Positions 1 through 64,000 of a stretch of DNA of 64,000 bases are shown one piece after another. The stretch covers positions 62,001 through 126,000 of the forward strand of contig JARSSP010000071.1 of NCBI GenBank assembly GCA_029624675.1, given 5' to 3'. The stretch is from Candidatus Contendibacter sp. Its GTDB lineage: Bacteria > Pseudomonadota > Gammaproteobacteria > Competibacterales > Competibacteraceae. A model generated the notes under the pieces. The model made no database searches, was not told the DNA's origin, and saw only the letters and a program-made list of their open reading frames with translations. The position numbers and the translations under genes are program-made. Numbering within the stretch: position 1 is the first letter of the stretch; the number at the start of each line of letters is the position of its first letter.

Positions 1-803
1 CGGTGGGTTGAAACCCGCCGGGGAATGGGGACGATTCGGTGCTGGCCAAGGTCCGATAGGTCGCCACCTGCTTCAATCCCGCCAAATCGAATAGAACATT
101 CCGCTGCCGGGTTTCATGCTTCCGGCCCGCGAATCCGCCCAGTGCATGCACTCGCGCCCGCAGTCCGCCCTGAACCTGGGCCCGTTGATCCGGGAAGCGC
201 ACGACGGCCTGGCCCACGGCGAACGAATCGCCCAAGCGCAAGCTGGCGGCAGCCGGCCCCCGCGCTGGACCGATGGTCAATTCATAGCGGGACGCCCCTC
301 GACTCGCTCCCACCAGCACCAGATAGTCGCCGGCGGTCTTGACCGTCAACGACTCGACCCGAACCTGACCAGCCGAAGCGTCGAGCAGATTGCCGTCCAG
401 ATCGGCCAGCCCCAGGTCCAGATCAGCCTGGACGCCGTCACCGGCGATGGTCAGCGTAACTCGATCACCGGTTCCCAGGCTGACCTCGTACACGTCCACC
501 AGGTCGCCAGTGGCGCGCGACCGACCTTCGGAACCACTGCCCGGCTGATTGACATAACCCGTCACGACAACGGGGTTGAGAAGAGTTTGAGCAGTCGCGG
601 CGGTATCGTTGGAAACGAAGAGGGCATTGGGATCGTTGCCGTCGTCGCTGTCCACTGCGACCTCGACCACTGCGTCAAATATTTCAGGCGCTGTGTCGGT
701 CTTTGCGGAAAGGGCCGAATCGTCGCTGCCAAAGCTCGCTTGCAGCGGCAGACCGACCAACCCCAGCAGGAGAAACGCATACTTCAAAAGTTTCACTTTC
801 ATT
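1..803 (-). CDS. Secreted PPC-domain protein, probably S8 (subtilisin-like) protease, N-terminal part
   Basis: An open frame starts with ATG at 803 and runs off the left edge of the window without a stop, so about 267 N-terminal residues are visible. A GAGGAGG ribosome site sits just upstream. Residues 1-22 (MKVKLLKYAFLLLGLVGLPL) form a Sec signal peptide with no lipobox Cys. Residues about 55-160 carry the features of a bacterial pre-peptidase C-terminal (PPC) domain, with the phrases DVYEVSLGTGDRVTLTI, ADLDLGLADLDGN and AGDYLVLVGA. A stretch resembling an I9-like propeptide follows (residues about 175-240). In PPC proteins this N-terminal order usually precedes a peptidase S8 domain, but the catalytic part is outside the window, so protease identity is inference. 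Extracellular or periplasmic location is expected. Confidence 0.7.
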
Positions 804-917
804 CCACCTCCTCTTCCAAAACAAGCCCGACGGGCGCCAACCGTTCGATTACACTGAATAGTGCGCTGAATTTCACGGCAATGACCATGCCGCAATCCTC
901 GTTATTCCTGGAGCGGA

Positions 918-1487
918 CTACAAGAAGTCATCCAGCCCGGCGGGCTCCCAAACGGCGCGTTGTACTCGCCAGCTTCCGCCACGCCGAACCAGTTCGAGAT
1001 CAAAACGATACAGATCGGCATTCATCCCCGCCAGTTCGCTGGCGCTTACCACGGGCCGGCCAGCCATCGCCGCCGCCACGCGGACCGTGGCGCGATCCGG
1101 TTGCAAAAAGGCGATGTCACGAATTCGGGTGAACAGATGGATCGATTGATTGCGCAAGATATGCAGCCGAATCAGGCTCTCCATCGCCTTGCGGTTGTTG
1201 CCCTGGTCATCGGCGTAGTCGTCCGCGATCAGCGCGCGCAAACTCGCCGCGTCGCGCGCCTCGGCCGCGATTTGGGCCTGGGCGATCAGTTCCCGGATTT
1301 GGGTCTCGGGCGAAGTGGCGTCGCGCGAGCAGGCGATCAGCAGCAACGTCAATGTCATGACCGCCCAGACTGGTAACTGGGGGCGGTTGCGGATTACCGT
1401 GCGCAACGGCGGTTCCCACGGTCCCCGTCCACCTGGATTACAATCGGCGCTCGGTCTGTCCATCATGCTCACCCGCAAGAGAAACAT
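918..1487 (-). CDS. Small lipoprotein of unknown function, SnoaL/NTF2-like size
   Basis: The C-terminal 150 residues read as a real protein: a hydrophobic stretch MTLTLLLIAC with a lipobox cysteine, then a helical segment rich in Ala and Glu (TQIRELIAQAQIAAEARD), and a beta-rich tail ending WRVQRAVWEPAGLDDFL. The size and layout resemble small NTF2/SnoaL-like lipoproteins, but I do not recognise the family. The start is uncertain. The ATG at 1487 leaves only 5 bases to the divergent nudF start; ATGs at 1466/1463 and a TTG at 1406 (which would give a 25-residue lipoprotein signal with an Arg-rich n-region) are alternatives, whereas the ATG at 1361 leaves too short a signal peptide. An inner-leaflet or outer-membrane anchored lipoprotein is inferred. 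Confidence 0.6.
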   Translation of the reverse strand: MFLLRVSMMDRPSADCNPGGRGPWEPPLRTVIRNRPQLPVWAVMTLTLLLIACSRDATSPETQIRELIAQAQIAAEARDAASLRALIADDYADDQGNNRKAMESLIRLHILRNQSIHLFTRIRDIAFLQPDRATVRVAAAMAGRPVVSASELAGMNADLYRFDLELVRRGGSWRVQRAVWEPAGLDDFL

Positions 1488-1492
1488 CAGTT

Positions 1493-2107
1493 ATGAATCA
1501 TCGCTTTGAAATTCTTGAGCAGTCCAGCGGCTATCGCGGCTTTTTCCGTCTGGAAAAGTATCGGCTGCGGCACGAATTGTTCGCTGGCGGCTGGAGCCCG
1601 GAGATGATCCGCGAGTGCCTGGAGCGCGGCCACGCGGTCGCCGTCCTGCTCTATGACCCCGAGCGCGACCAGTTGGTTTTACTGGAACAGTTTCGAGTCG
1701 GCGCCCTGGTGTTCCCCGGCGGCCCCTGGTTGCTGGAAATCGTCGCCGGGATCATCGACCACCCCGGTGAAACCACCGAGGATGTGGCCCGACGGGAAAC
1801 CATCGAGGAAGCTGGCTGCGAACTGCTCGACCTCGTGCCGATCCACCACTATTTGGTCAGTCCAGGCGGCACCTCGGAAAGCATTACCCTGTTCTGCGGG
1901 CGGATCGACGCTGGAACCGTCACCGGCGGTGTACGCGGCGTCGCCGCCGAGCACGAAGACATCCAGGTGCACGTAGTTCCCCGAACCGAGGCGCTGGCGT
2001 TGCTGCATTCCGGCCGGATCAACTCCGCCGCGCCGATCATCGCCCTGCAATGGTTGGAATTAAATCGGTCGAAATTGCTGGAACGCTGGCGAGTCGCGCC
2101 GGGCTAA
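1493..2107 (+). CDS. nudF: ADP-ribose pyrophosphatase (NUDIX hydrolase)
   Basis: The 204-residue protein hydrolyses ADP-ribose to AMP and ribose 5-phosphate if it behaves like NudF. A complete NUDIX box is present at residues about 89-111: G-x5-E-x7-RE-x2-EE, read as GIIDHPGETTEDVARRETIEE. The N-terminal half (YRGFFRLEKYRLRHELFAGG, LLEQFRVGAL) matches the dimerising beta domain of the E. coli enzyme, which has about 209 residues. The downstream HYLVSPGGTSESITLFCGRI is the usual NudF substrate loop. The gene is divergent from the lipoprotein gene, and its stop codon overlaps by 4 bases the stop of a convergent gene. Cytoplasmic housekeeping role in nucleotide-sugar clean-up. Confidence 0.92.
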   Translation: MNHRFEILEQSSGYRGFFRLEKYRLRHELFAGGWSPEMIRECLERGHAVAVLLYDPERDQLVLLEQFRVGALVFPGGPWLLEIVAGIIDHPGETTEDVARRETIEEAGCELLDLVPIHHYLVSPGGTSESITLFCGRIDAGTVTGGVRGVAAEHEDIQVHVVPRTEALALLHSGRINSAAPIIALQWLELNRSKLLERWRVAPG

Positions 2108-2610
2108 ATCCCCAGTTGGCGCAAGTCGGGATCCGGCTGCGCCCGTTCCCAGAGCGCCCGGAACAATTCCCGCAGCTCCTTCATCCGCTCGCTGGGCTGG
2201 GATTCGTACCCGCCAACCAACCGACGCGGATCGCTGAACCGCAGCAACGCCCGTTCGTCGGCGATGGCGAACGCCTGACCCAGTTCGGGCCGATCCGGCG
2301 CTTCCTCCCGGGTCAGGGTGCGCAGGATCAAGGCGGTGGTCAGCCGCTCGGTCAGCCGCACCAGCCCCGGACAGTCGCTGCGCCACTCGCGGGCTGGCGG
2401 CAACAGGAGATGAAAACGAATCTTGGGCTGGCTCACCACCCGGTTGCGAATGGCGGCGAGCAGGTCGGAATCGTTGTACAACTCCGGGCGCATGAACGGC
2501 GTATACAAATACAGCGTGCGCCGCAGGCCATCGAGCAGATCCAGGAAAGCACGCCGGCCATCGTCCAGCCCAGCCAGCGGAATCAGGGAAGATTCGTCAG
2601 GGTTCGCCAT
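2104..2610 (-). CDS. Uncharacterised protein, phospholipase-D-like fold suspected
   Basis: The likely start is the ATG at 2610 (MANPDESSLIPLAGLDDGRR), giving 168 residues; the frame is open further upstream but that part is not protein-like. The middle reads LRRTLYLYTPFMRPELYNDSDLLAAIRNRV and FHLLLPPAREWR, a pattern seen in small PLD-fold proteins without the HKD catalytic motif, and then ADERALLRFSDP. It is soluble, without a signal peptide or membrane segment. It converges on nudF with a 4-base stop overlap. I do not know its function; it resembles a domain of unknown function found in gammaproteobacteria (possibly DUF7931), which is a recollection rather than a search result. Confidence 0.6.
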   Translation of the reverse strand: MANPDESSLIPLAGLDDGRRAFLDLLDGLRRTLYLYTPFMRPELYNDSDLLAAIRNRVVSQPKIRFHLLLPPAREWRSDCPGLVRLTERLTTALILRTLTREEAPDRPELGQAFAIADERALLRFSDPRRLVGGYESQPSERMKELRELFRALWERAQPDPDLRQLGI

Positions 2611-2796
2611 CACCGCCACCTCGCTACTCGGGAAAATCGTTGCTGTCAACGATATTAAAGACCAGGACGCGCCAAGGTTCACTCTTCTCCGCTCTTCACG
2701 GATCGTCAAGGTGCGTTGTTCCTTTCGGTTTGGCGGTTACCCGGCCCAAAATCGCGCCGGACTCAGGTCACCCAATACGGGTGGCGACATAATTGT

Positions 2797-4203
<1,407 letters not shown>

Positions 4204-4213
4204 TCACTCCATT

Positions 4214-5092
4214 TTAATCCCGCCCTCCCGCCGTCGCCCGGAAAATCACCGCTCCCAGGATGATCGCCCCGCCGAGCAGCGCCAGCGGCCCCGGCGTTTC
4301 CCCCAGCAGCAGAAACACCCACAGCGGATTGAGCACCGGCTCGATCATCGGCAACAGAATCCCTTCCACCGCCCGAACCTGGCGCAGCGCCAGCGCGTAC
4401 ATGACATAGGGCAACCCGAGCTGCACCACGCCCAATAGCAACAATCCGATCCAACCGGTCGCATCCGGCATGGACTGAAACATGAACGGCAGGCCGATCA
4501 GACCCGCCAACAGATTGCCCAGCACCAGCGCCGAAATCGCCGATTCCTCGCGATGGCGGCGCAGGAACAGGGTCAGCCAGGCGAAGCAGAACCCGCTGGC
4601 CAGCGCCACGCCGTTGCCGAGATAGCCTTCCAGACTGAGCTGGTCACCAAAAAACAGCGACATCCCCAACAAGATCACCGTCAGGCTCAGCCAGTCTTTG
4701 CCGCGCGCCCGCTCGCCCAGAAACCAGGGGCTGAACAAAGCGACGTACACTGGCGCGGTGTATTGCAGCAGGATGGCGTTCGCCGCCGTGGTCAGCTTGT
4801 TGGCGATGACAAACAGCACCACCGTGCCAGCGTAGGCCACCGCCGCGCCGATCTGCTCGCGCGAACCGCTGAATCGCAATTCCTTGCGGAAGATCAGCGC
4901 GATCACCGCCGCGCCGATCAAGCTGCGCATCCCGGCGATGGCCACCGGATTCCAATCCACCCACTTGATCAGTAGCCCGCCCAGACTCCACAGAATCGCC
5001 GTCGCCAGCAACATCAGCACGGCGCGGCGATGGGCGGGATTGGTTTCAATCCGGGTTGGTTTGTTTGGAGTCCCGCTCGCCTCGGCGTTCAC
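4214..5092 (-). CDS. EamA/DMT-family membrane transporter
   Basis: A drug/metabolite transporter of 292 residues with about ten hydrophobic helices and the internal duplication typical of EamA proteins (first half AILWSLGGLLIKWVDWNPVAIAGMRSLIGA, second half ending LGGAIILGAVIFRA). The start is taken as GTG at 5092 because it overlaps the livF stop as GTGA (5089-5092), the classic arrangement for translational coupling; the frame is open further upstream but there it merely shadows livF. It is an inner-membrane exporter or importer of a small metabolite. The substrate cannot be read from the sequence, although coupling to livF suggests an amino-acid-related compound. Confidence 0.88.
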   Translation of the reverse strand: MNAEASGTPNKPTRIETNPAHRRAVLMLLATAILWSLGGLLIKWVDWNPVAIAGMRSLIGAAVIALIFRKELRFSGSREQIGAAVAYAGTVVLFVIANKLTTAANAILLQYTAPVYVALFSPWFLGERARGKDWLSLTVILLGMSLFFGDQLSLEGYLGNGVALASGFCFAWLTLFLRRHREESAISALVLGNLLAGLIGLPFMFQSMPDATGWIGLLLLGVVQLGLPYVMYALALRQVRAVEGILLPMIEPVLNPLWVFLLLGETPGPLALLGGAIILGAVIFRATAGGRD

Positions 5093-5802
5093 GCGCCGCC
5101 GCCCAGATAGGCATTCCGAATTTCCGGATTGGCCAGCAACGCCTCGGCCCGATCCTCCAGCACGATCCGACCTACCTCCATGACGTAGCCGCGATGGGCC
5201 AGCTTCAGGGCGGCGCGGGCGTTCTGTTCCACCAGGACGATGGTGACTCCCGCCTCGTTGATCTCCCAAAGGGTCTGGAAAATCGCCTTGACCAGCAGCG
5301 GCGCCAGGCCAAGGCTCGGCTCGTCCAGCAACAGGATGCGCGGGTTGGCCATCAGCGCCCGGCCAATCGCCAGCATCTGTTGCTCGCCGCCGCTGAGGGT
5401 GCCGGCCAATTGCTCGCGCCGTTGCGCCAAAACCGGGAACAGCTCGTAAATCCAGCGTAGGGTCTCGGTTACCTTAGCCTTGTCCTGGCGGGTGAACGCG
5501 CCCAGATTCAGATTTTCCCGCACGGTAAGGGCACCGAAGATACGGCGGCCTTCCGGGGCCTGGGCGATGCCCATCCTGACCAGGCGGTGGGCCGGCAGTT
5601 TGTGAATCGGACGGGACTCGAAGCGGATCTCGCCGCTGGTCGGCCGCAGCAGGCCGCTGATGGCGTGCAGGGTTGTGGTTTTTCCCGCGCCGTTCGCCCC
5701 GAGCAGGGTCACGATTTCGCCCTGCTGGACCTGAAGGTTGATCCCGTGCAGCGCCTCGACGTTGCCGTAACGGACGCGCAGATTTTCGACTTCAAGCAGC
5801 AT
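5089..5802 (-). CDS. livF: Branched-chain amino acid ABC transporter ATPase LivF
   Basis: A 237-residue ATPase of the HAAT (branched-chain amino acid) importer class. Walker A is GANGAGKTTT at about residues 34-43, the Q-loop region reads GIAQAPEGRRIFGALTVREN (typical of LivF), the ABC signature is LSGGEQQMLAIGRAL, Walker B ILLLDEPSLGLAP, and the switch His is replaced by the family phrase LVEQNA. The rest of the liv operon (livJ, H, M, G) is not in the window; upstream lie Uma2 genes instead, which suggests either that the partner genes are elsewhere or that an insertion separated them. The next gene downstream, an EamA transporter, begins inside the livF stop codon. Confidence 0.9.
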   Translation of the reverse strand: MLLEVENLRVRYGNVEALHGINLQVQQGEIVTLLGANGAGKTTTLHAISGLLRPTSGEIRFESRPIHKLPAHRLVRMGIAQAPEGRRIFGALTVRENLNLGAFTRQDKAKVTETLRWIYELFPVLAQRREQLAGTLSGGEQQMLAIGRALMANPRILLLDEPSLGLAPLLVKAIFQTLWEINEAGVTIVLVEQNARAALKLAHRGYVMEVGRIVLEDRAEALLANPEIRNAYLGGGA

Positions 5803-5829
5803 GGTGGGAGCATTCCAGGCGAGTACGGT

Positions 5830-6387
5830 TCAGGACCATAAGTCCGCCAGTGGAAAAGCAATGGCCTCAAAGGGTACGGCGCGCACCTCGTCATCCTGCT
5901 GATAAACATGCTCCAGCGACCAGCGCCCTTCTCTCAGCACAAACACTTCCAAGGTTCGTGGCGCGGGATCGATCAGCCAGAGAAACGGAATTCCCTGCGC
6001 GGCGTAAATCGGCATCTTGTCCGCCCGGTCGGTTCGAGCCGTACCCGGTGACAGCACCTCGCACACCCAGTCGGGCGGCAGGGTGAAAAAAGCCGTATCC
6101 GGCATGGTGGGTAAACGCTCCCGCCGCCACCCGGCCAGATCGGGAACCAGAATATGCGGGCCGAGATGCAATTCCGGCTCGTCCAAAATCCACCAGCCAC
6201 CCGGACCGCCTCGGCCTTTTTGAAACGGGCCTACCAGTTCATCGCCGATGGCTGAACTGGCTACCGCATGTTTGGGCGCGGGGCGTGGATGGGTGATCAG
6301 CTGACCATGAATAATCTCACCCACCAAGTTTTCGGGCAGATCGAACAAGTCTTCGTAGGTGGCGAATTTGCGAGCGGCGGCGGACAT
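5830..6387 (-). CDS. Uma2 family PD-(D/E)xK endonuclease-like protein, copy 1
   Basis: This 185-residue protein belongs to the Uma2 (DUF820) group, restriction-endonuclease-fold proteins of largely unknown biological role. Key motifs are LVPDLAGWRRERLP (the PD aspartate), CEVLSPGTARTDRADKM (the E...K part of the active site) and YAAQGIPFLWLIDP. The start MSAAARKFATYEDLFDLPEN is the usual Uma2 opening. The downstream stop lies 27 bases before the livF start. The protein is very similar to the two other copies at 6424-6984 and 11859-12416, which implies recent duplication or gene conversion. Uma2 genes expand strongly in cyanobacteria and some gammaproteobacteria. The PD-(D/E)xK fold is clear, the function is not known. 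Confidence 0.85.
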   Translation of the reverse strand: MSAAARKFATYEDLFDLPENLVGEIIHGQLITHPRPAPKHAVASSAIGDELVGPFQKGRGGPGGWWILDEPELHLGPHILVPDLAGWRRERLPTMPDTAFFTLPPDWVCEVLSPGTARTDRADKMPIYAAQGIPFLWLIDPAPRTLEVFVLREGRWSLEHVYQQDDEVRAVPFEAIAFPLADLWS

Positions 6388-6423
6388 GGGAGCCTCATCG
6401 ATCCAGCAAATTTATATCAACTC

Positions 6424-6984
6424 TCAAACCCACAACGCTCCCAGCGGAAATGAGATCGCCTCGAACGGCGCGGTGCGCACCTCTTCATCCTCCTGATAAA
6501 CATGCTCCAGCGACCAGCGCCCATCGCGCAGCAGGAATACCTCCAGCGTGCGCGGCGCGGGATCGACCAGCCACAAAAACGGAATCCCCTGCGCGGCGTA
6601 AAGCGGCATCTTGTCCGCCCGGTCGGTTCGAGCTGTCCCCGGCGAGAGCACCTCGCAGACCCAGTCAGGCGGCAAGATAAAATAAGCCAGATCCGGCAGT
6701 TCCGGCATCCGTTCCCGCCGCCAGCCGGCCAGATCGGGCACCAGAATATGCGGGCCGAGGTGTAGTTCCGGCTCGTCCAGAATCCACCAGCCACCGGGAC
6801 CGCCATCACGGCCACGGTGATAGGGAGTGCCGATGGTCATCCCAAGCGTGGAAGCGGCCGAGGCATGTTTGGGCGCCGGACGGGGATGGGTAATCAGTTG
6901 ACCATGAATGATTTCGCCCACCAGATTTTCGGGCAGGTCGAACAAGTCTTCGTAAGTGGCGAATTTGCGAGCAGTCGCGGACAT
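6424..6984 (-). CDS. Uma2 family PD-(D/E)xK endonuclease-like protein, copy 2
   Basis: A second Uma2 protein of 186 residues beginning MSATARKFATYEDLFDLPEN and carrying the same catalytic residues (LVPDLAGWRRERMP, CEVLSPGTARTDRADKM). Its 3' half is almost identical at the nucleotide level to copy 3 at 11859-12416 (compare 6430-6610 with 11868-12048), more so than to copy 1. It sits 36 bases upstream of copy 1 and 34 bases downstream of the McrC-like gene stop, all on the same strand, so it may be co-transcribed with the McrBC pair. Function unknown; nuclease fold likely. Confidence 0.85.
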   Translation of the reverse strand: MSATARKFATYEDLFDLPENLVGEIIHGQLITHPRPAPKHASAASTLGMTIGTPYHRGRDGGPGGWWILDEPELHLGPHILVPDLAGWRRERMPELPDLAYFILPPDWVCEVLSPGTARTDRADKMPLYAAQGIPFLWLVDPAPRTLEVFLLRDGRWSLEHVYQEDEEVRTAPFEAISFPLGALWV

Positions 6985-7018
6985 GGGAAATACTCCTTAC
7001 TAAATAGTCGGATTCGCG

Positions 7019-9514
7019 CTACATCTCGCCACTGAACGGATCATCGGTTGGATCAGCCGATTTGAGCGCTTTCAATAGTTCCCGCAGGCTAAGAACACGG
7101 GAATAGGGCGAAGTGCGGCCCAGAGTAAGCCCTGGACGATGCTTCATGCGCGCTTCAAACTCGGTGATCACGCGCATGAGCACAGATCCGTTCCACTCAA
7201 GACCGGCATACGTAGGATCTTCGCTCACATCGAAGACTGCGTAGATTTCACTGCCCGCTGTGCCTGGATAGCCGTTGTGGCGCAGATCGCCCGCTGTAAG
7301 CACTCGACAGCCTGGGGTTCGCAACCGGAATAGACCAGGGGCAACAACTCCGCGATGCGTTCGAAGCAATAGATGCCGCGCCGACGCGATTTCAGGCGGG
7401 ATGCGCCAGGAGCCGGGGCGATCGCCCAAGCGAACGTTCGCCAAACCCGTGCGGCGCGTCCAGTCAAGCTGCGTGGGAGTTTCGTACCAGGCGACGACGA
7501 CATGATGCTCGGCGGGTGGCAACGCGCGGTCGTCGCCCCCTAGCGCATCGTGCTCCGCGAGGATTAGCGAACCGTAAGCCACTGGATTTTCCCGCAGAGC
7601 GTAGGACTCGGCCACGTGGTAGCTCACGCGCTCGCGGGCGGTCGTGCGGTTGGCCAAGTGTTCGATCACATCATCGAGAAAGCGACGCAGATCGTCCATG
7701 CCCTCGGCGGTACCGTCCAATCGCGGACGGATGGCAAACGCGCCGAGTCCCGGCAACACCTCATGAAAGCCCTCGAACTCTTCGAAGAGCTTGCCATCGC
7801 CACCGTTGCCCGGATAGAGCACATAAGCGCCAGCCGTGCGCCGGATGGCATCGCGGTAGGCGTGCATCTTGAGGAGATCGGCATACTTGGCTACCGTCGG
7901 CGTCTCGCGTTGGGATTCGGCGCGGTCGTGAATCACTTCCTCGTCGCGGTCATCGCCGAAAACCGCCCTCGCCAAGTCCAAGCGATATTTGGCGTCGAAG
8001 TGGATATGGACCATCGCTTCCTGTTTCTCAGCCTCTTCCTGGGTGAAATCGGCCGGCCAGATACTAATGGTGTAGTCCGGTTGCACCCCGCGCGTCCAAC
8101 TGCCGGGCCGAGTGTGATCGTGATCCCGACGCCGCGTGAACTTGCGGTTGAAGTGAAATTCGGCGGCCAGCCGGCGGCCAGCCGTATGCGACCACACGCC
8201 TCCAATGGGTGTCCTTAGTTCGATGCCGCGTTGCAGTTTCAACCGTGGCAGACCCGCATCGTTCTCCACCAGTACCGTGTGAAGCGGGTCCGTGCAAGCA
8301 AACCTGGCGCGAAACAGAGCTTCGAGTTGAAAGAACAGCCAATATTCGTAGAGGATCGCCACGTTGCGCGCACCGCCCTGCCACACCTCCTGCCCGCCTG
8401 CCCACGCCAGTTGTGCGCCGACATGGAATTGCAACCACAGGTGGAGCAGTTCGCGGTAGCCGGCTTTGCGCTGGAGCACGGGGCTGCCGAGCGGAAGCGT
8501 TTCGGGATGGGCGATGTCCGGCAGGAAACCACGGCCGAGTAAGGCATCGAGCAGACCGCGCAGCCGGGCTACTTCGCGGAGCAGGCGGGCATTCTCCGAC
8601 TTGGCGGCCTCGCGCGGGTCACGCCCAAGCAGCGCGCCAACTTCGGCGAGAAAGTCGCGGAACTCGACCAGCACCATCTTGGCGAAACGATTTTCCGGCG
8701 TATCGAGAAAATCGGTGCGCGTGGTGACGGTCACGCTCGTCGGTAGCGACGCGAGGCGCGATTGCGCAAGGCGCAGCGGATGCGTGGGCGGCACGGCCAT
8801 GCGATTTCCCGCGCGGGCGACCTGGCGGGCGAAATCCCTGCCGGCTTTGAACGGACGGCTGATGTAACGCTCCTCACGCTCGTCCTCCAGGCGGCGGTGC
8901 GGATTGCGGAGCACTTCATCCACGGCACCGCGAAAGCGCGGCGATTCGAGCGTATGGCGGAGAAATTCCAGTTGTTGTTCGAACGCCGCACGGTTCGTGC
9001 GCCAGGCGGACGAGAGCCGAAGGCGCGTCGGCGCGCGACTGTCGAGCAACAGACCGGCGCACTTTGTGGCAATGTAGTCGAGCATCCCCCGGTAATGGGC
9101 GCGGTAGTCGATCTTTACCGACCGCACTTCGACGGCGGCGCGAGCGAGTGGCGCGGAATCGCCGCCGCGCATGACGACTAGCGGGAGTACGCCGCATTGG
9201 TCGCCGGGTTCGATGAAGCCCTCATCGCAGCCGCCCATCGCTGCCGGGTTACGAGTCACGCCGCGTTCTTCGCGCAATGCGAGGTCGGTTACGCCGTCGA
9301 GCGGTTCGAGGCGATAGACGTAGCGGCAACGCTCGCGCAGTTGCACCGGCTCTTCGCCGCGAGCCTGGGCCTCGACCTCGGGCCAGCGCACGAGCGGATG
9401 CGTCTCGCCGGTCAGCCCGGCGTCGCGGGTCGGCCAGAGCCGGATACGGGCCAGGATGCGCCCCTCTGCAGTGCGGCAGTCTACTTGCGCCGGATTCTGT
9501 GGTTCGGCGGACAT
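7019..9514 (-). CDS. McrC-like nuclease subunit (DUF2357 plus PD-(D/E)xK, COG1700 type)
   Basis: A large 831-residue protein that pairs with the McrB-like ATPase immediately upstream. The N-terminal half resembles the DUF2357 scaffold of McrC-type proteins. The nuclease core appears around residues 495-550: HIHFDAKYRLDLARAVFG contains the D-x-K of a PD-(D/E)xK active site, followed by KYADLLKMHAYRDAIRRT, the conserved helix of this family (the COG1700/DUF524 predicted virus-defence component). The ATG at 9514 follows the McrB-like stop after a single base (TGA-G-ATG), so translation is coupled. The role is inferred as the DNA-cleaving arm of a modification-dependent (type IV) restriction system. 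Classical McrC is about 350 residues, so this is the long variant. Confidence 0.85.
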   Translation of the reverse strand: MSAEPQNPAQVDCRTAEGRILARIRLWPTRDAGLTGETHPLVRWPEVEAQARGEEPVQLRERCRYVYRLEPLDGVTDLALREERGVTRNPAAMGGCDEGFIEPGDQCGVLPLVVMRGGDSAPLARAAVEVRSVKIDYRAHYRGMLDYIATKCAGLLLDSRAPTRLRLSSAWRTNRAAFEQQLEFLRHTLESPRFRGAVDEVLRNPHRRLEDEREERYISRPFKAGRDFARQVARAGNRMAVPPTHPLRLAQSRLASLPTSVTVTTRTDFLDTPENRFAKMVLVEFRDFLAEVGALLGRDPREAAKSENARLLREVARLRGLLDALLGRGFLPDIAHPETLPLGSPVLQRKAGYRELLHLWLQFHVGAQLAWAGGQEVWQGGARNVAILYEYWLFFQLEALFRARFACTDPLHTVLVENDAGLPRLKLQRGIELRTPIGGVWSHTAGRRLAAEFHFNRKFTRRRDHDHTRPGSWTRGVQPDYTISIWPADFTQEEAEKQEAMVHIHFDAKYRLDLARAVFGDDRDEEVIHDRAESQRETPTVAKYADLLKMHAYRDAIRRTAGAYVLYPGNGGDGKLFEEFEGFHEVLPGLGAFAIRPRLDGTAEGMDDLRRFLDDVIEHLANRTTARERVSYHVAESYALRENPVAYGSLILAEHDALGGDDRALPPAEHHVVVAWYETPTQLDWTRRTGLANVRLGDRPGSWRIPPEIASARHLLLRTHRGVVAPGLFRLRTPGCRVLTAGDLRHNGYPGTAGSEIYAVFDVSEDPTYAGLEWNGSVLMRVITEFEARMKHRPGLTLGRTSPYSRVLSLRELLKALKSADPTDDPFSGEM

Positions 9515-9515
9515 C

Positions 9516-11450
9516 TCACGCTTCAGCGAAGGTGACGAATTGGTCGCGCACGAGCTTGCGCCACATCCGCATCACTTTGTCGAAGCTCAGCGGATAGCGG
9601 GCGGGATTGCCCGCCAGAACCCTTTCCACGGTTTCCGGGCCATACTTGGTTTCGTCTTGGGCACTCCCGGCCGCGCGGCAGCGAGTGAGAAAAGCCGGCG
9701 CATCGAGACCGGCGCGGTCGCCGCCGCAGGCCCAGGCGAACGCCCAGAGCAGCCCCTCTAGCCGGGGCCGCGAACCGTGAAGTTTCGGCAGCAATTTTTG
9801 CACGATGACAGCATCCATCGCCGCATCGAACCAATCGGTGCCGTTTTCGGCGTGCCCGCCGAGCAGACGGTAAAAATGGAGAAACCGCGCCGATTCGTTG
9901 ACCAAACGAAAGCCGAACTCCACACCGTGGTCGCGCAACAGGTCGAAGAACAGCAGCACCTCGGCTTCAAAGCGGGCGCGCACTGCGGTGGGAGTGGAGA
10001 CGGACTGGCTGACTTCTCTAATAAACGCCGCGCCGAAGCTGCTGCCGCGTCCGTTCAGCTCATCCAGCACTGGCGAGCGCGGCGCGGCGAGAAAGGCGAC
10101 CAGATCCTCGCGGACCATACGAAATTCGATGACGTTGGCACGATCCAACACCTTGGGCGAAAACATGTAGGTCGTTTCGTCCACATTGATCGTGCCGATG
10201 ATGAACAAATTGGATGGCAACCGGAGTTGCGGTTCCGCACCGATGCGGTATTGCGGGTTGCCGTCTCCATCCACGCCAGGGTAAAGCTCGATGGCCTCGT
10301 CCGATTCGATGAGCGAAAGCAGATCGGCGAAATAGCGCTCGACGTGCGAAAGATTCATTTCGTCAAGGATGAGGAAATGCGGAACGTCCGCGTTCTCTGG
10401 TTGCGCGGCCCGCTGAATCAGATCGAGGGTGGGGCGGGTGACGTAGCGCGTGGGGTCGAGTCCGTCCGGATAGCCGAGAATGTTGTCGTTGCCCGTCCAG
10501 TCCGCACCCACGGGAATCAAGGCGTAGGCGGGCGGCTGGTCCTCATCGACGGCGGGGGTAAGCCAGCGGGCGAACGCCTGCGCAAGTTTGGTTTTACCCG
10601 AGCCGGCAAGGCCGCTGAGGATGAGGAAGCGCTTTGCAGCGAGCGCGGCGACAAAGCGCAATAACAGTGGGTGACCGATGCGCAGACCGACATCCGCACT
10701 GTTTGCCAACCTCTCAAACGCAGTGAGCATGTCGGCAAGTTCACCGCTTCCGGTATCTTCATCGTCGAGGTCGGGGAGATATTCCTGCGGGTCGGCAACG
10801 GTATCACGCAATACGTCAGCCAGGGGTTGGCCGTTCAATGGCCGTGCTTGAACATCGAAGATCGCGCTAATCTCCTCGTCCGTCAGACCCAACTGCTCGA
10901 TAAATGAAGCGCGCAGCCGTTCATCGAGTTGCGTGGTGTCCGCCACCGCCCCGAACCGCGCCTCAAAATCATCGGCCCGGTGATACCAAATGGCTGCATC
11001 TGTGAGAGCGGGGAGCTGCTTACCGGCCTTGAGCATTACGCTCGGAAGTTTTCGAGCATAATCTTTCGATAATTGCCCCTTTCTTGGGCGCTCGCCGACG
11101 ATGTCGATGATTCCGCGCCACGCCGCTCCGGATAATGCGGGGCCGGTTCCATTAGTACGCCAGTTTTTTCCAAGATATTGCCAAGGCGATCCACTTGAAC
11201 CAAAGACATTCACATAGGGTTTGTTGCGAAAATGCTGCGGTAGATGAGTTTCATGCTGCGCACAAGCTGCAAGATCATCAACCGCGGCACCCAAGCTCGA
11301 ATTGTTTGCTGAGAACGACACAACGGTTTCATGTTCAAGAATACTCGCACGTTTGAACACGAGGAAATTCAACACGCTTCTTGACGCACGGGATTCGCCG
11401 AGGCGGACGACTGCCGCGCTGATAATTTTGGGGTGAATGAAGCGAGCCAC
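9516..11450 (-). CDS. McrB-like AAA+ GTPase/ATPase subunit of a type IV restriction system
   Basis: This 644-residue protein has an N-terminal part of about 270 residues with no motif I can name (likely the target-recognition region) and a C-terminal AAA+ module. Walker A is SGLAGSGKTKLAQAFA near residue 283, Walker B HFLILDEMNLSHVERYFADLL near residue 360 and the McrB hallmark GTINVDETTYMFSPKVLDRAN near residue 420, with sensor 1 and the arginine finger. McrB uses GTP and translocates DNA to activate McrC. The McrC-like gene starts one base after this stop, forming a two-gene operon read from a promoter upstream of 11450. The N-terminal recognition domain does not resemble the E. coli DUF3578 domain clearly, so the bound modification is unknown. 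Confidence 0.87.
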   Translation of the reverse strand: MARFIHPKIISAAVVRLGESRASRSVLNFLVFKRASILEHETVVSFSANNSSLGAAVDDLAACAQHETHLPQHFRNKPYVNVFGSSGSPWQYLGKNWRTNGTGPALSGAAWRGIIDIVGERPRKGQLSKDYARKLPSVMLKAGKQLPALTDAAIWYHRADDFEARFGAVADTTQLDERLRASFIEQLGLTDEEISAIFDVQARPLNGQPLADVLRDTVADPQEYLPDLDDEDTGSGELADMLTAFERLANSADVGLRIGHPLLLRFVAALAAKRFLILSGLAGSGKTKLAQAFARWLTPAVDEDQPPAYALIPVGADWTGNDNILGYPDGLDPTRYVTRPTLDLIQRAAQPENADVPHFLILDEMNLSHVERYFADLLSLIESDEAIELYPGVDGDGNPQYRIGAEPQLRLPSNLFIIGTINVDETTYMFSPKVLDRANVIEFRMVREDLVAFLAAPRSPVLDELNGRGSSFGAAFIREVSQSVSTPTAVRARFEAEVLLFFDLLRDHGVEFGFRLVNESARFLHFYRLLGGHAENGTDWFDAAMDAVIVQKLLPKLHGSRPRLEGLLWAFAWACGGDRAGLDAPAFLTRCRAAGSAQDETKYGPETVERVLAGNPARYPLSFDKVMRMWRKLVRDQFVTFAEA

Positions 11451-11526
11451 AGAGCAAATCTCCTATATATCGCACCGTCCGTAAAACAGCCATCATGCGA
11501 ACAGCGAATAATCCCACCTCGCGCAG

Positions 11527-11805
11527 CTATCCGAGTACCTTGCGCACTTCTCCGCAGAAGATAGGGCAGTTTTCATCGGCGTAGTATGCTTTACGCCGCA
11601 AGGTTGGTGACTCGAATACATCCTGGGCCAGCACGACAGGTTGCTTCGCGAGAGCCTGCTGCTCCTTGGCCGAGAGGCCACGCTTGCGCCGGAGCGCTTC
11701 ACCGGGATGCAACGACCATTTCTCGGAGTATGAGGTCGAACCATCGGTCGCAACAGCGCTGTTGAGCAGCACGTTGGTATCGGTATCGTTGTTCTTGGCT
11801 CGCAT
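11527..11805 (-). CDS. Hypothetical 92-residue protein
   Basis: An ATG at 11805 opens a 92-residue frame reading MRAKNNDTDTNVLLNSAVAT, then SYSEKWSLHPGEALRRKRGLS and ending FCGEVRKVLG. The composition is protein-like and more AT-rich than the surrounding Uma2 genes. It is hydrophilic with no signal peptide or membrane segment; the central EALRRKRGLSAKEQQALAKQ could be an amphipathic helix. It lies between Uma2 copy 3 (54 bases upstream) and the McrB-like gene (77 bases downstream), all on the same strand. I do not recognise a family. Its position raises the possibility of an accessory or control protein of the restriction cassette, but that is a guess. Confidence 0.45.
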   Translation of the reverse strand: MRAKNNDTDTNVLLNSAVATDGSTSYSEKWSLHPGEALRRKRGLSAKEQQALAKQPVVLAQDVFESPTLRRKAYYADENCPIFCGEVRKVLG

Positions 11806-11858
11806 TTCAGCTATCAAATTTTTTGCACTCGGCCCACCGCAACTATTAGCATAGTCTC

Positions 11859-12416
11859 TCAAGCCCACAACGCTCCCAGCGGAAATGAGATCGCCTCGAA
11901 CGGCGCGGCGCAAACCTCCTCGTCCTCCTGATAAACGTGCTCCAGCGACCAGCGCCCATCGCGCAGCAGGAATACCTCCAGCGTGCGCGGCGCGGGATCG
12001 ACCAGCCACAAAAACGGAATCCCCTGCGCGGCGTAAAGCGGCATCTTGTCGGCTCGATCCACCCGCGCCGTCCCCGGTGACAAAACTTCGCACACCCAGT
12101 CGGGCGGCAGAGTGAAATAGGCGATGTCCGGCATGGCGGGCAAGCGCTCGCGCCGCCAGCCAGCCAGATCGGGCACCAGGATATGCGGGCCGAGATGCAG
12201 TTCGGGCTCGAACAGAATCCACCAGCCGCCAGGCCCGCCGCGTCCTTTGTGGAACGGACTGATGAGTTCGTCGCCAATAGAAGAACTGGCTACGGCATGT
12301 TTGGGTGCGGGGCGCGGATGGGTGATCAGTTGACCGTGAATGATTTCGCCCACCACATTGTCAGGCAGATCGAACAAGTCTTCGTAGGTGGCGAATTTGC
12401 GAGCGGTGGCGGACAT
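11859..12416 (-). CDS. Uma2 family PD-(D/E)xK endonuclease-like protein, copy 3
   Basis: A third Uma2 protein, 185 residues from the ATG at 12416 (MSATARKFATYEDLFDLPDN); the frame extends upstream but without protein character. It carries LVPDLAGWRRERLP, CEVLSPGTARVDRADKM and YAAQGIPFLWLVDP. A stretch of about 180 bases at its 3' end is nearly identical to copy 2, which lies on the other side of the McrBC-like pair. Together with copy 1 this places the restriction genes between direct repeats of about 0.5 kb, which could support duplication, deletion or recombination. Function of Uma2 proteins is not established. Confidence 0.84.
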   Translation of the reverse strand: MSATARKFATYEDLFDLPDNVVGEIIHGQLITHPRPAPKHAVASSSIGDELISPFHKGRGGPGGWWILFEPELHLGPHILVPDLAGWRRERLPAMPDIAYFTLPPDWVCEVLSPGTARVDRADKMPLYAAQGIPFLWLVDPAPRTLEVFLLRDGRWSLEHVYQEDEEVCAAPFEAISFPLGALWA

Positions 12417-12490
12417 GGCCGAGGTCTCCTTAAACACGCCGAGGAACAACGTTGATTTTGCCACGGATGGAACACCGACGCCCGGCCAGA

Positions 12491-14314
12491 TCACTCCACT
12501 CCCAGCAACGCCCGTTCCTCGTCCAGGGTAGCCTGTTCCCGTTGCTGCAAGGCCCACATCTGGGCGTACAAACCACCCTGTAGCAGCAGTTCGCGGTGGC
12601 TGCCCTGTTCCCGCACCCAGCCATGATCCAGCACCAGGATTTGATCGGCATCCACGATGGTCGACAGGCGGTGGGCGATCACCAGGGTCGTGTGTTCGGC
12701 GGCCACGGCCCGCAGCGCCTGCAAAATCGCCTGCTCGGACCGGCTGTCCAGCGCCGAGGTCGCTTCGTCGAAAATCAGGATGCGCGGCCGCTTGAGAATG
12801 GCCCGGGCAATCGCCACTCGCTGTTTTTCGCCGCCCGACAGCTTCAGACCGCGCTCGCCGACCACCGTATCGTAACCGGCCGGCAGCGCGGCGATGAAAT
12901 CGTGCAACTGAGCCATCTGAACAGCAGCGACAATTTCCTCGCGGCTGGCGTCGGGCCGGGCGTAGGCCAGGTTGTAATAGAGCGTGTCGTTGAACAGCAC
13001 GGTGTCCTGCGGGACGATACCGATGGCGGCGCGCAAACTGCGCTGAGTCACGGCGCGAAGGTCCTGGCCGTCGATCAGGATGCGCCCGCCGGTCACGTCA
13101 TAGAACCGGAACAGCAACCGCGCCAGCGTGGACTTGCCGGCCCCACTGGCGCCGACCACCGCCAGTTTGCGCCCCGGCGGCACGCTGAAACTGACGTCGA
13201 ATAAAATTTGCCGGTCCGATTGGTAACCGAACCGCACGTTGTCGAACCGCAGTTCACCGTGCGCCACCCGCAAGTCGGTCGCGGCGGGCGCGTCGCGGAT
13301 TTCCGGCGTTCGCTCGAACAGGCGCACCAGATCGTCCATGTCGACCAGCGCGTACTTGATCTGCCGGTAGACGATACCGAGAAAATTCAGCGGGATGAAC
13401 AGTTGTAGCAACAAGGCGTTGACCAGCACCAGATCGCCCAAGGTTATCGAGCCGGCGGCGACCTGGGTAGCGGCGGCGACCATCATGACCGTTACGCCGA
13501 CGGCGATAATCGCGCCCTGACCGAAGTTGAGCACCGACATCGAGGTCTGGCTGAGGACGGCGCTGTTCTCCCACGCCGCCAGCGTGACGTCGCAGCGGCG
13601 CAGTTCCCAGTCCTCGTTGCCGAAATACTTGACCGTTTCGTAGTTGATCAGACTTTCGATCGCCTCGTTGCCGGCCTGTGATTCCAGCCGGTTCATCAGG
13701 TGGCGATGTTCCATCCGCCAGTGGGTGATCGCCAGGGTGAAAGCGACGTAGGCGGCGACGCTACCCAAGATGATGAGGGTGAAGAGCGGTGGATAACCGC
13801 CCAGCAGTACCGCCGCCGCCAGCAGGAACTCCACCGCCACCGGCAGGATGCTGAAAGCCAGGTAATTCAGCAGCGTGCTCAGGCTGCGGGCGCCCCGCTC
13901 CAGATCGCGGCTGATCGCGCCGGTCTTGCGCTCCAGGTGAAAGCGCAACGACAGATCGTGCAAATGTGCCAAGGTGCGCAGGGTCAGCCGGCGCATGGCA
14001 CGGTAGCGGACTCGGGCGAACAGCACGTCGCGCAACTCGCTGAACAGCGCGTTACCCAGCTTCAGCGCGCCATAAGCCAACAGCAATGTCACCGGCAGCA
14101 GGACCACGGTTTGCTGGTGAGCGTCCAGGCGGTCGACGATCTGCTTGAGCGTCAACGGGACGCCGATGTTGGCGACCTTGGCCAGCACCAGACAGCCGAG
14201 CGCCAGCAGCACCCGGCCACGATACTCCCAAAGATACGGCAACAAAGCGCGCAGATTGGCTCCGTCACGACGTTCCTGACGAGGAGATTCGGTAAAGCGG
14301 AGATCGGGACGCAT
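12491..14314 (-). CDS. Atm1/HMT1-type ABC exporter (fused permease-ATPase)
   Basis: This 607-residue half-transporter has an N-terminal six-helix exporter domain (residues about 25-320) and a C-terminal ATPase. The phrase ESLINYETVKYFGNEDWE is characteristic of the Atm1/ABCB7 and HMT1 group, which export glutathione-linked persulfide or heavy-metal conjugates. Walker A is GASGAGKST, the signature LSGGEKQRVAIARAI, Walker B ILIFDEATSALD and the switch His lies in VIAHRLSTI. It would act as an inner-membrane homodimer. It follows the cytochrome c5 gene on the same strand, separated by a UUCG-loop hairpin, so it probably has reduced read-through or its own promoter. The presence of gshA elsewhere in the window is compatible with a glutathione-conjugate substrate, an inference only. 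Confidence 0.9.
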   Translation of the reverse strand: MRPDLRFTESPRQERRDGANLRALLPYLWEYRGRVLLALGCLVLAKVANIGVPLTLKQIVDRLDAHQQTVVLLPVTLLLAYGALKLGNALFSELRDVLFARVRYRAMRRLTLRTLAHLHDLSLRFHLERKTGAISRDLERGARSLSTLLNYLAFSILPVAVEFLLAAAVLLGGYPPLFTLIILGSVAAYVAFTLAITHWRMEHRHLMNRLESQAGNEAIESLINYETVKYFGNEDWELRRCDVTLAAWENSAVLSQTSMSVLNFGQGAIIAVGVTVMMVAAATQVAAGSITLGDLVLVNALLLQLFIPLNFLGIVYRQIKYALVDMDDLVRLFERTPEIRDAPAATDLRVAHGELRFDNVRFGYQSDRQILFDVSFSVPPGRKLAVVGASGAGKSTLARLLFRFYDVTGGRILIDGQDLRAVTQRSLRAAIGIVPQDTVLFNDTLYYNLAYARPDASREEIVAAVQMAQLHDFIAALPAGYDTVVGERGLKLSGGEKQRVAIARAILKRPRILIFDEATSALDSRSEQAILQALRAVAAEHTTLVIAHRLSTIVDADQILVLDHGWVREQGSHRELLLQGGLYAQMWALQQREQATLDEERALLGVE

Positions 14315-14335
14315 TACTATTTGCCGGAAAGACGA

Positions 14336-14359
14336 AGGGCCATCCCGAAGGATGGCCCT
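14336..14359 (-). terminator. Stable hairpin with UUCG loop after cytochrome c5 gene
   Basis: On the minus strand a perfect 10-bp stem (AGGGCCATCC with GGATGGCCCT) closes a TTCG tetraloop and is followed by TCGTCTTTCC, a weak pyrimidine tract. It lies between the c5 gene stop (14390) and the ABC exporter start (14314). It should act as a terminator or a processing/attenuation hairpin. Confidence 0.65.
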
Positions 14360-14389
14360 CGCAGCGCGATGAGGCTAAGGAACGAACGA

Positions 14390-14941
14390 TCAATTCGACG
14401 GCGCGGGCGCAGCGGCTGGAGCGGCTGGAGCCGGAGCCGTTGCGGTGGGCGGCGGCGCGGCGTCCGTCTTGATGCCGGTTTCACCCAGCATATAGACGAC
14501 GGCGTCCTTGAGGTTAGCCTCGGTCAACGAGGAACCGCCACCCTTGGGGGGCATGGCGCGGATACCCGTGACGCTATGTTTCACCAGGGTATCCAGGCCC
14601 TGGGCGAACCGGGATTCCCATTGGTCCTTGGCGCCGACCTTGGGCGCGCCCATCACGCCAGCCGCATGGCAGGCGGCGCAAACCTTGTTGTAAACCTCCT
14701 GGCCGGACAGTTTCAACTCGGTGCTGGCAGCGGGCTTGGGCACGGTGAAGGACACCTGGGCGACTGGCTTGATGCGTTCAAGCACGGCGGCCTGCTTGCG
14801 CGAGCCATCGTCGGGAGCAATGTTGCCGACGACGCCCATCAGGGCGGCCACCATGAACAGCACCGCGGCCAGCAACACCAGCGCCGAGATCAGGACCACG
14901 AGGGTGGTGACAACGGATTTATCTGTGGTTTGCGAACTCAC
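14390..14941 (-). CDS. Membrane-anchored cytochrome c5 family protein
   Basis: The 183-residue protein has one N-terminal membrane helix (residues about 13-38) and a single class I c-type haem domain. The haem motif is CAACH in QEVYNKVCAACHAAGV, followed by APKVGAKDQWESRFAQGLD, and the axial Met lies in GIRAMPPKGGGSSLTE; these are cytochrome c5 features. The tail of about 25 residues is Ala/Pro-rich and probably disordered. It should face the periplasm and carry electrons to a terminal oxidase or reductase. The start MSSQTTDKSVVTTL is used because the preceding frame lacks another ATG close by. Confidence 0.92.
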   Translation of the reverse strand: MSSQTTDKSVVTTLVVLISALVLLAAVLFMVAALMGVVGNIAPDDGSRKQAAVLERIKPVAQVSFTVPKPAASTELKLSGQEVYNKVCAACHAAGVMGAPKVGAKDQWESRFAQGLDTLVKHSVTGIRAMPPKGGGSSLTEANLKDAVVYMLGETGIKTDAAPPPTATAPAPAAPAAAPAPSN

Positions 14942-15271
14942 ACTCTCACCTCACTGAACGCATTCTCAACCTGCTCATTCCCGGCAACGTCGCGGCCAAC
15001 CGGACTCGATTCGAACGCTTCCCCTGGCTCCGGTCGGAGGTTCGCGTGGCGCCGCCGTGGGTGGGAAGGTCTTGGCTTGGATTTGTTATCTTGGTTATCT
15101 TGTGTTTTAGGAAAGTTTAAGGCGCGTTGATTATAGCGTTATTTAGTGGAGTCTGGAAACCGCCGCTCCATGCCGGTCGAAAGGTGGATTATCCGTTAAA
15201 TTCACTGAAAACCACCGCGCGGGCTGGACGCCGGGCGACGAGCCGGGCACAATACGCGCCCTGTCCTCAAC
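14942..15271. other. Intergenic region without a gene
   Basis: No coding frame here looks real. The segment holds the presumed upstream region of the c5 gene, an AT-rich run near 15080-15150 and, just before the tRNA, a possible -10 ACAATA at 15250-15255. No convincing repeat or RNA element is visible. Confidence 0.5.
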
Positions 15272-15348
15272 GCGCCCGTAGCTCAGGTGGATAGAGTGTT
15301 GGCCTCCGAAGCCAAAGGTCGTGGGTTCGAGTCCCGCCGGGCGCGCCA
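15272..15348 (+). tRNA. tRNA-Arg (anticodon CCG)
   Basis: A 77-base cloverleaf can be drawn by eye. The acceptor stem GCGCCCG pairs with CGGGCGC, with discriminator G and an encoded CCA end (15346-15348). The D arm is GCTC-AGGTGGAT-AGAG, the anticodon arm TTGGC-CTCCGAA-GCCAA with CCG at 15306-15308, and the T arm GTGGG-TTCGAGT-CCCGC. CCG decodes CGG arginine codons, common in this GC-rich genome. Confidence 0.97.
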
Positions 15349-15399
15349 GTTTTCAATCGCTTATCCGCCAGTTCCCTACCCTGTTCCCACGCCGCGAAT

Positions 15400-16461
15400 T
15401 CAACCGCCGACACAACCAACCGGTTGCGAGCCGAGGATGACCGGCTCCGGCTCCAATTCAACCCCGAACGCCGCCCGCACCGAGGTTCGAATCGCCTCCG
15501 CCAATCGCAACACGTCTTCGCCCCGCGCGCCACCGCGATTGACCAACACCAGCGCCTGATGCTCGTACACACCCACCGAACCGATATTCCTACCCTTCCA
15601 GCCGCAGCGTTCGATCAGCCAGCCAGCGGCCAACTTCACCCTCCCGTCCGGCTTTGGGTAGTGGGGCAGATCGGGATGTTGGGCAATCAACCGGATAAAA
15701 ACCGTCGCGTCCACGACCGGGTTCTTGAAGAAACTACCAGCGTTGGGGATTCGCGCTGGGTCCGGCAACTTGCGCGAGCGAATCGCCACCACCGCATCGA
15801 AAACATCCCATGCCGTCGGCTTGGCGATGTTCCGCGCCTCCAGTTCCCGCGCCACATCGGCGTAGCCAGTAACCGGTTGCCAACGTCTGGGCAATCGAAA
15901 AGTTACGGCGGTGATCAGATAGCGCCCAGCCGCCTCGCGCTTGAACACGCTGTCCCGATATCCGAACTGGCAGGCGGCGCGGTCGAAAGTCACCATTTCA
16001 TCTGTTTCCAGATCAACCGCCTCCAACTGCTGGAATCGCTCGGCCACCTCCAAGCCGTAGGCGCCGATGTTCTGGATGGGCGCCGCGCCGACCGTGCCGG
16101 GAATCAGCGCCAGGTTTTCCAGGCCCGGCCAGCCCCGCTCTAGGGTCCAGCGCACAAAATCGGGCCAGATCTCCCCTGCTCCAGCGCGCACGAACCAAGC
16201 GTCGGCGCTTTCCGCGACGAGTGCCCGCCCGGAAATGCGAACGTGCAGCATCAACCCCTCGAAATCGCCGGTCAGGATCAGATTGCTGCCGCCACCGAGC
16301 ACGAAGCGTCGCCGGTGTTTCCATTCGGGCATGGCGATCAAGCCGGCCAGTTGCGGGAGCGCCTCGATGGCGGCGAACCAGGCGGCGCGTGCTGGCAACC
16401 GAAACGTGTTGAGGGATTGCAGCGACGCGTCGTGCGTCAATAACGCAATTGACGGGTTCAT
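15400..16461 (-). CDS. murB: UDP-N-acetylenolpyruvoylglucosamine reductase
   Basis: MurB reduces UDP-GlcNAc-enolpyruvate to UDP-MurNAc with NADPH and FAD in peptidoglycan synthesis. From the ATG at 16461 ([20 protein letters not shown]) the protein has 353 residues, near the 342 of E. coli. FAD-binding phrases [10 protein letters not shown] and [20 protein letters not shown] are present, as are [16 protein letters not shown] (the type I MurB Tyr-containing loop) and the catalytic [10 protein letters not shown] serine. The frame is open upstream of this ATG but shows no family similarity there. The gene lies downstream of rpoH, separated by a terminator, and faces away from the tRNA-Arg gene. 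Confidence 0.95.
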
Positions 16462-16527
16462 GAACGACTCATCCAGTGGGTGGAGCGCCAACAGCCCCCA
16501 GTCTCGCGGGCCGGAAAATCCAGACGA

Positions 16528-16552
16528 TAAAAAACCCGCCACATGGGCGGGT
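16528..16552 (-). terminator. Rho-independent terminator of rpoH
   Basis: On the minus strand a CCCGCC/GGCGGG stem around CATGT (with a flanking A-T pair) is followed directly by TTTTTT (16529-16534). It begins 20 bases after the rpoH stop codon and should end that transcript before murB. Confidence 0.88.
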
Positions 16553-16571
16553 CCGCGCCATTCAGTCCAGC

Positions 16572-17450
16572 TCAGGCCGGTGCCGGCAACGCGGCGCGCA
16601 GCTTCTTCATGGCGTTGCTTTCCAGTTGCCGGATGCGTTCGGCGGACACCTGGTATTCGGCGGCCAGATCGTGCAGGGTCGGCTTGTCGTCGCTCAGCCA
16701 GCGCCGCCGCACGATGTCGCGGCTCCGCGGATCCAGCCGTTCCAGCGCTTCGCTCAGCCAGTTGGTGGTCCGCGCCTCCCAATCCTCCCGCTCCAGCGCC
16801 TCGGCCGGATCGGCTTGATCGTCGCGCAGATACGCCGAGGGACCATGGGCTTGCGGTTCATCGTCGCTCTCGGCGTCGGGGATCGGATCGAAGGCAATAT
16901 CGTGCCCGCTCAACCGCGATTCCATTTCCAGCACCTGTTCAGGACTGACGCCCAATTCGCGAGCAACCGTGTTCACTTCCTCGTGGTTCAGCCAGCCCAG
17001 GCGCTTCTTGGCGCCACGCAGCTTGAAGAACAACTTGCGCTGGGCCTTGGTGGTGGCGACCTTGACGATCCGCCAGTTGCGGAGAATGAATTCGTGAATC
17101 TCCGCGCGGATCCAGTGCACCGCGAACGACACCAGCCGCACGCCATGGGCCGGATCGAAGCGCTTGACCGCCTTCATCAACCCTACATTGCCTTCCTGAA
17201 TCAGATCGGCCAGCGGCAAACCGTAGCCGATGTAACCACGGGCAATATGCGTCACGAAGCGCAGGTGCGCCACGATCAGTCGCCGAGCGGCTTCCAAATC
17301 GTTGCGCAGCCTCAGGCGCTGGGCTAGTTCCTGCTCTTCCTCGGCGCTCAGCATCGGCACCTGGTTGACCGCCTGGATGTAGCTTTCCAGACTGTCGACT
17401 GGCGCCGGTAAACTCCCCATGCGCGGAACCAGCGCTGTCGTCATCGTCAT
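16572..17450 (-). CDS. rpoH: RNA polymerase heat-shock sigma factor sigma-32
   Basis: The 292-residue sigma factor directs RNA polymerase to heat-shock promoters. The diagnostic RpoH box is present as [16 protein letters not shown], region 2 reads [21 protein letters not shown] with [20 protein letters not shown], and region 4 (residues about 225-285) ends in a helix-turn-helix with [23 protein letters not shown] ribosome site lies about 9 bases before the ATG. Upstream, a CIRCE operator overlaps the sigma-70-like promoter (17483-17512), so expression is probably repressed by HrcA. A terminator follows the stop. The gene lies 99 bases downstream of ftsY, as in many gammaproteobacteria (where ftsE/ftsX usually intervene; they are absent here). 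Confidence 0.96.
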
Positions 17451-17482
17451 TCACTTACTCCCCTCAGTTTGGCGTTGACCTA

Positions 17483-17512
17483 ATTTTAGCACTCGCGCTA
17501 TTTGAGTGCCAA
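17483..17512 (-). promoter_or_regulatory. CIRCE operator over the rpoH promoter
   Basis: Positions 17486-17512 read TTAGCACTC-N9-GAGTGCCAA. The consensus HrcA-binding CIRCE element is TTAGCACTC-N9-GAGTGCTAA, so there is one mismatch and the exact 9-base spacer. On the minus strand the same bases hold a -35 TTGGCA (17512-17507) and a -10 TAAAAT (17488-17483) spaced by 18. The distance from the -10 to the rpoH ATG is about 32 bases. Confidence 0.87.
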
Positions 17513-17549
17513 ACCGGGTTGGAGTTCCCTCACCACCGCCCTGGATGGC

Positions 17550-18629
17550 TTAATCGATGGCTTCCTCGTCCAGCAGGGCGGCGATGAACTCGGCGGCGTC
17601 GAATGTTCGCAAATCCTCGATGCTTTCACCGACCCCGATGAAACGGATCGGCAGTCCCAATCGGCGGGCGATGGCGAAGACAATACCCCCCTTGGCGGTG
17701 CCATCAAGCTTGGTCAGGATCAGCCCGGTCACGCCGACCGCCTCGTGAAATTGCACCGCCTGGTTGAGGGCGTTCTGGCCGGTGCTGGCGTCCACCACCA
17801 GCAATACCTCGTGCGGAGCGGTGGCGTCCACCTTGCCCATCACCCGCTTGATCTTCTTGAGTTCCTCCATCAGGTTCGACTGGGTATGCAACCGTCCAGC
17901 GGTGTCGGCGATCACCACGTCCAGCCGCCGGGACTGGGCGGCCTGGATCGCGTCGTAGATCACCGAGGCCGCGTCAGCGCCATTTTGTTGAGCGATGACC
18001 GGAATCTGGTTGCGCTCGCCCCAGACCTGCAGTTGCTCGACGGCGGCGGCGCGGAAGGTGTCGCCAGCCGCCAACAGCACCGAATGATCCGCGGCGCGCA
18101 GCCACTGGGCCAGTTTGCCAATGGTGGTGGTTTTGCCAACGCCGTTGACCCCCACCATCAGGATGACATAAGGCCGGGAATCACTGGGCCGCCACGGTTG
18201 CTGGCAAGGCGCGAGGATAGTCAACAGTTCCTCGCGTAGAGCCTGGAGCAGCGCCGGGACATCGTTCAACTGCTGGCGCGACACCCGCTCGGCCAGCCGC
18301 TTGATCAAATGCTGGGTGACATCGACGCCGACATCGGCCAGCAACAGGCGGCTTTCCAATTCCTCCAGCGCCTCGTCATCAAGCTTTTTGCCGGCAACCC
18401 AGCGGGACAAGCCGCTGACCAAACCTTGGCGAGTGCGCCGTAACCGGTCGCGCAATCGGGCGAAACGCTCGGGCCTAGACTTCGCCGGCTCGACCGATCC
18501 AGCGGCTGGCTCCAGCGCGCGGCTCCTGCCAAAAGGCCAGTGAATGGGTCGGTTCAGAACCTCGAACAAACTGGGTTTTCTGACTGGTGGGTCAACGGGA
18601 TCGGGCTTGAAGTCGGTCATGATGATCAT
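17550..18629 (-). CDS. ftsY: Signal recognition particle receptor FtsY
   Basis: FtsY is the membrane-associated SRP receptor GTPase that delivers ribosome-nascent chains to SecYEG. The 359-residue protein has a short acidic/basic N-terminal A domain (about 60 residues, much shorter than in E. coli), then the N domain and the G domain. GTPase motifs are [20 protein letters not shown] (G1), [19 protein letters not shown] (G3), [11 protein letters not shown] (G4) and [22 protein letters not shown] (G5 and C-terminus). An ATG three codons downstream (18620) is an equally plausible start. It precedes rpoH on the same strand. Confidence 0.95.
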
Positions 18630-18692
18630 CCAGCAAACACTGGGACCACGCCTCCCGGATTGGGAGCGCGACGAAGAGCAAACCCGCGCGAT

Positions 18693-19040
18693 TCAATCCG
18701 TGGCCAGCAACGCCTGGTCGATTCGGGACACCCAAATCAGCGCCTCGTCGTGGGCCAGCAGCAAGATTTGGAGATTATTGCGGTAATCCTGCCAGGACTT
18801 CTCAACGCACTCGGTCATGGCATCGGCATAGCAGGCCACCAGCCTATCCGGCGAATCGGTCATCCGGAACCGCCCCACGTGTTCCACCCCATGTCGCAGA
18901 CAGACCAGATAAAGATCCAGCGTCTTGCGCACCGCGCCGAGCACCCCGATGCCCATCGACCCGCTGAGTCGTAGCGCGCATTGCAACGCCAGCAGATTCA
19001 CCGTCTGGTTACGCTCCATCATCCTGTCCAAAGTCATCAT
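18693..19040 (-). CDS. Small helical protein, phasin-like
   Basis: A 115-residue, almost wholly helical protein without signal peptide or membrane helix. The pattern RNQTVNLLALQCALRLSGSM, then VRKTLDLYLVCLRHGVEHVGR and SWQDYRNNLQILLLAHDEAL resembles phasins, the small amphipathic proteins coating polyhydroxyalkanoate granules. That fits a PHA-storing organism, for which the hbd and enoyl-CoA hydratase genes give weak support. The match is by pattern only and the protein may instead be an orphan. It stands between ftsY and thyA on the same strand. Start choice between the two adjacent ATGs is arbitrary. Confidence 0.55.
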   Translation of the reverse strand: MMTLDRMMERNQTVNLLALQCALRLSGSMGIGVLGAVRKTLDLYLVCLRHGVEHVGRFRMTDSPDRLVACYADAMTECVEKSWQDYRNNLQILLLAHDEALIWVSRIDQALLATD

Positions 19041-19175
19041 GACTTATTTCACCTTGATCGTGTTCATTTATTGCATCGCAACATAATTTGCGATGATCGT
19101 CAAGCCAATTCGTCCGCGGCTCTCCACTGGTTATAACAGTGATATGCGAACCCTAGATGACGACGTGGACCGAGG

Positions 19176-19970
19176 TCACACCGCCACTGGCGCCTGGATG
19201 ACTGGGTGTGCCTGATAGTCGATGACCTCAAAGTCCTCATAGCAGTACTCCGCAAGCCCGGCGGGCCGACGGTGGATCGCCAGGCGCGGCGCCGGATAGG
19301 GTTCGCGACTCAGTTGCAAGCGGGCTTGCTCCAAATGATTCCGGTACAGATGACAGTCGCCGCCGGTCCAAATCAATTCGCCGACCCGCAGGTCGGTCTG
19401 CTGGGCGACCAGGTGCGTCAGCAACGCATAGCTGGCGATGTTGAACGGCACGCCAAGGAACAGATCGGCGCTGCGCTGGTAAATCTGGCAGGACAATTCG
19501 CCATTGGCGACGTAAAACTGGAACAGCACGTGACAGGGCAACAACCGCATCCGTTCCAGCGCGCCGACATTCCACGCCGACACCAGGATCCGCCGCGAAT
19601 CGGGATCGCACCGCAGTAAATCGAGAGCACGAGCCATCTGATCAATATGCCGGCCATCGGCCGCCTCCCAGTCGCGCCACTGCTTGCCATAGATCGGTCC
19701 CAGATCACCGTTTTCATCGGCCCACTCGTCCCAGATCGTCACCCCATGCTCGCGCAGGTAACGGAGGTGGGTATCACCACGCAGAAACCAAAGCAGTTCG
19801 TAAATGATCGAGCGCAGATGCAGCTTCTTGGTCGTCACCAGCGGAAAACCGCGCCGCAGATCGAAGCGCAGTTGCGCGCCGAACACGCTGAGTGTTCCCA
19901 CTCCAGTCCGGTCCTCCTTGCCAACCCCCTCGGTCAGCACTCGCCGCAACAGATCAAGATAAGGTTTCAT
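19176..19970 (-). CDS. thyA: Thymidylate synthase
   Basis: ThyA methylates dUMP to dTMP using methylene-tetrahydrofolate. The ATG at 19970 ([20 protein letters not shown]) gives 264 residues, identical in length to the E. coli enzyme; an ATG 11 codons upstream is less likely. The active-site cysteine lies in [13 protein letters not shown], and the folate/dUMP-binding phrases [46 protein letters not shown] and [14 protein letters not shown] are all intact. The ending QAPVAV matches the conserved C-terminus that closes over the substrate. Confidence 0.97.
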
Positions 19971-20088
19971 GGCGGGGAATCTCAAGGCTCCATTCCTCAT
20001 CAAAACAGTGGCATTTTATGGTGCAATGCAATATAGTGACTGCAATTTCATGAAGCATGAATGGGTTACCGCGCGTTAGGTTATAGTA

Positions 20089-20448
20089 ATGATCGCCAAA
20101 GCGACTTCCTCGATTCAAGTGATCGCCCGGCTGTCCCGGCTACTGGACGCCATCGCCGCGCATGACGAGCCCGTCAGCCTCAAAATCCTGGCCAGCGCCG
20201 CTGGTCTGCATCCTTCGACCGCATTTCGCATTTTGGCGTCGCTGATCGAGCACGACTTAGTCGAGCGCAGCGTCAACGGTCGCTACCGGCTGGGCGTTAA
20301 GTTGCTGTGTCTGGGCGACCGTGCTCGCAACCAGACTAGTCTTCAACGCGAAATTCACCCGCTGGTGGAGCGGTCACGCAACTTACTTGGTGAGCCCGCT
20401 CGTCCAGGTGACCGCGAGGACGGCACGGCGACATCGAACGCTTGTTAG
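20089..20448 (+). pseudogene. Truncated IclR-family regulator
   Basis: Only the DNA-binding half of an IclR-type repressor is left: 119 codons against the usual 250. Residues 8-65 form the winged helix-turn-helix (VIARLSRLLDAIAAHDEPVS, then LASAAGLHPSTAFRILASL, ERSVNGRYRLGVKLLCLG), and the linker LQREIHPLVERSRNLLGE is recognisable. Then the frame changes character (PARPGDREDGTATSNAC) and stops. The effector-binding GAF-like domain is missing. Its place is taken by the convergent 3' end of the symporter-kinase gene 55 bases later. A deletion is the simplest explanation. A DNA-binding fragment might still be made, but a decayed gene is more likely. Confidence 0.7.
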
Positions 20449-20502
20449 AAACGCTAGGCCCCAGGGGGCCGGTCCCAAGCAAACCTCGCCCCTCGCCCGC
20501 TA

Positions 20503-23220
20503 TCACATGGGCAATTCCATGATGAAGGCGGCGCCTTGACCGATATCACTCTCCACCCAGATACGTCCATTATGGTGTTCAACGATCTTCTGGCTGATCG
20601 GCAGCCCCAGACCCGTGCCTTTTGGCTTGCCGGCAAGACTATTACTGACCTGATGAAATTTCTCGAAGATCAGTTTGTGCTGGTCCTGGGCAATACCGGG
20701 GCCATTGTCACGAACCTCGATCCGCCAGCAGTCCGCCGCCGGCTCCAGTCGAATGATCACCTCACCGGTCTGCTCCGGGCAGAACTTCACGGCGTTCGAC
20801 AACAAGTTGATGATCACCTGGGTCAGCCGGTCGTGATCGCCGACAATGGTCACCGGCCGGTCGCCCAGTTCCTCGCGCAAGGTCGCCGCCTTGTCGTGGA
20901 ACAATTGGCTGGTGGAGTTGATGGCGTCCTGAATCAACGCCCGTAGATCGATTTCCTCGACGCGCCAGTCGATCCGCCCCGAATCGATCTTGGCCATGTC
21001 CAGGACCTGGTTGATCAACCGGGTCAACCGTTCGCTTTCCTTGACGATGATGCTGAGGAATCTGCCACGCTGTTCGACTTCCATGTCGGGGTTGGCCAGC
21101 AAAATTTCCGAAAAGGCGCGAATCGAGGTCAGCGGCGTGCGCAGTTCGTGGGTGACGGTGGAGATAAACTCGTCCTTCAGTCGATCCAGTTCCTGCAACC
21201 GGTCGTTGGCTTCACGCAGTTCGGCCGAGGCCGCTTCCAGTTTGCGGGATTGCTGCTCCAACCGACGGCTGTACTCAATGACCTGGGTGCTTTCGTCGAG
21301 GATGGTCATCACCTCCTCGATGCTGAGCACCTCGCCCATCATGATCGAGGAGATCATCACCCGAGCCGAAGCCGCGCCGATCGCGCCCGCCAACAACCGT
21401 TCGGTGTAATGGATCAATTGGGGGTCGGCTTGCAGCGGATAGTCGTCCTTGCCGTCGAGATAGCGGTCGAAGGCTTCGCTGGCGCGCTGTGGACCGATGA
21501 AGCGGGCCAACAGATCGTGGAGTTGGACGGTGTCCACCACGCCCCGCCACAGCAGCGCATCGCCGTCGTGGCGTTCACGCTCGAACACGTTGACGAACTG
21601 GCTACCCTGCACCTGTTCGATGGCGTTCGGCCGGCTTAACATCGAGCCGAACACCAAACCGCCGACGTTGACCAACATGCTCCAAAACACGGAGTGCATG
21701 TAGGGATCCGGGGTTTGCAGGCCGAACAGGGCGTAGGGCCTGAGCAGTTCCAGCCCAAACAATCCTTGCTCGACAAAGCCTACGCCGATCCAGCCGGAAC
21801 GGGCCATGGCCGGCAGCAGCAAGGTATAGGCCCAGACCAGGAACCCACCGCTCAGGCCGATGAGCGCCCCGCGCCGGTTCGCCCGCTGCCAGTACAGGCC
21901 AATCAGAATCGGCGGCGCGAACTGGGCGGCGGCGGCGAAGGAAATCAGACCGCTGGCCACCAGGGCGTAGGATTCCCCGATGAACCGAAAGTATAGGTAG
22001 CCCAGCAGGATCAAAGCCGCGATGCCAGCGCGGCGAATGCCGAGCAGCAGGCCGGAAAGGTCGGAACGACCAGCCAGCCAGCGCGGGTTGGCGCGCAGCA
22101 GGATCGGCATCACCACGTCGTTGCAGATCATGGTGGAGAGGGTGACGGTTTCGAACAGGATCATGCTGGTGGCCGCCGACAGCCCCCCCAGGAATGCCAG
22201 CAGCGCCAGGACCGGCATTCGTTCGATCATCGGCAACGTCAGCACGAAGGTATCGGCATCCACGTTGCCCTCGGCGAAAATCAGTCGTCCACCGAGGGCA
22301 ATCGGCAACACGAACAGGTTGATGACGAACAGATAGAGCGGAAACAGCCAGATCGCCTTGCGGATATGGGTCTCGTCGACATTCTCGACCACCAGCACCT
22401 GGAACTGCCGGGGCAGGAACAGGAACGCCATCATCGCCAGGAACATGAGCGACAACCAGCCACCGTAACCGCCTGGCACCACGCCGAACCGCATCAACGC
22501 CGCCAGTTCCGGTCGCGCCGCCGCTTGCTGGAACAGATCGCTGGGACCGCCGAACATCACGAAGGTCACCACCACGCCGACCAGCACGAAAGCCACCAGC
22601 TTGAACAGCGACTCGAACGCCACCGCCGCCACCATGCCCTCGTGACGCTCGGTAATGTCGATATGGCGGGTACCGAACAGGATGGCGAAGGCGATCAGCA
22701 CCAACGCCACGAAGAAAGTATTGTCGGCCCAGAACGGTTGATGGGTTGAGAAGGCCGGCATCGCCACCACCGGATACTGGCGCAACAGGCTGAAACTAGT
22801 GGCGATGGCTTTTAGCTGAATGGAGATGTACGGCAGAATACCCAGTACAACGATCACGGTCACCATACCAGCCAGCAGGCTGCTTTTGCCGTAACGGGAA
22901 GCGACGAAGTCGGCGATGGAAGTGATGCGGTGGACCTTGGTGATGCGCACGATGCGTCGCAGCACAAGCCAGAACAACACCGCCATCAAGGTCGGACCCA
23001 AATAGACCGGCAGGAAATCGACTCCGCTCTTGGCCGCCAGGCCGACGCTGCCGTAAAAGGTCCAGGCGGTACAGTAGATCGCCAGCGACAGGGTGTAGAT
23101 GTAGGGATTGGCGATGATCGAGCGGCCGGCGTCGGCGCGTTGGTCGCCGTAGTAGGCAATGCCGAACAGCACGCCCATGTAGGCCAACGCGCTGGCGATG
23201 ATGACGCCGTCGCTTAACAT
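20503..23220 (-). CDS. SSF-symporter/histidine kinase fusion, CbrA-like
   Basis: A 905-residue inner-membrane sensor. Residues 1-480 are a sodium:solute symporter (SSF) domain with about 13 helices (YCTAWTFYGSVGLAAKSGVDFLP region, DITERHEGMVAAVAFESLFK). After a linker comes a cytoplasmic histidine kinase. The phosphoacceptor is His691 in STVTHELRTPLTSIRAFSE, the N box reads QVIINLLSNAVKFCP and the G boxes DNGPGIAQ and GKPKGTGLGLPIS. This layout is that of CbrA-type kinases controlling carbon and nitrogen use, which may also transport histidine. Its ATG follows the stop of the small upstream protein with no gap. The NtrC-type partner CbrB is not in the window; the operon instead begins with a CheY-like receiver. 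Confidence 0.92.
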   Translation of the reverse strand: MLSDGVIIASALAYMGVLFGIAYYGDQRADAGRSIIANPYIYTLSLAIYCTAWTFYGSVGLAAKSGVDFLPVYLGPTLMAVLFWLVLRRIVRITKVHRITSIADFVASRYGKSSLLAGMVTVIVVLGILPYISIQLKAIATSFSLLRQYPVVAMPAFSTHQPFWADNTFFVALVLIAFAILFGTRHIDITERHEGMVAAVAFESLFKLVAFVLVGVVVTFVMFGGPSDLFQQAAARPELAALMRFGVVPGGYGGWLSLMFLAMMAFLFLPRQFQVLVVENVDETHIRKAIWLFPLYLFVINLFVLPIALGGRLIFAEGNVDADTFVLTLPMIERMPVLALLAFLGGLSAATSMILFETVTLSTMICNDVVMPILLRANPRWLAGRSDLSGLLLGIRRAGIAALILLGYLYFRFIGESYALVASGLISFAAAAQFAPPILIGLYWQRANRRGALIGLSGGFLVWAYTLLLPAMARSGWIGVGFVEQGLFGLELLRPYALFGLQTPDPYMHSVFWSMLVNVGGLVFGSMLSRPNAIEQVQGSQFVNVFERERHDGDALLWRGVVDTVQLHDLLARFIGPQRASEAFDRYLDGKDDYPLQADPQLIHYTERLLAGAIGAASARVMISSIMMGEVLSIEEVMTILDESTQVIEYSRRLEQQSRKLEAASAELREANDRLQELDRLKDEFISTVTHELRTPLTSIRAFSEILLANPDMEVEQRGRFLSIIVKESERLTRLINQVLDMAKIDSGRIDWRVEEIDLRALIQDAINSTSQLFHDKAATLREELGDRPVTIVGDHDRLTQVIINLLSNAVKFCPEQTGEVIIRLEPAADCWRIEVRDNGPGIAQDQHKLIFEKFHQVSNSLAGKPKGTGLGLPISQKIVEHHNGRIWVESDIGQGAAFIMELPM

Positions 23221-23517
23221 TCAGGGTAACCCGGTCGGATTCGCGGTGCGTGCCTGGCGTTGTTCGGCGGGCGCGGCTTCCAGATGGGAAGTTCTCCCTA
23301 ACACCACGGGTTGATCCGGTCGGTGGATTTCCGAATGTTCCACCACCACGATCAGCACGACGATGAGAATTAGCCATGCCAGATAAAGATAGAGATAGAG
23401 CAAGGGCACTCCAAACGGCATCCACGACCGGTCGAACAGATCCAGCACCGGATAGTTGAGCGCCAATACTCCAACGATAAACAGGATGACGATGTATTCC
23501 TTGGATTGTTGTCGCAT
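23221..23517 (-). CDS. Small two-helix membrane protein, CbrX-like
   Basis: A 98-residue protein with two hydrophobic helices (YIVILFIVGVLALNYPVLDL and LLYLYLYLAWLILIVVLIVV) and a polar C-terminal tail. Its stop TGA is immediately followed by the ATG of the SSF-kinase gene. In Pseudomonas a small hydrophobic protein, CbrX, is encoded directly upstream of and translationally coupled to cbrA; size, topology and position fit that here. Similar small proteins (DUF4212-like) sit next to plain SSF transporters. A role as a partner or translational leader of the symporter-kinase is inferred. Confidence 0.8.
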   Translation of the reverse strand: MRQQSKEYIVILFIVGVLALNYPVLDLFDRSWMPFGVPLLYLYLYLAWLILIVVLIVVVEHSEIHRPDQPVVLGRTSHLEAAPAEQRQARTANPTGLP

Positions 23518-23528
23518 CCCCTTTCCTC

Positions 23529-25628
23529 TTAAAAATGAGACATGGTCTTGCGAATCTCGACCATCTTGTCGGACGCCTCCAGCGCCTGGCCAAGGGTCTT
23601 GATCCCCTGCGCCTCCAGCAAATCCAGCAGCTTGAGAAACACCCGCGCCGTCACCAGCGAATCCCCCAGCGCGGTATGGCGATCATGCACGTCCACGCCC
23701 AATCGGTTGGCGATGGCGTCCAGGTTGTGATCGTCGGTGTAATCGTGCAAATAGCCGGACAACAACAGGGTGTCCAACACCGGATTGCCGAACCGCACGT
23801 TGAGCTTCCGTTCCTTCAGCTTCAGAAACTTCATGTCGAAGGCCGCGTTGTGCGCGACCAGCACGGTATGGTCGTCGCCGACGAAGGCGCGAAATCGCGG
23901 CAGCACCACATCGAGGCCAGCTTTGTCCCGAACCATGTCGTCGGTGATGCCGTGAAAGCGAATCGAAGCCTTGGGAATCGGCCGACCGGGGTTGACCAAC
24001 TGATCGAAGTTTTCGCCCGCCAGAACCCGGCGATTGACAATGCGCACCCCGGCGATCTGGATGATCTCGTCGCCCTTGGAGGGCGCCAAACCGGTGGTTT
24101 CCGTATCGAACACCACGTAGGTGAGGGCGCTGAGCGGATAATTGACCAGATCACCCCATTCCGCGCGTTCCTGTTCGCCCAGGGAAAAGTCGTAGAATTC
24201 CGGCCGTTCCGGCGACGCCTCGGTGGGCTCCCGCCACTGCCGCGCGGACGCTGGCAGCGGCAGGCGCAACAGCGAGTAGCCGCGCCGCCGATGCGACTGG
24301 CTCCACAAATCGCTATTGTGCCGGCGTAACACCTCGCCCACCGTGGTCGCGCCCACCAGGTCTTGAACGTGTTCGCTCAACCAACCTTCCAACTGGTGGG
24401 CGGGCAGCGGCTGACCAAGCCAGATGATGTCCAGATAGACTCGGCGGTTCCCCAACAGGCATTCGATCTCAAAGGTGTCACCGACCCCCTCGGCACGAAG
24501 TTGATCGAGCAAATACTCAAGCAACAGCCTGATCGAGTGGTTGTCCACGTTCAACCAAAGCGGCATACCCACCATGCTGACTCTCGGACCCGCGCGGTCT
24601 TGCAAATGATGGATAAGGCTGCCCAGCAGATCGGTGGAGTAGACATCGTTCATCGGCCAGCGACTGGCGTACAGGTTGCGCAGGTCGAACGTCAATTCCT
24701 GCAACCGTTGGCTCAACCGCTCGCTTTCCTCGACCACCACGCGCTGAAATGCCTCGCGCTGCGCCCGATCCATGTCGGCGAACGTCATGACGGTTTCGGC
24801 CGCCGCTCGCAGATTGGCCAGTGGTCGGCGCAAATCCTCGGTGCGCGTCTTGATCAGGGAGCGTTCCATCTGTTGCGTGACATCGCGAAAGGCAATGACA
24901 AAAGCGGCGCCCCGCTCGTCGGCGCCGGGCAGAAGACTCATTCGGCAGTGGAACATGGTTTCATCGTCCACCGTGGCGCAGACGAATTCGGCGTCATCGT
25001 CGGGCTTGCCGTCATCCACGTTGCGTTGGCGATAATTCAGCAATTGCAACGTACTCTCGATGGGCGCGCGGGTCCACAGATCGTACAGCGAGCGGCCCAG
25101 CCCCAACGCCGCGCGACTGGGCAACAGCTTGAGCGCCGCTGGATTGTAAAGCAGGATGCGGGCGTCCTGGTCGCAGACCAGCACGCCCTCGGACAACTCG
25201 CGCAAGACGGTTTCCAACCGGGCCTTCTGCCCCTCGATTTCCTGGGTGCCGATGGCGGTGGCGGCGACCACCTCGCGGCGGGCCTTGTGCAGGGCCTCGC
25301 CCAATTCCAGCAACATGGCCGGAAACTCCCCCAACCAGTGCTGCTTAGGCAACTCCAGCACGTAGCCGGGGTTACTACGGGTGATAATCCGCGCGCCGCG
25401 GGCCAACGCGCCGAGCGGGATGAAGCAATTCCAGTCCAGCATCGCCCAGGCCACGGTGATCCCGCCGACGCTGAAGAACGCGGCCAGCGCCAACCACAGC
25501 AGGGTCCGGTCGCGCAGGTTCGGGTCGGGAACGACCAGGAACACTTGCCAGCCGATCCAGACCAGGGCGGCGAGCGTCAGGCTGCCCGGAACCAGCCAGA
25601 GCAGCCAAAGCCGGGTCCGGTAGCCCAT
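23529..25628 (-). CDS. PAS/degenerate histidine kinase fused to DEDDh 3'-5' exonuclease
   Basis: The 699-residue protein joins a membrane-bound sensory part to a DnaQ-like nuclease. Two hydrophobic helices lie at residues about 7-30 and 43-62, then a HAMP-like linker, a PAS domain ([21 protein letters not shown], residues about 145-260) and a histidine-kinase-like dimerisation region. Where active kinases have H-E-x-R-x-P-L, this protein reads [17 protein letters not shown], with Asp in place of the phosphoacceptor His, and no clear ATP-binding G boxes remain. Residues about 510-685 are an intact exonuclease: DTETTG (Exo I), [11 protein letters not shown] (Exo II), [15 protein letters not shown] (Exo III, DEDDh type). 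It is co-transcribed with a CheY-like receiver 6 bases upstream and the CbrX-like/CbrA-like pair downstream. Confidence 0.88.
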
Positions 25629-25634
25629 GGCGGT

Positions 25635-26009
25635 TCAGCCCGCTCCCGCCAGTAGCTCGCGAACTCGCTCCACCACTTCCTGGGTCGAGAACGGCTTGGT
25701 GATGTAGTCGTCGGCGCCCAGCGCCAGACCCTTTTCCCGCTCGACCTCGCGGCCCTTGGCGGTCAGCATGATGATTCGGATATCCTTCCAGTCCGGGTTG
25801 GCGCGGACCGCCTGGCAAACTTCGTAACCGTTCTTGCGCGGCATCATCACATCGAGCAACATCAGATCGGGTGGTTCCGCCGCGATGGCGGTCAACGCCA
25901 CCTCGCCATCGGAAGCGGTGCGCACTTGAAAACCCGCCTGCTTCATCAGAAATTCCAACGACAGGACGATGTTCGGTTCGTCGTCCACCACCAGAATCTT
26001 GTTGGCCAT
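25635..26009 (-). CDS. Single-domain response regulator (CheY-like)
   Basis: From ATG 26009 (MANKILVVDDEPNIVLSLEF) the protein has 124 residues and consists only of a receiver domain. The acidic pocket is DDE near the N-terminus, the phosphorylated Asp lies in LMLLDVMMPRKNGYEV, the conserved Thr in IIMLTAKG and the Lys in DDYITKPFS. It has no output domain, so it may act as a phosphate sink or shuttle or by protein contact. It is the first gene of a four-gene operon with the exonuclease fusion, the CbrX-like protein and the symporter-kinase. The frame continues upstream of the chosen start without receiver similarity. Confidence 0.9.
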   Translation of the reverse strand: MANKILVVDDEPNIVLSLEFLMKQAGFQVRTASDGEVALTAIAAEPPDLMLLDVMMPRKNGYEVCQAVRANPDWKDIRIIMLTAKGREVEREKGLALGADDYITKPFSTQEVVERVRELLAGAG

Positions 26010-26061
26010 ATCCACATTTTCCTCGGTCGCCAAGCGCTTTCGTTCAGGCGGGATATTATGA

Positions 26062-26382
26062 TTATTTTTCCGCGTTATTGCGCGCCGCGCCGCCATCGCG
26101 CGACTCTGGCAAATTTTCCGGCTTTTTTTCGGCCGCGTCCTTGGCCAAACCGCCGCTGGCCTTGGCGACCGCTTCCCAGAATTTCTGCACCATTTCCATG
26201 GAAGTGAACTGGGTGGGCAGTAGCGGCTTCATCAAGGCCAGGGCATCGAAGTTGATCACGCCGCGTTGTAAATTGTCGCGGAGAGATTGCATCACATCGT
26301 CGTGGAAGGGCTGCACGTTCGGCAAACCCAGAAACTCGCGCATTTCCTGGGCGGTGGCCTCAACGCTGACATTGACTTTCAT
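26062..26382 (-). CDS. Conserved small protein, DUF6489-like
   Basis: An ATG at 26382 opens 106 residues beginning MKVNVSVEATAQEMREFLGL and containing NVQPFHDDVMQSLRDNLQRG and FTSMEMVQKFWEAVAKASGG. This is the pattern of a conserved proteobacterial protein of unknown function (DUF6489 as I recall). The N-terminal beta strand and the helices resemble phasin-like or granule-associated small proteins, but no role is known. The C-terminal 25 residues are charged and low in complexity. It precedes the receiver-kinase operon by 52 bases on the same strand and may be its first gene. Confidence 0.75.
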   Translation of the reverse strand: MKVNVSVEATAQEMREFLGLPNVQPFHDDVMQSLRDNLQRGVINFDALALMKPLLPTQFTSMEMVQKFWEAVAKASGGLAKDAAEKKPENLPESRDGGAARNNAEK

Positions 26383-26737
26383 CGAAAAACTTCCTCGGGC
26401 TTGGGCAGGACGATCCGCGTCGCCATGAGTTTGGCGAGGGGTTGGGAGGGGTTGGGAAATTGGGAATTCTATCAAGCATAGCAGGAGTCGCGCCGGTCTT
26501 CCGGCCACATCGTCCAGGGGGCGCCCTCGTCTGGGTAAAACCGGTGGGAATCACCGCCAGTGGCAACCCCCGACGGGCGTGGCCCGACCATGCTACGCAG
26601 GAATTCGGCCATATTCGAAGCTTGCGCTTTTGTATAGATCATGTATAAATATATCTAGCTGAATACGGGCCAATCATTGATTATTTAACAATCCTTGTCC
26701 AACCATTCCACATTCCGCGGCGCGTGAGACTCCCGAC
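26383..26737. other. Intergenic control region of divergent genes
   Basis: This 355-base stretch separates the DUF6489-like gene from the divergent B12-binding regulator. It holds a G-rich segment near 26430-26460, no plausible gene, and the AT-rich operator/promoter described separately at 26622-26652. Confidence 0.6.
26622..26652 (+). promoter_or_regulatory. Candidate promoter with direct-repeat operator for the CarH-like regulator
   Basis: A possible -35 TTGCGC (26622-26627) and -10 TATAAA (26644-26649) are spaced by 16 bases. Two direct copies of TGTATA, at 26631-26636 and 26642-26647, are exactly 11 bases apart (one helical turn) and cover the spacer and the -10. CarH proteins bind direct repeats with such spacing, so autorepression is a reasonable inference. 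Confidence 0.55.
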
Positions 26738-27673
26738 ATGATGAAGGTAAACCGCAGCCGTCATGGTCTGCCCAGCGACGGTCTGGTTCCCATCCGCACG
26801 GTATCCAGCCTGACTGGCGTCAACTCGGTGACGTTGCGCGCCTGGGAACGTCGCTACGATCTGATCAAGCCGGTGCGGACTCCCAAGGGGCACCGCTTGT
26901 ACACCATGGCCGACGTGGACCGGATCCACCAGGTGGTGATGTTGCTGGACAACGGCATGTCCATTAGCCAGGTGCGACGGGTGCTGGAGGCCGACCAGGA
27001 GCGGCCCGAACCGGCGCCGGATTCCCCCCCCGACTTCAGTCCCTGGCGAAACTATCAGGAGCGGCTGTTGCAAGCCATCGCCGCCTTCGACGACCGGGAG
27101 TTGGGCGAGATTTACAACGAAGTGCTCTCGCTCTATCCGGTGGATATCGTCACCCACCGGTTGATCGTGCCGCTGCTAGGGGAGTTGGGCAAACGTTGGG
27201 CCCAGGGTTTGGGCAGCATCGCCGAGGAGCATTTTTTCAGCATGTTCCTGCGCAATGAACTGGGCGCTCGCTTTCACCATCTGAACCGCGACCGGCGGGG
27301 ACCAAGGCTGCTGGCGGCCTGTCTGCCCGGCGAACACCACGAAGTTGGGCTGTTGTTGTTTGCCTTGGTGGCGCTGAACCGGGATTACGGGGTTGTACTG
27401 CTGGGACCCGACATCCCACTGTCGGAACTGCCGCCGGTGGTCGAGCAGGCCGCGATCCAGGCCGTCGTGCTGTCGGGATCGGCGGCCACGCCCCCGACGG
27501 TGATCGAGCAGGGTCTGTCCTCGCTCTGCCGGGCGGTTGCGCCACCGGTTTTCGTTGGCGGCCAGGTCACCCACCACCATGCCGAAGCCATCAACGCCGC
27601 CGGCGCGATTCCGCTGGGCGATGATTTGAACATGGCGCTGCGGGGGATTGGCGCGACACTGGCTCGCCGCTGA
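26738..27673 (+). CDS. MerR-type regulator with B12-binding domain, CarH/LitR-like photoreceptor candidate
   Basis: The 311-residue protein has three parts. Residues 18-88 are a MerR winged helix (VSSLTGVNSVTLRAWERRYD, GHRLYTMADVDRIHQVVML). Residues about 103-185 form a four-helix cobalamin cap, and residues about 187-308 a Rossmann-like B12-binding domain. The cap carries W154-x9-E164-H165, the W-x9-EH motif that places adenosylcobalamin over light-sensing CarH proteins. The B12 domain has E199-x-H201-x2-G204, the His-ligand motif. CarH binds DNA in the dark and releases it in light. No carotenoid or photolyase gene is in view. The gene overlaps its convergent neighbour by 83 bases at the 3' end. 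Start at either of two adjacent ATGs. Confidence 0.88.
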   Translation: MMKVNRSRHGLPSDGLVPIRTVSSLTGVNSVTLRAWERRYDLIKPVRTPKGHRLYTMADVDRIHQVVMLLDNGMSISQVRRVLEADQERPEPAPDSPPDFSPWRNYQERLLQAIAAFDDRELGEIYNEVLSLYPVDIVTHRLIVPLLGELGKRWAQGLGSIAEEHFFSMFLRNELGARFHHLNRDRRGPRLLAACLPGEHHEVGLLLFALVALNRDYGVVLLGPDIPLSELPPVVEQAAIQAVVLSGSAATPPTVIEQGLSSLCRAVAPPVFVGGQVTHHHAEAINAAGAIPLGDDLNMALRGIGATLARR

Positions 27674-28520
27674 CGCCAGCCCGCCACTGATCCTGAATCG
27701 CCACGATCTCTTCTTCCTCGGCGCCGCCCTGGAACACATCGTTCCAGGCCACGTACAGCAGGGTTCCCAGATAGACCGGCAACGGCAGCGCCAGCACCTG
27801 GGCGGGAATGGCGAACAGGTCGAGGAACGGCAGCGCCAGCAGGGCCAGCCCCGCCAATCCCAGGGGTGGGAGCAACCAGGGATTCAGTTGCACCGCCAGG
27901 GCGCTGCGCCGCCAGCATACCGACAGCGGCAGTTCGCGGAACAGGCGCAGGGGGATCGTGAACCAGGCCAGCAACACCTGGAGAATCAGCAGCGCGCTGC
28001 CCAACACGCTGAGTTGCGTCCCCAGCACGGTGGTGGTCACGCCAAAATTGACCGGCGGCGGCGGGGGTGGAACCCCGTAATCGACGGCGGCGAGATCGGC
28101 GGGCAGCAGTTGATCCCGAACCCAATAGGCCACCAGATAGCCCTGCAACAACAGCAAGAACAGGAACAGACTGGTCCTGATCAGCGCCTTGACGGCCGTC
28201 CGGTTGAACAACTGCCGCGCCGCCGGCAACTTCTTGCGATTGGCGGCGCGGGCCAGCCCGCAGGCCAGCGTCACCGTCAAGCTCAGCGGCAGGCCGTAAC
28301 AGAATACGGTGACCAGCAACGCGACCCACCCGCCGCCCGGCGGCAGCCACCATTCCCAGACTGGCAACGCCAGCAAGCCGGCGGTGCCCGCCGGCGCGAA
28401 CAGAGCCACGGTCACGAACAGTCCCGGCCGGCCCCACATCAGTTGCCATGCCTGAATCAGCCAATCCCAGCCATCGCGCGGGGTCAGCGCCCGCGGCCCG
28501 AAATCACGCATATCGCCCAT
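27591..28520 (-). CDS. Polytopic membrane protein, BPSS1780-like
   Basis: A membrane protein of about 309 residues starting at MGDMRDFGPRALTPRDGWDW (ATG 28520; an in-frame ATG at 28511 and one at 28571 are alternatives). Five to six hydrophobic segments are visible, for example LFVTVALFAPAGTAGLLALP, VALLVTVFCYGLPLSLTVTL and LFLFLLLLQGYLVAYWV. A Pro-rich periplasmic loop (PPPPPPVNFG) follows. The pattern fits the BPSS1780 membrane family of unknown function. The last 30 residues, rich in Ser and Arg, overlap the end of the B12-regulator gene by 83 bases and may be poorly conserved. The integron-type cassette junction lies only about 32 bases upstream of its start and could have displaced its promoter. 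Confidence 0.75.
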   Translation of the reverse strand: MGDMRDFGPRALTPRDGWDWLIQAWQLMWGRPGLFVTVALFAPAGTAGLLALPVWEWWLPPGGGWVALLVTVFCYGLPLSLTVTLACGLARAANRKKLPAARQLFNRTAVKALIRTSLFLFLLLLQGYLVAYWVRDQLLPADLAAVDYGVPPPPPPVNFGVTTTVLGTQLSVLGSALLILQVLLAWFTIPLRLFRELPLSVCWRRSALAVQLNPWLLPPLGLAGLALLALPFLDLFAIPAQVLALPLPVYLGTLLYVAWNDVFQGGAEEEEIVAIQDQWRAGVSGEPVSRQSPAAPCSNHRPAESRRRR

Positions 28521-28551
28521 CCGGTTGGGAACATCGGCGGCTAGTTTAACC

Positions 28552-29515
28552 GTTATGCGCCGCGTCGCCACGCTTCTTCAGACAGGCCACCTTGGCATCA
28601 TCGCAGCAACCAAGCGGTCGATGGAACCCGCGCGCGTTCCCGTACCTGTCCTCTCCTCCCGCACCCCGGACCCGAGGACCGATGTGGTAAGCTTTTGGGG
28701 TCGGCCGGCCTCGGGTTCTCGCCGCAAAAAGACCCATTCGTTGGGTGGCATCATTGGGCGTCGTAACATCCGAACCGTCGTAAATGGAAACTTTTAGAGG
28801 CTCTGGGCAATGTATGTACCGAAGCATTTCGAAGAACACCGACCGGAAGAATTGCATCGTGTCATACGCGAGCACCCGCTCGGGATACTGATCCTGAACA
28901 GTGCCAACGGCCTCGACGCCAACCACATTCCCTTCGAGTTGAATGAAGAGAATGGACAAGCCGTTCTGCTCGCCCACGTGGCAAGGGCGAATCCCTTGTG
29001 GCGAGAGGCTAAAGACGGAGACGAAGCGTTCGTCATCTTCCGGGCGGCGAATGCGTACATTTCCCCGAACTGGTACCCGAGCAAACACCAGTTCCACAAG
29101 CAGGTTCCTACCTGGAACTACCAAGCGGTTCATGTCCAAGGAAAAATCAATATCCGCGATGACGAGAAGTTCGTCCGGGCGGTAGTCGCACGGCTCACGC
29201 GGACTAACGAAACCCGCTCAGGCCAAGAGCGACCGTGGAAGATGACAGATTCCTCAAAGGACTACATCGACCAAATGATTAACGCTGTGGTTGGTATAGA
29301 AATCAAAATAGAAAAAATCGTTGGTAAGTGGAAGCTGAGCCAAAACAAGGAAGGGCTAGACCGCTCAACAGCCGCCAGCGAACTGCAAAAGCGCGGCGAC
29401 ACGCTTACTTCGTCTGCCATGCTCGCAACTCTAAAGCCCAGTGCCTGATGCCGCCCAACCAGCCGTTGGAGCGGACGCCTCCGCACTACGCGCTCCGGCG
29501 CCGCTCAACGGCACG
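28552..29515 (+). mobile_element. Integron-type gene cassette carrying paiB
   Basis: One gene is followed by an attC-like site, and both ends of the unit show CGTTAT (28551-28556 CGTTATGC and 29514-29519 CGTTATCG), as expected if the circle opened at G/TT. The content is visibly more AT-rich than the neighbours, especially 29280-29350. The unit sits alone, with no integrase and no second attC in the window, so it looks like insertion at a secondary site. It is flanked on the right by an insertion sequence 90 bases away. Confidence 0.6.
28810..29448 (+). CDS. paiB: PaiB-family FMN-binding protein
   Basis: The 212-residue protein belongs to the PaiB family of FMN-binding split-barrel proteins, described in Bacillus as a negative regulator of sporulation and protease genes. 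Recognisable parts are MYVPKHFEEHRPEELHRVIR, LGILILNSANGLDANHIPFEL, ISPNWYPSKHQFHKQVPTWN (the highly conserved SPNWY...VPTWNY segment), and VVGIEIKIEKIVGKWKLSQN followed by the usual NK/R tail. It is complete at both ends. It is more AT-rich than its neighbours and ends 4 bases before an attC-like site, so it is probably a laterally acquired cassette gene. The 258 bases between the cassette start and its ATG could hold its own promoter; I see no strong -35/-10 there. Confidence 0.9.
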   Translation: MYVPKHFEEHRPEELHRVIREHPLGILILNSANGLDANHIPFELNEENGQAVLLAHVARANPLWREAKDGDEAFVIFRAANAYISPNWYPSKHQFHKQVPTWNYQAVHVQGKINIRDDEKFVRAVVARLTRTNETRSGQERPWKMTDSSKDYIDQMINAVVGIEIKIEKIVGKWKLSQNKEGLDRSTAASELQKRGDTLTSSAMLATLKPSA

Positions 29516-29521
29516 TTATCG
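29453..29521 (+). repeat. attC-like recombination site (59-base element)
   Basis: The outer box GCCCAAC (29453-29459) matches RYYYAAC and GTTATCG (29515-29521) stands where GTTRRRY is expected. Between them two inner arms pair as GTT-G-GAGCGG-A-CGCC against GGCGCCGCTCAACGG, with exactly two unpaired bases (G and A) six positions apart. This is the geometry of the extrahelical bases in known attC sites, where the same spacing is seen in aadA-type cassettes. Total length is 69 bases. Confidence 0.7.
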
Positions 29522-29605
29522 TATTCTCGTAACACCATGGCATCTGGACCCACACTGACGAATCAGTCTGTCGCCAAAAGGCTCAAGCCGGCTTGGCGTA
29601 CTATC

Positions 29606-30604
29606 TAACGTGAATTCCGTCTATTATTCACTGTGAGTCAACATGTTAAGCTCATTTTGGGACAAATTCAGCGAGGGCTTGCGGGGTTGATGGGTGTAGG
29701 CCACCAAGGCGGCCAAGACATTGACCATGGCGTTGACGACACTGCGATGTCGAGTGTGCTCGATCTGCTGGATGCTTTTGATCTGGTCGTTGATGGTTTC
29801 GATGATGGCCCGCTTGCGCAACAACAGCTTATCCACCATCGGCATCAGTTTGTTATGCATGTTTCGACGAATTTTGGTGATTAACCGCAAGCCCCGTTCC
29901 CAAAGTTCGTGAAACAGGCGATGGGCAATGTAGCCGCGATCGCCGATCAGCTTGCCGGTCAAACCCTGAGTCAGCTCGGGTACCGGTTCGCGATCATCCA
30001 CGTTACCGGGGGTGATGCGAAAGGCCAGGAGTTCGCCCCGGTCATTGACCACCAGATGGAGTTTGAACCCGTAGAACCAGCCCATCGACGTTTTTCCCCG
30101 GCGGGCGACCTGCTTGAAGACTTGGTGGCTGTGAATGCGGCGGTTGTGACACACCACCAGCGAGGTGGCATCGACGAAGGCAATCCCGGTATCCTGGCCC
30201 CGGCGGGTGTGCAGATAGATGCACATCGGCATCAGGGCGGTCGGAATCAGCGCCACAAACCGGCTATAACTCAACAGGTTGGGAAACTCGCCCCGGCAGT
30301 GCCGGCAAAGGTGCAGTAGGTAAAACGCCTTGAAGTGACGATACTGGGATTGATGGAAATAAGTCAGGATCGTCATGATCTCGCCAAGGGTCAGCCGCGA
30401 GGTTCGCTTCCGCTGGCGCGTGCCGCCCGTCAGGAGCCGGCGATGCCAGGCCGGCAGGAACAACCGGCAAAAATCATCGACGTCGCAGAACAGGTCTTCT
30501 AAGCTCATGCAGGGGGCTCCTGAAGCAGTTGGGATCGCAACCGGGAACCTTAGCAGGTTCCGCTCCAGGGGCCACCTCTCCATCCTTATCCAGAACTCAC
30601 GTTA
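29606..30604. mobile_element. Insertion sequence, IS982 family
   Basis: About 1 kb with one transposase gene filling it. Imperfect terminal inverted repeats are visible: TAACGTGAATTCCGTCTA from 29606 inward, and on the opposite strand TAACGTGAGTTCTGGATA from 30604 inward, agreeing at 14 of 18 positions. No certain target duplication can be read (flanks ACTATC and TCTACA). It separates the paiB cassette from a polysaccharide deacetylase gene. Confidence 0.8.
29624..30508 (-). CDS. IS982-family transposase
   Basis: The likely start is ATG 30508 (MSLEDLFCDVDDFCRLFLPA), giving 294 residues, the usual length for this family. The N-terminal VDDFC...LTLGEIMTILTYFHQSQYRHFKAFY is typical of IS982 transposases. 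DDE catalytic residues are visible: Asp in GIAFVDATSLVVCHNRR, Asp in KLIGDRGYIAHRLFHEL and Glu in RAIIETINDQIKSIQQIEHT. The reading frame is intact and ends just inside the left inverted repeat, so the element may still be active. The frame continues upstream of the chosen start into the right inverted repeat without similarity. Confidence 0.88.
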   Translation of the reverse strand: MSLEDLFCDVDDFCRLFLPAWHRRLLTGGTRQRKRTSRLTLGEIMTILTYFHQSQYRHFKAFYLLHLCRHCRGEFPNLLSYSRFVALIPTALMPMCIYLHTRRGQDTGIAFVDATSLVVCHNRRIHSHQVFKQVARRGKTSMGWFYGFKLHLVVNDRGELLAFRITPGNVDDREPVPELTQGLTGKLIGDRGYIAHRLFHELWERGLRLITKIRRNMHNKLMPMVDKLLLRKRAIIETINDQIKSIQQIEHTRHRSVVNAMVNVLAALVAYTHQPRKPSLNLSQNELNMLTHSE

Positions 30605-30633
30605 TCTACATACTAGGTTATCTCATCGGGCAC

Positions 30634-31608
30634 ATGGGTTCGGCATTTTCGGGAGCATTGGACCCTAACTCGCCCCTTGGCTCCGCCGCAGTCCTGCGTA
30701 CCTGCTGGACCCCAAAGGATCTGAAAGAAGCCCGCGTGGAACGGGCTATCATCAAGCCGCTACCAACTCCCGACACCCGCCCACCGCTTCGGTTAGCTCC
30801 CGAAAGCGTAACCTCCAGAACCACCAGCGCACCGGGGCGTTCGATTCGTCGGGTCGCTCTCCCGGACGGACAAAAAATCATCGCACTGACGTTTGATCTT
30901 TGCGAGCAAGCTGTCGAGAAGACCGGTTACGACGGGGCGATAGTGGACTACCTGCGTGCCCACCAGATCAAGGCGACGTTCTTCGCGGGTGGCAAATGGA
31001 TGCGCTCTCATCCCCAGCGCGCGATGCAGCTCATGGCGGATCCCTTATTTGAGGTCGGCAATCATGCCTGGACGCACGGTAATCTTCGCGTAATGCGCGG
31101 CGAGGAAATGCGGAACCAAATTGTCTGGACCCAAGCTCAATACGAGATTCTTTGGGAGGACTTGCAAAAAAGCCGCTGCGCGATCAATGCCGGGGCGCAG
31201 GAGATGGACCGCATACCCCGTCTTCCCAGAGTCTTTCGTTTTCCGTTTGGCGCGTGCAGCGCTGAATCCCTGCAAGCAGCCGCCCAACTGGGTCTGGACG
31301 CCATTCAATGGAACATCGTGACCGCTGATTCCGTTCGTGGCCAGACGGCGCGGGCCATCGCCGATACCCTGCTCAACAGCGCCGCACCCGGTTCCATCAT
31401 CATCGCCCATGCCAATGGGCGCGGCCGGAACACCGCCGCCGCCCTCGCCATTGCAATTCCCGAGTTGCAAAAACGCGGGTACGAATTCGCCACCGTCAGC
31501 GAGTTGCTCGCGCGAGGCACACCGATCACCGAGGATACCTGCTATGAACTTAAACCCGGCGACAACAAGCGCTATGACAAGCTCTTTGGCAACGGAACGG
31601 GCCTCTAA
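30634..31608 (+). CDS. Polysaccharide deacetylase (NodB domain), possibly 5'-truncated by the IS
   Basis: About 324 residues from the first ATG outside the insertion sequence; the same frame is open back into the IS. The NodB homology domain covers residues about 75-270: IIALTFDLCEQ (motif 1, with the second Asp of the usual TFDD replaced), GYDGAIVDYLRAHQIKATFF, GNHAWTHGNL (HxxxH metal ligands), RVFRFPFGACS (motif 3) and GSIIIAHANG (motif 4). These enzymes remove N- or O-acetyl groups from cell-surface or secreted glycans. No signal peptide is evident in what is left, unlike most family members, so the IS at 29606-30604 may have removed the original start. Whether the gene is still expressed is uncertain. 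Confidence 0.75.
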   Translation: MGSAFSGALDPNSPLGSAAVLRTCWTPKDLKEARVERAIIKPLPTPDTRPPLRLAPESVTSRTTSAPGRSIRRVALPDGQKIIALTFDLCEQAVEKTGYDGAIVDYLRAHQIKATFFAGGKWMRSHPQRAMQLMADPLFEVGNHAWTHGNLRVMRGEEMRNQIVWTQAQYEILWEDLQKSRCAINAGAQEMDRIPRLPRVFRFPFGACSAESLQAAAQLGLDAIQWNIVTADSVRGQTARAIADTLLNSAAPGSIIIAHANGRGRNTAAALAIAIPELQKRGYEFATVSELLARGTPITEDTCYELKPGDNKRYDKLFGNGTGL

Positions 31609-31669
31609 AACGAACGCGCCGCCCTTTCGCCGGAGTCATTACCCCCTCCAGTCCTGCGAGCTTCGCGTC

Positions 31670-32113
31670 ATGGAAGTCCAGTGGGCAAATCCCATCGCCG
31701 ACCAACTGGCCCAATTGGAGCCTTGGCGTACTCTCGCCTATGCGCCGGAGGCTCTGGGCCGTTATCTCTCGGCCAGCACTCAGGACTCCATGCGCTTCGC
31801 CGTTCTGAGGGAAGGGATGATCGCCGGGGCGGTGTGCGTGCGCTTTCCCTGGCTACGCGGCGCTTACCTGGAGTTGATCGGCCTGTTTCCCCAAGCGCAG
31901 GGTCAAGGGATAGGTCGGGCCGTGTGTCAATGGCTTGAACAAGAGATCAGCGGCCATGCCGATAACCTGTGGACGCTCGTTTCTTCCTTTAACTCACCCG
32001 CGCGTCGATTCTATGCAAATTGCCACTTCACGGAGATTGGCGTGCTCAAGGATTTCGTGCGCCCCGGCCACGATGAAATCCTGATGCGCCGGATCACCAG
32101 TAAGGCCCGCTGA
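31670..32113 (+). CDS. GNAT family N-acetyltransferase
   Basis: A 147-residue acetyltransferase. The acetyl-CoA binding motif A is AYLELIGLFPQAQGQGIGRAVCQWLEQ (Q/R-x2-G-x-G/A seen as QGQGIGRA), preceded by the beta strand VLREGMIAGAVCVRFPW and followed by NSPARRFYANCHFTEIGVLKDF (motif B). The substrate is unknown. The start is uncertain: ATG 31670 is used here, but an in-frame ATG at 31574 would add 32 residues and overlap the deacetylase gene end, and similarity to GNAT N-termini appears to reach slightly upstream of 31670. It follows the deacetylase on the same strand and is convergent with gshA. Confidence 0.82.
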   Translation: MEVQWANPIADQLAQLEPWRTLAYAPEALGRYLSASTQDSMRFAVLREGMIAGAVCVRFPWLRGAYLELIGLFPQAQGQGIGRAVCQWLEQEISGHADNLWTLVSSFNSPARRFYANCHFTEIGVLKDFVRPGHDEILMRRITSKAR

Positions 32114-32134
32114 TTGCTCGCGTCACTCACAGAA

Positions 32135-33709
32135 TCAGGCCAGGAAATATTGCCGCAGAAACTCGTCGAACGTCATGTCATCCGCCGCTTCGATTTCCGC
32201 CTGCTCGCGCAGCGACCGCTCCGCCGCCTCGGTGAAAAACCGCTCCCGCTCCTCGGCCAATGGCTCGGACTGGAGCGCATCGCGATGCCGTTCGGACAGC
32301 CGCCGGACGTAGCGAAAGAAGTTTTCCCCACTGGCGCGCATCTCGGCCAGAATCCGGGCGGACGGAGTGCGGTCGGGATCGGCCAGCGCCTCCCGCTGTT
32401 CGGCCAGCGCCGCCGTATAGGGCCGACCACTTTTCCCCAGGTCGAGCAGCTCGCAAATCGGCTCCAGCGCCACCACGATCTCCGCCGCCCACCGTCGCAC
32501 CGGCAGCGACGAATCGCGCCGGCGTTGCAGGACCAGGGCCGGGTCGCGGCCGGTCAGCGCCACCGCCATTTGATTGTCGTCGATCATCCGCCGCTCCTCG
32601 GCATCCAACGGCGGCGACTCGGCCAGCAAACAAAACAGCAGAAACGCTTCCAGGAACCGCAGTTGGGGCGTGGCCACTCCCAGCGGCTCCAGCGGATTGA
32701 GGTCCACCGAGCGCAATTCGACATAACGCACGCCCCGTTGCCCGAGCGCCAGGATCGGTTTCTCATTGCCTCGCGGTGGCTGCTTGGGCCGCATCGAGGT
32801 GTAGTATTCGTTCTCGATTTGCAGGACGTTGGCGTTGAGCTGGCGGTATTCGCCATCCACCTTCACCCCGATCCGCTCGTAGGGCGGCCACGGGGTATGA
32901 ATGGCCTGGCCCAAGCTGGCGAGGTATTCGGGCAGCGAGTTGTAGCAGACGTTGACGCCGCTCTTCTTCTCGGTGCGGTTGGTGTAGCCCACGTTGCTCA
33001 TCCGCAACGAAGTAGCGTAAGGCCCGTAGCAGGTATGGCCATCGAACTCGGCCAACGGGGTCGCCTTGCCATCGAGGAACGACTTGCATACCGCCGGCGA
33101 CGCCCCGAACAGGTACAGAATCAGCCAACCGTGACGTTGCAGGTTGCGAATCAGGCCAAAATAGGATTCGGAACGGAAATCCTGGAGCGAACGACGATCA
33201 CCTTCCTGGTCCTGGAACGCCGCCCAGAACTCGTCCGGCAGCGAAAAGTTAAAATGAATGCCGGCGATCACCTGCATGATCCGCCCGTAGCGCCAGGCCA
33301 GTCCGCGCCGATAAACATGCTTCATCATCCCCAGATTGGAGCGGCCATATTCGGCAATCGGGATGCTGGACTCACCGGCCAGGATACAGGGCATGCTCGC
33401 CGCCCACGGCAACTCGTCGCCGACGCGGCGATAGACGAACTGATGAATCTCGCGCAGGAAGCGCAGCGCCGCCTCGGGACTGGCCAGCGGCGGGGTGATG
33501 AACTCCAGCAACGCTTCCGAATAGTCGGTGGTGATGTAGGGATGGGTCAACGCCGAACCCAGGGCGGCGGGATGCGGGGTCTGGGCAATATAGCCATCCG
33601 GCGCCATCCGCAACGTCTCCTTTTCCAAACCGAGCCGGCGACCTTCGAGCAAGGCGCGGGAATCGGCGGCGAACAACCAGGTCAAACGCGAGTCAAGCAT
33701 TCGGTCCAA
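32135..33709 (-). CDS. gshA: Glutamate-cysteine ligase
   Basis: GshA makes gamma-glutamylcysteine, the first step of glutathione synthesis. The 524-residue protein matches the gammaproteobacterial class (E. coli 518). Characteristic phrases are GLEKETLRMAPDGYIAQTPH (ATP and glutamate binding), LTHPYITTDYSEALLEFITP, GIHFNFSLP, GASPAVCKSF, TSLRMSNVGY and RGVRYVELRSVDLNPLEPLG. An in-frame ATG three codons downstream (MLDSRLTWLF) is also possible. The gene is divergent from the aminopeptidase gene with about 110 bases between. ATP-grasp-like cytoplasmic enzyme; gshB is not in the window. Confidence 0.96.
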   Translation of the reverse strand: MDRMLDSRLTWLFAADSRALLEGRRLGLEKETLRMAPDGYIAQTPHPAALGSALTHPYITTDYSEALLEFITPPLASPEAALRFLREIHQFVYRRVGDELPWAASMPCILAGESSIPIAEYGRSNLGMMKHVYRRGLAWRYGRIMQVIAGIHFNFSLPDEFWAAFQDQEGDRRSLQDFRSESYFGLIRNLQRHGWLILYLFGASPAVCKSFLDGKATPLAEFDGHTCYGPYATSLRMSNVGYTNRTEKKSGVNVCYNSLPEYLASLGQAIHTPWPPYERIGVKVDGEYRQLNANVLQIENEYYTSMRPKQPPRGNEKPILALGQRGVRYVELRSVDLNPLEPLGVATPQLRFLEAFLLFCLLAESPPLDAEERRMIDDNQMAVALTGRDPALVLQRRRDSSLPVRRWAAEIVVALEPICELLDLGKSGRPYTAALAEQREALADPDRTPSARILAEMRASGENFFRYVRRLSERHRDALQSEPLAEERERFFTEAAERSLREQAEIEAADDMTFDEFLRQYFLA

Positions 33710-33818
33710 GGGATTGATCTCATCGGTTGGCGGCGAGGCGCGGGGATTGTGCGCCGATCACCGGCAAAAATCACTTCACGGCGGCCACGGCGCCGCCTTC
33801 CGCGTTAGAGAGGCTTTG

Positions 33819-35204
33819 ATGAGTAACGGCTTACTGCCCAGCCGGACCCCCGGCTGCATTCCCCTCGTTCCCGTCGCCGAAAGCGAGTTTGGCGCCTGGC
33901 TGGAACGGCAGGACGAATCCACGCGCCGCTGGCTGGCCGCGACCGGTTTCAAGGCAAAACCGGGCAGCTTCAGCCCGGTGCCCGGCCCAGACGGCCAATT
34001 ACGGCGGGTGATCGCCGGCATCGCCAGCGCGGACGATCTCTGGGCGTTGGGCGGTCTGCCGACCAGCCTGCCGGAAGGCGATTACGTTCTCGACGCCGCG
34101 GTCGAACCCCGGCAACGGGAGCGGCTGACGCTGGGCTGGGCGCTGGGCGCCTACCAGTTCACCCGCTACAAGGCGCCGAAGCGGGCCATGGCGTGGCTGG
34201 TGCTCGACCCCGCCTGCGATGTCGGCCGCATCCGGCGCCAGGTCGAAGCGGTGACGCTGGCGCGCGATTTGATCAACACCCCCGCCGAGGACCTGATGCC
34301 GGAGCATCTGGCCGAGGTCACGCAGGCGCTCGGCCGGGAATTTGGCGCGAAGGTAGAGCAAATCGTCGGCGAGGAACTGCTGACCCGCAACTACCCGGCG
34401 ATCCACGCGGTCGGCCGGGCCAGCGGTCATCCACCGCGCCTGCTGGATTTGCGCTGGGGCGATCCCACCCACCCCAAAGTCACGCTGGTCGGCAAGGGCG
34501 TTTGTTTCGACAGCGGCGGGCTGGATTTGAAACCGTCCAACGCCATGCGATTGATGAAAAAGGACATGGGCGGGGCCGCGACGGTGCTGGGACTGGCGCG
34601 GTTGATCATGGGCAGCGGTCTGCCGCTACGGTTGCGAGTGCTCATCGCGGCGGTGGACAACGCGGTGGCCGGCAACGCCTTCCGGCCCGGCGACGTACTC
34701 CGCTCACGCCAGGGATTGACGATCGAGGTTCACAACACTGACGCCGAGGGCCGGCTGATTCTCAGCGACGCCCTGACGGAAGCCGGGAACGAACAACCGG
34801 CGGTGATGCTCGATTTCGCCACCCTGACCGGCGCGGCGCGGGTGGCGCTCGGCCCAGAGATTCCAGCCCTGTTCTGCAACGACGAGGCGCTGGCGGCGGG
34901 CCTGCTAGCGGCGGCGGAGCGGGAACAGGACCCCTTCTGGCGGTTGCCGCTGCATCAGCCCTACCGCGAGATGCTGGACAGCAAGATCGCCGACATCGCC
35001 AACGCCTCGGAATCGTCCTATGCCGGCGCGATCACGGCGGCGTTGTTCCTGAAGGAATTCGTGCCGGCCGACATTCCGTGGGCGCATTTCGACCTGATGG
35101 CCTGGAACCCGAAGACCCAGCCGGGACGGCCGGAAGGCGGCGAAGCGATGGCGTTGCGGGCGGTGTTCGCGTGGCTGGAACAGCGTTACGGCGAGGATGG
35201 CTAA
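33819..35204 (+). CDS. M17 leucyl aminopeptidase family protein
   Basis: A cytosolic metallo-aminopeptidase of 461 residues from ATG 33819 (MSNGLLPSRT). The C-terminal catalytic domain has the two-metal site: VTLVGKGVCFDSGGLDLKPS with KKDMGGAATVLGLARL and the family signature NTDAEGRLILSDAL. Asp and Glu ligands and the Lys and Arg of the active site are all visible. The N-terminal domain (about 160 residues) is divergent from PepA, as in the PepB/YpdF-like group found in many alpha- and gammaproteobacteria. It releases N-terminal residues from peptides. The frame is open about 35 codons upstream but that part is not protein-like. A hairpin repeat follows the stop. Confidence 0.92.
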   Translation: MSNGLLPSRTPGCIPLVPVAESEFGAWLERQDESTRRWLAATGFKAKPGSFSPVPGPDGQLRRVIAGIASADDLWALGGLPTSLPEGDYVLDAAVEPRQRERLTLGWALGAYQFTRYKAPKRAMAWLVLDPACDVGRIRRQVEAVTLARDLINTPAEDLMPEHLAEVTQALGREFGAKVEQIVGEELLTRNYPAIHAVGRASGHPPRLLDLRWGDPTHPKVTLVGKGVCFDSGGLDLKPSNAMRLMKKDMGGAATVLGLARLIMGSGLPLRLRVLIAAVDNAVAGNAFRPGDVLRSRQGLTIEVHNTDAEGRLILSDALTEAGNEQPAVMLDFATLTGAARVALGPEIPALFCNDEALAAGLLAAAEREQDPFWRLPLHQPYREMLDSKIADIANASESSYAGAITAALFLKEFVPADIPWAHFDLMAWNPKTQPGRPEGGEAMALRAVFAWLEQRYGEDG

Positions 35205-35206
35205 AC

Positions 35207-35247
35207 CCCTCACCCCCTGCCCCTCTCCCACAAGGGGAAAGGGGAGC
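35207..35247. repeat. Short palindromic intergenic repeat, CCCTCACCC type
   Basis: The sequence CCCTCACCCCCTGCCCCTCTCCC, followed by ACAA and GGGGAAAGGGGAG, forms an imperfect hairpin between the convergent aminopeptidase and hbd genes. A related element lies at 60968-60999 between fruK and fruA, so it belongs to a dispersed family. It may also act as a bidirectional terminator, though there is no T run. Confidence 0.6.
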
Positions 35248-35255
35248 TAAATCGC

Positions 35256-36149
35256 TTAGGCCACCGGGTGCCGCAGTTGCGGATTCTGGACCGGCGGCTT
35301 GACCGAGTAGTCGTAGAACCCCTTGTTGGTCTTGCGGCCCAGATAGCCGAGCTGGACCAGGCGGGTCAGCGTGTGCGGGGGGGACACATGCGGCTGGTGC
35401 ATGTCCTGATAGATGTTCAGGGTCATGGCCTCCACCACGTCCAGCCCGATGTAATCGGCCAGCTCGAACGGCCCCATCGGATGGGCGGCGCCGGACTTCA
35501 TCGCGTGGTCGATGTCGGCGATGGTGCCGGTTCCCATCTCCAGCAGGCGAATCGCGCTGAGCATGTAGGGCGTCAGCAGCCGGTTGACGATGAAGCCGGT
35601 GGTGTCCTGCACGATCACCGGGTCTTTCTTGATCCTCTTGCAAAACTCGTTGAGCGTGTTGACCGTCTCGTCGGAGGTTTCGAAGGCGTGGATGATCTCG
35701 ACCAGCTTCATCACGGTCGCCGGGTTGAAAAAGTGCAGGCCGGCCACCCGGTCGCGCTGCTTGCACACCGCCATCAGCGCCGTCACCGACAGCGTGGAGG
35801 TGTTGGTGGTCAGCAGCGTCTGCGGCGACACGATGCTTTCCAGGCGGCGAAACAGCGCTTTCTTGATCTCCAGATCCTCGATGACCGACTCGATGATCAG
35901 ATCGCAGCCGGCGACATCCTCCTCCTTGGTGGTCAATTGCAGCAAACCGAGCGTGGAATCCTTGTGCTCGGCGGTCATCTTGCCGCGCTCGACCATCTTG
36001 GCGAGCGATTTCTCCAAGCCCGACCGAATCTTGTCGGTGGAACCCGGAGTCGCCTTGACCGCGACGGTAGAAATGCCGACCTGCGCGCACACCTGCGCCA
36101 CGCCCAGACCCATCGCACCACAGCCCATAACACCGACTTTCTTGATTTC
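35256..36149 (-). CDS. hbd: 3-hydroxybutyryl-CoA dehydrogenase
   Basis: From ATG 36149 (MEIKKVGVMGCGAMGLGVAQ) the enzyme has 297 residues. The N-terminal Rossmann domain has GxGxxG as GCGAMG, the catalytic His is in RVAGLHFFNPATVMKLVEII, and the C-terminal helical domain contains DTTGFIVNRLLTPYMLSAIR and GPFELADYIGLDVVEAM. It oxidises 3-hydroxybutyryl-CoA (or longer 3-hydroxyacyl-CoA) with NAD(P). It lies downstream of an enoyl-CoA hydratase gene on the same strand (143 bases apart), so the two would catalyse consecutive steps of beta-oxidation, butyrate metabolism or PHA turnover. Cytoplasmic dimer. Confidence 0.93.
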   Translation of the reverse strand, partial: EIKKVGVMGCGAMGLGVAQVCAQVGISTVAVKATPGSTDKIRSGLEKSLAKMVERGKMTAEHKDSTLGLLQLTTKEEDVAGCDLIIESVIEDLEIKKALFRRLESIVSPQTLLTTNTSTLSVTALMAVCKQRDRVAGLHFFNPATVMKLVEIIHAFETSDETVNTLNEFCKRIKKDPVIVQDTTGFIVNRLLTPYMLSAIRLLEMGTGTIADIDHAMKSGAAHPMGPFELADYIGLDVVEAMTLNIYQDMHQPHVSPPHTLTRLVQLGYLGRKTNKGFYDYSVKPPVQNPQLRHPVA

Positions 36150-36292
36150 CATCGCTTGCGCCTTATCGTGGAGAGTTACATGTGGCTTTCCGGTCCCCCA
36201 AGTGGGCCGGTTTGAGTAAATCATCGAATATTATAGTGAATTTTCGGCTGCTCGCTGAATTCTCTCGCCGTCAACGGCCCCGCCAAGCTCAG

Positions 36293-37069
36293 TCAGCGGT
36301 GCTTGAACTCGGGCGCCCGCTTGCTGGCGAACGCTTCCATGCCTTCCTTCTGATCCTCGGTCGCGAACACGGCGTGGAAGGTCCGCCGCTCGAACAGCAG
36401 ACCCTCGGCCAGCGTGGATTCGTAGGCGCGGTTCACGCACTCCTTGACCATCATGACCGCCGGCCGCGACTGAGCGGCGATCAATTCGGCGGTCTTGATC
36501 GCCTCTTCGATCAGCTCGGCCACCGGCACGATCCGGCTGACCAGGCCCGCCCGCTCAGCTTCCTCGACATCCATCATCCGTCCAGTCAGGCACAGTTCCA
36601 TGGCCTTGGACTTGCCGACCAGCCGGGTCAGACGTTGCGTGCCCCCCGCGCCCGGCAGGATGCCCAGCTTGATTTCCGGTTGACCGAACTTGGCGGTGTC
36701 GGCGGCGAGAATGAAGTCGCACATCATCGCCAGCTCGCAGCCGCCGCCCAGCGCGTAGCCGGCCACCGCCGCGATCACCGGCTTGCGGCATCGGCTGACC
36801 CGCTCCCAGTTGCGGGTGATGAAATTACCCTGGTAGGCGTCCATGTACGAGTAATCCTTCATCCCCTTGATATCGGCGCCAGCGGCAAAAACCTTGTCGC
36901 CGCCGGTGAGGACGATGGCGCGGATGGCTTCGTCCGCCTCGACGGCATCCAACGCCTGGGTCAGTTCGTCCATCAAATCGTTGGACAGCGCATTGAAGGC
37001 TCTGGGGCGGTTGAGGGTGATCAAGGCCACCGGACCGCGGATTTCGACCCGGATGTTCTCGTAACTCAT
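36293..37069 (-). CDS. Enoyl-CoA hydratase (crotonase family)
   Basis: A 258-residue crotonase. The oxyanion-hole segments are [10 protein letters not shown] and [20 protein letters not shown], and the two catalytic glutamates lie in the expected positions ([13 protein letters not shown] and [19 protein letters not shown]). It hydrates trans-2-enoyl-CoA to (S)-3-hydroxyacyl-CoA. The ATG at 37069 is preceded by an AAGGAGAAC ribosome site. It probably heads an operon with hbd. The 230 bases upstream, before the plsC-like gene, hold no other gene; a promoter is expected there but is not obvious. Confidence 0.93.
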
Positions 37070-37299
37070 GGAGGTTCTCCTTCCTGACAGGGGCTGGGCC
37101 GCCTCGATTTTGCTTGATTTTGGCGGAATCGGCGGCGGCTGGCTTGCACGGAAACGTCACGCGAACCGCTGGTTGGCCGAAGTGGCCGATAGTATACGTC
37201 AGTCGGGGAAAACAGGGGGAACCGAACGGGTTGTCGGGGGGGCGCGAAACGGGTTCGTGCGTAACGTCAGGATTTGAGGCAAAGGCTTGCTCGGATCCC

Positions 37300-37911
37300 C
37301 TAACCTCCCAGGCTGGCCGTCAGCGCGGCCATGAACCTGGACGGATCGCCCTCCCAACGCAGCGGTTCGCCCACCCAGGCGTCGCAGAAGAACGGCACCG
37401 GTAACCAGTCGCCCTTGGGCAACACCTTGCCCAACCCATGCAGACGAACCGGGTAAATCGGCACGGTCGGCAACTGCTGGGCTAGCCAGACGATGCCGGT
37501 CTTGAGTTTGCCCAGTCGCTCCGGTTCGCCGCGGGTGCCTTCCGGGAAGAAGACCACGATATCGCCCGCCGCCAGCGCGTCCCGCACCGGCTCCAGCACC
37601 TCGGCGTGAGACCGGCCACTACCCACAGCCACCGGAATGATGCCGATCACGCGGGTGGCGAACCAGGCCCGCCACCGGCCGCGCAAAAAATAGTCCGCCG
37701 AGGCCACCGGCCGCGCGCGAGGCAGCAACCGCAATGGCAACAGCGCCATCAACACCAGCGCGTCGAGGTGGCTGTTGTGGTTGGCGACGATCAGGGCGGG
37801 ACCAGCGGCGGGCAAGCGGTCGCGGTGGCGCACGTTGACCCCGACCGCCAGCAGCAGGAACGGCTTGACGATCAGCAGGAAAAACGTCAGGCGCAGCGCA
37901 GCGTAGCCCAT
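37300..37911 (-). CDS. 1-acyl-sn-glycerol-3-phosphate acyltransferase-like protein (PlsC family)
   Basis: From ATG 37911 (MGYAALRLTFFLLIVKPFLL) the protein has 203 residues, with one N-terminal membrane helix and the acyltransferase motifs: NHNSHLDALVL (H-x4-D, motif I), VVFFPEGTRGEPERLGKLKT (motif III), and TVPIYPVRLHGLGKVLP (motif IV). It would move an acyl chain onto a glycerol-phosphate or a related acceptor at the inner membrane. It is the last gene of the ynb-like operon, 8 bases downstream of the cytidylyltransferase gene. E. coli ynbABCD lacks this gene, so here the pathway includes its own acylation step. Confidence 0.88.
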   Translation of the reverse strand: MGYAALRLTFFLLIVKPFLLLAVGVNVRHRDRLPAAGPALIVANHNSHLDALVLMALLPLRLLPRARPVASADYFLRGRWRAWFATRVIGIIPVAVGSGRSHAEVLEPVRDALAAGDIVVFFPEGTRGEPERLGKLKTGIVWLAQQLPTVPIYPVRLHGLGKVLPKGDWLPVPFFCDAWVGEPLRWEGDPSRFMAALTASLGG

Positions 37912-37919
37912 GGTAACGT

Positions 37920-38846
37920 TCAAAAGTAGTAGTAGCGGGTGAAATGGAAGAATAGCGGCGCGGTGTAGGTCAAACTGTCCACCCGATCGAGAATGCCGCC
38001 ATGGCCCGGCAATAGGTTGCCGCTGTCCTTGATGCCCAAATCGCGCTTGAGCGCCGACAGGCTCAGATCGCCGAAGAACCCGGCCACCGCGATCAGCGCG
38101 CCGGCCAGCAGCGCATCGAGGACGGAAAACGGCGTCAGCCACGGCGCCAGCAACGCCGCTAGCGGCATGGTGGTCAACACCCCGCCGACGAAGCCCTCCA
38201 CCGTCTTGTTCGGGCTGACCGTGGGCGAGATTTTGTGCCTGCCCAACAGCTTGCCCCAGCAATACTGCGCCACGTCGTTCAACTCGGTCAGCAACAGCAG
38301 GAACAGCACCAGCCCCGGTCCGCTGACATGGGGATACTCCCCTTCCGGCAGCACCAGCAGATAGGCCAGATGACTCAGGCTGAACACCATGCTCATCAAG
38401 CCCCAATGCAGCGTGCCAGCGGCGCGTAAATAACCCTGGGTTTCCCCGTTCAGCACCATCGCCACCGGCAGCAGTAGGAACAGATAGACCGGGATGAAGA
38501 TGATGAACATCCCGTACCATTCGATCCCGATCCAGAAATATTGCACCGGAATGCTCAGATAGGCCCAAAACAGTACCCGGCGGTCGGTCTGGCGGGTGGG
38601 AATCAGGGTCAGGTACTCCTTAAGGGCCAGGAAGCTGACCCCGCCGAAAAACACCAGCGCGGCGGCGCGGCTGAATATCAGCGCCAGCGAACACAGCGCC
38701 ACGATCAGCCACCAACTGCGGATGCGCTGGCGCAATTCGCTGTCGGGCGCCGGCGCCAGCCACCATACCACGAGGGTCGCCAGGGCCAACAGCGCCCATA
38801 CCCCACCCAGAATCACCATCACCGGCGAGGTCAGCGTGATGGACAT
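37920..38846 (-). CDS. ynbB: CdsA-like phosphatidate cytidylyltransferase (YnbB-like)
   Basis: The 308-residue membrane protein converts phosphatidate (or an analogue) and CTP to a CDP-alcohol. Eight or so helices are visible, and the C-terminal CDS signature is present: GRHKISPTVSPNKTVEGFVG and SALKRDLGIKDSGNLLPGHGGILDRVDS (S-x-KR-x4-K-D-x5-PGHGG-x2-DR-x-D). Its start overlaps the upstream YnbA-like gene by 16 bases. Length and gene context match E. coli YnbB rather than the housekeeping CdsA, which should lie elsewhere. It would supply the CDP-activated substrate for YnbA. Confidence 0.9.
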   Translation of the reverse strand: MSITLTSPVMVILGGVWALLALATLVVWWLAPAPDSELRQRIRSWWLIVALCSLALIFSRAAALVFFGGVSFLALKEYLTLIPTRQTDRRVLFWAYLSIPVQYFWIGIEWYGMFIIFIPVYLFLLLPVAMVLNGETQGYLRAAGTLHWGLMSMVFSLSHLAYLLVLPEGEYPHVSGPGLVLFLLLLTELNDVAQYCWGKLLGRHKISPTVSPNKTVEGFVGGVLTTMPLAALLAPWLTPFSVLDALLAGALIAVAGFFGDLSLSALKRDLGIKDSGNLLPGHGGILDRVDSLTYTAPLFFHFTRYYYF

Positions 38847-39448
38847 GGCTTTACCTCCCGTAACGCGACGCGCAGTCGATTAACACAAGTCAGCATCAGC
38901 AAGCCGTTGGCAACCCACAGGGTAACCGTCAGCCAGAAACCGGCTGGCACACCGCAGCCTAGCAGCACCGCGATGCCACCGAGCAGCAAGGCGCGATCGC
39001 TTTTACCCAAGGGTCCATCATAGCGGCGACTGGCACCGATCTGCGTCGCCGTCACGCCGCAAAATTCGCTTAACAGCGCCAGCAGCGCCAACGCCACCAC
39101 CGGCGCAACCGGTATGCCGGGAATCAAAACTAGCGGCAAATACAGAGCGGCGTCGGCCAGCACGTCGCCCAGTTCGTTCAAGACCGCCCCCAACGGCGTC
39201 GGTTGCTGAAACTCGCGGGCCAGCATTCCGTCGAGGGCATTCAGCGCCATGCGGATCAACAGCACCGGCGGCAACAGCAGCAACGTGGCCGGCGTTGGCC
39301 ACCACGCGATGACCCCGGCCGCCGCGACCGCCAGCGCCAGCGCGGCGACCGTGACCTGATTGGCGCTGATTGCGCGAGCGTGCAGCCCGCGCGCGACCGG
39401 ACGCAGCCAATTCTGGAAACGGGGTTTGAGTTCATACAGGGTGATCAT
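38831..39448 (-). CDS. ynbA: CDP-alcohol phosphatidyltransferase (YnbA-like)
   Basis: A 205-residue membrane enzyme with about six helices from ATG 39448 (MITLYELKPRFQNWLRP). The family motif is normally D-x2-DG-x2-AR-x8-G-x3-D-x3-D. Here it reads NALDGMLAREFQQPTPLG, then AVLNELGD. The first and third Asp are Asn, as in the YnbA subgroup as I recall it, while the second Asp, the AR pair and the last Asp are kept. It would transfer a phosphatidyl group from a CDP-lipid to an unknown alcohol. The start overlaps the YnbD-like gene by 4 bases (ATGA), and the end overlaps YnbB by 16. Confidence 0.88.
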   Translation of the reverse strand: MITLYELKPRFQNWLRPVARGLHARAISANQVTVAALALAVAAAGVIAWWPTPATLLLLPPVLLIRMALNALDGMLAREFQQPTPLGAVLNELGDVLADAALYLPLVLIPGIPVAPVVALALLALLSEFCGVTATQIGASRRYDGPLGKSDRALLLGGIAVLLGCGVPAGFWLTVTLWVANGLLMLTCVNRLRVALREVKPCPSR

Positions 39449-40800
39449 GTGGCCTCCTCGGCCAGCCGCGCATCGGCAAGCATGGCGAGTGATGTCGATG
39501 CGACGACGATGCCAGGCCGCACGGCGCGGATTCGCTCGATCGCTTCCTGGATCGAACGGGCGCGTCCCGTCGTCGCCAGCCAGTTCGCCATGACGCACGC
39601 GCTACGGGAATAACCGAGGGCGCAATGAACCAATACAGGCCTGCCCTGCAGGACAGCCGCTTCAATGCGAACAGCGGCGTCACGCAGGGCGCGAGGCGAC
39701 GGGCTGGTCAGGTCCATGATCTGCAAATTGACATAATCGCCCGCGCGCAACGGGCCGGCCTCGTCGAAATCGCCGGTGAGATCGAGCGCCAGGAGTCGGG
39801 GATGGGCGGCGGCGAAGGCTTCGGCTTCCCCATCGTCAAGTCGCGCGCCGACGAACACGCCCGGCAAAATTTCGGCAAGCGGCGTGGCCATCTTGCGCCG
39901 ATGCCCACACCACGAGAGGTACTGGCCGGCGAGGTAGGGACCGAGAACCAGCTTGGCTGCCCAGGCAAGTCGCCCGCCCTCCTTTCGGAACACGACTGGA
40001 CCGAGACCGGCGTAAGCCGCCGCAACGATCCCCAGGGAAACTCCCGACCAAAGGAACAGCAGCCAAAACCCGCCTTGCAGGGCCAGCACGAGGCTGATCG
40101 ACGCGCCGGCCAGATAGCGCCCGGCCAGTCGAATCCCGCCTTTCGGTCGATAGGCGACGGTCTTGCCCATGGCGTCGGCCACGGGATCGGGAAACAGCCA
40201 GAACGCGATCACGCCGACCAGCGCCCCGGTCGGCAGGTCGATGAAATGATGCTGCCAGGTGGTCAGCGTGGAGGCGAAAATCAGGATAAACCAGCCGTGC
40301 AGCAATCCGCGCAACGGTCCGCGCGTGTGTTTGGCGTAGAGATACCACATGATCATGCCCAAGCTGACATGCAGGGAAGGCGCTTGATTGAAGGGCTGAT
40401 CGAAGCCGTAAAGCGCCTGGAACAGGGTTCCGAATATCCCCTCAACTTCGGGTCGGGGAAAAGCGAACTTGAGCGGAAACAGCAGGAAACCCATGGCCGA
40501 CAGCAGCACGGCGGTGATAATGCGCCAGGCGTGCCGATCCAGTTCCAGGCGGGTGCGACACAGCAGCACCGAGAACGCATAAAAAAGATCGAGCGACCAG
40601 TAGGGGATGATGGTCCAGGGCAAAACCGGAATCCGGCGCTCCCATTCGAAAAAGAAGCTGCCGACATCGGCCCGCAGCGAAGTCAACCCGTTGCAGGCAC
40701 CGTAGACCAAAAAAAATCCGGGACCGAGCACCAGCACCATCCAGCCCAAGGCCGCTCGCCAGGGACGCGGCGGCGCGGTCGACACTCCCCGCTCAGCCAT
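39445..40800 (-). CDS. ynbD: PAP2-like phosphatase fused to dual-specificity phosphatase (YnbD-like)
   Basis: From ATG 40800 (MAERGVSTAPPRPWRAALGW) the protein has 451 residues. The N-terminal two thirds is a polytopic PAP2 (lipid phosphate phosphatase-like) domain with FNQAPSLHVSLGMIMWY and TLTTWQHHFIDLPTGALVG, the PSLH and S/T-x-W-H-H-x2-D motifs. The C-terminal about 150 residues form a cysteine-based dual-specificity phosphatase with VLVHCALGYSRSACVMANWL (HC-x5-R). The same two-domain order is found in E. coli YnbD. It probably removes the phosphate from a phosphatidyl product. The start lies within the end of the YnbC-like gene (ATGGCTGA, 8-base overlap). Confidence 0.9.
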   Translation of the reverse strand: MAERGVSTAPPRPWRAALGWMVLVLGPGFFLVYGACNGLTSLRADVGSFFFEWERRIPVLPWTIIPYWSLDLFYAFSVLLCRTRLELDRHAWRIITAVLLSAMGFLLFPLKFAFPRPEVEGIFGTLFQALYGFDQPFNQAPSLHVSLGMIMWYLYAKHTRGPLRGLLHGWFILIFASTLTTWQHHFIDLPTGALVGVIAFWLFPDPVADAMGKTVAYRPKGGIRLAGRYLAGASISLVLALQGGFWLLFLWSGVSLGIVAAAYAGLGPVVFRKEGGRLAWAAKLVLGPYLAGQYLSWCGHRRKMATPLAEILPGVFVGARLDDGEAEAFAAAHPRLLALDLTGDFDEAGPLRAGDYVNLQIMDLTSPSPRALRDAAVRIEAAVLQGRPVLVHCALGYSRSACVMANWLATTGRARSIQEAIERIRAVRPGIVVASTSLAMLADARLAEEAT

Positions 40801-42565
40801 GGGAAGTCTCCTCTCGTCGTCGGGCCAGCGAAACGGTGAAAATTCCCCAGGGATCGGTCTCCTGCGCGATCTTTTCGAAACCGGCCTCGGCAACCAGTTG
40901 ATCCATCTCCTGCTGGGTTCGACGGCGCATGATCCACGGCGCGCCGTTCCGATGACTGGTCAACACGCGGGCGATGAATTCGATCTGTGGATGCCAGGGC
41001 TGGCCGGTATAGAGCAGATAGCCGCCGGGAACCACCGCCTCGGCCAGACCGGCCAGCGACGCGCGCACCGGCCCATTTTCGGGGAACAACTCATATAGGC
41101 CAGAGACGATGCCGATGGTGGCGGCGCGGGGCAACGCCGCGAGGCTGGCTCGATCAAAAGCGTCGCCTTGCTCGAACGCGAAGCGCTCCGCCAGCCCGTA
41201 TTCGGCAATCAGGCGCCGCCCCGCCGCCACGTTGCTGTCGCTGAAATCCCGCAGCAGGCCAGTGGCGGGAATGTCGGGATGCTCGCGCACGGCGTCCAGC
41301 ACGTAGCGGCCGTGGCCAGCCGCGATGTCGACGAGGTGAACCGGCCGTCCCGCCGCCCGCAGATCCAGCATGGCCCGGCGCAGCAGTTTTTCCAGATGCG
41401 CCTTGCGCAAGCGGATACCCCGCCAGCCAATGGCGTTCAGATAATTCCGGTCGATCCGCCGCCCCAGCGCGGTCACGCCCTCGGCCCGGTTGCGATAGAC
41501 GTAGTCCAGCGTGGCGCCCGAATCGAAGCCAGTCCTTACGCCGAGTCGCAAGCCCCGGCTCAACCGGGCGCCGATGGCGCGCAGCGCGAACCGGGTCAGG
41601 GCGTATTGGATACCCTTGAACGAAAAGGGAAACGGCGGGTTGGCCAGGGCTTCGTACTCGCGCTGGGTCGGGCTGTTGCGGTCCGCCTCCAGCAGCGAAG
41701 GTTCGCGCCGGGGTTGGGCGAAGGCGTCCAGAATGAAGCGGCGCGCGGCGCTCAGCGGTAAGTGGTTGTCCTTCTCGTTGAAGGTGTCGTGGAAAAAACC
41801 CGGATAAACGTGCATCTCCTTCACGGACGAACCCAGCCGCTCGAAAAACCGGCGCTGGCTATCCTGGTCCACCACCCAATCCGCCCCGGAGGTCAGCACC
41901 AGGGTCGGCACAGTGATCGCCGCCGCGTCCTCCACCAACTTGCGGCCCGCGTCGAACAAATCCACCAGCAGATTGACCGCGATGCAACGCGTGATCAGCG
42001 GATCAGCGTCGTAGCTTTCGATCTTCGCTGGATCGTGGGTCAGCAACTTCGCCTTGACGTAGCTGTTGACGAAGGCTTTCGGTTTGAATTTCAGCAGCAG
42101 GCGCAGGCCCGGAATGGCGAAGGGGACATACAGCCGCACCCGCAATGCCGGACTGCCCAGCACGAGGGCGCGAATTTTTGGCGCGTAATCGTGAACCCAG
42201 TTCGCCACCAGCACGCTGCCGACGCTGTGCGCGAGCACGGCGATGTTTTCCATCGGGATGCCGTAGTGGCGGGAAACGTGGCTGACGAAGCTGTCCACGT
42301 CCCGCGTCAGCACGCCAAGATGTTCGGCGTAACCGCGCTCGCCGGGACTGCGACCGTGGCCGCGAGCGTCCCAAGCAAACAGGGCGAAATCGGGTAGATC
42401 GAGTTTATCCACCACATCCCGCCAGCGGCCGGAATGTTCGTGACCACGATGGAACAGGATGATCGCTTGAGTCATGTGCTGTTCGGGCAACCATGCTCGA
42501 TAAAAAAGTTCAACGCCATCCCAACTCCGAAAGCTATGCTCGCTGGCCTGACGGTTCGGTTTCAT
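40793..42565 (-). CDS. ynbC: Alpha/beta hydrolase fused to SAM-dependent methyltransferase (YnbC-like)
   Basis: The first gene of the ynb-like operon encodes a bifunctional protein of 590 residues from ATG 42565 (MKPNRQASEHSFRSW). Residues about 10-290 are a serine hydrolase of the monoacylglycerol lipase type: FHRGHEHSGRW (oxyanion region), LAHSVGSVLVANW (nucleophile Ser), TSGADWVVD (Asp) and YPGFFHDTFNEKD (His). Residues about 330-590 are a class I methyltransferase with VDIAAGHGRYVLDAVREHP as SAM motif I. E. coli YnbC has the same fusion. The alternative ATG 11 codons upstream (42598) is possible. The substrate is unknown; the five-gene set suggests synthesis or remodelling of an unusual phospholipid. 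Confidence 0.9.
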   Translation of the reverse strand: MKPNRQASEHSFRSWDGVELFYRAWLPEQHMTQAIILFHRGHEHSGRWRDVVDKLDLPDFALFAWDARGHGRSPGERGYAEHLGVLTRDVDSFVSHVSRHYGIPMENIAVLAHSVGSVLVANWVHDYAPKIRALVLGSPALRVRLYVPFAIPGLRLLLKFKPKAFVNSYVKAKLLTHDPAKIESYDADPLITRCIAVNLLVDLFDAGRKLVEDAAAITVPTLVLTSGADWVVDQDSQRRFFERLGSSVKEMHVYPGFFHDTFNEKDNHLPLSAARRFILDAFAQPRREPSLLEADRNSPTQREYEALANPPFPFSFKGIQYALTRFALRAIGARLSRGLRLGVRTGFDSGATLDYVYRNRAEGVTALGRRIDRNYLNAIGWRGIRLRKAHLEKLLRRAMLDLRAAGRPVHLVDIAAGHGRYVLDAVREHPDIPATGLLRDFSDSNVAAGRRLIAEYGLAERFAFEQGDAFDRASLAALPRAATIGIVSGLYELFPENGPVRASLAGLAEAVVPGGYLLYTGQPWHPQIEFIARVLTSHRNGAPWIMRRRTQQEMDQLVAEAGFEKIAQETDPWGIFTVSLARRREETSHG

Positions 42566-42668
42566 CGTGGTCTTCCTAATGAATTGATGCCTGGACACTC
42601 ATCGCGCCGCATCTCCGGCGAGAATCATGGTAGTGTGAGCGAATGAATAACGCGCGAGGTTTCTGATC

Positions 42669-43436
42669 ATGTCAAACGATGACCAGTGGGTGCGGGGCAC
42701 GCTGCCAGCGCGCGCCAGTTTGCGTGAAGACTCGCGCCGCAAACCGAGCGCGACATTGATACGGAAGGTGGCGCGCGTGTACCACAAAAATCTGGTTGGC
42801 CGACCCTTGACCATGGCGCTGCGTGGGCCATCGCCGTTGAACGATGGCAAGAACCGGGCGAACGGGCTTTTTGGCATGATTTGTTTGGCAATGGGCTTTG
42901 GTTTGATGGTCAGCGGCGCGATCTTTACCCAGATTTGGGTGTTCGCCACCGGCGCCGGCGTCGTGGCGACCGGAGGCGCGCTCTTCCTGCGCAATCGAAT
43001 CGCGCGCCGCCAGCCATTCGCGTTGACCGGTGGTTTAAACCAGGAGGCGGAAACCCTCGACGCCTACCTGAACGAAATCTCACCCCACCTGCCTCGCTCC
43101 GCGCTGGCCAGCCTGGCGCGAATCAAGGAAACGCTCGCTCGCGTTCTGACCGCTTCCGCCGACGGAGCCACGGCAACTGACGTATCACCGGAAGATCAGT
43201 TCTTCATCCGGGAGATGGTGGCCCGTTATTTACCCGACGCTTGCAAGCATTACCTGGATGTCGTGAGAACTACCGACGGACACATTCCGCCCGAGAACAG
43301 GCGTGAAGTCGATCAATCGCTTTGCGATCAATTGGACATCCTGCACGGTCGGCTGGAAAAGATACAGGCGACGATTGTCGCGGCCAAAGCACGGAAGCTC
43401 GCCAGCCATGAAGCCTTCATCAAGACCAAGCAATGA
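42669..43436 (+). CDS. XpaC-like membrane protein (5-bromo-4-chloroindolyl phosphate hydrolysis family)
   Basis: The 255-residue protein has two membrane helices (GLFGMICLAMGFGLMVSGAI and QIWVFATGAGVVATGGALFL, about residues 66-106) between a basic N-terminus and a helical cytoplasmic C-terminal domain. That domain reads AETLDAYLNEISPHLPRSAL and DQFFIREMVARYLPDACKHY, the pattern of XpaC proteins, which accompany TelA proteins in many genomes. TelA is encoded 0.55 kb away on the opposite strand. The role is not defined; the pair is linked with toxic-anion and cell-envelope stress responses. The gene is divergent from the ynb operon with a 103-base intergenic region. Confidence 0.72.
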   Translation: MSNDDQWVRGTLPARASLREDSRRKPSATLIRKVARVYHKNLVGRPLTMALRGPSPLNDGKNRANGLFGMICLAMGFGLMVSGAIFTQIWVFATGAGVVATGGALFLRNRIARRQPFALTGGLNQEAETLDAYLNEISPHLPRSALASLARIKETLARVLTASADGATATDVSPEDQFFIREMVARYLPDACKHYLDVVRTTDGHIPPENRREVDQSLCDQLDILHGRLEKIQATIVAAKARKLASHEAFIKTKQ

Positions 43437-43485
43437 GCGGTCCACCAACGACTCCCCGCCCTTCTTTCGAAGTGCGATTCAAGGT

Positions 43486-43953
43486 TTATTTAGACTCAAT
43501 CAGCTCGGTATCATGATGATCAAGGTTGGAAGCTGCCTCCATGAGATCGGCTTCAAATTTGTCACGGAGAGTTTTCGCCACCACAAAGGCCGAACTCACC
43601 ATGAACAACCAGGACACCACCATGTAGCCTTTCTCCCAATTGCCAATTGCCAGGCGGAAAAGGCCCCAGGCCGTCAGCGCCATCGCCACGAAAAATCCGA
43701 CCCACGCCGTGAATATCCAAGCTCCGGTATCGACTCTTTCATCCCGATTGTCGCGGATCATCTTCGCCAGGGCGAAGCAAGTAAACAGACAGAAGAAAAA
43801 GCCGGTTGCAAGGAACGCGCGATCCAGTTCCTGATTCGGTATATTCCACACGCCGATGGCGCAAGCGAGCACGGCGAGACCGAATGAAATCCATACCTGC
43901 ATGATCCAGGCAGCCGTGTCACGGCGAACAAGATACTTTTGATTGTGCGACAT
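43486..43953 (-). CDS. YiaA/YiaB family inner-membrane protein
   Basis: From ATG 43953 (MSHNQKYLVRRDTAAWIMQV) the protein has 155 residues and contains two copies of the YiaAB two-helix unit: AWIMQVWISFGLAVLACAIGV with FLATGFFFCLFTCFALAKMI, and AWIFTAWVGFFVAMALTAWG with VVSWLFMVSSAFVVAKTLRD. The family is known from E. coli, where yiaA and yiaB are stress-linked inner-membrane genes of unknown function. It lies 37 bases downstream of telA on the same strand and so is probably co-transcribed. It is convergent with the XpaC-like gene. Confidence 0.85.
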   Translation of the reverse strand: MSHNQKYLVRRDTAAWIMQVWISFGLAVLACAIGVWNIPNQELDRAFLATGFFFCLFTCFALAKMIRDNRDERVDTGAWIFTAWVGFFVAMALTAWGLFRLAIGNWEKGYMVVSWLFMVSSAFVVAKTLRDKFEADLMEAASNLDHHDTELIESK

Positions 43954-43990
43954 AACAGTTATATCCTCTTTTATAAAACCAGCGGAAAAA

Positions 43991-45193
43991 CTATAGCCGA
44001 ACGGGGCCTTCAAGGCTGCGGTTGGCGGTGCGAAGTTGGTCTTGGCGGACCTTGTCGACATAGCCTTCAGCGCGTTGCAGATATTCGCGCATCACCGCGT
44101 TATTCTGGCCCATCACCTCAACAGCCTTGGCACGAAAATTATCCAAAGTATCCATGGCCTTGAAGGTCAGATTGAACATCTCCTTCATCTTTTCAATTCC
44201 GAGCAGCGGACTGGTTCCAAACCGCGCGGTGCGTTCGGCGTGGCTGTTCAACTGCTTGCTCGATTCGGCGATGAGATTCTCGATCGTACTGTTGACGCCG
44301 GCGAGTATGTTCATCACCTCGACCTGATTACCAGTCGCCCGCGCGACAGTTTGAGCAACCGCCAGCGCCGACATTCCTGTCGTCGCCACTCGATCACAGC
44401 CGATAATCATCTCGCGGTTGGTCTTTTTCAGCACGTCCAAAGCAAGATAGCTGTTCACGCAGACCGCCTGCTGGGTCAACATGTCCTGCAAGTTTTGCCG
44501 CGCATAGTAAAGCACCTCCTGCTCAAGGGCCCTTGCCCGTATCGCATCGGCCGCCTTCAGCTTCACCACCCATTGTGAAAGCATCGCGTCAAGTTGTTGG
44601 GCGAAACGTACAGCCGATTTCAGCCTCCGCATCGCCTCCCAAAGTTCGGCGCGAATCGTATCGATCTCGGCCTTATCACGTTGCATGTCATCGCGGGCCG
44701 CGTAGATCTGCTGCAACAAATTCCGTAACTGCGCCGCCGCGCTCTGAAAGCGGCGGAAGTAGGCCTTCAGTTTGTTGCCAAGTGGAATGATGCCGAGCAA
44801 TTTTTTCTGGGACAGCAAATCGCCCTCCTTGCCCGGGTCCAGATCGTCCAGATGCCGACGCATTTGCTCGATCGCCTTGAAAGCTGGCGAGTCTTCCATG
44901 CCGACCATGTTTCGTTCCAGAAAACGGCTGCTCAACAGGCTCGAAGCGATGGATATTTCCTCGCGCCCAAGCCGAAAGGCGGAATCGAGTTTTGCCTTGA
45001 ACGAATCGCTTTGCACGTCCTCGGCCAAAAGCGCGCTGACAAACCGCTCGACCTGATCGTCCACCGCCGCGGCCACTTCGGTGGGAAGCGGGATGGCATC
45101 ATCCGCTTCATTGTCAGTCAGTGGCGAAATTGCCTTCGGCGGTTCCAGAATAAACGTCGTTGATGCTTCGGTTGTCGTCTCGGCGTGCGTCAT
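43991..45193 (-). CDS. telA: TelA-family toxic anion resistance protein
   Basis: This 400-residue cytoplasmic, mostly helical protein matches the TelA/KlaA family first associated with tellurite resistance. The central part reads LGIIPLGNKLKAYFRRFQSA, a highly conserved TelA segment, followed by NLLQQIYAARDDMQRDKAEI and TNREMIIGCDRVATTGMSALAVAQTVARAT. No catalytic motif is known for the family. It forms a probable operon with the YiaAB-like gene, and an XpaC-like gene is next to it in convergent orientation; XpaC and TelA frequently occur as neighbours. Substrate specificity cannot be told from the sequence. Confidence 0.92.
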   Translation of the reverse strand: MTHAETTTEASTTFILEPPKAISPLTDNEADDAIPLPTEVAAAVDDQVERFVSALLAEDVQSDSFKAKLDSAFRLGREEISIASSLLSSRFLERNMVGMEDSPAFKAIEQMRRHLDDLDPGKEGDLLSQKKLLGIIPLGNKLKAYFRRFQSAAAQLRNLLQQIYAARDDMQRDKAEIDTIRAELWEAMRRLKSAVRFAQQLDAMLSQWVVKLKAADAIRARALEQEVLYYARQNLQDMLTQQAVCVNSYLALDVLKKTNREMIIGCDRVATTGMSALAVAQTVARATGNQVEVMNILAGVNSTIENLIAESSKQLNSHAERTARFGTSPLLGIEKMKEMFNLTFKAMDTLDNFRAKAVEVMGQNNAVMREYLQRAEGYVDKVRQDQLRTANRSLEGPVRL

Positions 45194-45283
45194 ACTGTTA
45201 CCCCCACTAACCTAGCGTCCATTTAATACCCTGTTGATGTTGTAAACCCAGGTATCGCGACCCGTAATTTGTGAGGCCATCGG

Positions 45284-45727
45284 CTAAAGATATAACCAGT
45301 GCCGAGATGAAAGCGAACGTGGATTCGGCGGCTGGGAATTATCCCGCAATTCCCGTTCGGTTTGGCTTTTCTCCTGATCATTCCCGCTGTGCCGCAATTC
45401 CCATTCGGTTCGATCTTTCTCTATCCACCGCTGGAAAAAGCGGTGCCCACCACCAGTCTCCAGCAATACGCGGACTTCGCCACTCCGCAACCGGCCATTC
45501 CCGGTATCACCGATATCCACGGTAACCTCTTTCCCGGCCGAGTCCGCGCACGCAGACTCCTGGAATTGAATGCCGCCATCTGGCTGTGGGCATCTGTAGA
45601 CACTCCTGCTCTGCCCGAATGCGGGCAAGGTCAACAAGGCGCCACACAGGAACAGGACCAATCCAATCTCTTGCGACAGCCTTCCCATTTGGAAGCCTCG
45701 CGTGCGTGCTTGATGAATCGCGTTCAT
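45284..45727 (-). CDS. Secreted DUF4124-domain protein
   Basis: The 147-residue protein has a signal peptide (GLVLFLCGALLTLPAFGQ) and then SVYRCPQPDGGIQFQESACA, the DUF4124 pattern VYRC-x-D/G-G-x-x-F-x(2,5)-C. The rest is charged and low in hydrophobicity (TERELRDNSQPPNPRS). DUF4124 proteins are small periplasmic proteins of unknown function, common in gammaproteobacteria. The start could also be the ATG 13 codons downstream (45688, MGRLSQEIGL), which gives a more compact signal peptide and is perhaps preferable. No operon partner is evident; the gene is upstream of and divergent from the sigma-54 activator. Confidence 0.7.
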   Translation of the reverse strand: MNAIHQARTRGFQMGRLSQEIGLVLFLCGALLTLPAFGQSRSVYRCPQPDGGIQFQESACADSAGKEVTVDIGDTGNGRLRSGEVRVLLETGGGHRFFQRWIEKDRTEWELRHSGNDQEKSQTERELRDNSQPPNPRSLSSRHWLYL

Positions 45728-45916
45728 TTGGCACCTCCAGTTCCAAGGCTTATCTATTATGAAGGCAAGTGTCGTGCCAGGTCCTATTATGAAGACAGTC
45801 CCTTGTTTGCACTGACTTATCGGGGACTTGTGGAATAGCTGCTAAAATGGCGGATACATTTCATGCAGGTTGGTACTACATTATTTGCTGATCCCTCCAG
45901 CTACAGGAGCACCTTG

Positions 45917-47416
45917 ATGACAGAGGGCCGACGCCATCTTGATCCGGACGACCGGTCTTTCCTGGCCGCCGCCTCGGCGCTGATCATGGCCAATCCATTC
46001 GAGGTGACCCGCCAGCAAATCGCGGCCCTGGTCCCCGCCTCGGCCCTGGCGGCCATCGGCGACAGCCATCCGATGAATGCCCTGTTGCCATCTTTGATCC
46101 AGCGCCTCGACCGATTGACCCAGCATCACGCCGGCAGTCTGGCCCAGTATGCCGACGACGAACGGCAATGGCTGGCCGACGCCTGGCTGTTTTGCGATTA
46201 CCATCGGTTCGTGCCGGAGATGGATCGGTCGATCGAGTGGGAACTGGCGCATCCCGGCCAGCCGGCGACGGTCTCGTTCGCCCCCGAGGCGTTGACGCTG
46301 CTGCGGGAACAGGGCTTCGGCGCGGCGGAAGCGGTTCGCTACTTCGGTCTGTTTTACCAACTGCGGCGCACCTATACCCTCATTGACCATGCGCTGACTG
46401 GCCCCAGCCCTTGCATGGGCGCATTGCGACGCGCGCTGTGGAACAACGTGTTCGGCCGCGACATGCGGGTCTATGAACGCTATCTGTGGAACCGCATGGA
46501 GGATTTTTCCACGCTGCTGTTGGGCGAGACCGGCAGCGGCAAGGGCGCGGCGGCGGCGGCCATCGGTCGCTCGGTGTACATCCCGTTCGATCCCGCCAGC
46601 AATCGCTTTCGCCACAGCTTCACCGACACCTTCATCGCCGTCAACCTGGCGGAATTTCCGGAAAGTCTGATCGAATCGGAATTGTTCGGCCATCGCAAGG
46701 GTGCGTTCACCGGGGCGGTGGAGGAGCATCAGGGGGTGTTCGCCCGGTGCAGTCCCTACGGCTCGCTATTTCTCGACGAGATCGGCGACGCCACCCTCGG
46801 CGTGCAAATCAAGCTACTGCGGGTGTTGCAGGAGCGCACGTTCACCCCGGTCGGCAGCCATAAACCGCAGCGTTTCTCCGGGCGGGTTATCGCCGCCACC
46901 CATCAATCCCTGGCGGAACTGCGCCAACAGGGCAAATTCCGCGAGGATTTCTTCTACCGGCTGTGTTCCGATGTCATCACCGTGCCGCCGTTGCGCCAAC
47001 GCCTGGCCGAAACCCCGGCGGAACTGGATTTATTAGTGCAAGTGCTGGTGACGCGCCTGCTTGGCGCGGCCAGTCCCGAAGCGGATGAACTGGTATTGAC
47101 CGCGCTGCGGCGCGAGTTGCCAGTGGATTACGCCTGGCCCGGCAACGTGCGGGAGTTGGAACAGGCGGTGCGCCGCATCCTGCTGACCGGCCATTACGGG
47201 GGCGAATCGGCGGCGGGGTCGGCGGAAGCCGACTTCTGGCGCCAGGCGCAAGCCGGAGCGCTGGATGCGCGCGGCCTGCTGGCCCAGTACTGCGCCCTGC
47301 TCTACCAGCGTTGCGGCAACTACGAGGAAGTTGCCCGGCGCACTGGACTAGACCGGCGGACGGTGCGGAAACATCTGCAAGCCGCCGGGACGCGCAACGG
47401 GGAGCCGAATGCCTGA
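45917..47416 (+). CDS. Sigma-54-dependent transcriptional activator
   Basis: A 499-residue enhancer-binding protein; the ATG at 45917 is used because an AGGAG ribosome site lies 8 bases ahead, although the frame also holds an ATG at 45863. Residues 1-170 have no receiver, PAS or GAF motif I can name. The AAA+ domain follows: Walker A LLGETGSGKGAAAAAIGRSV, the sigma-54 contact loop ELFGHRKGAFTGAVEEHQGV (GAFTGA intact), Walker B GSLFLDEIGDATLGVQIKLL, and FREDFFYRLCSDVITVPPLRQR. A Fis-type helix-turn-helix ends the protein (CGNYEEVARRTGLDRRTVRKHL). Gly replaces the usual Thr/Ser/Glu after GK in Walker A. Target genes are unknown; no sigma-54 promoter (GG-N10-GC) was identified nearby. Confidence 0.9.
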   Translation: MTEGRRHLDPDDRSFLAAASALIMANPFEVTRQQIAALVPASALAAIGDSHPMNALLPSLIQRLDRLTQHHAGSLAQYADDERQWLADAWLFCDYHRFVPEMDRSIEWELAHPGQPATVSFAPEALTLLREQGFGAAEAVRYFGLFYQLRRTYTLIDHALTGPSPCMGALRRALWNNVFGRDMRVYERYLWNRMEDFSTLLLGETGSGKGAAAAAIGRSVYIPFDPASNRFRHSFTDTFIAVNLAEFPESLIESELFGHRKGAFTGAVEEHQGVFARCSPYGSLFLDEIGDATLGVQIKLLRVLQERTFTPVGSHKPQRFSGRVIAATHQSLAELRQQGKFREDFFYRLCSDVITVPPLRQRLAETPAELDLLVQVLVTRLLGAASPEADELVLTALRRELPVDYAWPGNVRELEQAVRRILLTGHYGGESAAGSAEADFWRQAQAGALDARGLLAQYCALLYQRCGNYEEVARRTGLDRRTVRKHLQAAGTRNGEPNA

Positions 47417-47418
47417 AT

Positions 47419-47838
47419 TCACTTGGCGCGGGTCGGCGGCATCAGCGAACTGTCCTGGCCGGTGCGCCGATAGACCGTGCCGGTAAAAATCGCCAACAAA
47501 GTCGGCCCGCTACGCACTTCCACCCGATAAACCGCCGTGCGCCGCCCCCGATGAACCTCGGTCGCCCATGCTTCCACTTCCGCGCCGGCTTGACTCGCTT
47601 GCAGATATTCCATGTGCGCGACGAGGGCGACCGCTAGGGTTCCATGCGAATTGGACGCCAACGCGAAGGCGGCGTCGGCCACCGAGTACAGAAAGCCGCC
47701 GTGCGCCGAGCCCCAACTGTTGAGAAACTCCGGCCGGATGACGCCCCATACCCGCGCCTGGCCGGGCATCGGAACCTCGGCTTGCAGGCCGAGCGCGATC
47801 ATGAAGGGATCCAGCGTCGTGACGATCATCCCGGTCAC
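47419..47838 (-). CDS. PaaI/hotdog-fold thioesterase
   Basis: A 139-residue hotdog protein. The segment RPEFLNSWGSAHGGFLYSVADAAFALASNSHG holds the HGG motif and the conserved acidic residue of PaaI-type acyl-CoA thioesterases (DAAFALA), and VEAWATEVHRGRRTAVYRVEV is the following core strand region. Such enzymes hydrolyse aryl- or acyl-CoA and release stalled intermediates. The start codon overlaps the upstream lacI stop as ATGA (47835-47838), so the two are translationally coupled. It is convergent with the sigma-54 activator, only 2 bases apart. The partner of a sugar-type regulator is unusual. Confidence 0.86.
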   Translation of the reverse strand: MTGMIVTTLDPFMIALGLQAEVPMPGQARVWGVIRPEFLNSWGSAHGGFLYSVADAAFALASNSHGTLAVALVAHMEYLQASQAGAEVEAWATEVHRGRRTAVYRVEVRSGPTLLAIFTGTVYRRTGQDSSLMPPTRAK

Positions 47839-48824
47839 CCGCCCCGCCGCGCGCTCGATCCCCGCTCGATCAGTTCCCCCCGCATCACCACCCGGCGCAC
47901 CGATTGAGTCGGATGCGCGATTCGCTGCAACAACAGCTCGATGGTGGCTTGACCCAGGTCGTAGGTCGGCTGGGCGATCACGGTGACGCCCGGTTCCACC
48001 AGCCGGGTCCAGGGCAGGTTGTCGAAACCGGCCAGCGCGATCTGTTCGGGAACCCTTAAACGAGCCTCCCGCAAGGCTTCGACCAGTCCCAACAGGATAA
48101 GACCGTTGCTGGCCACCAGCGCGTCCGGCAAGGGCTGACGCCCCACCAGTTCACCAGCGACGGCGCGGGCAGCCTCGACCGTCGCTGGAACGGCCCTGGC
48201 CAGCGTTTCTAGGCCGTGAGTAGCCATCGCCGTCACATAACCTTCCTGCCGCTGCCGGCCGGTGGCGCTAGTCGCGCCGTAGACAAACGCGATCCGCCGA
48301 TGATTCTGTTCGATGAGGTGCGCGATCAGGCGGTAGGCTGAATCGACGTTGTCCAGCACCACCGCATCGGCGACGGTATCGCGGTCGCAACGGTCAACCA
48401 GCACCACCGGAAATGAATAATCGTTCGGCCGAAAACGGGCCAGCCTCGGCAGCGTGGGCGACAGAATCACTCCACTGACGTTTTCATCCCGCATCAACTC
48501 CAGATACAGCGCCTCCTTCTCCGGATCCTCGTCGGCGTTGCACAAGATCACCCGCAACTGGTGCTGATAAGCCACGTCCTCGACCGCGCGGCTGACTTCG
48601 GTGAAAAACGGGTTACGGATATCCGACACGATCAGGCCAATGGTGTCGGTGCGACGCGAGCGCAAACGCCGCGCCGCCAAGTCCGGCCGATAGTCCAGCG
48701 CCTCGATCGCCGCCAATACCCGTTGCCGGGTCGCCTCGCTCACTCCGGGGTGGCCTGCCATCACCCGCGACACCGACGCCACCGAAACACCCGCCTGTTG
48801 GGCGACATCCTTGATCTGAGCCAT
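47835..48824 (-). CDS. LacI-family transcriptional regulator
   Basis: The 329-residue repressor has an N-terminal LacI helix-turn-helix (MAQIKDVAQQAGVSVASVSR, hinge helix LAARRLRSRRTDTIGLIV) and a C-terminal periplasmic-binding-like effector domain (DIRNPFFTEVSRAVEDVAYQ, FPVVLVDRC, IAFVYGATSATGRQRQEGY, PDALVASNGLILLGLVEALR, LAGFDNLPWTRLVEPGVTVI). The sensor part resembles FruR-like and KdgR-like proteins, so it may govern the fructose genes at 53-63 kb, but this is an inference from presence in the same window. Its own leader on the minus strand is AT-rich (TTTTGATCGTTAC) and could contain an operator. Confidence 0.93.
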   Translation of the reverse strand: MAQIKDVAQQAGVSVASVSRVMAGHPGVSEATRQRVLAAIEALDYRPDLAARRLRSRRTDTIGLIVSDIRNPFFTEVSRAVEDVAYQHQLRVILCNADEDPEKEALYLELMRDENVSGVILSPTLPRLARFRPNDYSFPVVLVDRCDRDTVADAVVLDNVDSAYRLIAHLIEQNHRRIAFVYGATSATGRQRQEGYVTAMATHGLETLARAVPATVEAARAVAGELVGRQPLPDALVASNGLILLGLVEALREARLRVPEQIALAGFDNLPWTRLVEPGVTVIAQPTYDLGQATIELLLQRIAHPTQSVRRVVMRGELIERGSSARRGG

Positions 48825-48861
48825 TGGGTTGCCGTTCCTCCAAAAAAAGTAACGATCAAAA

Positions 48862-51800
48862 TTATCCTTTTTCCATCTCCACGATCAACGCTTCCCGCAC
48901 CCGCGCGTAGCGGCGATCCAATTCCCATAGCAAGGTGGCGACATCCTCCAAGCGCCGATCCTGCCCCCGCTGCTCCAATTCCTTGCTCAAGGCCACCAAT
49001 TGGGTCGCTCCCAGGTTAGCGCTACTCGACTTGAAACTATGCGCCGCCTGGCGCAGCGCCTCGCTGTCTCCAGCGGCGACCGCGTCCCGTAACCGTTGCA
49101 GCAAGGCGGGCGCGCTATCCAGGTAGAGGCCGACGATCTTGCTCAACAAGCTGGGCTGGCCGGGCTGCCGCAACTCGCGGATTTGAGCCAGGACGCGCTC
49201 GTCCAACAGTGAATCGGTTGATGTGGGCGGTCTGGAGCGCGCGGTGAGCGACGGGGCCGCCAGGGCGTCGCCGACTACCGAATCCAGAACCGGCGCCCGG
49301 GGCGAGGCGGCGGGAGGCGGGCAGGCGGAATCGCCAGCGGCGGGCAACCAACGGTTCAGGATCGCCACCAGTCGCGCCTGCTCGAACGGTTTGCTCAGAT
49401 AATCGTCCATTCCCGCCGCCAGGCATTGCTCCCGGATTCCCTTGACGATGTTCGCGGTCAAGGCGATGATCGGCACCCGCCGATCGCCAGTGGCGCTTTC
49501 GCGGCGCCGCCAAGCCGCGGTGGCGGCCCAGCCGTCCAGCACTGGCATTTGGCAGTCCATCAGCACCAGGTCATAGGGTTCCTTTTCCAAGGCGGCCAAC
49601 GCCGCGCGTCCATCATTGACCGCCGTGCTCCGACAGCCCAACTCCTTGAGCATGGCCAGCGCCACTTCCTGGTTGACCAGGTTGTCCTCAACGACCAGCA
49701 CCCGCGCGTCAAAGTGTATCTGCCGGTCATATCGTGGCAGGAGTCGCGACACCGGATCGGCGGTGGCTGGATCAATCAGCCGACACAAGGCATCGCGGAG
49801 TTCAGCCCGACGTATCGGTTTCTGCAGGTAGCGATTTACGCTAACCGCCACCTGGGAGCCGACGTCGCCCAGGCTACCGAGGGTCAACATCAGCAACCGA
49901 GGCATTCTCAGCATGGCGTCGGCACGGATCCGGCGGGCCAGTTCGACGCCATCCATCTCGGGCATGTTCCGATCCACGATCACCAGCTCGAAAACTTCTC
50001 TCGCCATGGCTGCTTGCCGCAGGGTGGCGAGCGCTTCCACCCCGCTCCCCACGCTGACTGCCCGCATGCCCCAACCGCTCAAATAGCGATGGAAAATCTC
50101 GCGCTGGGTGGCGTTGTCGTCCACCACCAACACGCGCCGATTCCGTAATTCGGCGTCGAGCGGCCGGACCGACCGCGAACTGGCCTCCCCGCGGGGCAGC
50201 GCGAGCGTGAACCAGAACGTCGAACCGACGCCCAGCGTGCTCTCGACGCCTATTTCGCCCCCCATCAATTGCACCAGTCGCTTGGAAATGGCCAATCCCA
50301 GACCGGTCCCGCCATAATGGCGGGTGGTGGAACCGTCCGCTTGGGTAAACGACTCGAAGATCCGAGTCTGGGCCGCTGGCGCGATTCCGACCCCCGTATC
50401 ATTGACCTCGATCCGCAGCCGCGCCGTCTGGGCTTCTTGCTCCAGCAACCGTGGGCGAATCACCACTTCGCCCTGTTCGGTGAACTTGATGGCATTGCTC
50501 ACTAGATTGATCAAGATTTGCCGCAACCGCGCCGGATCGCCTTGCAGGCCGCCCGGCAAGTCGTCCGCTAGATCGACCACCAGTTCCAGGCGCTTGCGGT
50601 GCGCCCGCTCGGCCAGCAGCACGGCGGTTTCCTCGACCAGTTCCCGTGGATCGAAGTCCACGGTTTCCAGCTCCAGCCGACCCGCCTCGACCTTGGAAAA
50701 GTCCAGAATATCGTCGATGACCGCCAGTAATGCCTGACCCGAACGCTGGATGGTGTCGGTAAATCGCCGCTGCTGGGCGTCCAGCGCCGTTCCTCGCAGC
50801 AACTCCGTCATCCCCAGGATGCCGTTCAGCGGGGTGCGGATTTCGTGGCTCATGGTGGCCAGAAACTGCGATTTGGCCAGATTGGCTGCTTCGGCGGCTG
50901 CCTTGGACCCGGTCAGTTCCCGGTTATCCTGGACCAGGCGCTCGGTCAGCGTTTCCAGAACCTGAACCGTGGCGGCGACCTCATCCTGGCTCACGGATGG
51001 AATCGACGCGCCAGTCACTTCAATCGCGATCCGTTCGGCCTGCGCGCGGAGGCGGCGCAACGGCCGCAGGACCCAGCGCACGATCAGAACGCCGAACAAC
51101 AGGCTTCCGACCAAAATCAGCGCCGCATAGATCGCCGAACGCCGCAAGTTCTCGTCCAGCAACCGATAGGCCGAGGTGCTGTCCAGCTCGACCAGGATCA
51201 CGAAGGCCTCGTCGACGATCAGTATCGGCAGATAGACGCGGGTTTTGCGCGCGACGATATCCTCGCGGTAGATGGGAATCTTTTTTTCAAAGGCCTCGGT
51301 TACGGCCCGGGAAGCCAGGCTCCGGCCGAGGGCGGAACTTGAAGCCAGGGTTTGGCCGGATCGCGACAGAAGCCCGAGGTTTGCGCCCACCTCATGGTTC
51401 AGGGTCTTGAAAAAATTCCCATCCAGACGCTGGCCGACGCTCAGCGCGCCGACGATTCTGTTCCCCGCCCGCAAGGGTTCGATGGCGCGAATCTCGACGC
51501 CCTGCGGGACGACGGTGCTGACCACATTGCCGGCGCCGTTCAGGGCCTCGTACACCCCCCATCCCATCGCCCGATCCCCCAGGCGCATCGGCTGATCGGA
51601 CCGATAGGCCACGATTCCATGCTGGTCGATCACCTCGAACAAGTCTGTCCTGGACAGGTCGCCGATGCGGTCGAAAATCGCCGCGAGCGCGGCGACCCGA
51701 TCCGGCTCCTCGCGCAAAAGGGCCGACGACAAGGCGCTTTCTTCCGCCAATACCCGGGCCAACCGCTGGAGTTGGGTGCTCTGCCGCGCGATCAAATTTT

Positions 51801-51960
51801 TAATGACTTGGCTGATGGTATCGATCTTGTCGATCTCGCGCGCGCGTATCGTCGTTTCCAGCAGATCGCTCGATATGTAGTAGGCGACCCCTTGCGAAAG
51901 GGCCACTAGCAACGCAAACACCAAGACCAGCGTCGCGCAGGTGCCAAGGCAAAACTTCAT
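48862..51960 (-). CDS. Hybrid sensor histidine kinase with two receivers and Hpt
   Basis: A 1032-residue membrane sensor. Residues 1-30 and about 268-290 are membrane helices enclosing a periplasmic sensor that resembles a double Cache domain ([40 protein letters not shown]). Then follow a HAMP-like linker, the HisKA domain with His372 in [20 protein letters not shown], the ATPase ([28 protein letters not shown]), two receivers (phospho-Asp in [19 protein letters not shown] and [19 protein letters not shown]) and a C-terminal Hpt with [20 protein letters not shown]. It is a phosphorelay kinase of the BarA/ArcB layout. A periplasmic binding protein gene lies 68 bases upstream on the same strand and is a candidate ligand carrier. 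Confidence 0.94.
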
Positions 51961-52028
51961 CGACCAGGCGCTCCGTCGCGCAAGGTTTGGATTCCCATCG
52001 GGAGGGGTAGCTTATCGGTCAATTGCGG

Positions 52029-52853
52029 TCAGCTTCTGGAAACGGCGGGAAGAATCCCGTGCTCGCGCAAGACGCGCGCGCCAGCGGGAGAACGGGCAAA
52101 CGCTAGAAAAGCCTTGCCCGCCGGTGTCAGGGCACCGGGCCTGTAGATCAGCCCAAGTTCCAACCAGAGCGGATAGCTCCCCTTCTCCAGATTTTCCGAG
52201 GTCGGTTCGACGCCATCGAGCGCCAAGGGAATGACTTTGGTCGTACACGCGCCGAGAGCCGATCGATTGAGGAAGCCAAGGCTGGTCGGAAATCGATCCA
52301 ACAACGCGACCAATTCCGGGTCGAGATGCACGACCTTGACGTTCTCGCCAAAGACGATGTCCTCGAACGGTTTGATGACCCGGCTGACCGCTTGCCGGGA
52401 AGCATCGGTCTTTTCGCGTCCGATCACCCGGATGGGAGCGGGGTCGCCGCCCAGTTCGCGCCAGTCGGTCAGCTTGCCGCTGAAAGCATCCACCGCCCGC
52501 GCCGACGTGATGCCGCGCACCGTGACCCCCGCCCCCGCCACGAAGGCCACCGGGTCGCGCCCGAGAGCGACGTAGACGATGCCTTTGCCGCGCTCGTCGT
52601 CCTTGAGCGGCCGGCCCACCCGCCCGAGGCTGGCCGTTCCCGCCTCGATGTCGCGCAGGGCGCCGGCGGTTCCCGTCGACGACGGGATCGTGACGGTATG
52701 CTGGCTCTGTTGCTGGTTGAACGCCTTGGCGAGTTGGGTCAAGACATATTCCGGATTGCCGCTGCCGGGAATGACCAACTCCTCAGCAAACGCGGCGCCC
52801 GTCAATGCCAGGGCAACGAACCATGCGACAATCATTCGAGACCACATACCCAT
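52029..52853 (-). CDS. Periplasmic phosphate-type substrate-binding protein
   Basis: From ATG 52853 the protein has 274 residues with a signal peptide (MGMWSRMIVAWFVALALTGAAFAEE). The mature part resembles PstS-like solute-binding proteins: LVIPGSGNPEYVLTQLAKAF, SSTGTAGALRDIEAGTASLG, YVALGRDPVAFVAGAGV, DAFSGKLTDWRELGGDPAPIRVIGREKTDASRQAV. The Ser/Thr-rich phosphate-site signature GSGT is replaced by SSTGTAGAL, so the ligand is uncertain and may be another oxyanion. No ABC permease or ATPase is adjacent. The gene is followed 68 bases later by a hybrid histidine kinase, which fits a sensory rather than a transport role. It is divergent from the fructokinase gene. Confidence 0.85.
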   Translation of the reverse strand: MGMWSRMIVAWFVALALTGAAFAEELVIPGSGNPEYVLTQLAKAFNQQQSQHTVTIPSSTGTAGALRDIEAGTASLGRVGRPLKDDERGKGIVYVALGRDPVAFVAGAGVTVRGITSARAVDAFSGKLTDWRELGGDPAPIRVIGREKTDASRQAVSRVIKPFEDIVFGENVKVVHLDPELVALLDRFPTSLGFLNRSALGACTTKVIPLALDGVEPTSENLEKGSYPLWLELGLIYRPGALTPAGKAFLAFARSPAGARVLREHGILPAVSRS

Positions 52854-53058
52854 TTCTCTCCGATCTGATGTTGTCCGCCGCAAACAAATGCGGGTCGGCA
52901 TTGGGGGGTATTTGTGTACCTTATCATACACTCGATTGTCTCCAAATATTATCGAGCTTTCCAGGCAGGCGGGATTGCGAAACACGCCAACGCGGAGACC
53001 GAGGCCGGGACGGCGGCTTCGAGCGCCAACTTTCATCACTTTCAGCCGGAGTTTTCCC
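52854..53058. promoter_or_regulatory. Divergent control region with inverted repeats
   Basis: Between the binding-protein gene and the fructokinase gene lie GTGTA-N8-TACAC (52914-52931) and CTCGAT-N14-ATCGAG (52931-52956), two inverted repeats that may be operators. The region is more AT-rich than the genes around it. Confidence 0.45.
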
Positions 53059-54027
53059 ATGGCCAACGCCATCTGTTTGGGCGAATTGCTGATCGATTTT
53101 GTTCCCACCGTGACCGGCGCCGGCTTGATCGATGCGCCAGCGTTCGTCAAGGCGCCGGGCGGCGCACCGGGTAACGTAGCCGTTGGATTGGCGCGGCTCG
53201 GGGTTTCGAGCGCGTTCATGGGTAAGGTTGGCGACGATGTCTTCGGGCATTTCCTGGCCGACACCCTAGCCGAGGCGGGCGTGGATGTTGGCCCGCTGCG
53301 CTTCTCAAGCGAGGCGCGCACCGCGCTGGCGTTCGTCTCTTTGCGGGCGGACGGCGAACGGGAATTCATGTTTTACCGCCACCCCAGCGCCGACATGCTG
53401 TTCAATCCTCGGGAAGTGGACGTCGAGGCAATCCAACCTGCCAAGCTACTGCATTTCGGTTCGATCAGCCTGATCGGTGAGCCGTCGCGCAGCGCCACCT
53501 TGTACGCAGTCGACACGGCGCGCGCCGCCGGTTGCTTGATTTCCTACGATCCTAATCTGCGGCTACCGTTGTGGCCGGACGCGAACGCCGCGCGAGAGGG
53601 CATGTTGCTGGGTTTGGGGAAGGCGCATGTCGTCAAGCTCAGCGACGACGAAAGCGAGTTTTTGACCGGAATCGGCGACCCGAAAGCCGCCTGTCGGGCG
53701 CTCTGGCACGAGGAACTGAAGCTGATGGTCGTCACGCGGGGCCGGCCGGGTTGCGTCTATTTCACCCCGGAATGTTCCGGCGAGGTGGCGAGCTTCGCGG
53801 TCAAGGCGGTGGACGCGACCGGCGCGGGCGACGGCTTCATGGCTGGCCTGCTGCAAGGCTTGCTCGCCGATCCAGGCACATTCCGAAACGAAGCGAGTTT
53901 GCGCGAATTGTGTCGTTTCGCCAATGCGGTCGGGGCGCTTACGACCCTGAAACGGGGCGCGATTCCGGCATTGCCGGGGCGGGAGCAGGTTTGGAATTTC
54001 TTGAACAGCCGCGGATCGCGGATGTAA
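53059..54027 (+). CDS. PfkB-family fructokinase
   Basis: The 322-residue carbohydrate kinase begins MANAICLGELLIDFVPTVTG and carries the two PfkB signatures: GGAPGNVAVGLARLGVSSAF (N-terminal) and DATGAGDGFMAGLLQGLLA (C-terminal with the catalytic Asp). The sequence resembles bacterial fructokinases (FrkB/ScrK-like), which phosphorylate fructose to fructose 6-phosphate. The ATG at 53059 is chosen because similarity begins exactly there; the frame stays open a long way upstream without protein character. The divergent region 52854-53058 contains the inverted repeat GTGTA-N8-TACAC (52914-52931). A PTS fructose operon is 3.4 kb downstream, so fructose use is duplicated by two routes. Confidence 0.92.
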   Translation: MANAICLGELLIDFVPTVTGAGLIDAPAFVKAPGGAPGNVAVGLARLGVSSAFMGKVGDDVFGHFLADTLAEAGVDVGPLRFSSEARTALAFVSLRADGEREFMFYRHPSADMLFNPREVDVEAIQPAKLLHFGSISLIGEPSRSATLYAVDTARAAGCLISYDPNLRLPLWPDANAAREGMLLGLGKAHVVKLSDDESEFLTGIGDPKAACRALWHEELKLMVVTRGRPGCVYFTPECSGEVASFAVKAVDATGAGDGFMAGLLQGLLADPGTFRNEASLRELCRFANAVGALTTLKRGAIPALPGREQVWNFLNSRGSRM

Positions 54028-54060
54028 CCATTCAGATATCCTGACGGTTTCGCCCCGTAC

Positions 54061-54338
54061 TGATGGGTTTCGTTCCTCAACCCATCCTACAACTCATTGT
54101 TTTCGTAGGATGGGTTGAGCGTGGCGAAACCCATCGCCGGGCCGGGACGAGGAAGGATTGATGGGTTTCGTTCCTCAACCCATCCTACAACTCATTGTTT
54201 TCGTAGGATGGGTTGAGCGTGGCGAAACCCATCGCCGGGCCGGGACGAGGAAGGATTGATGGGTTTCGTTCCTCAACCCATCCTACAACTCATTGTTTTC
54301 GTAGGATGGGTTGAGCGTAGCGAAACCCATCGCCGGGC
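54061..54338. repeat. Tandem 98-bp palindromic repeats (three copies)
   Basis: The unit begins TGATGGGTTTCGTTCCTCAA at 54061, 54159 and 54257, a period of exactly 98 bases; the copies are nearly identical and the third lacks the spacer GGGACGAGGAAGGAT. Each holds a palindrome of about 74 bases: GATGGGTTTCG...CAACCCATCCTAC, a CTCATTGTTTTC loop, then GTAGGATGGGTTG...CGAAACCCATC. This is the widespread REP/MITE-like element with TAGGATGGGTTGAGC arms. A cruciform or mRNA hairpin per copy is expected. It fills the gap between fructokinase and the NACHT gene. Confidence 0.92.
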
Positions 54339-54469
54339 TGGAAGCCAGTCAGTTGAAATCTAGCCTCGAATTGGCGACAGTGCTTTATCATTTGAGGACA
54401 GATTCGTTGCCGGATTTGGTGGCGCGTTTGCTGGGATTCTCGACGGACAACCAGGATTTTGAAACATGA
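54311..54469 (+). pseudogene. Remnant small ORF coupled to the NACHT gene
   Basis: From about 54338 an in-frame stretch reads LEASQLKSSLELATVLYHLR and then TDSLPDLVARLLGFSTDNQD, ending FET-stop at 54467-54469. It looks like the C-terminal 44 residues of a genuine small protein, and its stop overlaps the NACHT ATG as ATGA. There is no ATG: the open frame upstream enters the palindromic repeat, with a TTG at 54311 as the only start-like codon before a stop at 54302. A 5' end lost to the repeat array is the simplest reading. Confidence 0.45.
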
Positions 54470-57300
54470 TGGACTGGCAAGAAATCTGGAATTGGCTGAG
54501 AGATCAGCAAAATCGGGAAATAGTGACATTTATTGGCGGCGGCCTCGTGGTCGTACTGGGCGGCATCTGGGCGGTTTACACGCATTTCTTTCCTCGGCCC
54601 TCTCCACCTTCGGGCGATGCCGACCAAAGGAATAACGCGACCGCTCCCGCGCTCCCGCCGAACTCGGACCTTCCCGCTTTGCCGCCGCCCGATCCCGCCG
54701 CTTTGCGCGCGGTGTATCTCCGTTTGCGGGCCAGCGAGTGGCGGACCATCCCGCTGGATGTGCTCGACGAGCGGTCCGCCGACCCCGCCGCCCGGCGGTT
54801 GACCCTGGAGCAGGTGTACGTCGCGCTGAACGTGACCACGCCCCGCCCCAAGACGCTCTATCTGCAAGGCGTAGAAAACCACGAGCAACCACCGCTAGGC
54901 GCGGTGGAAGCGCTCTGTTGCGCGAAACGGCGACGCATGGTGCTACTGGGGCAACCGGGTTCCGGCAAGAGCACGCTGGGGCGCTATCTCTGTTTAACTC
55001 TGGCGGAAGCGTTGTCGGAACCGGACGCCGCGAATCTGGCGGAACGACTGCCGGGCTGGAATGGCCCTGTCCTGCTGCCGGTGTTCGTGCCGCTGCGCCA
55101 ACTGGCGGCCGGTCTGTCGGCGACCGATCTTGGAAGCGCCAGCCAGATCGAAGCCTTCATCCGCCAGCAGATGGATGCGCGGGATGCCTTGCGCGGTTTC
55201 GGCGAGCCGTTGCTGAAAGAGTTGGAAATCCAGGGCGGGCTGGTGATCTTCGATGGCCTGGACGAAGTGACCGGCGCGCAGCGTGCGCGGGTCAAGCAGG
55301 CGCTCCAGGAATTCGCCGACCTGTATCCCCGTTGCCGGGTTTTGGTGACGTGCCGGGTACACAGCTACCGGCAGGATTCGGCGTGGCAATTGAACTGGGC
55401 CGCCGAACACACGCTGGCGGATTTCGATCAGAACCAGATCGAACGCTTCATCGAGGCTTGGTATCACGCGCTCGCCGTCTTGAATCCCGGCAGTCCGGTC
55501 GATTACGCCGGCAAGGCGCGCACCCTGAAAACCGCGCTCGCCCCGAATGATCCGCGCGGTTTGCGGGACTTGGCGGGAACGCCGCTGCTGCTTACCGTGA
55601 TGGTGATCGTCCACGCCTACAAGGAACTGCCGGACAGCCGGGTCGGGGTGTATCGGGAATGCGTGGACATCCTGCTGCTGCGCTGGCAAGGGGCGCGCGA
55701 AGGCGAGGCGCGACGGCCGCCCTTGTTGAACGCCCTGCTGCCGCACGGCGGAACTGCCTCGAAGGTTAATCAGGGGTTGCGGGAAATCGCGTTCGAGGCG
55801 CACCGAGACGGCGAGCAGGATCAGCAAGGCGGTGGCCGAGCGCTGGTGAGCGACGTGATCATCGGCGGGGTGATGTGCCGCGAACTAGGGCCGCAAGGCG
55901 CTGAAATATTTCTGGATTACTGCCGGCACACCAACGGTCTGCTGCTGGTGGATCAAATCGTTGCGAGAGAAGCGGCCGAGCCGGCGATCCGCTACGTCTT
56001 TCCCCATTTGAGCTTCGAGGAATACCTGGCGGCGCTTTATCTGTTGCAAAAACCGGACGGCGGATTAGGAGAGGTCGTCAAACTGGCTGGCGATCCGGCC
56101 TGGTGGGAAGTAGCGCGGTTTTACGGGGAACACCAGTGTCACGACGAGTACAGCGCCAACCGGTATTTGGCGAAAACGCTGTTGGCGGAACTGTGTCCGG
56201 ACCGGGCACCACGGGACCGCAACGATGGCGACTGGCGGCGGGTGTGGCTGGCGGGCGCTCTGCTGCCGGGCTGGCGGCGGAGCGTGCCCACGGACGCCCG
56301 CGAGCCTGCGCTAGAAAACCGGATCGCGGGCGACGTGGTGGCGCTGGTGGAAACGCCGGCGGCGCTGCGCCAGGACGCCCCGGCTCGGGCGGCGATAGGG
56401 CGCGTGCTGGCGGCGTTGGGCGATCCCCGCCCCGGCGTCGGACTCGGTTCGGACGACCTGCCGGACGTACTGTGGGTGCGGATTCCGGGCACGCGAGCCG
56501 TTCGCGCCAGCGGCCGGTTTCCCGGCTTTACTGGCTTGCGTTTGGGTAACGGCGCGAAACCGGATTCTGAAGCCAGCGAGGACGAAAACTGGCCCGCCGA
56601 TGCCGCGCCGCTGGAAGTCGTCGATTTTGAACTGGCCGCTTATCCGGTGACGGTGGCGCAGTTCCGGCCATTCGTGGAACAGGACGGTTATCGGGAAGAA
56701 CGCTACTGGAGCGCGAACGGCTGGTGGTGGCGGGAAAGAGAGAACCAGTCGGAACCTTGGTTGTGGAATGATCCCAACTGGACCGTGCCGAATCAGCCGG
56801 TGATTGGAGTTTCCTGGTACGAAGCCGAAGCGTATTGCCACTGGCTGAACGAACAATTGCGCCAGCCGCTTGGAACCTTCCGCTTGCCGACGGAAGCGGA
56901 ATGGGAATGGGCGGCGCGCGGCCCGGAAGGGCGGCGTTATCCGTGGGGAGACGAGTGGGAAGCGTGGCGCTGCAACGGCGCGGAATCCGGTCTTGATCGC
57001 ACCAGCGCAGTGGGCTGTTTTCCGGGTGACGCGGCGGACTGGTGGCGGGTTATGACGGGCGGCGATAGTCGCTTGCACGATTTATCCGGTAATGTCTGGG
57101 AGTGGGCGTCGTCGGTGTATAACAAGGATTATTCAGAATCAAATCAGTCAGTTATCGACGCCAATTCCGGCGGTTCCCGGGTGCTGCGGGGCGGCTCGTG
57201 GGCCAACGTTCCGGGGTGGTTGCGGTCGGCCGCTCGCTACTGGAACGACCCGCGCGGTTGGGACGGCAACGCCGGGTTCCGTCTCGCCAGGACCTTATAA
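54466..57300 (+). CDS. Membrane-anchored NACHT ATPase with C-terminal formylglycine-generating-enzyme (C-type lectin) domain
   Basis: A 944-residue protein in four parts. Residues 17-40 are one membrane helix, residues 45-90 a Pro-rich linker. A STAND/NACHT ATPase follows: Walker [12 protein letters not shown] (161-170), Walker [13 protein letters not shown] (257-268), [12 protein letters not shown] (sensor) and [16 protein letters not shown] (512-527), the typical NACHT winged-helix end. Residues 665-944 are an FGE-sulfatase/SUMF1 domain: [66 protein letters not shown] and GFRLART. No catalytic Cys pair of true FGE is evident. The final 40 residues look like a DGR variable region. STAND proteins with such sensors act in signalling, immunity or conflict. 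A GC hairpin with T run follows the stop. Confidence 0.9.
57178..57291 (+). other. Candidate diversity-generating-retroelement variable region
   Basis: Codons 904-941 read [20 protein letters not shown] and [18 protein letters not shown]. In ordinary FGE domains this segment is conserved as SWNNNP...RSANR...NP...NNN-GFR. Here the fixed scaffold (VLRGGSW, P, LRSA, R, P, GFRLA) is kept while the intervening positions have become A, V, G, W, Y, W, D, G. Most variable codons end in C or T (GCC, AAC, GTT, GCT, TAC, AAC, GAC, GGT, GAC, GGC, AAC, GCC), as expected from AAC/AAT template codons mutated at adenines. No template or reverse transcriptase is in the window. Confidence 0.55.
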
Positions 57301-57336
57301 CCCTTTGATCTTTTTTCTTTTTCCCTTTTTGGGGGT

Positions 57337-57366
57337 CCAGGGGGCGAAGCCCCCTGGCGTTTTTTT
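57337..57366 (+). terminator. Terminator-like hairpin after the NACHT gene
   Basis: The stem CCAGGGGGC/GCCCCCTGG (9 bp, loop GAA) at 57337-57357 is followed by CG and seven T (57360-57366). It ends the NACHT transcript. Hairpins just past the variable region are also a required element in DGR targets, so it may serve both. Confidence 0.85.
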
Positions 57367-57407
57367 CGGGGTATAGCGTCAATAAGAAGAAAATCTCTGA
57401 TCCTCGC

Positions 57408-57436
57408 TTGACTTTTAGATTGTAATCGATTACAAA
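57408..57436 (+). promoter_or_regulatory. fru operon promoter with LacI-type operator
   Basis: A -35 TTGACT (57408-57413) and -10 TACAAA (57431-57436) are spaced by 17 bases, 40 bases before the fruB ATG. The perfect 16-base palindrome TTGTAATCGATTACAA (57420-57435) with a central CG covers the spacer and -10. A central CG palindrome is typical of LacI-family (FruR-like) operators, and binding here would block RNA polymerase. Confidence 0.75.
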
Positions 57437-57475
57437 TACTCACGTACAAATAGTACATCGCCATAGGAGAAACAA

Positions 57476-59977
57476 ATGAAAACGATTACTCGCTCCTGCA
57501 TTCGACTCGACGCAAGGGCCGCCGCCAAGGACGAAGCCATCCGCCTCGCCGGGCAACTCCTAGCGGACGCCGGCTACATCGAACCCGGCTACATCGACAG
57601 CCTGCTCAAGCGCGAACAAGTCGCCAACACCTTCCTCGGCAGTGGCGTCGCCATTCCCCACGGCATGATCGAAGACCGCCACCTCATCCACCACACCGGC
57701 ATCGCCATCCTGCAACTGCCCAACGGGGTCGAGTGGAACGAAGGCCAGAAAGCCTATCTGGTGGTTGCCATCGCCGCGCAATCGGACGAACACATCGGCC
57801 TGCTGCGTCGGCTCACACGCTTGATGCAGCAACCCGACGCCATCGACGCACTGGTGCAAGCGCATAACCCGCTGGTGCTGATCGCCGCGCTCGGTGATGC
57901 TCCGGCTCCAACCGTCGTCCTAGAACCGGAAGCCGCGCCCGCTTGGCCCGCCGACGCCGAAACGACCTGGACCGTGGATTACCCCAACGGCCTGCATGCC
58001 CGTCCCGCCACCCGCTGGGTTGAAACCGCCAAGCGCTTTCCCTGCGAGTTGCGCATCTACAAGGACGCCGAATTTGCCGACGCCAAGACGCTGACCGACC
58101 TGCTCGCCCTCGGCGTCACGAACGGGACCAACCTGCGACTCGCCGCGCGTGGCCCCGACGCTCAGCGCGCCCTGAACGCCCTGGTCGACACGGTGCGCGG
58201 ACTGTCGGCCGTGGAACAGGCCGACGCCGAACGAGCGCGTAAAAATGCCTTGGCCGCCCGCAAGACCAAGCCCGATTGGACCCCGAGCGGCGCCCCGCGC
58301 ACCCTGTACGGATTGGGCGCCAGCCCCGGCCTCGCGGTCGGCAAATTGGTCCGCCACGTCTCCCAACATTTCGACATCACCGACCAACCCGGCGACGTAA
58401 TCGCCGAAGGCGAGGCGCTGGAACAAGCGTTGCTCGCGGTGCGCGCCGAGCGCGAGGAACTGGAAGGGCGCACTCGGCAGCGCCTCAGCGCCGCCGAAGC
58501 CGCCATCTTCGCCGCCCAACGCGAACTGTTGACCGATCCGGTACTGACCCGCGACGCGCTGACCACGATCATGCAGGGTCACGGCGTCGCCTGGTCCTGG
58601 CAACGAGCACTGCGGGCGCGCATCGACAAACTCCAACAGGTGAACGATCCGTTGCTGGCGGCTCGCGCGGTCGATCTGCGCGATGTCGGCGAACGGGTGC
58701 TGGCCCAATTGCTCGGCATCGAACGGCAGCAAATCACCCTGACCGAACCGTCGATCCTGGCGGCGGACGACCTCACCCCCTCCGACACCCTGCATCTCGA
58801 TACCCGCCACGTGGTGGGACTCGCGACCAGCGTCGGCGGCCCTACCTCGCACACCGCGATTCTGGCTCGCACGCTGGGTTTGCCCGCCATCGTGGCGGCC
58901 GGTCCCGCTTTGCTGGCCGCGTCCGAAGGCGGCGTCGCCGTGTTGGATGGCGGCAGCGGCTGCCTCTATCTCGACGTGAGCGAGGCCGACCAGCGCAGCG
59001 TCGCCGAAGTGATCACTCGCCAAGCCGCCGCTCGCGAAAGCCTGCGCGCCACCCGCCATCTGCCGGCGACCACCACCGACGGCCACACGATCGAGATTGC
59101 CGCCAACGTCGCCAACCCGAAACAGGCCAGCGCGGCGCTGGACGCCGGCGCCGAAGGCATCGGCTTGATGCGTACCGAGTTCTTGTTCCTGGAACGCAAC
59201 AATGCGCCGGACGAAGAGGAGCAGTATCAGGTTTATCGCGAAATGGTCGAAGTCATGGCCGGCCGCCGGCTAATCATCCGCACGCTGGATATCGGCGGCG
59301 ACAAGCAGGTGCCCTATCTTGACCTGCCGCGCGAGGAAAATCCCTTCCTCGGCGTGCGCGGCGCGCGGCTGCTGTTGCAGCGGCAGGATCTGCTCTACGC
59401 CCAGTTGCGGGCGCTCTACCGCGCCGCCCAACACGGCCCGCTGTGGATCATGTTCCCGATGGTCACCCATGTCGGCGAGATCGAAGCCTTGCGCGGCCAC
59501 TGCGAGCTGGCCCGCGAGCAAGTCAAAGGTCCCGAAGTCAAGCTCGGCATCATGGTTGAGGTGCCGGCGGTGGCGGTGATGGCCGACCGCTTCGCGTCCA
59601 TGGTCGATTTCTTCTCCATCGGCACCAACGATCTGACCCAGTACACGCTGGCGGTGGATCGCCAGCATCCCGAACTCGCCGCGCAAGCCGACAGCCTGCA
59701 TCCAGCCGTGCTCAACCTGATCGACGCCACGGTGCGGGGCGCGCAAGCGGCGGCCCGCTCGGTCGGTGGCGGCTGGGTCGGGGTCTGCGGCGGTCTGGCC
59801 GGCGATCCGCTGGGCGCCCGGATTCTGACCGGTCTGGGCGTCGACGAACTGAGCATGAGCGCCCAGGACATCGCCCCGGTGAAAGCCGCGCTGCGCGGCG
59901 AATCGCGGACATCGATGCAGGAACTGGCCCGACGCGCGCTGCGCGCCCGCACCGCCGAGGAAGTCCGCGCCCTATGA
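57476..59977 (+). CDS. fruB: Fructose PTS multiphosphoryl transfer protein (EIIA-HPr-EI fusion)
   Basis: An 833-residue cytoplasmic phosphotransferase joining three PTS proteins. Residues 1-140 are EIIA(Fru) with His62 in [15 protein letters not shown]. Residues 163-245 are HPr with His174 in [14 protein letters not shown]. Residues about 275-833 are enzyme I with His459 in [20 protein letters not shown] and the PEP-binding segments [17 protein letters not shown] and [20 protein letters not shown]. It passes phosphate from PEP to the FruA IIB domain. An AGGAGAAAC ribosome site precedes the ATG. The same fusion occurs in Xanthomonas and Pseudomonas, where it makes the fructose PTS independent of general PTS proteins. 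It overlaps fruK by ATGA. Confidence 0.96.
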
Positions 59978-60957
59978 ATCCGCTGAATCCCTTTGCCGAA
60001 TCGCCCCACGTGGTCACCGTCGCGCTCAATCCGGCGCTGGACCAGACCATCGAAATCGCCGGCCTGCGTCCCGGTGCCGTCAACCGCGCCCTGCGGATGC
60101 AGGTCGATGTTGGCGGCAAGGCGGTCAACGTTGCCTCCTGCCTGTCCGACTTTGGGGTGAACACCGCCGTGACCGGCCAGATCGGCCGCGACAACGCCGC
60201 GCTGTTCGAGGAATTGTTCCAGCGCAAGAAGATCGCCAATCACTGCTACTACCTGGATGGCCTGACCCGGATCAACAGCAAGCTGGTCGATACGGTCAGC
60301 GGCGAGACCACCGATCTAAACATGCCGGGGCCGGAATTCACCCCCGCTGCCGCGACGGAATTGCTGGAGCAGGTGTTGCAACGCCTGGATTTGCTGGTCG
60401 AGCACGCGCGCTGGGTGGTGCTGTCCGGCAGCCTGCCGCCGGGGATACCGGAAGACGCCTACGCCACGATTACCCGACGAGTGCAAGCGGCCGGTGGCGC
60501 GGTCCTGCTCGACACCAGCGGCGCGCCGCTGCGAGTGGCGCTCGCGACCGGTCCCAAGATCGTCAAACCGAACCGGCATGAACTGGCTGAGTTGGTCGGT
60601 CGGCCGCTCGACACGCTGGAAGCTCTGGTCGCCACCGGGCGAGAACTGCTGGCCGGTTCACCCGCACCCGATCTGGTCGCGGTGTCGCTGGGCGAAGACG
60701 GCGCGTTGTTTCTCACTCGCAATCAAGCGCTACGCGCTTTACCGGCGCGGGTGAACGTCAGCAGCACCGTCGGCGCCGGCGACGCCATGGTAGCCGGCTT
60801 GGTCGCGGCGCAACTCGAAGGGTTGTCGCTGGCTGATACCGCCCGACTGGCAACCGCCTTCGCCGCCGCCAAGCTGACCCGGCTCGGTCCGCATCTACCG
60901 CGTCCGGCTGAGGTCCGCGCCCTCGCCCAGCAAATCAGCGTGCTACCCATCGCTTGA
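59974..60957 (+). CDS. fruK: 1-phosphofructokinase
   Basis: FruK phosphorylates fructose 1-phosphate, the PTS product, to fructose 1,6-bisphosphate. The 327-residue protein is a PfkB-family kinase: VTVALNPALDQTIEIAGLRP at the N-terminus, VGGKAVNVASCLSDFGV, the KPNRHELAELVGRPL segment and the C-terminal signature VSSTVGAGDAMVAGLVAAQL with catalytic Asp. Its start overlaps the fruB stop (ATGA, 59974-59977), so translation is coupled. The order fruB-fruK-fruA is the common proteobacterial operon. Confidence 0.96.
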   Translation: MNPLNPFAESPHVVTVALNPALDQTIEIAGLRPGAVNRALRMQVDVGGKAVNVASCLSDFGVNTAVTGQIGRDNAALFEELFQRKKIANHCYYLDGLTRINSKLVDTVSGETTDLNMPGPEFTPAAATELLEQVLQRLDLLVEHARWVVLSGSLPPGIPEDAYATITRRVQAAGGAVLLDTSGAPLRVALATGPKIVKPNRHELAELVGRPLDTLEALVATGRELLAGSPAPDLVAVSLGEDGALFLTRNQALRALPARVNVSSTVGAGDAMVAGLVAAQLEGLSLADTARLATAFAAAKLTRLGPHLPRPAEVRALAQQISVLPIA

Positions 60958-60967
60958 AGCAAAACAC

Positions 60968-60999
60968 CCTCACCCTAGCCCTCTCCCAAAGGGAGAGGG
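60968..60999. repeat. Intergenic hairpin repeat between fruK and fruA
   Basis: CCCTCACCCTAG leads into a perfect 9-bp stem CCCTCTCCC-AAA-GGGAGAGGG (60979-60999). It has no T run, so it is more likely an mRNA-stabilising or processing element than a terminator. It is related to the element at 35207-35247. Confidence 0.75.
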
Positions 61000-61033
61000 A
61001 ACTCACTGATTGGAAATTGAGAGGAACCCGAAC

Positions 61034-62800
61034 ATGGCTAAACTCGTTGCCGTCACCGCGTGCCCGACCGGCATCGCGCACACCATCATGGCCGCCGAAG
61101 GGCTGGAACAAGCCGCCAAGGCGCTCAAACATGACATCCACGTCGAGACCCAAGGCTCGGTCGGGACACGAAACACGCTGTCCGACGAGACCATCGCCGC
61201 CGCCGACATGGTCATCATCGCCGCCGACACGCGGGTGGACATCGCCCGCTTCGCCGACAAACCGCTCTACGAGACCACCACCGAACCGGCGATCCGCAAC
61301 AGCGCCGCCGTGATCGAAGCCGCACTCGCCAGCGTTTCGGCATCGGCTGCCCCACCGGCGGCCAGCTTGAAGATCGTCGGCATCACCTCCTGCCCGACCG
61401 GCATCGCCCACACTTTCATGGCGGCGGAAGGCTTGGAACAGGGGGCGAAAAGCCAGGGCCACGCCGTCAAGATCGAAACCCAAGGCTCGGTCGGCGCCAA
61501 GAACAATCTGACCGCCGAAGATATCGCGGCGGCGGATCTGGTGATCATCGCCGCCGACACCCAGGTCGATAAAAGCCGGTTCGCCGGCAAGCGGATCTAC
61601 GAGGCCAGCACCAAGGCGGCGATTCACGACGGCGCCGAACTGGTGCGCAAAGCCATCGCCGAAGCCAAGGTCGCGGGCGGCACGACGGGTGGCGCCAGTA
61701 TCGAGGACCAGGTCAAGCAGGCCAAGGCCCAGCAGGCCGCCGCCCGTACCGGCGTTTACAAGCACTTGATGACCGGCGTGTCCTACATGCTGCCTTTCGT
61801 GGTGGCGGGCGGTTTGCTCATCGCCATCAGTTTCGCGCTCGGCGGCATCAACGTCTACGACGACGCCCACAAGGGCACCTTGGGCTGGACGTTGTTTCAG
61901 ATCGGGGCGAAAGCGGGTTTCGCCTTGATGGTGCCGGTTTTGGCGGGCTTCATCGCCTATTCCATCGCCGACCGGCCAGGCATCACGCCGGGCATGATCG
62001 GCGGCATGATCGCCGGCGCGATCGGTTCCGGTTTTCTCGGTGGCATCGCCGCCGGCTTCCTCGCCGGTTATATCGTCAAATTTCTCAGCGACAACCTCCC
62101 ATTGCCGCGCACGTTGGCCGGTCTCAAGCCGGTCTTGATCCTGCCGTTGCTCGGCACCACCCTCGTCGGTTTGCTGATGTATTACGTGGTCGGCGAACCG
62201 GTTGCCGCCGCGCTCGCGGCGATTACGAGCTGGCTCAAGGGGATGCAAGGCGCCAACGCGGCTTTCCTCGGCCTGTTGCTCGGCGCGATGATGGCGTTCG
62301 ACATGGGGGGTCCGGTCAACAAGTCAGCCTACGCCTTCGCCACCGGCCTGATCACCAGCCAGACCGACCCTATTTACGGACCGATGGCGGCGGTGATGGC
62401 GGCTGGCATGACGCCACCCTTGGGGTTGGCGCTGGCCGCTCTGCTGTTCAAGAACCGTTTCTCGCTGGACGAACGGGAAGCGGCCGGTGCGACCGCCGCG
62501 CTCGGCATTTCCTTCATCACCGAAGGCGCGATTCCCTACGCTGCCAAGGACCCGCTGCGGGTCATTCCGGCGCTGGTGATCGGTTCGGCCCTCACCGGCG
62601 CGATTGCGATGGTGGCCGGCTGCGAGTTGCGGGTGCCGCACGGGGGTGTGTTCGTACTGCCGATTCCGAATGCGGTAACGAACCTCGGTCCCTATTTGTT
62701 CGCCATCGTAGTCGGCACGCTGGTGACGACCGCCGCGCTGTTCTTCCTGAAAAAGCCGGTCGAGGCCAAGGCGGCGCTCGCTCCCGCCGGCGCGCGCTGA
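61034..62800 (+). CDS. fruA: Fructose-specific PTS permease, IIB-IIB-IIC
   Basis: FruA imports and phosphorylates fructose to fructose 1-phosphate at the inner membrane. From ATG 61034 ([20 protein letters not shown]) it has 588 residues; a GAGAGGAA ribosome site lies ahead, and an ATG 8 codons upstream is less likely. Two IIB domains follow one another, each with the phospho-Cys loop ([10 protein letters not shown] near residue 10 and [10 protein letters not shown] near residue 119). Then comes a linker and the IIC domain of about 340 residues with about nine helices ([41 protein letters not shown]). In E. coli FruA the first IIB-like domain has lost this Cys motif; here both keep it. A terminator follows. 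Confidence 0.95.
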
Positions 62801-62845
62801 TGTCTTGAGTGATGTTGAGTGATGGGTGGTCCACCCCACGCCTTT

Positions 62846-62879
62846 CCACGGGCGGCGCAAACTCCGTCCGTGGTTTTTT
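62846..62879 (+). terminator. Rho-independent terminator of the fru operon
   Basis: The stem CCACGGGCGG/CCGTCCGTGG (one G-T pair, loop CGCAAACT) is followed by TTTTTT at 62874-62879, 46 bases after the fruA stop. Confidence 0.88.
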
Positions 62880-62983
62880 ACTTGTCATCGGGCGCTTTTT
62901 GTGAGGATCATTCCTCATCCAGGGATTACCGGCGATACCGTCAAACCCTCGCTAACCCGAAGAGCAACAGGAGGTCCGGCGTT

Positions 62984-63196
62984 ATGAGCAACTTCCCTTC
63001 CACCGAACTCCAGCCCGAAGCATCCCGCGCGCCGCCGACCGGCGTCACCCGAATCCCGCGCGCGGCCCGTGCCCGGCTTCTCCTGCACGGCCCGGAAGCC
63101 GATCCCGCGTTCATGGAGATGCTGAATGAGGCGCTGCCCGACGAAGCGGCACGGCTGGCTTATCTGAATCACCTGGCCTGGGAATCTCGGACCTGA
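62984..63196 (+). CDS. Hypothetical 70-residue protein
   Basis: An ATG at 62984 with a strong AGGAGGT ribosome site 10 bases upstream starts a 70-codon frame: MSNFPSTELQPEASRAPPTG, then RIPRAARARLLLHGPEADPA and FMEMLNEALPDEAARLAYLN. It is hydrophilic, Pro/Ala-rich at the N-terminus and helical at the C-terminus. I do not recognise a family. Its last 28 bases overlap the end of the convergent TrkA-like gene. The good ribosome site favours a real gene. Confidence 0.6.
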   Translation: MSNFPSTELQPEASRAPPTGVTRIPRAARARLLLHGPEADPAFMEMLNEALPDEAARLAYLNHLAWESRT

Positions 63197-64000
63197 CGGT
63201 CGGCGCCGGCGCCCGACCAACGCGCATGAAGCTTGGCTAACTGCTCCCAGACCCAGCCGCCGGGTATTTCCCGACCCCACAGGACGTAATCGAGCGCGTT
63301 CTCGTTGTGCAGGGTCAGATCGAGCGCGCCGCGCGCCGCGCCGCGCCCGGCCAGCAGCAGGCGGTCGCCCGCCTGAATCGGAGTGTGGCGATGCGGCAGC
63401 ATCACGGTCGAATCGTCGGCCCGCGCCAGATACAGCACCCGACATTCCAGTTCCTGGGCACGGTCGTGCGGATCGAGCAGCACATCGCCCAACGTCACCG
63501 GAGGACCGGCGGGCACCGACAGCAGGCGCAGGAGCGCCGGCGCCTGATCCGCATCGACGCGCGCGCTCCACACCGTCGGCGCCTCCCAGCCGAAGCGCTC
63601 CGTCAGTTGATCCAGCAGGGTGCTGGCCCACGCTTCGCCCCGTTGCTTGATCTCGCTCAGAAAAGGGGCTAGCAACGGCGTGGTGAGAATCGCCAGGCAC
63701 TCTCGGGCCACGATCTGGCTGGGAACGACCGTGAAATCGGATTCGAAGGCGTCGAACAAGGCTTGATTGGCTTGCAGGTTTTGCCGCAGGACCACGAACA
63801 GGTTCGGGTTCAACTCCCGCGCCGTGACCACGATCGACAGATTGTTGACATCGTCGTTGGTGCAGGCGACCACGCCCACGACTTCCCGGATGCCCGCCGC
63901 CAGCAGCGCCGGCGCACCGGCGCCGTCGCCGCGTACCCAGCGCTCGTCGCCCTCCACCGGCGGCGCGTGGTCGATGATGGTCACCGGAATTCCCATCTCC
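63169..64000 (-). CDS. Potassium channel/TrkA-type protein, C-terminal part
   Basis: The frame runs off the right edge, so the N-terminus (probably an ion-channel membrane part and the start of the first RCK domain) is missing. The visible 276 residues begin inside a Rossmann TrkA_N/RCK domain (GIPVTIIDHAPP, VGVVACTNDDVNNLSIVVTA, NPNLFVVLRQNLQANQALFDAFESDF) and continue with a second RCK-C-like regulatory domain (VTLGDVLLDPHDRAQELECRV, IQAGDRLLLAGRG). The family gates K+ transport in response to NAD(H) or ligands. A two-RCK Kch/Trk-like protein is the best guess. It is convergent with the 70-residue gene, overlapping it by 28 bases. Confidence 0.82.
   Translation of the reverse strand, partial: EMGIPVTIIDHAPPVEGDERWVRGDGAGAPALLAAGIREVVGVVACTNDDVNNLSIVVTARELNPNLFVVLRQNLQANQALFDAFESDFTVVPSQIVARECLAILTTPLLAPFLSEIKQRGEAWASTLLDQLTERFGWEAPTVWSARVDADQAPALLRLLSVPAGPPVTLGDVLLDPHDRAQELECRVLYLARADDSTVMLPHRHTPIQAGDRLLLAGRGAARGALDLTLHNENALDYVLWGREIPGGWVWEQLAKLHARWSGAGADRQVRDSQAR

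Follow-up and report, generated by a model that had tools for sequence, protein, structure and literature searches.

A NACHT ATPase whose FGE tip was probably rewritten by a diversity-generating retroelement, with a matching template in a sister species

The window, that is, the whole 64,000-nucleotide stretch of DNA that was analysed, corresponds to C71:62001-126000 of a 4.74-Mb, 74-contig assembly, the named close relatives of which are Candidatus Contendobacter and other Competibacteraceae. The gene considered here and the features in and behind it are, in window coordinates:

54466..57300, + strand: gene for a NACHT-FGE variable protein of 944 aa (open reading frame, translation and Pfam)
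54523..54588, + strand: likely N-terminal membrane helix, ~residues 20-41 (read from the translation, no predictor)
54931..55467, + strand: NACHT ATPase domain, Walker A and B intact (PF05729, 2.5e-8)
56611..57291, + strand: FGE-sulfatase/C-type-lectin-fold domain (PF03781, 1.4e-44)
57169..57291, + strand: variable region (VR) of a diversity-generating retroelement (DGR), family A (homology to a sister-species template repeat, TR)
57304..57328, + strand: VR-associated T-rich element TTTGATCTTTTTTCTTTTTCCCTTT (pattern search of the own genome)
57337..57357, + strand: 9-bp GC hairpin with a GAA loop, followed by T7 at 57360-57366 (sequence, shuffles)

The NACHT match spans residues 156-334 and lies above the Pfam cut-off, the FGE-sulfatase match spans residues 716-942 of 944, and both Walker motifs can be read intact in the translation, with VIFDGLDE as Walker B. 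A preliminary description had proposed intact NACHT and FGE domains, a membrane helix and a particular scaffold over the last ~40 residues; the Pfam scores bear out the domains, a hydrophobic segment is present at the N terminus, and the C-terminal sequence is as claimed. Solved relatives of the FGE domain found by sequence match include FGE itself and the Treponema DGR variable protein 2y3c (7.8e-9), and these matches place the fold. The VR lies at the 3' end of the gene, inside the C-type-lectin-fold domain. In catalytic FGE, the catalytic cysteines are expected in the C-terminal segment; the last 40 residues of the window protein contain no Cys.

The flanks of the gene belong to sugar metabolism (a PfkB kinase upstream, a fructose-type PTS operon downstream), and no defence island is visible among the neighbouring genes. 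The protein matches no PADLOC family, and the match of its NACHT part to EruA is weak and below the cut-off; because no defence model matches, we do not file the gene as a known antiphage system. Searching the named genomes with the whole protein gave no match. Just upstream of the gene, at window positions 54061-54338, there is a REP-like repeat made of 2.8 near-perfect 98-bp copies with inverted repeats.

Five dispersed genes of this genome have one VR backbone in common (family A: the window gene, C52, C29, C24 and C26a), and eight others have a second, related backbone (family B); adenine-only VR scars are found in twelve sensor genes besides the window gene. When the paralogues within this one genome are compared, pairs of family A VRs differ at only 0-3 of 92 non-adenine template sites and at 11-18 of the 26 adenine sites. 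The ~200 residues upstream of the VR are 35-79% identical among the family A proteins, and in the same upstream part third codon positions at shared residues agree in a fraction of only 0.44-0.76. Ordinary descent does not preserve 92 bases almost unchanged next to saturated sequence and at the same time let 26 bases scattered among them vary; template copying that misreads adenines can. This upholds the earlier proposal that the last ~40 codons are a DGR VR, as the differences among the five paralogues, on a common backbone, are nearly all at adenine-derived positions. A retroelement-free alternative, in which FGE paralogues diversified by ordinary duplication and gene conversion under diversifying selection, would find ample material in a genome with 34 FGE-domain matches, some of them closely related, but we regard it as very improbable: the differences sit opposite template adenines, the VR backbone is near-identical while the adjoining FGE sequence is saturated, and relatives carry the inferred template next to a reverse transcriptase (RT) gene (see below).

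The proteins that carry these tips are diverse. Within family A, the N-terminal part is a NACHT domain in the window protein and caspase-like in two others, and two have no recognised N-terminal domain. Besides the window NACHT protein, tips of family A or B are carried by caspase-like C14 proteases at C52, C26a, C26c and C26e and by a protein kinase at C71:38511, the remaining carriers in the genome having no recognised N-terminal domain; in relatives, they are found on TIR and metallophosphatase-NACHT proteins.

The template of family A was inferred by setting its variable sites to A and was searched for in 39 genomes of the family. The top matches proved to be real TRs rather than VRs, one in G018 (contig C49, 94%), which is SCELSE-2-Con, another Ca. 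Contendobacter, and one in G004 (contig C397, 88%). An RT gene adjoins the TR at both loci and a bAvd gene is present too in G018, where the cassette runs in the order Metallophos-NACHT-FGE target, bAvd, RT, TR, TIR-FGE target. Compared with the G018 TR, the window VR is changed at 16 of 26 adenine sites and at 4 of 92 other sites (p=7.5e-10); mismatches thus concentrate opposite template adenines, as had been expected, here against the TR of a sister species. Two of the four non-adenine changes (sites 21 and 83) look like lineage-specific TR bases because they are common to all five family A copies; the remaining two are terminal in the compared stretch. For family B, the template likewise turned up in G018, on contig C26 (G018:C26), where a second RT adjoins it.

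Where VRs and a TR occur in the same genome (G018 and G004), five of the six VRs match the TR at all non-adenine sites; the sixth, VR2 of G018 C49, fits apart from a single-base indel, as does the local VR of G001. One of the five fitting VRs, in a caspase-FGE gene on contig C35 of G018, agrees with the contig C49 TR at 91/91 non-adenine sites and has 15/26 adenine sites changed; this fit to a TR on another contig supports trans action in the clade. The closest homologue of the N-terminal part of the window protein (60% identity) is encoded at G001:C333, where it is a target with a family A RT and TR immediately behind it, so that the window gene may itself once have belonged to such a cassette; behind the window gene, no remnant of avd was found. 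Although the own contig C24 is syntenic with G018:C26, the VRs of the two targets belong to different families, A in the former and B in the latter, which suggests a switch of template or of FGE tip.

The own genome has seven RT matches and contains three intact local DGRs (C53, C59 and C41) that target FGE genes, each with a different TR of its own. Non-adenine mismatches between VR and own TR number 0/89 at C53, 1/91 and 0/91 at C59, and 0/90, 0/90 and 2/90 at C41; the exception is C53-1 (17/89), whose VR is one codon longer than the TR and misaligns in the ungapped comparison. With three local DGRs whose VRs mostly fit, DGRs figure prominently in this organism. The C53, C59 and C41 TRs were rejected as the template of the window VR, from which they differ by 33-60 non-adenine mismatches. 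A degenerate TR pattern run over the whole assembly matched only the window VR itself, BLAST of the inferred TR returned the five VRs and otherwise just weak partial matches but no TR, the closest RT in the 74 contigs shares just 51% identity with the cognate RT, and a bAvd family search found the C53 copy as the only intact bAvd. Two further observations concern the same genome. The FGE genes at C72 and C59:55163-55888 end in tips that resemble VRs and are related to each other (RVLRGGAF...GFRVVASPLVFSDR); they match none of the five TRs and are perhaps a further orphan family. At C7, an RT adjoins repeated units TTCAAACCTTGCCCTGATGAAGAAGGGATTAAGAC and looks like a CRISPR-associated RT.

The preliminary description had taken the window gene for a remote target of a DGR elsewhere in its genome. 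One part of this stands, in that dispersed targets of one template occur in the clade (G018); the other does not, since the three intact FGE DGRs of the own genome have non-fitting TRs and the assembly holds neither of the parts, a cognate RT and a cognate TR in the same genome, that would complete a DGR for this VR. It had also held that the absence of an RT or template from a complete genome would speak against the idea; the cognate pair is indeed absent, from an assembly that is a 74-contig draft rather than complete. For want of a cognate RT and TR in the assembly, we make no claim of present activity and file the gene as a DGR-made, orphaned target.

Traces of a lost core are found elsewhere in the genome. 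At C29, the first 40 avd codons remain after the VR, 95% identical to the G018 Avd, and are followed by a phosphatidylserine decarboxylase gene, and at C24 there is a frameshifted avd remnant after the VR (both by tblastn). The flanks of both loci are syntenic with the cassette-bearing contigs of G004 and G018, and deletion of avd-RT-TR at the two sites is the simplest reading of these sequences. That the five backbones are nearly the same points to very recent activity and is hard to square with an old loss, so that either the core was lost recently or another core is unassembled. In the latter case, cognate RT, avd and TR would still exist in the organism and would at present diversify the window gene in trans, as a remote target. 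The small number of backbone differences agrees with this, as do the changes at sites 21 and 83 in all five VRs, as if from one lineage-specific template, the trans targeting observed in G018, and the location of some relatives' TR/RT loci on short contigs or contig ends (G018:C26, G019:C477 and G037:C141). However, the estimated completeness of the assembly is 100%, the TR and RT searches covered all of it and were negative, and avd is truncated at two places with unrelated sequence directly behind; we entertain a hidden, active core as a possibility, tentatively. A search of IMG/VR for a phage carrier gave only RT relatives of 35% identity and thus no evidence for one.

The sequence TTTGATCTTTNNTCTTTTNCCCTTT lies directly 3' of the family A VRs and of most family B VRs. 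Allowing <=3 mismatches, the 25-bp T-rich pattern has 10 matches in the 4.74 Mb of the own genome, all just after family A or B VRs, and is present in 19 of the 39 family genomes; the reversed control gave 0 in both searches. A VR motif was found directly upstream of the element in 23 of 30 inspected loci, while among the remaining 7, one begins at contig base 1 and two are overlapping low-complexity matches. The element follows none of six TRs. An order-level search added one genome beyond the family, with no match there, and a literature search found no paper on a T-rich post-VR motif, which, the collection being limited, is weak evidence.

The 9-bp hairpin with a GAA loop that had been noted after the stop codon is present, with the sequence CCAGGGGGC-GAA-GCCCCCTGG, 36 bases after the stop and 45 bp after the end of the VR; no chance match was obtained in 100 shuffles of the window, and with its T7 it is terminator-like. 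Across the loci, a GC hairpin with varying stems and with loops mostly of GAA, GCA or other GNA follows the T-rich element. A terminator role is equally possible, and on its own the hairpin is indistinguishable from a terminator. It may accordingly be no more than an inherited transcription terminator of paralogous genes, T-rich element included, that plays no role in homing. A T run indeed follows most of the hairpins. Against the terminator reading, the hairpins at C62, C26d and C53-2 have no T run; in 274 kb of own sequence, from loci chosen around VRs, only 2 of 12 hairpins with T runs lacked an upstream VR; and the T-rich element is conserved in sequence where the neighbouring coding sequence diverges, and is absent after TRs. 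We give the terminator some credence, short of adopting it. The element may instead mark targets for retrohoming. An extended form of this proposal, which we likewise advance with reserve, is that the VR, together with the 25-bp T-rich element and the GNA-loop hairpin behind it, is a portable target cassette, in which the element would label recipients such that one DGR core could diversify many immune-type proteins (NACHT, caspase, TIR, kinase) in trans; targets would survive when the core is lost and could be diversified anew once a core is regained.

For the window gene itself, we have high confidence in the following reading: it encodes an NLR-like NACHT ATPase with a DGR-rewritten FGE tip, one template type served several proteins, and the cognate core has been deleted or is unassembled, leaving the window VR orphaned. 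The domains and the adenine footprint agree with the earlier suggestion that a STAND (NACHT) ATPase here carries a C-type-lectin/FGE tip diversified by a DGR. The product would be anchored in the membrane and its C-terminal FGE/C-type-lectin domain would act as the ligand-binding tip. An RT working with Avd would have copied the TR RNA, misreading adenines, and the cDNA would have replaced the VR and so rewritten the last ~40 codons, a homing step known here by its footprint alone. Several signalling proteins, unrelated to one another and encoded at loci throughout the genome, would have drawn on one such template, with the T-rich element and hairpin just 3' of the VR as the putative cis target tag. 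With the avd-RT-TR core deleted at two loci, or missing from the draft, the diversification of the window VR would be recent and possibly ended. From what is typical of the family, we infer that sensing of a phage or other ligand would lead to NACHT oligomerisation and, presumably, to an immune output.

Several parts of this picture have precedents. In Thiohalocapsa PB-PSB1, DGRs 3 and 6 have STAND/NACHT plus C-type-lectin targets in multicellular bacteria (Dore et al. 2024, PMC10907252), and there, as here, a NACHT/nSTAND ATPase carries a CLec/FGE tip diversified by a DGR, a genome has several DGR loci, trans action explains some of the targets and some loci are incomplete. Unlike in PB-PSB1, all the NACHT, caspase, TIR and metallophosphatase-NACHT targets of this clade draw on one template type, the genome assembly lacks the cognate core, and a conserved T-rich element follows the VR; Contendobacter is not mentioned in the main text of that paper. 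The accessible part of a study of cyanobacteria describes genome-dispersed remote variable proteins with CLec tips on kinases and orthocaspases and TR-like VRs (BMC Genomics 2020, PMC7517822), which resemble the dispersed kinase and caspase targets found here, except that the cyanobacterial DGR cassette is in the same genome; its authors propose that remote targets may be switched on by features acting in cis on their 3' side, and in that part of the text no specific 3' element is named. In Treponema denticola, according to the portion available of PMC4891356, strains without RT and TR keep leftover target genes and remote targets occur; those targets are, as far as that portion goes, different proteins with no STAND ATPase. 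Homing of Bordetella phage BPP-1 needs a GC-rich hairpin of 7-10 bp after the VR, with a free stem sequence and a constrained loop (PLoS Genet 2011, PMC3240598). The hairpins described here likewise come shortly after the VR and are GC-rich, but the phage has 4-nt GRNA loops, 4-34 bp from the VR, compared with mostly 3-nt GNA loops here and 45 bp in the window, and here a 25-bp T-rich element lies between VR and hairpin and a T run often behind.

DGR targets of STAND-CLec type, targeting in trans and loci that are incomplete (PMC10907252) were thus already known, as were remote kinase and caspase targets (PMC7517822) and core-less leftover targets (PMC4891356). What is new is the case of this clade, the recovery of a lost template and a candidate 3' tag. 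Inferring a lost template from orphan VRs and then locating it in relatives is a practical method, and the tag is a testable sequence proposed as the signal for the choice of trans targets, where cis-acting 3' features had been suggested before with, in the accessible text, no such sequence named. For the organism, a sludge gammaproteobacterium, the window gene and its relatives provide a clear case of NLR-like ATPases with retroelement-hypermutated sensor tips, and one template type for proteins with different effectors is a bacterial analogue of a shared receptor repertoire. If the target cassette is indeed portable, such targets would persist after the loss of the core and could be diversified again when a core returns.
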